The translations under genes and the position numbers were made by a program. Positions 1 through 33,734 of a stretch of 33,734 bases of DNA are shown here, in pieces. The notes under the pieces were generated by a model, which was not told where the DNA came from, searched no databases, and was given only the letters and a program-made list of their open reading frames with translations. The stretch's first letter is position 1. The number at the start of each line of letters is the position of its first letter. The stretch comes from Smithellaceae bacterium (GTDB lineage: Bacteria > Desulfobacterota > Syntrophia > Syntrophales > Smithellaceae): assembly GCA_030690945.1 (NCBI GenBank), contig JAUYFM010000013.1:1-33734 (forward strand), in the 5' to 3' direction.

Positions 1-56
1 AGAAGTCCGGCATACGCAAGGCCGTGAAGAAAAAAAACGGGAATGTCACTCATTAG
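1..56 (+). CDS. Possible C-terminal end of an upstream gene (partial)
   Basis: An open plus-strand frame enters from the left edge and ends at a TAG at 54-56. It gives a short lysine-rich tail (KSGIRKAVKKKNGNVTH). It is too short to assign to a family and may be chance. Nothing else supports it apart from the openness of the frame and its basic, tail-like composition. Confidence 0.2.
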   Translation, partial: KSGIRKAVKKKNGNVTH

Positions 57-235
57 GGTTCCTTTCTTTTTACAGATGTTGACTTGAAACAAAGGCTTCG
101 CTCCCCCTGCATGGGAAGTTTCTGCATTTTTGTTAATTTTATTGACTACACTGTTAACCTACGTATTTCGAATGACCCCACTATAAGAAAAACAATTCAA
201 ACGCTGTTTGCAATGATGAGGGCATCGAATTCCTC

Positions 236-415
236 TTATTTCAATAGCTGTCCCGCAATAATCATTTGCTGCACCTGATTGGTACCCTCATAAATCTGGG
301 TTATCTTCGCATCGCGCATCATTACTTCATCAGAAACTACTGCAAATCCGGCCCCCGCTTCTACTGCTGCATTGAGGGCTAATAGGTTCGTCTGGGAAGA
401 GATCTCATTAATTAT
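236..415 (-). pseudogene. Chimeric remnant: chemotaxis-receptor hairpin joined in frame to an acyl-CoA dehydrogenase C-terminus
   Basis: Read on the minus strand from about 414, the sequence encodes INEISSQTNLLALNAAVEA, the highly conserved hairpin tip of methyl-accepting chemotaxis proteins, then GAGFAVVSDEV. The ARAGEA-type residues normally between these two are missing. At about 322 the same reading frame switches to MRDAKITQIYEGTNQVQ and ends IIAGQLLK-stop at 236, which is the standard C-terminus of acyl-CoA dehydrogenases. No start codon or ribosome binding site was found. Upstream on the minus strand (about 420-475) a shifted frame (EKVCDHIGEINKVIQDS) also looks like receptor sequence. 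This is a decayed fusion of two unrelated genes, not an active gene. The family assignments are from known motifs; the deletion and fusion history is inferred. Confidence 0.75.
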
Positions 416-584
416 TTTTTACTATCTTGAATTACTTTATTTATTTCACCTATATGATCACAGACTTTCTCAACACTGCACAATGCGGTTATTGGTCGTA
501 TCAAAATTTATACATTAACCGAATATTCTCTCAAATGTTAAGATTCTATGAAAAACTCCAGTCTAGAAAAAACGGACACCGTCC

Positions 585-615
585 ATAAAAAACGATTCTG
601 TCTAAAGATAGAATC
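585..615 (-). terminator. Rho-independent terminator of the TetR gene
   Basis: On the minus strand a 10-bp stem (594-603 with 606-615, one G-T wobble, 2-nt spacer) is followed by a T-rich run (GTTTTTTAT). It begins one base past the stop codon of the TetR-family gene, so it is well placed to end that transcript. Confidence 0.75.
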
Positions 616-616
616 A

Positions 617-1219
617 TTAGACTAAATTTTTCATTATGATACTTACCAGTGAGTCAATTAGTTTTCCTTGACTTTTCTTATGGCCTTTCAAACTCCAACC
701 ACGGAGTGCTAGCATAGATATCATATACACGATAAAATTAGCCGTAATTTCAGTGTCTTGGATTTTCGCAATACCCTTTTTATTCGCTTCGTCAAGGAAC
801 CCCTTCAGTTTAAGGATATGGACCTTTTCTTTTGCAAGAAGACTTTCTAATGCTTCTTCTCCCAATAACCAAGTTTGTCTGTACATCAAGAGGATTTCTT
901 TTTTATATTCTAGTGTATGGACAAATGCGCCTTTTAAATAATATCTCAATTCATTTAAATTGCGCCATTCCGTATGTATATTATCAAATTCATAAACACC
1001 CTCCATCATGTCGTCATGAACCATGAAGAGCAGATCTTCTTTCTTTCCAATATAATTATAAATATTTCCTATCGTCAGGCCAGACTTTTGAGATATCTCT
1101 CGCATGGAGGTCCGATCGTACCCCTTCTCTACAAACAGCTTAGTAACTGCATTAATAAGCTTCCTACGATTTTCTCTGATGAGTTTTTGATTTGTGACTC
1201 TGGTCTTGATTTCTGGCAT
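617..1219 (-). CDS. TetR/AcrR-family transcriptional repressor
   Basis: This is a 200-residue DNA-binding regulator of the TetR family. Residues 20-65 form the N-terminal helix-turn-helix (LFVEKGYDRTSMREISQKSG, then IGNIYNYIGKKEDLL), and the rest is an all-helical ligand domain with no recognisable ligand signature. The start at 1219 is chosen because AGGAAGGA lies about 9 bases upstream; an in-frame ATG at 1276 would add 19 residues without a comparable site. The promoter and a 10-bp palindrome sit just upstream, which suggests autorepression. It is next to enoyl-CoA hydratase and thiolase genes, so control of acyl-CoA degradation, as with FadR/PsrA-type TetR proteins, is a reasonable inference. 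Its promoter and 5' part exist as a second, inverted, damaged copy at 4207-4388. Confidence 0.9.
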   Translation of the reverse strand: MPEIKTRVTNQKLIRENRRKLINAVTKLFVEKGYDRTSMREISQKSGLTIGNIYNYIGKKEDLLFMVHDDMMEGVYEFDNIHTEWRNLNELRYYLKGAFVHTLEYKKEILLMYRQTWLLGEEALESLLAKEKVHILKLKGFLDEANKKGIAKIQDTEITANFIVYMISMLALRGWSLKGHKKSQGKLIDSLVSIIMKNLV

Positions 1220-1417
1220 TTTAAATGTTCCTTCCTGAGGGAAACGAATCCATATAATGACTTTAATCAGCACCAATTCTTAATGAACGTTCAGAAATTG
1301 TTACTTGATTCTTTTTTGCGTGTCAAGTATTTTTGACATCGCGTTTCAATATTATATTTAATTTGCCTGTTTTTGAGGGTATTTTTTAGTAGTATGGTTA
1401 TTATAATTTAGTACAAA
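990..1417 (-). repeat. Inverted duplication, copy 1 (tetR promoter and 5' region)
   Basis: Minus-strand copy of a segment that recurs on the plus strand at 4207-4388. Shared blocks, in order, are TTTGTACTAAATTA-AATAACC, CGATGT-AAAAA-CTTGACA with the promoter, the TGAACGTTCA palindrome, the stretch encoding LIKVI-WIRFPQE, and the stretch encoding DLLFMVHDDMME-VYE. This copy carries about 54 bp (1342-1395) and 195 bp (between GAAG sites at 1231 and 1036) that are absent from copy 2. Confidence 0.85.
1284..1326 (-). promoter_or_regulatory. Promoter and palindromic operator of the TetR gene
   Basis: On the minus strand TTGACA (1321-1326), a 17-bp spacer and TAACAA (1298-1303) form a sigma-70-type promoter. 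The perfect palindrome TGAACGTTCA (1284-1293) begins just past the -10 box, over the likely transcription start, as expected for an autorepressor site. The same arrangement, with a better -10 (TAAAAT), recurs at 4242-4283 on the plus strand. Conservation of the palindrome in both copies supports function. Confidence 0.7.
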
Positions 1418-1481
1418 CACTTTGACTGAAACTTAGGGATAGGGACAACGGGTCAAAGATTCACCATATTAATTACATCTC

Positions 1482-2225
1482 CTAAAGCCGCATTAAGAAA
1501 CGTTTGCAAAGTGTCTGCGTTTCTTCACTTTCAACGCGTTTCATAAAAGCCCTGCATTCGTCTTCAAGATGTTTGCTTAATGTTTCTGGAACCTTTCGAG
1601 TAAGTCTTTTCGTTTCATATACGCACTCGGCAGGAAGAGCTGCCAGTTTTTGGGCAGCATTTAACGCGGTTTCATGGAGCTGTTCGATAGGAACTATTTC
1701 GTTGACAAGGCCACATACCAAAGCTTCTTTTGCATCAAAAACCTTACCGAGCAGAAATACCTCCATTGCCCTGCGATGACCGATCAATGCAGTCAGCAGC
1801 TGACTCGACCCGAGCTCAGGCACCAATCCGAAGCGGCCAAACGGCGTCGACAAACGGATGTCTTCCGTAGCAAAAACAATATCGCAGTGAGGCAAGAGAG
1901 TAAAGCCGATTCCTATTGCCGCCCCTTGAACGGCAGCAATCAGAGGCTTAGTCAGCGTTATTAGTCCGTTCAAAAAACGGCCAACCGGCTCATTCGGCGC
2001 CATACTATAGTTGTTCAGAAAAAAGGTGATGTCATTTCCCGCACAAAAAGTATCACCATTGGCTTTAATAAGCATACAGCGGAGGGTTTCATCTCTATCC
2101 AGTTGCGCAAAGGCATCAGCGAAAACACTATACATATCTCGATTAAGGGCATTTTTTTTACTAACTCGATTGATTGTTAAGATCAGAACACCTTTTTCAG
2201 TCTTAACTTCTACATCTCCAACCAT
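1482..2225 (-). CDS. Enoyl-CoA hydratase/isomerase family protein
   Basis: A 247-residue crotonase-fold protein. The oxyanion-hole segments are visible at residues 57-65 (GDTFCAGND) and 99-107 (VQGAAIGIG). In the catalytic region the first hydratase glutamate (FGxPE) is replaced (TPFGRFG), while VPELGSS with Glu137 is present. That pattern is typical of delta3,delta2-enoyl-CoA isomerases and PaaB/PaaG-like members, so isomerase activity is as likely as hydration. The start at 2225 follows AAGGAGG at 6 bases; a start 27 bases upstream would place that site inside the gene. The last residues (CKRFLMRL) are atypical, and the +1 frame continues as LQTFLNAALGDVINMVNL, so a late frameshift is possible. 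Together with the thiolase it suggests a beta-oxidation-type set. Confidence 0.88.
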   Translation of the reverse strand: MVGDVEVKTEKGVLILTINRVSKKNALNRDMYSVFADAFAQLDRDETLRCMLIKANGDTFCAGNDITFFLNNYSMAPNEPVGRFLNGLITLTKPLIAAVQGAAIGIGFTLLPHCDIVFATEDIRLSTPFGRFGLVPELGSSQLLTALIGHRRAMEVFLLGKVFDAKEALVCGLVNEIVPIEQLHETALNAAQKLAALPAECVYETKRLTRKVPETLSKHLEDECRAFMKRVESEETQTLCKRFLMRL

Positions 2226-2462
2226 TTGCAGACCTCCTTCAATCGCTGACAATGTTTAGATCAAGAATTCATTGCCATGCTTAGGAATTCTTTGTGCGAT
2301 AAATCTCGGAACTTGTCAATGAAAATGAGACACTTCCATTGTCATCGAAGAAAATACATGAGTACAAACCGTAAGCAGTAAATAACGACCTTGTGTTCTG
2401 CTATAAAAATACCTTGAAATTTTTTACGGTTTGATATCAGAATATGAGTGTCGATTTGATTG

Positions 2463-2530
2463 AAAAAGCCAAACCACGAGCAATCGTGGGACGGAAAGCC
2501 ACGGATCCCCAGATGACAGCCGAGTTGCCA
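2463..2530 (+). ncRNA. c-di-GMP-I (GEMM) riboswitch aptamer
   Basis: The stretch GCCAAACC, a perfect 6-bp stem CCACGA/TCGTGG closed by a GCAA tetraloop, GGGACGGAAAGCCACGGATC and then GACAGCCGAGTTGCC follow the GEMM-I consensus seen in deltaproteobacteria. Deviations are a C for G in the 5' P1 strand (GCC for GGC, giving one mismatch with TTGCC) and GACGGAAAG where GACGCAAAG is usual, so ligand affinity may be reduced. A rho-independent terminator lies 18 bases downstream, giving a classic on/off arrangement. The gene it served is no longer obvious: only a 34-codon open frame, a 3-hydroxyacyl-CoA dehydrogenase tail and then the thiolase follow. Confidence 0.75.
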
Positions 2531-2548
2531 GAGAACCGGATAATTTAG

Positions 2549-2575
2549 CCCGTGGCCATGTGCTGCGGGTTTTTT
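2549..2575 (+). terminator. Intrinsic terminator downstream of the GEMM riboswitch
   Basis: An 8-bp stem (2549-2556 with 2562-2569, including two G-T pairs) with a 5-nt loop is followed by six T residues at 2570-2575. Its position 18 bases after the aptamer fits a transcription-terminating expression platform. Confidence 0.75.
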
Positions 2576-2659
2576 ATTAGAAGCAATGTTATGACCTGAA
2601 TCTTGCACCAAAAGCGCCGCAAACGAACATGTATCAAGCAAATACTTACAAATAAAGGA

Positions 2660-2764
2660 ATGGAGGAAATCGAAAAATTAACTTTTTCTACCCATAAAGG
2701 AGATTTGCGTTTAACGCTATCATTGGAATGCCCATATAATCTGGCTTTGATGAGCACCTTCTAA
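2660..2764 (+). CDS. Possible 34-residue remnant of the riboswitch-controlled gene
   Basis: An ATG frame of 34 codons (MEEIEKLTFSTHKGDLR...) lies 85 bases past the riboswitch terminator. AAAGGA abuts the ATG with no spacing, which is poor. The frame is also open upstream to a TTG at about 2603. No family is recognised. It may be the 5' stump of the gene the riboswitch used to control, cut off where 3-hydroxyacyl-CoA dehydrogenase sequence begins, or it may be chance. Confidence 0.25.
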   Translation: MEEIEKLTFSTHKGDLRLTLSLECPYNLALMSTF

Positions 2765-2788
2765 TACCAGTAACATCAATGGTTCGGG

Positions 2789-2920
2789 AATGCCATGCAT
2801 GTCATGTACGAGATGACCAGCGAAGAACGCTATAAGCCCTCCCCGCTGTTCAAAAAAATGATCGATGATAAGCAGCTGAACAGAAAAACGGGCAAAGGCT
2901 TCTACACTAACGGCAAATAG
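2789..2920 (+). pseudogene. 3-hydroxyacyl-CoA dehydrogenase C-terminal fragment
   Basis: The plus-strand frame NAMHVMYEMTSEERYKPSPL, then KKMIDDKQLNRKTGKGFYTN and a TAG at 2918-2920, is the characteristic end of 3-hydroxyacyl-CoA dehydrogenases (R/K-P-x-PLL-KKM, then GRKTGKGFY). Only about 44 of the usual 280 or more residues remain; the NAD-binding domain is absent and there is no start signal. It ends 62 bases before the thiolase start, so an ancestral dehydrogenase-thiolase operon whose first gene was deleted is the simplest explanation. Confidence 0.8.
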
Positions 2921-2982
2921 TTAACGGATTCTTACTGCCGAACAGGCAAATGACCAAAAGAAAAATGATGGAGAGGATAAAC

Positions 2983-4206
2983 ATGAAAAGCAGAGAAGTG
3001 GTTTTTGTAGACGGCGTGCGCACCGCCTTTGGTAAAATTGGCGGCAGTTTAAAAGATTACACGGCCGAGGAACTTGCCGGCATCGGATTGAAAGGGCTCA
3101 TCGAAAAAACAAGGATCTGTGAGCGCGCGCATGTGGATAATGTTTACATGGGCATGGCCTTCCATCCCGCCAATGCAATCAATCCTTCCAGATGGGCGCT
3201 TTTGCATGCGGGTCTGCCCGAATCGACTTCGGCTTCCGCTGTGGAGTTGCAGTGCGGCTCCGCCATCGACTCCATCAACCACGCGGCATGGAAAATTCTC
3301 GCGGGCATGGCAGACATCGTCATTGCCGGAGGCATGGAATCCTTCAGCCAGTTGCCCCGCAAATACTCTACCAGCGTGGAACCATACCGGCTCAATACGA
3401 TCAAACTTCTGGATTTTCAGCTTCAGCCCCCTTCCAGGGAAAAGACAACGTACCTTCCTTTTGAAATGGGTTTGACGGCGGAAAACCTTGCGGACCTGTA
3501 TAACATTTCCCGCGAAGAGCAGGATAAATTTGCTTTCCGTAGCCAATCACTGGCCAGGAAAGCCATTGAAGCAGGTTATTTTATCGATGAAATCATCCCC
3601 GTTTCCATATCCCAGGGAAAGAAAAAACCCCCGCTGGAATTTAAGGCGGATGAGTTCCCGCGTTTGACGTCCATGGAAGGGATGGCCGCTCTTCCTCCCG
3701 CATTCAAAAAAGGCGGCTCCGTGACAGCCGGCAACTCTTCCGGTTTAAACGACGGCAGCGCTTTTGTGCTGATGATGACCCGGGAGAAAGCATCAGAGCT
3801 GGGTTATGAACCGCAAGCCAGATGGGTGAGTAGCGCCGAGTGGGGCGTTGATCCGGGCATCATGGGCGTCGCGCCCGCATACGCGTTGCCTGTTGCCATG
3901 AAGAGAGCCGGTATTGAAAAACTGGCGGATTTCGATGTGGTTGAATGCAATGAGGCTTTTGCCGCCCAGAATCTGGCGGTGATCCGGGAACTGGAAAACC
4001 AGACCGGGCAAAAGGTCAACATGGATAATTGGAATCCCAATGGAGGCGCCATTGCCTTTGGCCACGCAAACGGCGCATCGGGCGCCCGTATCGCCATGCT
4101 CTGCATGAACGAACTGATCCGCCGGGGCGGCCGCTTCGGAACCTTCGGCGCATGCTGCGGCGGAGGTCAGGGTGTTGTGACGATTATTGAGAATCTGAAA
4201 AGGTAA
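2983..4206 (+). CDS. Thiolase (acetyl-CoA C-acyltransferase)
   Basis: A 407-residue thiolase catalysing CoA-dependent cleavage or condensation of 3-ketoacyl-CoA, the last step of beta-oxidation. All catalytic elements are present: nucleophile Cys91 (ELQCGSA), NEAFAAQ at 323-329, His361 (GGAIAFGHANGASG) and Cys391 (GACCGGGQG). The HANG in place of the usual HPxG around the active-site histidine is slightly unusual. The start at 2983 is preferred because GAGAGG sits 6 bases upstream and MKSREVVFVDGVRTAFGK is a typical thiolase N-terminus; an ATG at 2950 would add 11 unusual residues. It is preceded by the tail of a 3-hydroxyacyl-CoA dehydrogenase and followed directly by the inverted tetR-promoter copy. 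Confidence 0.93.
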   Translation: MKSREVVFVDGVRTAFGKIGGSLKDYTAEELAGIGLKGLIEKTRICERAHVDNVYMGMAFHPANAINPSRWALLHAGLPESTSASAVELQCGSAIDSINHAAWKILAGMADIVIAGGMESFSQLPRKYSTSVEPYRLNTIKLLDFQLQPPSREKTTYLPFEMGLTAENLADLYNISREEQDKFAFRSQSLARKAIEAGYFIDEIIPVSISQGKKKPPLEFKADEFPRLTSMEGMAALPPAFKKGGSVTAGNSSGLNDGSAFVLMMTREKASELGYEPQARWVSSAEWGVDPGIMGVAPAYALPVAMKRAGIEKLADFDVVECNEAFAAQNLAVIRELENQTGQKVNMDNWNPNGGAIAFGHANGASGARIAMLCMNELIRRGGRFGTFGACCGGGQGVVTIIENLKR

Positions 4207-4388
4207 TTTGTACTAAATTACAATAACCGATGTTAAAAAACTTGACATACAAATAAGAAGCAATTAAAATTTTTGAACGTTCATCAAGAATTTGGCGCTG
4301 ATTAAAGTCATTGCATGGATTCGCTTCCCTCAGGAAGATCTGCTCTTCATGGTTCATGACGACATGATGGAGGATGTTTATGAATCTG
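4207..4388 (+). pseudogene. Truncated tetR copy: inverted duplication, copy 2
   Basis: Begins one base after the thiolase stop. It holds the TetR-type promoter (TTGACA 4242-4247, 17-bp spacer, TAAAAT 4265-4270), the TGAACGTTCA palindrome (4274-4283), and sequence encoding ALIKVIAWIRFPQE joined directly to DLLFMVHDDMMEDVYE. Relative to the intact tetR a 195-bp segment is missing, with GAAG at both ends of the deletion, so the join stays in frame but removes the SD, the ATG and the whole helix-turn-helix. The frame runs on to 4558, past any similarity. As a regulator it is dead, but the promoter and operator look intact and point towards the 3' end of the CoA-transferase gene. Confidence 0.8.
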
Positions 4389-4495
4389 AAGGTGAACATC
4401 CGTCCGGATATTTCGGGATTCATGTTGAGCATGAGATAAATAAGATCACCCGAGAGGACGTAAACACTCCATCCGTGGTCGATCATCTTTTGAAT
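4389..4495. other. Short intergenic remainder with no recognised gene
   Basis: Between the decayed tetR copy and the 3' end of the CoA-transferase gene. Both strands have open frames here, but none matches a family I recognise and no ribosome binding site stands out. Confidence 0.4.
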
Positions 4496-5785
4496 TCACT
4501 TGATCCTCAAACGTTTCTTCTCTTCATCAAGTCTAGTCACTGCCTCCTCCATGTATAAAACGTTTTCTTCAAGGAGTTTGTCGATCTCTTCCTGGCTGAT
4601 ACCTAATAGATTTGACAAAACATCGACAGTATTTTCTCCAATAAGAGGCGCATGCCCCGTGGCGCGACCCGGCGTTTCCGACATCTTAAAAGGACTACCG
4701 TATGTTTCGACCTCACCGATAAATGGTTGTTTGATTTTCACGATCATCTCTCTCTCACGGATATAGGGGGCATCAACTGCCTCATCGAATTTCTTCACCC
4801 GCATGGAAGGCACACCGGCATCTCTCAGCAGTTTCTCAACATCACGCACCGATTCAAACTTTGAAACCCATTCTTCTAGCGTCTCATGAACAAAGGTTGC
4901 GCTTTCACTCATCATTCTTGTCACCAATTCCTTCGTTCTCGGATCGGTAAGCAGCCATTCGTAACCTTTTCCCATGGTTGCAACAAGCTTACCCCAGAGC
5001 AAGTCGCTAAGAGCCGCAATCGCAATAAGCCCGTCCCGCCCTTTGATGAGAGCATAAGGAGAATAAGCCGTCGCCCATCGTCCGCCATGACTGGCACCCG
5101 GTGTACATTCAATCTCACGGTCGGAAAAGAGATATGCCGGCCCGGTATTTTCATTTAGATGAAAAAGGCAATCCGTCATAGAGAGATCGATTTCCTGGCC
5201 CTTGTTTGTTTTCTCTCTATAATATAATGCGGCTAAAATTGCCGCCACGGCATGAATGCCTGCATTTGCATCACCAATTGCCACAGGCGCGACTGCGGGT
5301 GGGTCAACCTGACCGCACCATGAACTTGCCGCCTGAGCAATGATATCGAACCCAGGTTCATTAGCGTATGACCCTGTCTGGCCGAAACACGAAATTGAAC
5401 AATAGATTATTTTCGGATTGATTTCTTTCACATCATCATAACCAAACCCCAATGATTTCATGGCGCCAGGGGCCATATTGGATATTATAATGTCTGATTT
5501 TTTGATGAGGTCACTGATGATGGAAAACCCTTTTTTATTTCTCAGATCTATTGAAACGCTCTTTTTTCCTCTATTGAGGGACATCGCGTAGCTACTTTGC
5601 AAAACGCCGTTGCGGTTGGTAACTCTATAAAAACGTCTCTCTAGGGCACCAGTCACACGGGGCTCAATTTTAATAACTTCGGCCCCAAGGTCCGCTAGCT
5701 GTCTTGTCGCAAATGGACCTGCGTAAACCCACGTAAAATCCAATACCCGTAAACCGCTAAGTGCTAATTTTGTATTTTCCGTCAT
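4496..5785 (-). CDS. Class III CoA-transferase (CaiB/BaiF family)
   Basis: A 429-residue family III CoA-transferase, which moves CoA between carboxylic acids through an aspartyl-CoA thioester. The N-terminal signature GLRVLDFTWVYAGPFATRQL, the ADLGAEVIKIEP motif (residues 31-42) and the catalytic aspartate in GFDIIAQAASS (Asp147, matching Asp169 of formyl-CoA transferase) are present. Length is normal for the family. Substrate cannot be read from sequence; with neighbouring beta-oxidation genes and a periplasmic binding protein, activation of an imported organic acid by CoA exchange is a reasonable inference. The ribosome binding site is weak (CTGGAC). Confidence 0.9.
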   Translation of the reverse strand: MTENTKLALSGLRVLDFTWVYAGPFATRQLADLGAEVIKIEPRVTGALERRFYRVTNRNGVLQSSYAMSLNRGKKSVSIDLRNKKGFSIISDLIKKSDIIISNMAPGAMKSLGFGYDDVKEINPKIIYCSISCFGQTGSYANEPGFDIIAQAASSWCGQVDPPAVAPVAIGDANAGIHAVAAILAALYYREKTNKGQEIDLSMTDCLFHLNENTGPAYLFSDREIECTPGASHGGRWATAYSPYALIKGRDGLIAIAALSDLLWGKLVATMGKGYEWLLTDPRTKELVTRMMSESATFVHETLEEWVSKFESVRDVEKLLRDAGVPSMRVKKFDEAVDAPYIREREMIVKIKQPFIGEVETYGSPFKMSETPGRATGHAPLIGENTVDVLSNLLGISQEEIDKLLEENVLYMEEAVTRLDEEKKRLRIK

Positions 5786-5860
5786 GTCCAGTATTCTCAG
5801 TATCCTTTCTAACGTTGCGCCAATCAGCTATTTATAAAGAAGAGGGAATCCAGTTGTTTT

Positions 5861-5903
5861 GCTATTCTGTTCCCCACCTCCGATGAGAGGGGAACAGAAT
5901 AGC
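5861..5903 (-). terminator. Perfect 15-bp hairpin between the binding-protein and CoA-transferase genes
   Basis: GCTATTCTGTTCCCC (5861-5875) pairs perfectly with 5889-5903 across a 13-nt loop. It lies just beyond the readthrough stop (5908) of the binding-protein gene on the minus strand. There is no T run on either side, so it may stabilise the 3' end of the mRNA or attenuate transcription rather than act as a classic terminator. Confidence 0.5.
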
Positions 5904-5973
5904 CATCTTACGGCTCGTCAAAGGTCTTCGCCTTCTCTACTTTGACCCACCAATGACCGGACAGGATCCCCTT

Positions 5974-7455
5974 CTATTCACCCCAATCGCTCTTTCCCTT
6001 GCAGCGATCCAGATTCTTATCCATAAGCGGAAGTATATGAGGTGCTGGAATGTTGTATGCAGGGCCTGCAGCGGAGCGCTGCGTAGACCAGTGATACGGC
6101 GGGATAGAGAATGAAACCTTTTGCTCATCCGGCGCCACAAACTCCTTGACGGTCAAATTCTGGATGGCCTTGTGGTCGCAAGCGCGCATCTTGAGTACCC
6201 TTCCATTTGCGAACCGGTAGGTGTCTCCTTCCCAGATTTTGATGATCTTTTCCGGATCGGTACTCCGAGCACGCTCGATTACGCTGAACAGCCAATAAGG
6301 CCCGAGGGCGAAGCCACCAAGAAACTCGTTTAAGTGTTCGTATGTTGCACTGTTGAAGGGCGGGGTTTTCCATTTTTTCCATTGATCATTCCATGACTTG
6401 TAGAACTTGTCGGATCCGGGGTGTTTAAAAAACGGGGCGACATCATAATAACAGATATGAACAAGGCCTTTGGTTCCTTCCACGCCAACGTCGTTCAATT
6501 CATTGGCTCCATTCATGTAAAGGTTGGCAAACGGAATGTTCATGTTCATCTGCCGCGCCTGTTTAAGAAGATTCCCCGAATCAGGTAACCAATCTCCTGT
6601 CCATACTACTTCAGCTCCGGATGCCTTAATCTTTTCAAGGTAAGGAGCAAAATCCGTCAGGAACAGTTTGTGATAGTCCTCACCAACGAGCTGTGCCTCA
6701 GGATAGAATTCCTTGAGTCCTTTTTTGAAACCACTCGCAATGTCGCGTCCAAAGGAATAGTCTTGGCAAAGAATAAAAAACTTCTTCTCTTTTTTTCGAA
6801 TCTGACCATAGTAATAAGCCATACCACGACCGATTTGTTCGGTAGAAGCCAATGTCATAAACGAATAACGCCCGAAATTTTCTGCAGACATCATTTCATC
6901 TCCAGGGGACGCTGTATTCGCAACAATGACCTTGTACTTATTACCCACTTCACTGATAACCTTCATCAGGTGGGCTCCGGAGGTTCCCATTAAGACATGG
7001 ACTTTATCCTGGAGAACCGCACGCTCAGCGACCTTCTTACAGACATCCATCTTCGACTGGTGGTCGTACTTAATCAACTCGATCAGCTTCTTTTTGCCAT
7101 CTACCCAGATACCGCCGCGTTTGTTAATATCATGGACGGCAAACATGACCGGCATGAAAGTGAGCTCGCCTACGCTAGCAGCTGGACCGGAAAAGCTGTT
7201 GATGAAGGCGATCTTGATGGTATCACCTTTGGGGCTGACCCAAGTGGCGGGATCAAAGCCCGACATGTCCGACATTTTCTTGATGTCAAAAGTATCGTTA
7301 ATTTTTCCTGCCCAAGCGTTTTCCGAATCGGCCTTCACTCCTTTGGCCTTTTTCTCCGCTTTGGCCGCCACCGTCACCGACGGACTCAAAACCGACGCCA
7401 GCACAAAAGACAAAATACAGGCGACCATTAAAATACCCCTACTCATTCTTTTCAT
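5974..7455 (-). CDS. ABC transporter substrate-binding protein (LivJ/Peripla_BP_6 type), ended by an in-frame TAG
   Basis: A 493-residue periplasmic binding protein. Residues 1-31 are a signal peptide (basic MKRMSR, hydrophobic core, cleavage near VAA-KAE). The type I periplasmic fold begins near residue 83 (IKIAFINSFSGPAASVG), as in branched-chain amino acid, amide and carboxylate binding proteins. GAAGGAGG precedes the ATG. After SDWGE the frame meets TAG at 5974-5976 and then stays open for 21 codons, ending GHWWVKVEKAKTFDEP before TAA at 5908-5910. That tail reads like the natural C-terminus, so the TAG is a recent nonsense change or a recoded codon. No permease or ATPase gene lies in the window. 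It sits between the oxidoreductase and CoA-transferase genes on one strand, possibly in one transcript. Confidence 0.88.
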   Translation of the reverse strand: MKRMSRGILMVACILSFVLASVLSPSVTVAAKAEKKAKGVKADSENAWAGKINDTFDIKKMSDMSGFDPATWVSPKGDTIKIAFINSFSGPAASVGELTFMPVMFAVHDINKRGGIWVDGKKKLIELIKYDHQSKMDVCKKVAERAVLQDKVHVLMGTSGAHLMKVISEVGNKYKVIVANTASPGDEMMSAENFGRYSFMTLASTEQIGRGMAYYYGQIRKKEKKFFILCQDYSFGRDIASGFKKGLKEFYPEAQLVGEDYHKLFLTDFAPYLEKIKASGAEVVWTGDWLPDSGNLLKQARQMNMNIPFANLYMNGANELNDVGVEGTKGLVHICYYDVAPFFKHPGSDKFYKSWNDQWKKWKTPPFNSATYEHLNEFLGGFALGPYWLFSVIERARSTDPEKIIKIWEGDTYRFANGRVLKMRACDHKAIQNLTVKEFVAPDEQKVSFSIPPYHWSTQRSAAGPAYNIPAPHILPLMDKNLDRCKGKSDWGE

Positions 7456-7497
7456 TACACCCTCCTTCTTCGCGTTAGATTTCTCAGTTGTTTTTTC

Positions 7498-7605
7498 CTA
7501 GGCGGTTGCCCAGATCTTCTCCATCAGCGACAAAACATCATCAGATGAAATCGCGGAACTCAACTGTTCCAGATCGTTCGTAACGAACGATACATCTCTC
7601 GGTCA
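7498..7605 (-). other. Intergenic region with a possible gene remnant and a hairpin
   Basis: Between the oxidoreductase and binding-protein genes a minus-strand frame encodes RDVSFVTNDLEQLSSAISSD then DVLSLMEKIWATA and a TAG at 7498-7500. It has protein-like composition but no start, and I do not recognise it. Inside it ATCGTTCG (7573-7580) and CGAACGAT (7584-7591) form a perfect 8-bp inverted repeat. Confidence 0.25.
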
Positions 7606-7639
7606 ATATTCCGAGCTTTATATTCCGACAAGGCAAAAT

Positions 7640-8881
7640 TCATTTTTTTATGGCTCTGCAATTGAGACTTTCGTTGCCTAACGTCAGACATGCACTGCAG
7701 GAAATGCATGCAGCCCGATCCGCGCCCTTTCCAGAAAGCCAGAGGTGTGGAAGATCGGGTTGACGTATAAGAGGCCTGGATAGCGAAACAAAATCGGCTG
7801 ATTCTGATTCCAGCGCTTTTTCGATAACACTGAAAGATCTGTAGCCGCCAACCGAAATGACTGTGGCGCCGGTTTTCTCTTTTACCGCCTTGGCTGCGGA
7901 CATAAAATAGCCTTCCTGGTCCGGCTTTGCGATTCCCACCCTGGATTCCGGAATAAGTAGAGGCGGGAAACCCAGATCCTCTTGGCCACGAATTACAGCC
8001 TCCCACATGCCGCCGCTGATTTCCAAAGCGTCAAAGCCTGTATCGGAGAGGATCTGGGCAATCTTGACGCACTCTTCAATATCTACTCCGTCGGTTAGAA
8101 AATCAGTGGCATTGAATTTGACTAGGATAGGAAAGGAGGGACCGACTTTCTTTCTGGCTTTCACGTATATGTCACGAAGGATGCGGGTTCGATTTTCGAC
8201 ACTCCCTCCATAAATGTCTTCACGTTTGTTGGTATGGGGAGACAAGAAAGATGAAATGAGCCATCCATGAGCGGCATGAATCTCAACGCCGTCAAAACCG
8301 GCTTCCTGGGCACGGCAGATACCTTCCGCGAAAGCATCGATCATGTGTTCCACTTCCTCGGCGGACAGGGGACGAGGGTAACGGCGGAAGAAGGAATCAT
8401 AAACAGCGGAAGGAGCAATCGGCTCGGGAATAATAGGTGCTTCATCACCATGTTCAGTCAAAAGTTCCGGATGCTTTTCTATATACGTCACCAGAGCAGG
8501 AGGAGTCGCACTCAATATCGTAGGCATATCACCCGGTAAAATAACCTGCCTTCCCGGGTGATGCAGTTGCAGCATAATTTGACAATCCGGATCCTCCTGG
8601 TGAACAGCCCGGGTAAGTTTGTGCAAGCCAGGAATGAATGAATCGTTATCTATTCTGGTCATATGGGCGGGCTTCACGGCAGGGTCAACCCAGGTTATGC
8701 CCGTGATAATCAGGCCAGCACCACCCTGGGCGAGTTTTCTGTGAATCTGAATTAAAGTATCATTAGCTTCCCCATCTGTCGCATGTTCGCAGGTCGCTGC
8801 GCGGACCAAGCGGTTTTTGGTGACAATTGAACCTATTCGCCCCGGTTTGAAAACTTCAGAATTATTTTTATTGCTGCCCAT
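7640..8881 (-). CDS. NADH:flavin oxidoreductase, old yellow enzyme family
   Basis: A 413-residue FMN-binding TIM-barrel enzyme of the OYE / 2,4-dienoyl-CoA reductase type, which reduces activated C=C bonds. The signature EIHAAHGWLISSFLSPHTNK with His202 and His205, then YGGSVENR, is the substrate and FMN site. The C-terminal cysteines C392, C395, C398 and C408 resemble the CxSCNxC cluster of stand-alone family members and may hold an iron-sulfur cluster. The FAD/NAD domain of dienoyl-CoA reductase is absent. AAGGAG precedes the ATG. A -24/-12 promoter 40 bases upstream and the divergent sigma-54 activator indicate inducible expression. Confidence 0.9.
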   Translation of the reverse strand: MGSNKNNSEVFKPGRIGSIVTKNRLVRAATCEHATDGEANDTLIQIHRKLAQGGAGLIITGITWVDPAVKPAHMTRIDNDSFIPGLHKLTRAVHQEDPDCQIMLQLHHPGRQVILPGDMPTILSATPPALVTYIEKHPELLTEHGDEAPIIPEPIAPSAVYDSFFRRYPRPLSAEEVEHMIDAFAEGICRAQEAGFDGVEIHAAHGWLISSFLSPHTNKREDIYGGSVENRTRILRDIYVKARKKVGPSFPILVKFNATDFLTDGVDIEECVKIAQILSDTGFDALEISGGMWEAVIRGQEDLGFPPLLIPESRVGIAKPDQEGYFMSAAKAVKEKTGATVISVGGYRSFSVIEKALESESADFVSLSRPLIRQPDLPHLWLSGKGADRAACISCSACLTLGNESLNCRAIKK

Positions 8882-8920
8882 GCGTTTCTTACTCCTTCAT
8901 AAAATGCTTTCTTTCATATA

Positions 8921-8937
8921 AACAATTCTCGTGCCAA
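8921..8937 (-). promoter_or_regulatory. Sigma-54 (-24/-12) promoter of the oxidoreductase gene
   Basis: The minus strand reads TTGGCACGAGAATTGTT, matching YTGGCACG-N4-TTGC except for the last C. It lies about 40 bases before the oxidoreductase ATG and faces away from the divergent gene for a sigma-54 activator. Confidence 0.8.
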
Positions 8938-9003
8938 AACGATACCGTAGATAATTAGCAATAATAATAGTTTGTTACGCAAAATAGATTTTTCGAAATT
9001 CAT

Positions 9004-9197
9004 GATTAGAGTATCATAATACGCATTAAATAATCACAATGCTACTCATTACCCTCTATAATGGTTTGCGTTTGATAAAAAAAGATAAAGCTGGGCAGTC
9101 CAATATTAATTTTCATAGACTTTAGGATTAGAGCATTATAGGACACACACAGATGATTATAATACGCATCATTTAAACTTGATCATAATTAGCGTGT
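9004..9197. promoter_or_regulatory. Repeated AT-rich elements: candidate upstream activating sequences
   Basis: The 383-bp divergent intergenic region has no gene. It holds related elements: GATTAGAGTATCATAATACG (9004-9023), GATTAGAGCATTATAG (9126-9141), ATAATACGCATCA (near 9159-9171) and ATAATTAGCGT (near 9185-9195). The shared core ATAATACGCAT occurs twice exactly. Their position 70-260 bp upstream of the -24/-12 promoter fits enhancer sites for the divergent activator. This is inference from repetition and position. Confidence 0.5.
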
Positions 9198-9264
9198 AAA
9201 GAAAATAGAGACCAAACATTAAAAGTAACGTCGCGATACATTCCTACAATGAAAGAGAAATTTC

Positions 9265-12200
9265 ATGTTAAATATTCAATCATCTCAAAGTCTTGACAGA
9301 GACAGGCTTCTATCGCTGGCAGCCCTGTTCGATGGCAGCTTTTCTCTAGACTGGCTCATTGAAATTACACATTACAAGGCTGGCCTTATTCTTGCCGTTC
9401 TTGATGAAAAAACCGAGCAAGATATGCTGGTTCAACAACCGGAATGGTTTTTTGCGTTCAAGGATCCTGAGATGCAAAAGAAGATGAAGGAACATTTCAC
9501 ATTGGAAGAAAAAGAATACTGGCACCGTCAAATTGCCGAGTTTCTCCTGAAAGAGCTTCCCAATGATGCGCGGAATGTAACGGCTGCGGCCGGACATCTT
9601 CTTCATGTTCAGAATGATACTAATGGATGCCGGTTACTTTTGAGCGCAGCAGACGTGCTAAGCCATACAGATTCTCTTACAAAAGCCCTATGCTATTATA
9701 ACAAAATCATGGAGGATCTTTCCAAAATCCACGGTACAGAAGCCGATACACTATTCGTGGAGACTGCTCTCAAATACAGCGAAATTTCCTGGGGACGAGT
9801 TGATTCCGAAAAGATGTGCGCCATTTTACTAGAGGCCATTACCAAGGCTGAAAAATTGGGCCTTTATAAAGAGATTTCCTTGATTGAGGTTCAAGCATCA
9901 TATAATGATTTTTTTCAATCAAGGTATGGCCGTGCGGTGGAACATTGTGAAAAAGGCTGGGAAGTAGCAAAGAGTATTGAAGCGCCTGATTTGCTGAGAT
10001 TGCTTACACCTATTCGCACCATGTCCTTTTTCCATCAAGGACGTTTAAAGGAGCTTATCCGGAGCTATGAGGAGTCCGCACCGGTTATAGAAAAATTTTC
10101 CCTTGAAAAGTACGATCACCTAGTCCTGTGCACAATCGGTCTTTCTTATGCACAGAATGGGCAGTTCTCACAAGGATTAGGCTTACTGGATGCCATCCGC
10201 AAACATTGCCTGGAAAATGATAACCAATTCATTGCAAATCAGGTCAATGTGCATATGGCTTCTCTTATGATCCAGCTTCATCATCCTGATAAAGCCATTC
10301 CCTTCCTGAATAATATCATAATAAGCGATGATGAAGGTGGCTGGGATGCGATACGCGCCAAGGCAATGCTGGCCTATGCCTATTACCTGAAAGGACAAAA
10401 GGAAAAGGCATTTCATCATTTGAAGTACTGGCTGGAACGACGCTGGGCATCCCGTTTACCCATCGTGACAACCGACTTATGGTTTGAGATTTGCAAAGCC
10501 ATGGAAGAGGATGAATTTCCTCAATTCGAAGGCATTCGGTTGGAAGATGAAATTAAGTTTTATATTGGAGAGGAAAATATTCTTTTGAAGGGGATCGCAT
10601 ACCGGTACCAGGCACTTCTTCAGGAGCGTGAAGGACAATCTCCACAAAAAATAATTGAAACCCTCACATTATCATATCAATTACTGGAAGAATCCGGCGC
10701 CATTCTCGAACAATGCCGTACCTTGAAAGCTCTTCTCCAACAACATACTCTAAAAGGCAATCGCGGGGCCATTAAAGAAACAAAAAATAAGATAATGACG
10801 ATCCTGGGATCTTTCAGCCTGGATTATGTTCCCAACGATCTGAAGGGATTTGTCAAGGCAAATATCCGTAATTCGGAATCTCTTGTCGAAGAGATTTTAA
10901 GCCTGAGCCAAGAGATGTCGACCATCCGTGATGAGAAGAAACTGATGCAGTTGATCCTCTCCACCTCGAATCGGATTACCGGGGCGGAACGCGGAGCGAT
11001 ATTCAGTATTAAAAAAGATGGACATAAATTCCAGATCAGGCTTATGGCCTCAAAAAATATCACGTCCGTTCAGGTGGATGATCAGGATTTCTCCGGGACG
11101 AAAAAAATGATCGAAGAAGTAGCTGAAACCGGTAAAGGCCAGATCGCGAGAATTTCTTCGAACAACGCACCGATGGGAAGTGGACAAATTCTTTCTCAGA
11201 TCTGCGTGCCCATGGTTATCAGGAACAAAGTGGTCGGCGTTTTATATCATGACAACAGTATTTTCCTGAATTCGTTCAAAGAGGTGGATATGAAACTTCT
11301 CGGCTATTTCGCAGCCCAGGCGGCCATTGCCCTGGATAACGCCGTCGCATACACAAATATCCAACGACTGAATCACCGCCTGAATCAGGAAAAACAGTAC
11401 TATAAAGAGCAATCCTTCGAGAATGTTGATTTCAAAGATATTATTGGCAAAAGTCAAGGCATACTGAAGATATTCGCTAAAATAAAGCAGGTTGCTGACA
11501 CAGGAACCACGGTATTGATCCTGGGCGAAACAGGAGTGGGCAAGGAGTTGGTGGCCCGGGCGCTTCATAACCAAAGCTGCCGACGTAACCAGCCTTTCAT
11601 CAAAGTCCTCTGCAATGCGCTACCTGAAACGCTGATCGCAAGCGAACTTTTCGGGCATGAAAAAGGTGCGTTTACGGGGTCAGCGCAACGACGGATTGGT
11701 CGTTTCGAACTGGCTGATCGTGGAACACTCTTTCTGGATGAAATCGGAGACCTGCCACAAGACGTTCAAACTGGTTTATTACATGTCCTACAGAGCAAAG
11801 AATTTGAACGGGTAGGTGGATCACAAACCATACGCTCCGATTTTCGCTTGATCACGGCAACAAATCGAAACATTGAGGAGGCAGTTAGGAATAAAAAATT
11901 CCGCTCTGATTTATATTATCGGTTGAACGTATTCCCTATCTATGTTCCAGCCCTTCGTGAGAGGAAGGAAGATATTCCCTTGCTTGCCTATCATTTTTTC
12001 AAAATCTTTTCTGCACGAATGGGCAAGTCTTTTGAAGGAATTTCCCAGAAAGAAATGAATAAGCTGACGCAGCATAGCTGGCCGGGAAATATCCGGGAAT
12101 TGGAAGGCATCATCGAGCGGGGCGTTATTATGAGTAGCGGGCCGTACTTTCAGGTTCCGGAACTGGGTGCGGAGCAAAAAGAATCCCTGCAGGCTGGTGC

Positions 12201-12393
12201 TATTGCTACCTTGCAAGAGATGGAACGTTCCCATATTTTACACACCCTGGAAAAGACCGGATGGAAGGTGCGAGGTCCCGGAGGCGCGGCTGAAGTCCTG
12301 GACATGAATTACTCTACTTTAGCCTTACGAATGAGAAAGCTGGGTATTGTGCGGCCACCGGAGTACGCCCGAGGAAGAATAAGAGGGACTTAA
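9265..12393 (+). CDS. Sigma-54-dependent activator with TPR and GAF sensor domains
   Basis: A 1042-residue enhancer-binding protein. Residues 1 to about 540 are helical TPR-like repeats, resembling the regulatory part of MalT-type or kinase-linked regulators. About 545-700 is a GAF domain. About 725-960 is the AAA+ domain with Walker A GETGVGKE (754-761), the sigma-54 contact loop as GAFTGS (801-806, usually GAFTGA), Walker [11 protein letters not shown], and an arginine-rich second region. The Fis-type helix-turn-helix is at about 1000-1035 ([20 protein letters not shown]). The large TPR part suggests protein or ligand sensing unlike a two-component receiver. It is divergent from the oxidoreductase gene, whose -24/-12 promoter it probably activates. 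The ribosome binding site is weak (AAAGAG). Confidence 0.93.
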
Positions 12394-12870
12394 GTTGAAT
12401 AGGACGCCCTCCTGAGCAAATCATATTTTCACTGGGCCACCGCCGGGAGTCGTGCCTTTCGTCTGCGCAGCAGGCGTCAGGCATGGCCCGAAGGCAAGAG
12501 GGAGCCCCGGGGGCTGACGGGAAGCAGGAACGGCGCATGGCGCGGTGGCGTGACAGACATGCCACAAGAAAGTTCTTGATTCCTATGTTATATGCACGCC
12601 AATCGAGACCCCTTGACCTTACCCCGTAATATGTAATTAAGAATAATCAGTAAGCGATTAAGCCCATATGAATGTCCTGACCTCCTTCAATATGATCCTG
12701 TATTATACCCAATCCTAACTTAAAAAACGGACCACTTTTCGGGGGTCAGGTCAATGTCTTGTGATATGATTCGAATTGATTTACGGTAAGCGAGAATGTA
12801 TAGGTAGCAGAAAAGCTTATCGGGAAGGTTAAGACCAAACCCTTCAAAGTGCGGGAACGGAATTACGAAT
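12394..12870. other. Intergenic region with a GC-rich, self-complementary patch
   Basis: No convincing gene. Positions about 12430-12565 are far more GC-rich than the surroundings and contain GCCACCGC near 12437 matched by GCGGTGGC near 12542, plus the palindromic AGCCCCGGGGGCT near 12512. It may be a structured element or the end of a mobile element. From 12790 to 12958 a frame ending in KPFKVRERNYEYARKTQTT...YGNIA runs into the start of the methyltransferase in another frame and looks like a decayed gene. Confidence 0.4.
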
Positions 12871-13737
12871 ATGCCAGGAAAACTCAAACCACCATCACCG
12901 AGATTGGCGAGCAAGTTAAACCTACAAAAAATAAACGGTCCTATGGCAACATCGCATAAAGATGTTGATCCTCGCATCTGTGGATTAATTGATGCAGTAA
13001 GGCGCGGATGGTATCAGCTAGAAAAAGGGGAACTATTTATCGGTTTTAAGGTAACGAAGGACGATATTGTTTTGGATGTGGGATGTGGCGAAGGGAACGC
13101 TATACTGTTTTGTGCAAAACAGGGCGCTCACATTGTCTTTTCGGATGTTGATGCTATAAAAATTAAGGTACTGACAGAAAAAGCCCATGAGACTAAGGCA
13201 AGAAAAGTCGAAAGTTTCGTTAGTGATACAACGCCGTTGCCACTGCCATGTGAATACGCGACTAAAATCTTGTCGATGGAAATGTTGGAGCACACATTAA
13301 ACCCTGAAAAAATTTTGGCGGAACTCGTCAGAGTGGGTAAACCTGGCGCTCAGTATTTAATTACAGTGCCTGATTCTCGATCGGAAATGCTACAAAAGCC
13401 TCTTGCGAACCCTGTCTACTTTTTGGAGCCGAACCACATTCAGATTTTTGATCAGGAAAGCTTTGTCCGCTTAGTGGAAAATTCAGGATTAAAAGTAGAA
13501 AGATATGATACATGGGGTTTCTACTGGACTGTCTTTATGTCATTGTTTTGGATAGTTCATCAGCAGGAGAATTTTAACAGTTCCATATTGGATTCTATCA
13601 AGCCCCCCTATCACCCTGTTTTGCAGAGTTGGTCAAATACCTGGGCGGGATTGATGGAATTGAATGGCTCTGAAAAACTTTTAGAGTCCTTCGATAAATA
13701 CTTACCAAAAACACAAGTAATCATTGCAAGGAAGTAG
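12871..13737 (+). CDS. Class I SAM-dependent methyltransferase
   Basis: A 288-residue protein with the Rossmann methyltransferase fold: motif I VLDVGCGEGN (67-76), an acidic residue pair after the second strand (FSDVDA, 90-95), and a motif similar to SMEMLEHTLNPEKIL (134-148) typical of the Methyltransf_11 group. The substrate is unknown; such enzymes act on lipids, quinones, sugars or small molecules. The start is uncertain. The first 24 residues (proline- and lysine-rich) overlap a more protein-like frame, so the true start may be the ATG at 12943 (MATSHKDVDPRIC). Neither has a strong ribosome binding site. It precedes the glpD operon by 169 bases but is not clearly part of it. Confidence 0.8.
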   Translation: MPGKLKPPSPRLASKLNLQKINGPMATSHKDVDPRICGLIDAVRRGWYQLEKGELFIGFKVTKDDIVLDVGCGEGNAILFCAKQGAHIVFSDVDAIKIKVLTEKAHETKARKVESFVSDTTPLPLPCEYATKILSMEMLEHTLNPEKILAELVRVGKPGAQYLITVPDSRSEMLQKPLANPVYFLEPNHIQIFDQESFVRLVENSGLKVERYDTWGFYWTVFMSLFWIVHQQENFNSSILDSIKPPYHPVLQSWSNTWAGLMELNGSEKLLESFDKYLPKTQVIIARK

Positions 13738-13906
13738 AAATCAGCTGGTGCGATTTTTCTAATCCGTATGTGAGAGTGATTAAATATTTGTGAAGCGCAT
13801 TAGCGCTGTCAATCAAAAGGAAATGTCTGGAGGTACACAGCAATGTTCTTTGGGCTCAGGAAGACGTTGAGCTCTAAAAGAAATAGGGAGGTAATCACAA
13901 AATTAC

Positions 13907-15508
13907 ATGAACAACATAAATTTGGATCTTCGAAATCGTCAGGCCCTTTTTTCGTCACTTGAGGGTGAAGTGTTTGACCTGCTGATCATCGGAGCGGGCA
14001 TAACCGGAACCGGCGTTGCCAGAGATGCGGCTTTGCGAGGGCTGCGCGTCGCCATGATCGACACGGGTGATATCGGAGCGGGAACCTCAAGCCGTTCATC
14101 AAAGCTGATTCATGGCGGGAGCCGGTATATGGCGCAGGGCGATCTGGTGGTCGTCCGCCAGGCCGCAAACGAAAGGAAGGTCCTGCGACGGATTGCACCA
14201 CATCTTTCATTGACCAACTTCATGGTGATACCATCCAAATCCAAGGTCCAGCGGCAGGCTATTAAAGCGTTCATATGGTCTTATGAAAAATTGGGCAATG
14301 TGGAAAAAGCGGAGCGTCACGACGTATGGACGAGGAAACGTTTACATCAGGAAGAACCTCTGGTGCGGGCGACGGGCTTTGCCGGTGCGGTGGTTTTTCC
14401 GGAATACCTGACCGACGACGCCCGCCTCACCCTGGGCAATGCCCGAAGCGCTTTCGGTGCCGGCGCAGTGGTTGTTACTTATGCCGCCGCGCGGGGGATC
14501 ATTCAAGAAGGGTCCCGTGTCGCGGGAGCTATCATTGAAAGCACCCTGCCGGGTGATGAGCGCATGGCGAGGGTGCGTGCCCGTATTGTGATCAATGCTG
14601 CCGGGCCCTGGGTGGATTCCATTCGCCTGATGGAAGACAAAAGCGCGGGGAAGAGGCTGCAACTCACCAAAGGTATACATGTTGTTATGTCCCGTGATCG
14701 TGTTCCCATTACCCGGACAATCATTATGTATGCGCCTGACGGCCGGGCTCTGTTCGTTGTGCCCCGGGGCAACTATGTCTATTTCGGAACGACGGATACC
14801 TTCTATCCAAAAACGGAATACTGGCCGGAGATTACACACGAAGATATTGATTACCTACTCAATACGGCCATGACCTATCTGGATGTTGCCCCCTTTACTG
14901 ATGGCGACATCATTGCCCTTTGGTCAGGCTTGCGGCCTCTTCTAGGGGAAGAGGGAAAGAAGCCTTCCGAAATATCCCGGCGAGATGAGCTTATGGAAGG
15001 ACCTGGCGGCCTCCTGTCCGTGGCTGGCGGCAAGCTTACCAGTTACCGGGCCATGGCCGAACAGATTGTTGATCGATGTGAAAAACTGCTGAACCGCGTA
15101 CCCGTTCATTCGCTTACGGCCGAGGAACCGCTGCCGGGTGGCGACTTTTCTGATACGTTTGAAGCCCTGCGGTCCCGTATTGAGCTTTGTGGGCTTACGC
15201 CTCAAGATGCTGAGCGTGCCGCCTTCCTTTATGGCGGTGAAGCGCTGACCATTTTTGCCCAGGAAAAAGGACTTGCCGCGGAAGTGCGACATGCCGTTCT
15301 GGCGGAAGGTGCATTGACCCTCGAGGATTATTGGGTCAGGCGGAGTGCCCGCGCCCGGTTCGATGAGCAGGGCGGATTGGCTGACCTGGAGCCTATGGCA
15401 GATCTCATGGGAGCGCTTCTCGGGTGGACGGATGCAGAGAAGATGCGTCAGGTTCGGACATGCCGGGAGATCCGCGCGGATGAAATGCGCCATGTACAGA
15501 CAAAATAA
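13907..15508 (+). CDS. glpD: FAD-dependent glycerol-3-phosphate dehydrogenase
   Basis: A 533-residue membrane-associated flavoenzyme converting glycerol-3-phosphate to DHAP and passing electrons to quinone. The FAD-binding motif is at residues 24-52 (DLLIIGAGITGTGVARDAAL), followed by the GlpD signature TSSRSSKLIHGGSRYM (60-75), GPWVDSI, and the FAD-contacting LSVAGGKLTSYR near residue 370. The C-terminal domain is that of GlpD/GlpA. GGGAGGT lies 14 bases before the ATG, a rather long spacing. It starts a tight operon with the alkyl-DHAP-synthase-like gene (18-base gap) and glycerol kinase. A short palindrome (AGCGC-ATTA-GCGCT, 13794-13807) in the upstream region could be regulatory. Confidence 0.92.
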   Translation: MNNINLDLRNRQALFSSLEGEVFDLLIIGAGITGTGVARDAALRGLRVAMIDTGDIGAGTSSRSSKLIHGGSRYMAQGDLVVVRQAANERKVLRRIAPHLSLTNFMVIPSKSKVQRQAIKAFIWSYEKLGNVEKAERHDVWTRKRLHQEEPLVRATGFAGAVVFPEYLTDDARLTLGNARSAFGAGAVVVTYAAARGIIQEGSRVAGAIIESTLPGDERMARVRARIVINAAGPWVDSIRLMEDKSAGKRLQLTKGIHVVMSRDRVPITRTIIMYAPDGRALFVVPRGNYVYFGTTDTFYPKTEYWPEITHEDIDYLLNTAMTYLDVAPFTDGDIIALWSGLRPLLGEEGKKPSEISRRDELMEGPGGLLSVAGGKLTSYRAMAEQIVDRCEKLLNRVPVHSLTAEEPLPGGDFSDTFEALRSRIELCGLTPQDAERAAFLYGGEALTIFAQEKGLAAEVRHAVLAEGALTLEDYWVRRSARARFDEQGGLADLEPMADLMGALLGWTDAEKMRQVRTCREIRADEMRHVQTK

Positions 15509-15526
15509 ATATTAAGGAGAAAGCTC

Positions 15527-16930
15527 TTGGTCAGATCAATTGCTGAAAAGCTGCAAGAGGCGTTGGGACAGGGAAAGATTTTTACCGATGAATTTACTCT
15601 CAAAGACCGCCGGAGGGATTACTGGATGCTGAGCCAGCTAGACGACATGCAGGGACGCCGTCTGCCCAATCCCTTGTGCGTCGTTAGACCGGCGGAGACA
15701 GAGGATGTTGTTGCTGTTGTCAACCTGTGCCGAGAAAATGGCTCGCCGCTCGTGCCTTTTGGATTAGGGTCGGGTGTTTGTGGTGGTGTCAAGGTCACCC
15801 CGCAGACAGTTCTTCTGGATATGAGCGCCATGACCCGAACACGCCTTCTGGATATAGACAACCTGCTTGTCACCTTCGAGGCTGGCGTTCGCGGCATTGA
15901 TGCGGAAGCAATCGTTGCAAAGAACGGCCTCACCATCGGCCATCATCCCCAATCCATTGAGCTCAGTACCGTCGGAGGTTGGGTTGCCACACGCGCGGCC
16001 GGCCAGTTTTCCACCGCATACGGCTGTATCGAGGACATGGTCCTGGGTTTGGAGGTGGTTTTGCCCAGTGGTGACGTCTTCAACACCCGGATGACTCCAC
16101 GGGCATCGGCCGGCCCCGATCTGAAACAGATCTTCCTGGGCAGTGAAGGGACAATGGGCGTCATCACCGCCGTTACCCTTACCCTACGCTGGAAGCCTGA
16201 GAAAAGGGCCATGAGCGCCTATTATGCACCTAGGATGGAAGAGGGACTTGAATTGCAGCGCTTCATCATCCAGTCGGGATGGACACCGCCGGTGATGCGG
16301 CTGTATGACGCCAGTGAAGTTGGACGGAACTTTTCCGACTACAAGCAGGGAGACGATGTGTTGCTTTTGCTCATTCATGAGGGACCAGTCGCGCGGGTCG
16401 ATGCCGAGGTGGCGGCGTGTTCCACTCTGGCGTCCAATCAGGGAGGCACTGCTGCCCCGGCGGCAGTGGTCGAACACTGGTATCGCGAGCGAAACCATGT
16501 TCCCAGTTTCGAAGATTTGATCAAGAAAGGCATTGTCGCCGATACAATTGAAATTGCCGCGACATGGGATCGTATCGGGCCAATTTATAAAAACGTGGTG
16601 CGATCGCTGCGAGAGGTCAAAGGCATTGTCGTGGCTTCCGCCCACAGTTCACACTGTTACCGGTCGGGTATCAACCTCTATTTTACCTTTGCCGCTATTC
16701 CGGAGAACCCGGAGACGATGGCCGACATCTACAAGGAATGCTGGCATCGGACCATGAAGGAAACGGTGGCCGGAGGAGGAGGCATTTCTCACCATCATGG
16801 TATTGGACGGGTTCGCCGTGACTGGTTGCCCGCCGAAATCGGCGAAACGGGGATGACGATGCTCAAGTCTATCAAGAAAGTTTTAGATCCAACAAACTTT
16901 ATGAATCCAGAGGTACTTATTTATGGGTAG
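15527..16930 (+). CDS. FAD-linked oxidase resembling alkyl-DHAP synthase
   Basis: A 467-residue FAD_binding_4 protein starting at TTG after AAGGAGA. The PP-loop is at residues 77-88 (PFGLGSGVCGGV), then GGWVATRAAGQFSTAYG (150-166) and EDMVLGLEVVLPSG. The C-terminal half has VEHWYRERN, ASAHSSHCYRSGINLYF and the triple histidine GGISHHHGIG (His422-424). This set is diagnostic of the AGPS group, where the histidines are catalytic in replacing the acyl group of acyl-DHAP with a fatty alcohol to make an ether bond. Glycolate or lactate oxidases (GlcD) share the fold but lack this set. It lies between glpD and glpK and overlaps glpK by 8 bases, so its substrate is probably a DHAP or glycerol-phosphate derivative. 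A FAD-linked dehydrogenase of another hydroxy acid remains possible. Confidence 0.82.
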   Translation: MVRSIAEKLQEALGQGKIFTDEFTLKDRRRDYWMLSQLDDMQGRRLPNPLCVVRPAETEDVVAVVNLCRENGSPLVPFGLGSGVCGGVKVTPQTVLLDMSAMTRTRLLDIDNLLVTFEAGVRGIDAEAIVAKNGLTIGHHPQSIELSTVGGWVATRAAGQFSTAYGCIEDMVLGLEVVLPSGDVFNTRMTPRASAGPDLKQIFLGSEGTMGVITAVTLTLRWKPEKRAMSAYYAPRMEEGLELQRFIIQSGWTPPVMRLYDASEVGRNFSDYKQGDDVLLLLIHEGPVARVDAEVAACSTLASNQGGTAAPAAVVEHWYRERNHVPSFEDLIKKGIVADTIEIAATWDRIGPIYKNVVRSLREVKGIVVASAHSSHCYRSGINLYFTFAAIPENPETMADIYKECWHRTMKETVAGGGGISHHHGIGRVRRDWLPAEIGETGMTMLKSIKKVLDPTNFMNPEVLIYG

Positions 16931-18377
16931 TGCGATATTGTCTATCGACGCAGGAACAACCAATGTTCGCTCTTTGATTATTGGAATTGACGGCACGGTT
17001 AAGGGACAGGCCATGATCTCGCAGACGCTCCACTATCCGGCTTCCGGCCTCGCGGAGATGGACCCGGAGGAATTGTGGATTGCTACTCAGCAGACGATTA
17101 AACAGGCACTCGGTCAAGCAGGCCTTTCGGTTCAAGATTTGGTGGCCGTGGGCATTACCGGTCAGAGAACGACGACCATTGTCTGGGACCGTAAAACCGG
17201 CCGGGCGATCGGACCTGGTCTTAGCTGGCAGGATATGCGGGGCAGCGAGCGGGCAGTCGAACTTCTTGCCCAGGGATTTTTTGTCAGTGCTATATGCGCC
17301 TCCACCAAGCTTGAGTCGGTCATTGATGCCATTCCGGATGGTCGTGGCCGGATGATGCGCGGTGAACTCGCCTGGGGCAACGTAGACAGTTTTCTCGCTT
17401 GGAAGCTGAGCGGTGGCAATGTTCATGCGACCGACTGCTCTCATGCTTGCACGACAGGATATTACGACACTTTTGCAGGGCAATGGGACATGAGACTGCT
17501 CGAATTCCAGGGGCTTAATCTATCGCTTTTTCCGGAAATCAGAGACACGTCCGACATAATCGGTCTTACCGACCGTAAAGTCCTTGGTGTTGAAATTCCC
17601 ATCGGCGCCATCATTGGCGATCAGCAGAGTGCCGCCTATGCCCAGGGCTGTTTAAAGCCGGGCGAAGGCAAGGTGACATACGGCACCTCCGCTACCTGCA
17701 ATGTCAATACGGGAAGTGATATCCTTCTGAACAGCCTTGATGCAGGAATATTTCCTCTCGTCCTATGGCGCAGAAACGGAGAAACTACATTCTGTCTGGA
17801 GGGAATGGTCATCACGGCGGGCGCCGTGTTTGGTTGGCTGCAGCGGGGACTGAAACTCATCAAGAACATGGCTGATGCCGCTGACATCGGCGCTAGTGTG
17901 CCAGACAGCCACGGCGTATTTTTTCTGCCGGCTCTCCAAGGTCTCGGCTCACCGCACGGTCAGGCAAAAAGCTTCGGCGTGATCTCCGGGCTGACGTTGG
18001 GCGTTACAGAAGCTCATATTGTCCGCGCGGCCATGGAAGGGGTGGCCTTCCGGGTTCGTGAAATGATTGACCGGGTCTATAAAGATTCGTCTCTTCCCCG
18101 ACCGACTCATCTGCGGGTTGACGGCGGTGCAGCGTTCAATGACGTCTTGATGCAAATCCAGGCCAACATCCTGGGCTGTACGGTGGAACGCATGATGCCT
18201 CTTGAGGCAACCGGGTTCGGCGCGGCACTGCTTGCCGGAGAGGCCTGTGGTGTATGGCCAAAATGGAGTACGGGAAATCTTCGCCAAACAAGTCGGACCT
18301 TTGAACCTGAATGGTCACAGGAAATGCGAGACGAACGGTTTGAAGAATGGTGTGTCGCCTGCAGACATATCGACTAA
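16923..18377 (+). CDS. glpK: FGGY-family glycerol kinase
   Basis: A 484-residue sugar kinase of the FGGY family. Visible are the ATP-binding N-terminal motif SIDAGTTNVRSLI, TGQRTTTIVWD, LSWQDMRG, the catalytic aspartate in GDQQSAA (Asp233, as in GlpK), the phosphate loop GTSATCNVNTG and the adenosine motif RVDGGAAFNDVLMQ. The GDQQ and WQD motifs favour glycerol over xylulose or gluconate. The first bases overlap the end of the preceding oxidase gene, so the two are translationally coupled. With GlpD it makes the route glycerol to DHAP. No glycerol facilitator gene is present. Confidence 0.88.
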   Translation: MGSAILSIDAGTTNVRSLIIGIDGTVKGQAMISQTLHYPASGLAEMDPEELWIATQQTIKQALGQAGLSVQDLVAVGITGQRTTTIVWDRKTGRAIGPGLSWQDMRGSERAVELLAQGFFVSAICASTKLESVIDAIPDGRGRMMRGELAWGNVDSFLAWKLSGGNVHATDCSHACTTGYYDTFAGQWDMRLLEFQGLNLSLFPEIRDTSDIIGLTDRKVLGVEIPIGAIIGDQQSAAYAQGCLKPGEGKVTYGTSATCNVNTGSDILLNSLDAGIFPLVLWRRNGETTFCLEGMVITAGAVFGWLQRGLKLIKNMADAADIGASVPDSHGVFFLPALQGLGSPHGQAKSFGVISGLTLGVTEAHIVRAAMEGVAFRVREMIDRVYKDSSLPRPTHLRVDGGAAFNDVLMQIQANILGCTVERMMPLEATGFGAALLAGEACGVWPKWSTGNLRQTSRTFEPEWSQEMRDERFEEWCVACRHID

Positions 18378-18404
18378 GAAAAGCAAGTTGAACTGGAGAA
18401 TCAG

Positions 18405-19019
18405 ATGAAGTGCCGATGCGAATGGTGCAGCAGCGATCCGCTTTATGTCGCTTACCACGATAACGAATGGGGCGTTCCTGTTCACGATGATCGCCACCTA
18501 TTCGAGATGCTGGTTCTTGAGGGCGCACAGGCAGGTCTAAGCTGGTTGACGATTCTCAGAAAGCGGGAGAACTACCGACGGGCGTTTCACGGTTTTGATC
18601 CACACAGGATTGCCTCTTATTCAAATGACGACATTCAGCGGTTACTATTGGACGCAGGCATTGTGCGTAATCGCCTCAAAATAGAATCGGCTATTAATAA
18701 TGCCAAAAAGGCATTGGAAATCATGCAGGAAGTAGGATCGTTCAGTTCGTTCCTCTGGCGTTACGTGGAAAACATTCCCCGACAGAACTCATGGAGCAAA
18801 ATGAGCGAACTGCCGGCACGAACTGAGCAGTCGGACTTGATGAGCAAAGACTTAAAGAAACACGGATTCAAATTCGTCGGCTCGACTATATGCTATGCCT
18901 TTATGCAGTCAGTCGGGATGGTTAATGATCACATTGTTGGCTGTTTCAGGTATGCTGAAGTGAAGGAAGGGGACGAGGTCATGAAGTCAAGTTTATACCC
19001 GGACATAAAATCGATTTGA
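18405..19019 (+). CDS. tag: DNA-3-methyladenine glycosylase I
   Basis: A 204-residue base-excision repair enzyme removing 3-methyladenine. It aligns well with E. coli Tag: the opening C-x-W-C-SSDPLYVAYHDNEWG, zinc ligands Cys5, His18, His176 and Cys180 (the last two in NDHIVGC), catalytic region LEGAQAGLSW (Glu39), LRKRENYRRAF and the near-identical KKHGFKFVGSTICYAFMQ. It begins 27 bases after glpK, so it may be read through from that operon. Its stop codon overlaps the -35 box of the next gene. Confidence 0.95.
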   Translation: MKCRCEWCSSDPLYVAYHDNEWGVPVHDDRHLFEMLVLEGAQAGLSWLTILRKRENYRRAFHGFDPHRIASYSNDDIQRLLLDAGIVRNRLKIESAINNAKKALEIMQEVGSFSSFLWRYVENIPRQNSWSKMSELPARTEQSDLMSKDLKKHGFKFVGSTICYAFMQSVGMVNDHIVGCFRYAEVKEGDEVMKSSLYPDIKSI

Positions 19020-19054
19020 CAATATATTTTATTACACGTAATATAATTGCGTGT
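19016..19054 (+). promoter_or_regulatory. Promoter with palindromic operator for the AbiEi-like gene
   Basis: TTGACA (19016-19021), a 17-bp spacer and TAATAT (19039-19044) form a near-consensus promoter. The -10 lies inside an imperfect inverted repeat, ACACGTAAT (19034-19042) and ATTGCGTGT (19046-19054). Autorepression by the AbiEi-like product is the likely use. Confidence 0.7.
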
Positions 19055-19084
19055 TAAATAAATAAATGTCATAAGCGAGCTGTG

Positions 19085-19924
19085 ATGAAACTGGGGGCTT
19101 TTTTCCGCAACCATCCTGTTTTTACCGTCGAAGACTTTGCCGGTTTTCTGTCTTCCGATGGAACGCATAATCTGAGAACACAGGAATCTCTTCTTGCCTA
19201 CCACGTGAAAGCAGGAAATATCGTCCGGGTCCGCCGCGGTCTCTATGCATCGTTGCCCCCGGGGGCGTCCGCGGAAACCTATCCGGTCGATCCATATCTT
19301 CTTGCCTCCAAAATGGCAAAGGACGCCGTACTGGCCTACCATACGGCCCTGGAGTTTCACGGCAAGGCCTATTCTGTGTATGAGCGCTTCACGTATCTCA
19401 GCAGCAAACCCATGTCCCTCGTCAACTTTCGCGCTCATCAGTTCAAAGGAGTCAGTTTACCCAAAGCCCTTATCCTAAAAAATGCGGCATCCTTCAACGT
19501 AATAAAAACGGATCGGTCGGGGATGGCAATATCTGTGACCGGTCTGGAGAGAACTTTTGTGGATGTTCTTAACCGGCCCGATCTGACGGGAAGTTGGGAA
19601 GAGATATGGCGCTCTCTGGAATCCGTTGAGTATTTCGATCTTGAAAAGGTTGCCTCATACGTTGATTTCCTCGGCAACGCCACCACGGCCGCGAAAGTCG
19701 GCTTCTTTCTCGAACAACACCGGGAATCCCTGATGGTCGATGAAACGCACTTGAAAACGTTTCGCGATCGGCGGCCGCGCCGACCGCATTATCTGGAGCG
19801 CAGCCGGCGGAAGGCGGGCCGATTTGTTGCCGCATGGAACCTTATCGTTCCCGAAGAGGTTTATGGAAGAACATGGGAGGAACCGAAGCCGTCAGACACT
19901 ACCCGCTCCTTGAATGGAAAATAA
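19085..19924 (+). CDS. AbiEi-like antitoxin / transcriptional regulator, orphan
   Basis: A protein of about 280 residues of the type IV antitoxin AbiEi superfamily. Residues 1-65 form a winged helix (FFRNHPVFTVEDFAGFLSSDG, then LLAYHVKAGNIVRVRRGLYASLP), and the remainder matches the AbiEi C-terminal region (LAYHTALEFHGKAYSVYERF, SVTGLERTFVDVLNRPDLTG). Many AbiEi proteins repress their own promoter through inverted repeats, and such a repeat is present just upstream. No toxin gene follows it directly; the next gene is a second AbiEi-type protein. It may be orphaned, may act as a regulator, or may share the AbiEii toxin downstream. The start could also be a GTG three bases upstream; the ribosome binding site is poor. 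Confidence 0.8.
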   Translation: MKLGAFFRNHPVFTVEDFAGFLSSDGTHNLRTQESLLAYHVKAGNIVRVRRGLYASLPPGASAETYPVDPYLLASKMAKDAVLAYHTALEFHGKAYSVYERFTYLSSKPMSLVNFRAHQFKGVSLPKALILKNAASFNVIKTDRSGMAISVTGLERTFVDVLNRPDLTGSWEEIWRSLESVEYFDLEKVASYVDFLGNATTAAKVGFFLEQHRESLMVDETHLKTFRDRRPRRPHYLERSRRKAGRFVAAWNLIVPEEVYGRTWEEPKPSDTTRSLNGK

Positions 19925-19941
19925 ACTCCAAGGCAAAAACC

Positions 19942-19980
19942 TTGTTTTTGCCACAAATAAGTGGTAGTATTTGTGGCAAA
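19942..19980 (+). promoter_or_regulatory. Promoter and perfect 13-bp palindromic operator of the AbiE pair
   Basis: TTTGCCACAAATA (19947-19959) and TATTTGTGGCAAA (19968-19980) are perfect inverted repeats 8 bases apart. TTGTTT (19942-19947), a 17-bp spacer and TAGTAT (19965-19970) give a promoter lying within them. This matches known negative autoregulation of AbiE operons by AbiEi. Confidence 0.75.
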
Positions 19981-19996
19981 TAAAGGGATAATCATT

Positions 19997-20605
19997 ATGG
20001 GAAAGCATAAGCAATCCATTGATACACAGGTTCTTGCTCGCATTGAGGCACATGGTATGGGCTGGGTGTTTACACCCTCCGACTTCGCAGATTTGGGTAG
20101 CCGGACAGCTGTTGCAACCGCCCTAAAACGTTATAAGGCTTGCGGGAAAGTCCGCCAGCTTGGGCGCGGTATCTATGACGTCCCGCGTCGGCATGCCAAG
20201 CTAGGTTTACTATGGCCGTCACAGGAAGCCATCGTCACAGCGGTAAGAAATCGGGATTCGGTTCGCGTACAGCCCACGGGAGCTTATGCCGCCAATCTTC
20301 TGGGTTTGTCCGAGCAGGTGCCATCGAAAATCTTTTATTTAACAGATGGTCCCGCGCGCACGATCAAAATGGGCAATACAACAATTAATTTCAAGAGAAC
20401 AACGCCACGCAACATGGCCACATCAGACCGGGTGAGCGGCCTGGTTATTCAGGCCCTGCGCTGGCTGGGTCCTAAAAACGTCAATAATAGCACGGTGAAT
20501 GTCTTAAAAAAGAAATTTGATCAAGCGTCCAAAAAGCAAATACTGGATGACATACGTCACGCGCCTGCCTGGATTGCCGATACAATGAGACGCATCGCTC
20601 AATAA
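19997..20605 (+). CDS. AbiEi-type antitoxin (DUF6088-like)
   Basis: A 202-residue protein starting at ATG 19997 after AAAGGG; a frame start at 19961 would overlap the operator and is unlikely. The N-terminal winged-helix segment (VFTPSDFADLGSRTAVATAL, then VRQLGRGIYDVPR) is typical of AbiEi-type antitoxins, followed by a domain with VQPTGAYAANLLGLSEQVP. It lies 10 bases before a nucleotidyltransferase gene of the AbiEii family, the usual antitoxin-toxin order of type IV systems. In this system type the antitoxin neutralises without a lasting complex and represses the operon. Confidence 0.87.
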   Translation: MGKHKQSIDTQVLARIEAHGMGWVFTPSDFADLGSRTAVATALKRYKACGKVRQLGRGIYDVPRRHAKLGLLWPSQEAIVTAVRNRDSVRVQPTGAYAANLLGLSEQVPSKIFYLTDGPARTIKMGNTTINFKRTTPRNMATSDRVSGLVIQALRWLGPKNVNNSTVNVLKKKFDQASKKQILDDIRHAPAWIADTMRRIAQ

Positions 20606-20615
20606 AGAGGATTTA

Positions 20616-21617
20616 ATGGACACATTTGTTAAGCTTCCGGCAGACCAGCGTCGCGAGATATGCGAACAGGGATTTGTAAAATTAAATCTTTCTGCTGCCA
20701 GCATTGAAAAAGACTTTTGGGTGTGCTGGTCACTACGGGAGCTTTTTCACCTTCCTGTATGGGGCAAACAATTAACTTTCAAAGGCGGCACATCCCTTTC
20801 AAAAGGGTGGCGATTGATTTCCCGTTTTTCGGAAGATATTGATATCGTTATTCAACGTGATTTTCTGGGTTTTGGCGATGAAGGGCTCACGAATAAAAGA
20901 CGGAAAAAATTGCTCAAGGAGTGCAGTAGGCGTATCCAGAAGGAACTGGCGCCGGCATTGGAAAAACACATGAAAGAGTCTTTACCTCCTGATGCTGCCT
21001 GGAAGCTGACACCGGCACCACTGGACGAAGACCCCGATCAGCAAACCATTCTATTTGAATATCCATCTGTATTTTCTAATGACCTTACCTATGTCAGGCC
21101 TCTTGTAAAAATTGAATTGGGTGCGCGTTCGGAAACAGAACCTGTAGAAATGCCCGTCATTCAACCCTACCTTGCCGAGGCGTTTCCCGATCTTTTTAAA
21201 AACAGCCGTTTCTCCATTCGTACGGTTGCCGCGCGCCGAACATTCTGGGAGAAAGCAATGTTGCTTCATGAAGAAACATTTCGTCCCGCGGACAAACCGC
21301 GCCGTGTAAGACTTTCCCGCCATTATTATGACCTTTGGTGTCTGATTCGGGCGGGAGTTGCACAACAGGCAATAGACGATACGGAATTGTTTGAACGAGT
21401 AGCCCGTCATCGGCAGATATTTTTCAAGCAAAGCTGGGTTGATTACAAAACACTTCAAAAAGGTAGTTTACGCATAGCACCCCGACCGCAACAGTTAAAC
21501 GAATGGCGAAGAGATTATGATGCTATGCGCAAGGAAATGTTCTTTGAAGAACCGCCGACTTTTGATGAAATCATAAAGACTGTGCGACTGTTTGAAGATG
21601 AGATCAATCGTTCATAA
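20616..21617 (+). CDS. AbiEii/AbiGii-family nucleotidyltransferase toxin
   Basis: A 333-residue nucleotidyltransferase. The catalytic motif is complete: KGGTSLSKGW (56-65) followed by RFSEDIDI (70-77), with Asp74 and Asp76 as metal ligands. EKDFWVCWSL (31-40) is a family marker. AbiEii-type toxins transfer nucleotides, in studied members to tRNA acceptor ends, and cause growth arrest on phage attack. GAGG lies before the ATG, and it is co-transcribed with the antitoxin. No mutation of catalytic residues is seen. Confidence 0.9.
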   Translation: MDTFVKLPADQRREICEQGFVKLNLSAASIEKDFWVCWSLRELFHLPVWGKQLTFKGGTSLSKGWRLISRFSEDIDIVIQRDFLGFGDEGLTNKRRKKLLKECSRRIQKELAPALEKHMKESLPPDAAWKLTPAPLDEDPDQQTILFEYPSVFSNDLTYVRPLVKIELGARSETEPVEMPVIQPYLAEAFPDLFKNSRFSIRTVAARRTFWEKAMLLHEETFRPADKPRRVRLSRHYYDLWCLIRAGVAQQAIDDTELFERVARHRQIFFKQSWVDYKTLQKGSLRIAPRPQQLNEWRRDYDAMRKEMFFEEPPTFDEIIKTVRLFEDEINRS

Positions 21618-21708
21618 CAGAGAATGGAAGGAAGATCTTTTCAACAAGCTTGCGAAGCATCAGGAAGAGAAAGCGGAGCGAAGGCATGCGGCTGGCGAAT
21701 CTAAATAA
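21598..21708 (+). CDS. Possible small basic protein overlapping the toxin 3' end
   Basis: A 36-codon frame (MRSIVHNREWKEDLFNKLAK...AAGESK) starts 20 bases inside the toxin gene and ends at TAA 21706-21708. It is strongly charged and helical-looking. There is no good ribosome binding site, but overlap could allow coupling. The rest of the gap to 21844 holds only a weak CAGTC-TTCA-GACTG hairpin. Confidence 0.25.
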   Translation: MRSIVHNREWKEDLFNKLAKHQEEKAERRHAAGESK

Positions 21709-21844
21709 GGTGGAATGACAATCAGTCTTCAGACTGCCTTCGGACTTCAGCCTCAGGCATTTTCCCTTGCAATGTGTTTTCAAAGTTGTAAGATGACGAG
21801 TAATTTAAAAAGTCTAATCGTGTCTACTGGAATCAGGAAAATGA

Positions 21845-24382
21845 ATGGCAAATAAAGAAGCTACAGCCAGGATCAAGATAAACAAGCTGCTCGAAGCGGC
21901 AGGCTGGCGTTTCTTTGCGGAAGGAAGCGCACCCGCCAATATCCAGCTCGAACCCAGTGTCACGCTGAAGAAGCAGGACATTGATGCCCTCGGTGATAAC
22001 TTCGAGAAGACGAGCAAGGGCTTTATTGACTTTTTACTGCTGGACGCTAAAAGCTTTCCGCTCATCGTTCTTGAGGCTAAATCAGAGGATAAAAACCCTC
22101 TCGTCGGCAAGGAGCAGGCCCGTAAATATGCCAAGTCCCAGAACTGCCGCTTCGTGATTCTCTCTAATGGCAACCTGCACTACTTTTGGGATTTGGAGCG
22201 CGGCAACCCCTACCTTATTACGTCCTTTCCTACGCCGGATTCGGTGATCGGCTACCAGCAGGTTAAGCCCAACCCGCAGCGCCTCATCGAGGACCAAGTC
22301 GGCGATAACTATATCGTACTGACCCAGCGCCCGAACTACGAATCTGTAGCTGCATGGAAGAATGAAAATGAGCGCCCCGGCTACATCCAGATCAATAAAC
22401 TACGTTTCTTGCGGCCCTATCAGTTGAAGGCCATTCACGCCTTGCAACGGGATGTCAAGGTGGGAAAAGACCGCTTCCTGTTCGAGATGGCCACCGGCAC
22501 CGGCAAGACACTCACTGCCGCCGCTGTCATCAAGCTTTTCCTGCGTTCCGGCAATGCCCGGCGCGTGCTGTTTCTGGTGGATCGCCTGGAACTGGAGGAT
22601 CAGGCCCGTAAAGCCTTCAAGGCGTTACTTTCTGCCGACTTTCAGACGGTGATCTACAAGGAAAACCGTGACGATTGGCGGCGGGCGGAAATCGTTGTCA
22701 CCACAGTGCAGTCGCTACTCTTCAACAACAAATACCAGCGGCTTTTCTCGCCAACCGATTTTGATCTGGTCATTTCCGACGAAGCCCATCGCTCCATCGG
22801 CGGTAACGCCCGCGCTGTCTTCGATTACTTCATTGGCTACAAACTCGGCCTCACCGCCACGCCGCGTGACTATTTGAGGCGGTTTAACAAAACCAATCCT
22901 TCCACACGCGATCCACGCGAAGCCGAACGCCGCTTGCTTCTAGATACCTACCGCACCTTCGGTTGCGAGAACAGCCAGCCTACATATCGTTACTCGCTGC
23001 TCGACGGCGTAAAGGAAGGCTTCCTAATCAGCCCCACAGTGGTGGATGCCCGCACCGAGATCACCACCGAATTGCTCTCCGAAGAGGGCTTTATCGTCTC
23101 GTTTACCGATGATGCTGGCGAAGACCAACAGGAGGCATTCAAGCAGCGCGAGTTCGAGAAGCGCTTCTTTGCCGACGCCACCAACCAGCTTTTCTGCAAG
23201 ACCTTTCTGGAAAACTCCCTGCGCGATCCTGTCAGCGGAGAAATCGGCAAATCGATCATCTTCGCTGTCAGCCAGAATCACGCGGCCAAGCTGGCGCAGG
23301 TCATGAACCAGATGGCCGACCGCATGTTTCCCGGCAAGTACCAGTCTGACTTTGCCGTGCAGGTTACCTCACAGATCCCCGACGCCCAGCAGTTCACCAT
23401 CAACTTCAGCAACAATAACCTGCTCGGTTCGGCAAACTTCCTGCCTGCTTACAAAACCAGCAAGGCGCGTATCTGCGTCACCGTTGGCATGATGACCACA
23501 GGCTACGATTGCACGGACATCCTCAATCTCGGTCTGTTTCGTCCGATATTCTCGCCGACTGATTTCATCCAGATCAAAGGGCGCGGCACCCGCAAGCACA
23601 ACTTTCTCGAACAACTTTTTGACGACAGTATCAAGGAAGGCGTAACACAGCCGCAGAAAAACGCCTTCAAGCTCTTCGACTTCTTTGCCAACTGCGAATA
23701 CTTCGAGGAGGACTTCAACTACGACGAAGTGCTAAAACTCCCGCCGCCCAAACGGAAAGGCGGAGGTGGTGGCAATGGTGGGCCAGTAGAAGTCGGTGGC
23801 ACTTATGAGCACATAGGCGCAGATATCCTCGCCACGATCAGGGAAGAGACCATCGGCTTAGAGGGGATGAAGATCGACCGCATGTTCTTCGAAAAATTTG
23901 AGGACACCGTGCGCGACAACGAAACCATCGCGAAAGCCATCGAGGCCGGGCAGTGGGATCGCGTTATCGATTATGTGAACCGCGAAGTCTTCGACAAGCC
24001 TGAAGAATATTACACCCTTGATAAATTGCGCAAGGCCGCTGCCGTGGATCGCCGTCTGACCCTGCGAGAAATTCTGGAGAAGATCTTTGGCCTCATCCCG
24101 CGCTTCAAGTCCAAGGACGAACTACTGGAAGAGGAGTTCGCCAAATTCGTTGCCGATACCAAACCCGAAGAGGCCAAGGCGATCCCTGCCATCAAAACAT
24201 ACTTCAAAGCCTACGTTACCAATGGCCAGGTGCGTAACATTATCGAGAGTAAGCAGTTCACCGATCTGGCAACTAACCCGGTCTTTTCCACCCGTGACTT
24301 CAAAGCAGTGCCTCAGAAATACCGCACGCTAATTCCTGAATACGTTAAGGACTATGTTTCCTTGAACCAGTTCGCTGCATAA
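21845..24382 (+). CDS. hsdR: Type I restriction enzyme HsdR (EcoEI-like)
   Basis: An 845-residue restriction and translocation subunit. The N-terminal nuclease domain has FIDFLLLD (Asp62), LIVLEAKS (Glu77 and Lys79) and QARKY (91-95), the PD-(D/E)xK and QxxxY motifs of HsdR. The SF2 translocase has Walker A ATGTGKT (216-222), DEAH (311-314), GLTATPRD and motif VI GRGTRKH. A glycine-rich linker (KRKGGGGGNGG) precedes the C-terminal domain that binds the methylase. All catalytic elements look intact. It is followed 9 bases later by the fused methylase-specificity gene. Confidence 0.94.
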   Translation: MANKEATARIKINKLLEAAGWRFFAEGSAPANIQLEPSVTLKKQDIDALGDNFEKTSKGFIDFLLLDAKSFPLIVLEAKSEDKNPLVGKEQARKYAKSQNCRFVILSNGNLHYFWDLERGNPYLITSFPTPDSVIGYQQVKPNPQRLIEDQVGDNYIVLTQRPNYESVAAWKNENERPGYIQINKLRFLRPYQLKAIHALQRDVKVGKDRFLFEMATGTGKTLTAAAVIKLFLRSGNARRVLFLVDRLELEDQARKAFKALLSADFQTVIYKENRDDWRRAEIVVTTVQSLLFNNKYQRLFSPTDFDLVISDEAHRSIGGNARAVFDYFIGYKLGLTATPRDYLRRFNKTNPSTRDPREAERRLLLDTYRTFGCENSQPTYRYSLLDGVKEGFLISPTVVDARTEITTELLSEEGFIVSFTDDAGEDQQEAFKQREFEKRFFADATNQLFCKTFLENSLRDPVSGEIGKSIIFAVSQNHAAKLAQVMNQMADRMFPGKYQSDFAVQVTSQIPDAQQFTINFSNNNLLGSANFLPAYKTSKARICVTVGMMTTGYDCTDILNLGLFRPIFSPTDFIQIKGRGTRKHNFLEQLFDDSIKEGVTQPQKNAFKLFDFFANCEYFEEDFNYDEVLKLPPPKRKGGGGGNGGPVEVGGTYEHIGADILATIREETIGLEGMKIDRMFFEKFEDTVRDNETIAKAIEAGQWDRVIDYVNREVFDKPEEYYTLDKLRKAAAVDRRLTLREILEKIFGLIPRFKSKDELLEEEFAKFVADTKPEEAKAIPAIKTYFKAYVTNGQVRNIIESKQFTDLATNPVFSTRDFKAVPQKYRTLIPEYVKDYVSLNQFAA

Positions 24383-24391
24383 AGGAGCAAA

Positions 24392-26944
24392 ATGTTAGAC
24401 ACTGACACCAAACGTCGCATCGACACCGCCCGCGATATCCTCGTGGGTAAAGTGCCCGATCCCAAAAGCCAGGTCGAGCAGATCACCATTGCCCTCATCT
24501 ACAAGTTTATGGATGACATGGATGCCGAGAGCGAAGAGCTTGGCGGCAAGCGCAAGTTTTTCGCAGACGAGTTTGCCCGCTACGGTTGGGCCAAACTCAT
24601 GCGCGCAGGTCTGGGCGGACACGAGATACTGAACCTTTACGCCGAAGCCATTACCAAAATGCCGGAGAACCCCGGCATTCCACCGCTCTTCCGCGATATC
24701 TTCAAGAACGCCTATCTGCCTTACCGCGATCCGGAAACACTAAAGATGTTCCTGAAAGTCATTGATGAGTTCAACTACGATCACTCTGAGCGCCTCGGTG
24801 ATGCCTTTGAGTATTTACTCTCCGTGCTTGGCTCCCAGGGCGATGCCGGACAGTTCCGCACCCCGCGCCACATCATTGATTTCATGGTCGAGGTGACTGA
24901 TCCGAAGAAGACCGAAACCGTGCTTGATCCCGCTTGTGGCACAGCGGGATTTCTGATCTCGTCCTATAAGCACATCCTCAAGGCCAATTCTTCTCCCTCT
25001 CCCCTCGCGGGAGAGGGCAAGGGTGAGGGGGCAACGCAACGCAACGGCGACCTTCTAACCCCCGACGAAAAGGGTCGCCTCGCGCAAAACTTCAAGGGCT
25101 ACGACATTTCGCCCGATATGGTGCGCCTAAGCTTGGTCAATCTATATCTGCACGGCTTTGCCGACCCGCACATCTATGAGTACGATACCCTTGCCAGTCA
25201 GGATCGCTGGAACGACTACGCCGATGTCATCCTCGCCAATCCGCCCTTCATGTCGCCCAAAGGGGGCATTATGCCCCACAAACGATTCTCGGTGCAATCC
25301 AAACGCAGCGAGGTGCTGTTCGTGGATTACATGGCCGAGCACCTCAAGGCCGGTGGCCGCGCTGGCATTATCGTCCCCGAAGGTATCATCTTTCAGAGCC
25401 AGACCGCCTACAAACAACTGCGTAAGATGTTGGTGGAAGAGTATCTTGTCGCTGTTGTTTCACTTCCGGCAGGAGTATTCCAGCCTTATTCCGGCGTTAA
25501 GACCTCGATTCTGATTCTCGACAAGGCGCTGGCAAAGAAGAGTGAAACCATCGCCTTTTTTAAAGTGGAGAATGACGGCTTCGGCCTCGGCGCTCAGCGC
25601 CGCGAGATTTTAAAGAACGACCTGCCGCAGACCAGCGCTGAGATCGGCGAATACCTGCGCCGCCTGCGGGCAGGGGAAGCGGTTGACGACTTTCAGCCCA
25701 CGCTTGGTCTGATCGTGGAGAAGGAGAAGATCGCGGCGAATGGAGATTACAATCTTAGTGGGGAGAGGTATCGAGAAGGCAGTCGGGCAAGCTCCGATTT
25801 CCCACTGGTAGCATTGGGGGATATTTTCGAAATCACATCCAGCAAAAGGGTGTTCGAATCTGAATGGAAGTCGGAGGGGGTTCCGTTTTATCGCGCTCGA
25901 GAAATCGTAAAACTCGCCAAGGACAGGTTTGTTGAAAATGAACTCTTCATCTCCGACGAGATGTTTGAAAATTACGCCTCAAAGTATGGGGCACCTCAAG
26001 AAGGCGACATGATGGTGACAGGTGTAGGAACTCTTGGCATCTGTTATGTGGTCCAGCGCGGAGATCGCTTCTACTTCAAAGACGGCAACATCATCTGGTT
26101 GAAAAAGAAGACCGAAAACCTCACCGATTTTGTGAGGCTCTTATTCCAGACGGATTTTGTTAAGCGCCAGATCGAGCAGACTGCAGGAGCAACAGTCGGC
26201 ACCTTCACAATAATCAACGCAAAGAAGACCAAAATACCCCTGCCGCCGCTGGAGGTGCAGAAGGAGATAGTGGCGGAGATCGAGGGCTACCAGAAAGTCA
26301 TCAACGGCGCCCGCGCTGTCCTCGACAACTACCGCCCCCACATTCCCATCCATCCTGACTGGCCGATGGTGGACTTGGGCGAAGCCTGCATTGTGAATCC
26401 TCGTAAGTCCGAGGTGACTGATCTTGAGGGTGCAACAGTCGTGTCATTCGTCCCAATGTCCGATATTGGCGAACATGAGATGTTCTTTGAACCGAAAGAA
26501 ACGAAGCGACTGGACGAGGTGACCACGAGCTACACCTACTTTAAAAATGGTGATGTTCTTCTGGCAAAGGTGACACCTTGTTTTGAGAATGGAAAAGCTG
26601 GAATTGCTCGTGGTCTTCATAATGGTATCGGTTTCGGCTCAAGTGAGTTCTATGTTCTTAGATCGAGGGACACTGTGCTCCCCGCTTGGGTATTCATGTG
26701 CGCAGCAACGCCAGCATTCCGATCGTGGGCAACACCGCAGATGACGGGAACTGGCGGATTGCAACGTGTTCCGCGAGCGGTCGTGGAGAGTTATAAAATC
26801 CCTCTCCCGCCCCTCGCCACACAGCAAGCTATCGTCGCCGAGATCGAAGCCGAGCAAGCGCTAGTCGCCGCAAACCGCGAATTGATCACCCGCTTTGAAA
26901 AGAAGATCCAGGCCACCCTCGCCCGCATCTGGGGGGAGCCATGA
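24392..26944 (+). CDS. Fused type I methyltransferase-specificity protein (HsdM-HsdS)
   Basis: An 850-residue fusion. Residues 1 to about 460 are HsdM, the adenine N6-methyltransferase: GQFRTPRHI (153-161), AdoMet motif I VLDPACGTAGF (177-187) and catalytic NPPF (283-286). Residues about 465-850 are HsdS with two target-recognition units, starting PLVALGDIFEITSSKR and WPMVDLGEACIVNPRKSE, each ending in a conserved helix (PLPPLEVQKEIVAEIE; PLPPLATQQAIVAEIE). No separate hsdS exists here, which supports a working fusion. Residues about 200-212 (SSPSPLAGEGKGEG) are encoded by an inserted palindromic repeat. It overlaps the next gene by 4 bases (ATGA). Confidence 0.93.
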   Translation: MLDTDTKRRIDTARDILVGKVPDPKSQVEQITIALIYKFMDDMDAESEELGGKRKFFADEFARYGWAKLMRAGLGGHEILNLYAEAITKMPENPGIPPLFRDIFKNAYLPYRDPETLKMFLKVIDEFNYDHSERLGDAFEYLLSVLGSQGDAGQFRTPRHIIDFMVEVTDPKKTETVLDPACGTAGFLISSYKHILKANSSPSPLAGEGKGEGATQRNGDLLTPDEKGRLAQNFKGYDISPDMVRLSLVNLYLHGFADPHIYEYDTLASQDRWNDYADVILANPPFMSPKGGIMPHKRFSVQSKRSEVLFVDYMAEHLKAGGRAGIIVPEGIIFQSQTAYKQLRKMLVEEYLVAVVSLPAGVFQPYSGVKTSILILDKALAKKSETIAFFKVENDGFGLGAQRREILKNDLPQTSAEIGEYLRRLRAGEAVDDFQPTLGLIVEKEKIAANGDYNLSGERYREGSRASSDFPLVALGDIFEITSSKRVFESEWKSEGVPFYRAREIVKLAKDRFVENELFISDEMFENYASKYGAPQEGDMMVTGVGTLGICYVVQRGDRFYFKDGNIIWLKKKTENLTDFVRLLFQTDFVKRQIEQTAGATVGTFTIINAKKTKIPLPPLEVQKEIVAEIEGYQKVINGARAVLDNYRPHIPIHPDWPMVDLGEACIVNPRKSEVTDLEGATVVSFVPMSDIGEHEMFFEPKETKRLDEVTTSYTYFKNGDVLLAKVTPCFENGKAGIARGLHNGIGFGSSEFYVLRSRDTVLPAWVFMCAATPAFRSWATPQMTGTGGLQRVPRAVVESYKIPLPPLATQQAIVAEIEAEQALVAANRELITRFEKKIQATLARIWGEP
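24991..25030 (+). repeat. Palindromic REP-like repeat inserted in frame within hsdM
   Basis: CCCTCTCCC (24995-25003) and GGGAGAGGG (25009-25017) form a perfect 9-bp stem with a 5-nt loop, followed by CAAGGGTGAGGGG. It encodes SPSPLAGEGKGEG, the peptide commonly seen where this class of dispersed bacterial palindrome has entered a coding sequence. It sits between motif I and motif IV of the methyltransferase without breaking the frame. Confidence 0.8.
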
Positions 26945-29235
26945 TCACAAAAGTCAGACGATTAAAAAGCATCGGGAAATTTTATGACTTCTCGGAAAAG
27001 GCAAACGCCCTCGACTGGCATAAGAATACTTTTGTTTTTGCCCCGAACGCCTATGGCAAAACAACACTTGTAAATGTTCTCCGCTCGCTACGCGATAATG
27101 ATCCAAAATTGATCCGTGCCCGAAAGACTTTAGGCGCTGCCGCCGAACCTGAAGCGATCATCGTGATTGACAGCACCAACCATGTTTTCACTGGAACAAG
27201 GTGGGAACGGCAATATCCAGCGATCCAGATTTTCGATGTGCCTTTCATTCATACAAACATCGTTACTCACGAAATCGGCCATGAGCACAAGAAGAATATC
27301 CATAAGATTATCATCGGCGTGGAAGGGGTCAAACTGGCCGAGGAACTGACAGCGCTAAAGACCAGTGAGAAGGCAAAGAATCAGGAGGTTACGGGGTTTG
27401 TTGAACAATTTAAGCGGGGTGGGTTCAAGTTGCTTCTGGATGCATTTCTAGCCATTCCTCCGTCAGATGAAGCCGTTGTTGATTCAAGGATTCAGAAACT
27501 GGAACAGGACATCAAGTCCAAAGGTTCCGAGACGGTTGTTCAAGGTCTCGGCTATCTTCGGCAGATGACCACACCAATATTTGATTTGTCCGCTGCGAGA
27601 ATAGTTGCATCTAAGAAGCTCACCTCCGTCCACGAGGCTGCTGAGAAACAGGTGCGTGCACACATTGACCGCAATTTTAAAGACAAGACACAGGCTATGC
27701 AGTTCATCCGGCAGGGTATTGACGTCCTGCAGGCGGATTGCCCGTTATGCGGCCAAGACCTTAAGAACGCCACTGCTCTGTTGAATGCATACCGCGAGTT
27801 ATTCGACGAAGCATTCCAAATCCACCAGCAAGGTATCGCCGCACAAGTTGAAGCCTTCGCAAAATGGAATCTCGACAACGATTTGACAGTGCTGGTTTCG
27901 CACCACAATGCGAATCTTGCAACGTTGAACAAGTGGGAACCCTATCTTAGTGCAGTCGTTTTGCCGGATGCCGCTGCTGTAGTTGAAAAGTACCGAGTCA
28001 GACTTGTCGAGTTGAAGGGAAGGGTTCAGTCCGAACTCGAAAAGAAACAGAAAGACCCTAATGCAGATGCCGACCTCTCACAATTCGATGCTTTTACCGC
28101 CAGACTTGCGGAGATGAAGACTGCGATTGAAGCATACAACACGGCAGTTACCGTCTTTACCGATAAAGCGAAGCACTACGTCGCCAATTTGCCCAAATCG
28201 GACGTTGCTTCTATCCGGGAAGCGTTGGCGAAGGAACAAAATATCAAGACCCGGTTCGCACCGGAATGGAAGAAGTGGGCAGCAGATTACCCGGTAGCCA
28301 AGAAGGGAGCCAACGATCTACTCAACCAGAAGAATGCGAAACAGAAGGAACTTGAGACTTACAGCAAGACCATTTTCGATACTTACCAGATGCGGATCAA
28401 TAAATTACTGGAGACATTAGGAACCGACTTTACCATTACAGGTTTGACCGGGAAGACAGATGAACGGGCAAATGAAAGTTACAGTGATTTCGGTTTCCTC
28501 ATTCTGGAACATCCTGTCCCACTGTCGGCGCGTCAGGATGATGTGCCTTGTTTCAGAAACACGCTCAGCGAAGGCGACAAGAGCACTCTCGCCTTTGCAT
28601 TTTTTATCGCAGCGCTGGAGAAGACCCCGGAACTCGACAAGCAAATCGTTCTTTTCGACGACCCGCTTTCCAGTCTCGACGAAACCCGGCGCGAGGCAAC
28701 GGCCCGCTTGCTATTGGCCTTGTCACCTACCGTAAATCAACTCAATGTGTTTACCCACAAGCGAGATTTTCTGTACATGCTTTGCGACAAGATGCCAGAG
28801 AACAAAGTCTTACATATCCGCTCGGATACGAAGAACGGCAGCCGACTTGAGGTATTCAATGTGGAGGAAGAACGTAAGAGCGATCATGCCCGTATGATTG
28901 AGGAAATGGAGCGCTATATTAACGAAGATTTCGGACCAACCGCCGACGTCATGCAGGGCAATCTCCGAAAGCTCTTTGAAACCGTTCTCAAAACAAAGTA
29001 TTACCGAACCCTTGCTGTGGACATCAAGTCCAATCGTGGCTTCGGAACCCTCTTGACTACCCTTTTTAACGCAGGGCTGCTTGATGAAGCATTGAAACCG
29101 CAATTGTTTGACCTTTGCTCCGTGGCAAATGGTTCACATCACGGTGAAATCGTTGATGCAACTCCAAAAAAGCTCAGGAGGGATGAACTTATCCCTTTGA
29201 TCCGCGAAGCACTTAATCTTGTTAATAAGGTCTGA
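26941..29235 (+). CDS. Zinc-hook AAA ATPase resembling the anticodon nuclease RloC
   Basis: A 764-residue SMC/Rad50-like ATPase: Walker A FAPNAYGKTT (33-42), coiled-coil arms either side of CPLCGQ (Cys267 and Cys270, a zinc hook), signature NTLSEGDKST near 541, Walker B QIVLFDDPLSSLDE near 570 and an H-loop (VFTHKRD). The C-terminal domain has RKLFE (Arg676 and Glu680) and NGSHHGE (His733/734), an order and Arg-Glu spacing like the Arg-Glu-His catalytic triad of PrrC and RloC. RloC genes are known companions of type I restriction loci, where they cleave tRNA anticodon loops when restriction is disabled. A 4-base overlap with hsdMS fits that role. Nuclease activity is inferred; an OLD-like or other effector is the alternative. 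Confidence 0.8.
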   Translation: MITKVRRLKSIGKFYDFSEKANALDWHKNTFVFAPNAYGKTTLVNVLRSLRDNDPKLIRARKTLGAAAEPEAIIVIDSTNHVFTGTRWERQYPAIQIFDVPFIHTNIVTHEIGHEHKKNIHKIIIGVEGVKLAEELTALKTSEKAKNQEVTGFVEQFKRGGFKLLLDAFLAIPPSDEAVVDSRIQKLEQDIKSKGSETVVQGLGYLRQMTTPIFDLSAARIVASKKLTSVHEAAEKQVRAHIDRNFKDKTQAMQFIRQGIDVLQADCPLCGQDLKNATALLNAYRELFDEAFQIHQQGIAAQVEAFAKWNLDNDLTVLVSHHNANLATLNKWEPYLSAVVLPDAAAVVEKYRVRLVELKGRVQSELEKKQKDPNADADLSQFDAFTARLAEMKTAIEAYNTAVTVFTDKAKHYVANLPKSDVASIREALAKEQNIKTRFAPEWKKWAADYPVAKKGANDLLNQKNAKQKELETYSKTIFDTYQMRINKLLETLGTDFTITGLTGKTDERANESYSDFGFLILEHPVPLSARQDDVPCFRNTLSEGDKSTLAFAFFIAALEKTPELDKQIVLFDDPLSSLDETRREATARLLLALSPTVNQLNVFTHKRDFLYMLCDKMPENKVLHIRSDTKNGSRLEVFNVEEERKSDHARMIEEMERYINEDFGPTADVMQGNLRKLFETVLKTKYYRTLAVDIKSNRGFGTLLTTLFNAGLLDEALKPQLFDLCSVANGSHHGEIVDATPKKLRRDELIPLIREALNLVNKV

Positions 29236-29248
29236 GGAAAAGGGACAT

Positions 29249-29980
29249 ATGGAAGAAGCCGCCGAGCTGGGCAACTACCTGCCGCTCTCCTACAAAACCC
29301 GCAGCGAGCAGGACTACATCGCTTTCCTGTGGGACGCCTTCGACACTAACTACACCTACGGTAAGTACCAGTTCGCCTTCCTCGCTTATCACATGCTCAC
29401 GATGAGTTTCGTCTACTTCAACATCTGGCAAATTAGACAGGTATGGCCGGAAGACTTTGGGAAAGGCCTCATCGGCTTCGGCAAGGACATTGAGAAGAAC
29501 CTGTTGGAAGCAACTTCACCCTTTGTCTTCAGTGCCGTGAAAGAGCGCAGCATCCTTCGCTTCCTCAAACTAATCGGCTGTGATAACGGCAAAATTGGCA
29601 CCTATGCAAAACTCGTGGACGACCGCAACGACACCGCCCACCCTAATGGCAACATCTTCTTCAGCACGCAAGACGCACTCGATGCCAAAATCAATGAGAT
29701 CATGCGCGTGGTGGACGAAATTCAGACGCACTCGAAACCTGTGATAGAACAAGCATACCGTGAGTTTCTGTTTCAAAGCCATGACCCCGAGGAGCGTGAA
29801 TATCCTGACGCCGCCGACCAGCTTCGCGAGTTGCTGGTTCACAAAAATTATCTATCTCAAAAAGACATCGAAGTCTGCCTCGCTTACGATCTTGCCGACA
29901 TCGCGGATCGGCCAGAGATCGACAGCATCCGCACGTTACACGAGACGCTGAAATCAGAATATGGATCAGACAATGATTAA
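29249..29980 (+). CDS. HEPN-like protein of the restriction locus
   Basis: A 243-residue protein from ATG 29249, preceded by AAAAGGG; a TTG frame start at 29219 would overlap the previous gene. It is helical, with aromatic-rich residues 30-62, and contains DDRNDTAHPNG (Arg126 to His131), the R-N-x3-H signature of HEPN ribonucleases. The C-terminal part (about 155-243) is charged and helical with no recognised domain. It lies 13 bases after the RloC-like gene, in the same operon as hsdR and hsdMS. HEPN proteins often serve as RNA-cleaving toxins or defence effectors; here that is inference from the motif and context. Confidence 0.65.
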   Translation: MEEAAELGNYLPLSYKTRSEQDYIAFLWDAFDTNYTYGKYQFAFLAYHMLTMSFVYFNIWQIRQVWPEDFGKGLIGFGKDIEKNLLEATSPFVFSAVKERSILRFLKLIGCDNGKIGTYAKLVDDRNDTAHPNGNIFFSTQDALDAKINEIMRVVDEIQTHSKPVIEQAYREFLFQSHDPEEREYPDAADQLRELLVHKNYLSQKDIEVCLAYDLADIADRPEIDSIRTLHETLKSEYGSDND

Positions 29981-29995
29981 TCTCAAAATAATTAA

Positions 29996-30550
29996 GGATG
30001 GTTCTATTCAGACAAAGCCCGTAAGCTTGATCCTATTGTCATGGCAGGAGTTGCCCATTATGAATTTGTCCGCATCCATCTATTTGTTGACGGCAACGGC
30101 AGGACTGCGCGCGTCATCGCTGCGTTGATTTTGCGAACTCGCGGCTTTGATACCAAGCAGTTTTTCTGCCTTGATGACTATTACGATGTGGATCGAAGCG
30201 AGTATTACAAGGCCTTAAGAACCGTCAATCCCCAGAAGCGCGACATGACTCACTGGCTTGAATATTTTGTGGAAGGCGTGGCTGTAAGCATTGACGCTGT
30301 TCGTGAACGCGTTGTTCGTTTGAGCACGGAGCGCATCAGGACGAAAAAGAAAGGCCAGATCGCCCTCACGGAAAGACAAATGCGGATTGTGGAATACATC
30401 AATAAGCACGGCAAAATGAATATCGGCGACGTGGCAACAATGTTTAAAACAAGCAGGCAGGCGGCGCTCAAGGAAATCGGCAAGCTGGTTTTGCTGGAAA
30501 TTGTCAAACGGGAAGGCCAGGCCAGAGCCAGCTATTATGTGATGCGCTAA
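29996..30550 (+). pseudogene. Fic-family AMP-transferase gene, 5'-truncated
   Basis: The intact Fic motif HLFVDGNGRTAR (residues 13-24 from ATG 30041) and flanking helices are present, followed by a C-terminal winged helix (LTERQMRIVEYINKHGKMNI, GDVATMFKTSRQ). Full-length members have some 150-200 further N-terminal residues, including the inhibitory helix; these are missing. Similarity continues upstream of the ATG as FYSDKARKLDPIV and stops at a TAA (29993-29995), only 15 bases after the HEPN-like gene, so a deletion joined the two. There is no ribosome binding site at 30041. If made, the product would lack its N-terminal inhibitory part. HLF replaces the usual HPF in the motif. Confidence 0.8.
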
Positions 30551-30552
30551 CC

Positions 30553-30590
30553 GGTTGTCGATTTGGTTGTCGTTGGGTTGTCGATTTGGT
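30553..30590 (+). repeat. Short direct repeats GGTTGTCGATTTGGT
   Basis: GGTTGTCGATTTGGT occurs at 30553-30567 and 30576-30590, with GGTTGTCG also between them. It lies just after the fic stop codon. It may be a recombination or slippage site; no function is evident. Confidence 0.6.
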
Positions 30591-30617
30591 GATCCAGGCG
30601 ATTTATCGTAAATACGA

Positions 30618-31301
30618 ATGTCAATGGTGACAATGAATATAGGAAAGAAAGATAAGAGATTGAGCGTACAAACCATCAGGCAGGCAGACAGCGATTACCC
30701 GGCGGTTTTGCAAAACCGTCTTGGCGCGAATGCGCCCGCCCGGCTGTATGCGTTGGGTGAAACTGCTATTTTACGTCGGCGTCTGCTGGGCCTGATTTGC
30801 TCGATTCAGTGTCCCGGCAGTATTGTGCTCAAAACATTCGACACCATCCGCGCCTTGCGAGATGCGGGCGTGGCGGCAGTGGGCGGTTTTCTCTCGCCAA
30901 TGGAGCAGGATTGCCTGGATATTTTGTTGCGCGGCAAGCAGCCGATCATTCTCTGCCCGGCAAGAGGGCTGGAAGGCCTGCGCCTCGGCGAAAAGGTAAG
31001 GCAGGCGGTTGATGAAGGACGTTTACTGGTTCTTTCCACATTTGCCGACGATGTCCGGCATACAACAGCCGCGCAGGCAGTCAGACGGAACAATCTGGTT
31101 GCCGCCCTTGCCGATGCGCTTCTGGTGCCTTACGCCGCCCCCAATGGCAAGAGCTGGACAACCGTCCATGCCGCGCTGAAAAGGAACCAGCCGGTGTTTA
31201 CATTCGATGTGGAAGATAACGCCGCTCTTCTCAAAGCAGGCGCACACCCTTTTGAGCTTTTATCGGTTCAACACTTAAGTCATAGAGAGGAATTATCATG
31301 A
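30618..31301 (+). CDS. DprA-like Rossmann-fold protein (diverged)
   Basis: A 227-residue relative of the DNA-processing protein DprA. Shared features are the approach segment (YPAVLQNRLGANAPARLYALG), the helix-strand order of the Rossmann domain (TFDTIRALRDAGVAAVGGFL, QPIILCPARGL, EGRLLVLSTF) and NNLVAALADALLVPYA near residue 160. The canonical GSR and GID-like motifs of DprA are replaced (LICSIQCPGS; GGFLSPMEQDCL), so it is probably not the transformation protein. ATGs at 30618, 30624 and 30633 are alternatives; none has a strong ribosome binding site. It overlaps a DUF262 gene start by 4 bases (ATGA), suggesting a two-gene unit. Confidence 0.75.
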   Translation: MSMVTMNIGKKDKRLSVQTIRQADSDYPAVLQNRLGANAPARLYALGETAILRRRLLGLICSIQCPGSIVLKTFDTIRALRDAGVAAVGGFLSPMEQDCLDILLRGKQPIILCPARGLEGLRLGEKVRQAVDEGRLLVLSTFADDVRHTTAAQAVRRNNLVAALADALLVPYAAPNGKSWTTVHAALKRNQPVFTFDVEDNAALLKAGAHPFELLSVQHLSHREELS

Positions 31302-31429
31302 CAACATTTGATTCAACCAAATCTGCACTTAGCAAGCTACTGGAACATGTTTCCGAAGGAAAAATTCTTTCGCTGGTTCAAACTTGCTGTTTGAACCAGA
31401 ATGTTTCATTTTCCTGCGTAAAACACTGA
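31298..31429 (+). pseudogene. DUF262 (GmrSD-type) gene, truncated after about 23 codons
   Basis: Starts in an ATGA overlap with the DprA-like gene, after AGAGAGGA. MTTFDSTKSALSKLLEHVSEGKI matches the opening of DUF262 proteins, which normally continue with QLPDFQRGWVW. Here the frame goes into unrelated sequence and stops at 31427-31429 after 43 residues. The start signals are intact but nearly all of the gene is gone; the break coincides with two hairpins. Confidence 0.7.
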
Positions 31430-31452
31430 TTCAATCATCATGATTGAATCAG
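31373..31452. repeat. Two adjacent perfect hairpins at the DUF262 break
   Basis: CTGGTTCAAA (31373-31382) pairs with 31390-31399 over a 7-nt loop, and CTGATTCAATC (31426-31436) pairs with 31442-31452 over a 5-nt loop. Both arms start CTG-TTCAA. They are followed by an imperfect direct repeat, CAATGAAAACTGTCTCC (31453-31469) and CAATGAATACTGTCTGC (31506-31522). The rest of 31430-31618 has no gene. Confidence 0.7.
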
Positions 31453-31618
31453 CAATGAAAACTGTCTCCACCTACAACTGCTTAAAAATGCAACTATAAA
31501 AAAAACAATGAATACTGTCTGCAATAGTGAGTCTGTTGCTAACTATCCCCGGTCCAGCTCCTTCCTCACTGTTATGCCGAGCCGTTCCAGAAGATAAGGT
31601 TTTAATATGAATTCTCTT

Positions 31619-33352
31619 CTATTTATCGTCTTTTTGTTCCTCTTCTCCATAAGTACAGATCCGATTACGACCCGTTTCTTTAGCGCGATAAAGAGCCGTG
31701 TCAGCTGCCTTTAAAATCTCTTTAATCGTTGAACCATGAGTCGGATAAACTGCCACACCCAATGAAATCTCGACAATACCCATAGGCTGTCGGCTCTGCT
31801 GCTGTTGCGATTCTCTAAACATTTTCTTCACAAATTCGGCGCGATTGCGGGTGGCTTCTAAATCTGCATCCGGCAGGATAACTGTAAATTCTTCACCGCC
31901 AAAACGACAAACCACGTCACTGCTGCGAACATTTTGCTGAAGAAATGATGCCAGGTTGCAAAGTATCTTGTCGCCCATCTCATGCCCATATGTATCATTG
32001 TAACGTTTGAAATGGTCAATATCAATCATAATAATACCTAAAGCTGATTTGTTGCGGACGGCGCGGAGTATTTCTCGTTCAAGAGTCTCCTCCATATAGC
32101 GACGATTAAATAAACTTGTCAAAGGATCGCGTATTGAAAGCTGTTGCAGCGTTTTTCGCAATTTCAGATTGGCAAGCGCCAGTCCTATTTGCGCAGCTAT
32201 AGTTATCGCCAGTTGTTTCTTGTCCTCTAATCTACTATGATTATCATCAGCCGAACCGAATATCATTTGAATCATACCCAATTCTTCATTTTGCGCCATC
32301 ATGGGTATACATAATGAAATCCCCTGTAAATCATTATTATGCTGGCATTTCATAACCAAAGGATCATCAGCAGCCAAATATGGTTGTCCGCGCCGAAGCG
32401 CCCAGCAATCGTGCGGCTCAAAAAACTTTTCCTGCGGCGGCTTTGCGCCCCATTCTGTTTGTATTTCCAGCAAATTCCGCGATGGTGTCATGATATATAT
32501 GGCTCCGGAATCTTTGGGAAATAACTGGGAAAGAAACAAGGTAATAACCTTATGTGCTTCCTCGTCAGTGAAAGAAGCCTGGAGCAATTCGCTCATCCTG
32601 CGTAAAATATGAAGTTCAGTAAAACGCCCCTTTAATTCGTGATTCATTTGGTTAATGGCAGCAGCCAGTTTACCAACTTCATCATTTGATCTTATAGCTA
32701 TTTCCCGGCTAAAATCCCCTTCTGCGATGGACTGAGCTATGGCCGCCATTTCGTTAATTGGTTTAACTATGCGTCTGATTATCCAAATCCCTACTAAAAT
32801 TGCGAGTAAAGATATAACAACAAAAGCAATTCCAACAATCTGGTAATTCTCATATAAAATAGAATTAAGCCCGTTCATCGGAATAGCCACCCGGATGATA
32901 GTATTCAACGGCTTTACATCGTCAAGCGGCATTGCTACATATAGCATGTCGCGTTTGAGAGTTAGGCTATAGCGAATACTTTTGCCAATGCCGCTGGAAC
33001 GGGCGTCAATTATTTCCGTGCGGCTGTTATGATTTTCCATTACCGAAGGATCTTCTTCCGAATCTGCCATTACTTTTCCATCACGATTAACAATCGTTAT
33101 CCTAAGATTTACCTTTTTGCCTATTTCCTGAATTCGTGATTGAATTGTTGACAAATCAGTTGACGATAGCGTTAACGGATTTCTAAGTAACTGGACACTG
33201 GTCTCAGTTTGTTTAAAAGTTTCCCGAAAATATGAATCACTGAAATATTTTTTGCTGACAAAATAAAGAATGCTAGAAATTACAATGATTATGAGCGCAA
33301 AAACTGCCAATATTTTAAAAGACAGGCTGTTACTTATTTTTGATATTTGCAT
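31619..33352 (-). CDS. Membrane-bound diguanylate cyclase (HAMP-GAF-GGDEF)
   Basis: A 577-residue c-di-GMP synthase. Transmembrane helices at about 13-33 and 173-195 bracket a periplasmic sensor domain (NRDGKVMADSEEDP resembles PhoR-type sensors). A HAMP linker (about 196-250), a GAF domain (about 265-400) and a GGDEF domain (about 405-565) follow. The active site GGEEF is intact, with RDPLTSLFNRR at the domain start and the inhibitory I-site RSSD five residues before GGEEF, so the enzyme should be active and product-inhibited. GAGGAT lies about 9 bases before the ATG. It is transcribed alone. It could supply signal to riboswitches such as the one at 2463. Confidence 0.93.
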   Translation of the reverse strand: MQISKISNSLSFKILAVFALIIIVISSILYFVSKKYFSDSYFRETFKQTETSVQLLRNPLTLSSTDLSTIQSRIQEIGKKVNLRITIVNRDGKVMADSEEDPSVMENHNSRTEIIDARSSGIGKSIRYSLTLKRDMLYVAMPLDDVKPLNTIIRVAIPMNGLNSILYENYQIVGIAFVVISLLAILVGIWIIRRIVKPINEMAAIAQSIAEGDFSREIAIRSNDEVGKLAAAINQMNHELKGRFTELHILRRMSELLQASFTDEEAHKVITLFLSQLFPKDSGAIYIMTPSRNLLEIQTEWGAKPPQEKFFEPHDCWALRRGQPYLAADDPLVMKCQHNNDLQGISLCIPMMAQNEELGMIQMIFGSADDNHSRLEDKKQLAITIAAQIGLALANLKLRKTLQQLSIRDPLTSLFNRRYMEETLEREILRAVRNKSALGIIMIDIDHFKRYNDTYGHEMGDKILCNLASFLQQNVRSSDVVCRFGGEEFTVILPDADLEATRNRAEFVKKMFRESQQQQSRQPMGIVEISLGVAVYPTHGSTIKEILKAADTALYRAKETGRNRICTYGEEEQKDDK

Positions 33353-33394
33353 TTAGACGACATCCTCAACAAATCGTTTCCTTCACCTACCTAT

Positions 33395-33433
33395 ACGTAA
33401 CATAATCATAATTCCCTATTTATATTGTTACGT
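33395..33433. promoter_or_regulatory. Inverted repeat upstream of the GGDEF gene
   Basis: ACGTAACA (33395-33402) and TGTTACGT (33426-33433) are perfect 8-bp inverted repeats 23 bases apart, in AT-rich DNA about 45 bases upstream of the GGDEF start. They may be an operator; no partner regulator is evident. Confidence 0.4.
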
Positions 33434-33502
33434 TACATGGTCTTTTCAATATCCGTAATTTCTAAATTCGTCAAGTTTATTTTTTTTGCCAGTTCTGTAC
33501 AA

Positions 33503-33571
33503 GGAGTTATCCATAGCTGCAACCCGCGGCTTTTCAGTGGAGCAAGGCGGGGGGCGGCTGTGGGTAACTCC
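33503..33571. repeat. Imperfect inverted repeat bordering the recombinase gene
   Basis: GGAGTTATCCATAGCTGC (33503-33520) and GCGGCTGTGGGTAACTCC (33554-33571) are inverted repeats matching at 15 of 18 positions, all three differences being C/T. They start 3 bases past the recombinase stop codon and enclose a GC-rich stretch. They could be a terminator-like stem or the end of a mobile element. Confidence 0.55.
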
Positions 33572-33573
33572 GC

Positions 33574-33734
33574 TCAACCCGATCCGCTGTTTAGGTTGCA
33601 AGCCGTTCTTTGCATGATCACCTCCATAGCTTTGTAGTAATCCCTCTGCACTTTGATGTTGGATACCCGACAATACCGTTGCGTCGTCCTGATAGAGTTA
33701 TGCCCCAAAAGATCCTGGATCGTAGAGAGATCCG
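33574..33734 (-). CDS. Tyrosine recombinase/integrase, C-terminal part (runs off the right edge)
   Basis: The minus strand from the right edge encodes DLSTIQDLLGHNSIRTTQRY, then CRVSNIKVQRDYYKAMEVIM, ending ACNLNSGSG at TGA 33574-33576. LLGHxSIxTTxxY is the C-terminal catalytic box of phage-integrase-type recombinases, with His in LGH and the nucleophile Tyr in TQRY. The rest lies outside the window. Its presence at the end of a run of defence genes suggests the island's border or an inserted element. Confidence 0.85.
   Translation of the reverse strand, partial: DLSTIQDLLGHNSIRTTQRYCRVSNIKVQRDYYKAMEVIMQRTACNLNSGSG

Follow-up and report, generated by a model that had tools for sequence, protein, structure and literature searches.

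A DprA-like gene without the GSR motif as the probable tail gene of restriction-modification operons with exchangeable content

The DprA-like gene and its surroundings in a Smithellaceae genome

The stretch of DNA analysed (the window) spans 33,734 nucleotides of contig JAUYFM010000013.1 from a Smithellaceae bacterium (assembly GCA_030690945.1). On its forward strand, an intact ORF (30618–31301) codes for a DprA-like protein of 227 amino acids, which is recognized by the Pfam model DNA_processg_A (PF02481; E 9.9e-14, 51.5 bits vs a cut-off of 29.6) and the AlphaFold model of which displays a single Rossmann-type domain with the DprA/ShosA fold. The GSR motif, which lies in the first Rossmann loop of canonical DprA, is replaced by CSI.

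The start codon (ATG, 31298–31300) of a second forward ORF (31298–31429; 43 amino acids) shares the four bases ATGA with the stop codon (TGA, 31299–31301) of the DprA-like gene. This ORF did not match any of the Pfam (GmrSD_N, PF03235, included), PADLOC or NCBIfam models, so that its assignment to DUF262 is not confirmable by profile. Its first 25 residues produced two tblastn matches only in 7.3 Gb of plasmid sequence (52–57 % across 23 residues), their E-values (5 and 9) being weak. The matches fall exactly at the N-termini of proteins of 613–614 amino acids encoded on cyanobacterial plasmids, and both of these proteins belong to GmrSD_N/DUF262 (107.5 and 110.6 bits); the N-terminus of one of them (L175) reads MSTFDSTKTSLATLLNDIVVGKIQLPDFQRG, that of the window ORF MTTFDSTKSALSKLLEHVSEGKI. 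Because the 23 residues align to exact GmrSD_N/DUF262 N-termini, the ORF very probably begins as a real DUF262 start, judged by its sequence. The two plasmid genes immediately follow genes that carry the annotations helicase-like and phospholipase D. In the window, the likeness ends just before the QLPDFQR motif and is followed by unrelated residues and a stop codon; the remainder of the gene is lost, and the GmrSD_C domain (DUF1524), present in a relative (L006) described below, is absent from the 43 residues. A comparison of the 24-residue DUF262 start with 149 relatives returned the window itself plus one other match (E 0.785), which by eye lies inside an apparent phage tail gene. At the point where the DUF262 gene breaks off, an unstranded twin-hairpin (REP/BIME-like) repeat of about 90 bases (31364–31453) was detected, further copies of which reside elsewhere in the genome, two of about 76 % identity and one partial.

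The original prediction of a DprA relative lacking GSR, overlapping by 4 bases the start of a DUF262 gene, is hence borne out for the protein (51.5 bits with PF02481, CSI in place of GSR) and for the overlap (ATGA, 31298–31301), and very probably for the identity of the second gene. Its description of the pair as broken holds for the DUF262 gene and not for the DprA-like ORF.

Upstream on the same strand, the genes of a type I restriction-modification (R-M) system are followed by several genes occupying an exchangeable slot: an HsdR-like restriction subunit with ResIII helicase (21845–24382; PADLOC REase_I, 192.5 bits), a methyltransferase fused to a specificity domain (HsdM-HsdS, 24392–26944; N6_Mtase 163.5 bits, Methylase_S 69.7 bits), an AAA_13 ATPase (26941–29235; PADLOC PDC-S06, weak PrrC similarity), a HEPN-like protein (RiboL-PSP-HEPN, 29219–29980; PF18735 with E 8.1e-4 and 19.8 bits, a weak match under the cut-off of 28.4) and a 5'-truncated, SoFic-like Fic protein (30041–30550; PADLOC SoFic, 112.3 bits, profile positions 183–351 of 361), the stump of which ends 67 bases 5' of the DprA-like gene. 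Two AbiEi-like genes and then AbiEii were observed 5' of the type I genes (19082–21617), and a fragment resembling by eye the C-terminus of a tyrosine recombinase at the right end of the window (33574–33732). The R-M core of the window is of type I; type IIG enzymes gave no match in the window's own genome, and the PDLC03628 methyltransferase and PLD-SNF2 helicase present in related loci (L212, L220) are not found upstream of the window DprA-like gene.

Sequence, fold and distribution of the DprA-like family

Members of the DprA-like family mostly comprise about 150–230 amino acids, as called, and a single Rossmann/SLOG-type domain. None of the 66 aligned sequences, the window protein included, contains GSR; CSx is present in 61 of them, and four residues (E96, G106, R157 and N158) are invariant in all 66. 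The NCBIfam dprA equivalog is not reached by the window protein (44.9 vs 191.15 bits), and a canonical DprA (268.5 bits) is encoded on another contig of the window genome; the window protein is not the housekeeping DprA.

The AlphaFold model of the window protein, built from nine sequences, attained a pLDDT of 86.7 and a pTM of 0.85. Its similarity to DprA (3uqz; Z 22.4, 203 residues, rmsd 2.9) and to the antitoxin ShosA (8zva; Z 21.8, 202 residues, rmsd 3.1) amounts to a tie, and ShosA ranked first with Foldseek (E 1.5e-13). As the fold matches span residues 11–227, i.e. nearly the whole chain, the protein consists of one domain. Binding of ssDNA by the family is not to be assumed, since it has neither the GSR loop nor any second DprA domain. 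The PDB sequence search was headed by a designed repeat protein (7udk), which was discounted, its score arising from repeat summing.

Four samples were covered by profile searches at E 1e-30. The window's class yielded 9 positive genomes among 155 and its phylum 18 among 395; in a second phylum, 16 of 343 genomes were positive, and in a class centred on a third locus 20 of 291. Each count includes the centre genome already known to carry the gene, and the samples overlap in part (G224 and G884 yield the same locus). Scanning 84,980 genomes for a peptide pattern, an approach limited to close relatives, revealed eight loci, and a corresponding scan of viral contigs two loci with a DprA-like gene. 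The window protein was unmatched in plasmid records at 1e-5 and in phage records at 1e-3. A phage or plasmid origin of the gene was rejected on the basis of these missing record matches and of the mere two viral contigs.

Operon context, slot contents and exchange of the R-M core

Merging of 77 candidate places resulted in 71 distinct DprA-like loci; the row of L170 was removed as a copy of L022, and L009, apparently from one assembly with L022, stands outside the 71. Counts of neighbours are rough because ORFs were called mechanically across the flanks: the first upstream ORF with 100 or more amino acids points in the same direction in 60 of 66 loci, as compared with 42 of 61 for the first such ORF downstream (Fisher p 0.003). 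According to these counts, the DprA-like gene behaves mostly as an operon tail, while not always being the last gene (same-strand ORF within 100 bases downstream in 14 of 61 loci).

A PLD-SNF2 helicase and/or a type IIG methyltransferase is located upstream on the same strand in 38 of the 71 loci and type I R-M genes in four (window, L185, L192, L194), such that a helicase, IIG or type I gene precedes the DprA-like gene in 42 loci; these figures include remnants, some as short as 58–112 amino acids. Remnants in L188, L189 and L191 were missed by the L022 helicase query, which lacks the N-terminus, and were recovered by a later search. Where at least 6 kb of upstream sequence is available, an R-M partner is present in 27 of 36 loci. 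In the other nine, no helicase, IIG or type I gene was found; some of them contain AlbA_2-like, AbiE or SIR2-like genes and others no evident defence gene.

The usual order is PLD-SNF2 helicase (about 1,115–1,160 amino acids; PLD, SNF2 and Helicase_C domains), Eco57I/MmeI-type IIG methyltransferase (about 1,100 amino acids; Eco57I domain), slot and DprA-like gene, with the best PADLOC models being C3a139 (HKD+Snf2) for the helicase and PDLC03628, a type IIG enzyme, for the methyltransferase. In eight loci (L022, L057, L146, L149, L212, L216, L220, L221) the DprA-like gene overlaps the full-length IIG gene or is at most 3 bases away from it (gap -4 to 3). The BREX-related Type-2 BR system likewise combines an HKD-SNF2 helicase with an N6-methyltransferase, together with a DUF499 ATPase and DUF3780; neither a DUF499 ATPase nor a DUF3780 gene was recognized by eye upstream of the helicase in eight loci. 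With good confidence, the DprA-like gene typically closes an ATP-dependent R-M operon that contains an exchangeable slot.

The slot between the IIG and DprA-like genes holds from zero to a few exchangeable defence genes. Its contents include an AAA_15/21 ATPase with DUF3226 (L018; similar pair in L019), DarT with a macro protein (DarTG; L062), OLD-TOPRIM with UvrD (L147), presumably AlbA_2-like genes, named by resemblance (L059, L167), DUF3644 (L023), HTH with an M78 peptidase (L021), DUF6978 with DUF1828/1829 (L074), Bro-N (L160), PIN (L122) and DUF4209 with Mrr_N genes (L006). In L067/L192, DarT and macro genes likewise separate the DprA-like gene from type I genes, and AbiEii is located 5' of the DprA-like gene in L073. 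REP-associated tyrosine transposase-like genes were noticed by eye upstream of DprA-like genes in four loci (L108, L114, L115, L021).

The DprA-like gene persists as the slot contents change, sometimes even as the R-M core is replaced, by type I or, apparently, in one locus (L188) by type III. In that locus, the order is helicase scar, N6/N4 methylase, helicase-like gene, DUF1016-like gene and DprA-like gene, of which the methylase and helicase-like gene correspond by eye to a type III layout. N-terminal scars of the PLD-SNF2 helicase (67–78 residues) were found upstream of DUF1016-like genes in L188 and L189, as if everything between the scar and the persisting DprA-like gene had been replaced. 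The window fits the general plan (HsdR, HsdM-S, AAA_13, HEPN-like, Fic stump, DprA-like); behind its DprA-like gene, what is very probably a GmrSD gene was attached and later truncated.

An independent search for IIG (PDLC03628) in two phylum-level samples was positive for 7 of 247 and 8 of 250 genomes, and 6 of the 7 and 6 of the 8 (12 of 15) also possess the DprA-like gene, the overall frequencies of which are 18/395 and 16/343. Hypergeometric values for this co-occurrence are 2.5e-8 and 9.8e-8, presuming the smaller samples to be nested in the larger ones, as suggested by genome numbering. Without G534, the centre of the second sample, which had been selected because of its DprA-like gene, 5 of 7 compare with 15 of 342 (1.6e-6); the first sample without its centre gives 1.7e-8. 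Among IIG loci uncut by a contig end, 11 of 13 (G534 included) are followed by the DprA-like gene in the same orientation and at a distance of no more than 5.7 kb, the two exceptions being G061 (gene on another contig) and G629 (gene absent).

Protein distances of DprA-like and IIG partners correlate with a Mantel r of 0.815 (24 pairs, 0/5000 permutations), and with 0.774 for pairs more than 500 bases apart (n=15, 0/5000 permutations); the co-divergence may in part reflect vertical descent. On the DprA-like tree, from which five proteins shorter than 140 amino acids were excluded, the window protein belongs to a clade of five (SH-aLRT 99). The other four members are accompanied by helicase-IIG, which identifies the type I context of the window as an exchange of partners. 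Type I loci, four in all, occur at scattered positions on the tree (4 changes), and the IIG label is only modestly clustered (17 changes vs a shuffled mean of 22.3, 6 of 500 shufflings being as low).

Candidate functions and relation to known systems

The DprA-like protein could represent a regulatory subunit, the Rossmann pocket of which would bind a ligand (ssDNA or a nucleotide). In healthy cells, this subunit would restrain the helicase/nuclease arm and/or toxic cargo, and it would release or direct those effectors once invading DNA is processed. By analogy with RqlI, which restrains RqlH, and with the ShosA antitoxin, a ligand-binding regulator holding back the helicase/nuclease arm or cargo toxins appears possible, if tentative. 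As a whole, operon-tail anatomy combined with a regulatory role constitutes the best explanation, which may be taken as evenly balanced between right and wrong. DarTG, AbiE and XRE-ImmA modules bring their own antitoxin and, therefore, do not need the DprA-like protein in that capacity.

A passive role would be conceivable if the gene merely marked where a recombination slot ends on its 3' side, providing homology for cargo swaps, without any function in R-M. Such hitchhiking would agree with the exchange of slot contents, and even of the R-M core, next to a DprA-like gene that remains in place, as well as with the helicase scars upstream in L188 and L189, from which it is now separated by other genes. 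It is rendered unlikely by the four residues invariant across the alignment, by the translational overlap or near-overlap with IIG in eight loci and by the co-divergence with IIG across different cargo, which together indicate selection on the DprA-like product.

Rather improbable is a role in transfer instead of control, with the protein shielding incoming single strands of the island or passing them to RecA and thereby aiding establishment, which would also account for the position at the operon end. The DprA fold and the recombinase-like genes seen by eye near some loci (window, L216) are compatible with this role. Opposed to it are the lack of GSR throughout the alignment, the restriction of the 227 residues to one domain and the presence of a canonical DprA in the window genome; moreover, such a helper would be expected in phages and plasmids, yet no such record matched at the limits used and viral contigs with the gene number two only.

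The overlapping gene pair of the window had originally been proposed to be a possible two-gene defence unit, to be refuted if no other genome had the DprA-like gene next to DUF262; two other genomes do show this neighbourhood. A planctomycete MAG harbours an intact pair with the same ATGA overlap (L006, identical to L166), the partner of which has both DUF262 and DUF1524 domains as in GmrSD type IV enzymes (only 23 residues are retained in the window), and in addition a second copy (L004, identical to L165), in which the DUF262 gene, overlapping in the same way, is broken. In Smithella sp. SCADC (L009), an intact DUF262 gene is situated 220 bases upstream of a DprA-like remnant (6022–6300 of that locus), in which a large internal in-frame deletion leaves 92 amino acids. 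However, when 110 locus segments, in part overlapping, were scanned with a DUF262 HMM, which does not reach short remnants such as those of the window and L165, DUF262 genes were recovered in three segments only (L009, L166, L185). That of L185 belongs to a type I operon and lies 8.6 kb upstream of the DprA-like gene. The order varies (DUF262 downstream in L006, upstream in L009), the DUF262 starts of the window and L166 differ in sequence, their DprA-like proteins are not sisters on the tree and form no clade, and L166 also possesses IIG and cargo upstream. Intact DUF262 genes near the DprA-like family being rare, GmrSD is one companion among many. What stands of the proposal is the intact pair; a dedicated unit, in which the DprA-like part recognizes foreign DNA for a GmrSD-type enzyme to cut, is very improbable and was rejected, since the survey of neighbours and the HMM scan reveal the pairing as too rare for a rule and upstream R-M genes, not DUF262, as the regular partners.

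With respect to the favoured regulatory reading, several known systems offer points of comparison. Nucleotide-centric conflict systems were reportedly treated by Burroughs et al. in 2015, and a 2024 preprint by Payne et al. is said to deal with defences embedded in immune systems. With canonical DprA, the family shares PF02481 and the fold (3uqz), differing in scores below the NCBIfam cut-off, absence of GSR, the single domain and the location among defence genes.

ShosTA, PsyrTA and DprA+PRTase resemble the present loci in that a DprA-like Rossmann protein resides within a defence or toxin-antitoxin operon, and the window protein fits the PADLOC model PsyrA (83.3 bits, E 4.4e-24; model without cut-off) and more weakly ShosA. 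Unlike in ShosTA and PsyrTA, a PRTase was not detected among the ten window proteins scanned (19082 to 31426; at other loci, the scan covered selected neighbours), and the DprA-like partners are R-M genes plus variable cargo; ShosA is also longer (308 vs 227 residues in the window). For DprA+PRTase, protection from T7 and lambda is recorded in PMC9122126.

In RqlHI, a DprA homologue shares an operon with a helicase, and RqlI binds RqlH, a RecQ-like PRTase helicase, and restrains it (PMC4670107). Related operons of the present family (L212, L220), in contrast, encode a PLD-SNF2 helicase rather than RecQ-PRTase, and a RecQ-like PRTase helicase was not found among the window proteins scanned. RqlI is furthermore described as carrying a helix-turn-helix domain (PMC4670107), for which the DprA-like family has no room.

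Cargo such as DarTG, OLD/TOPRIM, HEPN and PIN inside R-M or BREX operons is known, examples being DarTG2 within type I R-M, the RptR island and BREX-related systems (PMC12255303, PMC12839542). The word 'DprA' occurs 0 times in the main texts of both papers, whereas in the present loci the slot ends with a DprA-like gene. In a paper on Acinetobacter plasmids, the legend of a BREX figure names both a dprA gene and DUF262. Among the listed papers of the open-licence literature searched, judged from titles and the beginnings of abstracts, none describes the DprA-like R-M tail arrangement.

In the literature searched, defence-related DprA homologues sit beside phosphoribosyltransferase toxins. The present family, distinct and GSR-less, is tied to R-M operons, as tested in the two phylum-level samples, and unrelated abortive-infection modules are plugged in alongside it. 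That helicase, IIG and DprA-like gene form an undescribed three-gene restriction-type system, with a cargo bay and a portable, ligand-gated safety catch for unrelated effectors, is a doubtful proposition at present. If true, the DprA-like safety catch could govern type I, IIG and perhaps type III R-M, DarTG, OLD+UvrD, AlbA_2-like and GmrSD effectors, and the DprA-like subunit would serve many bacterial defence islands as a common control element. Should the DprA-like protein indeed act as a regulatory subunit, it would provide a handle on the silencing of restriction systems with dangerous cargo, and its gene a marker with which new cargo could be located from its position.
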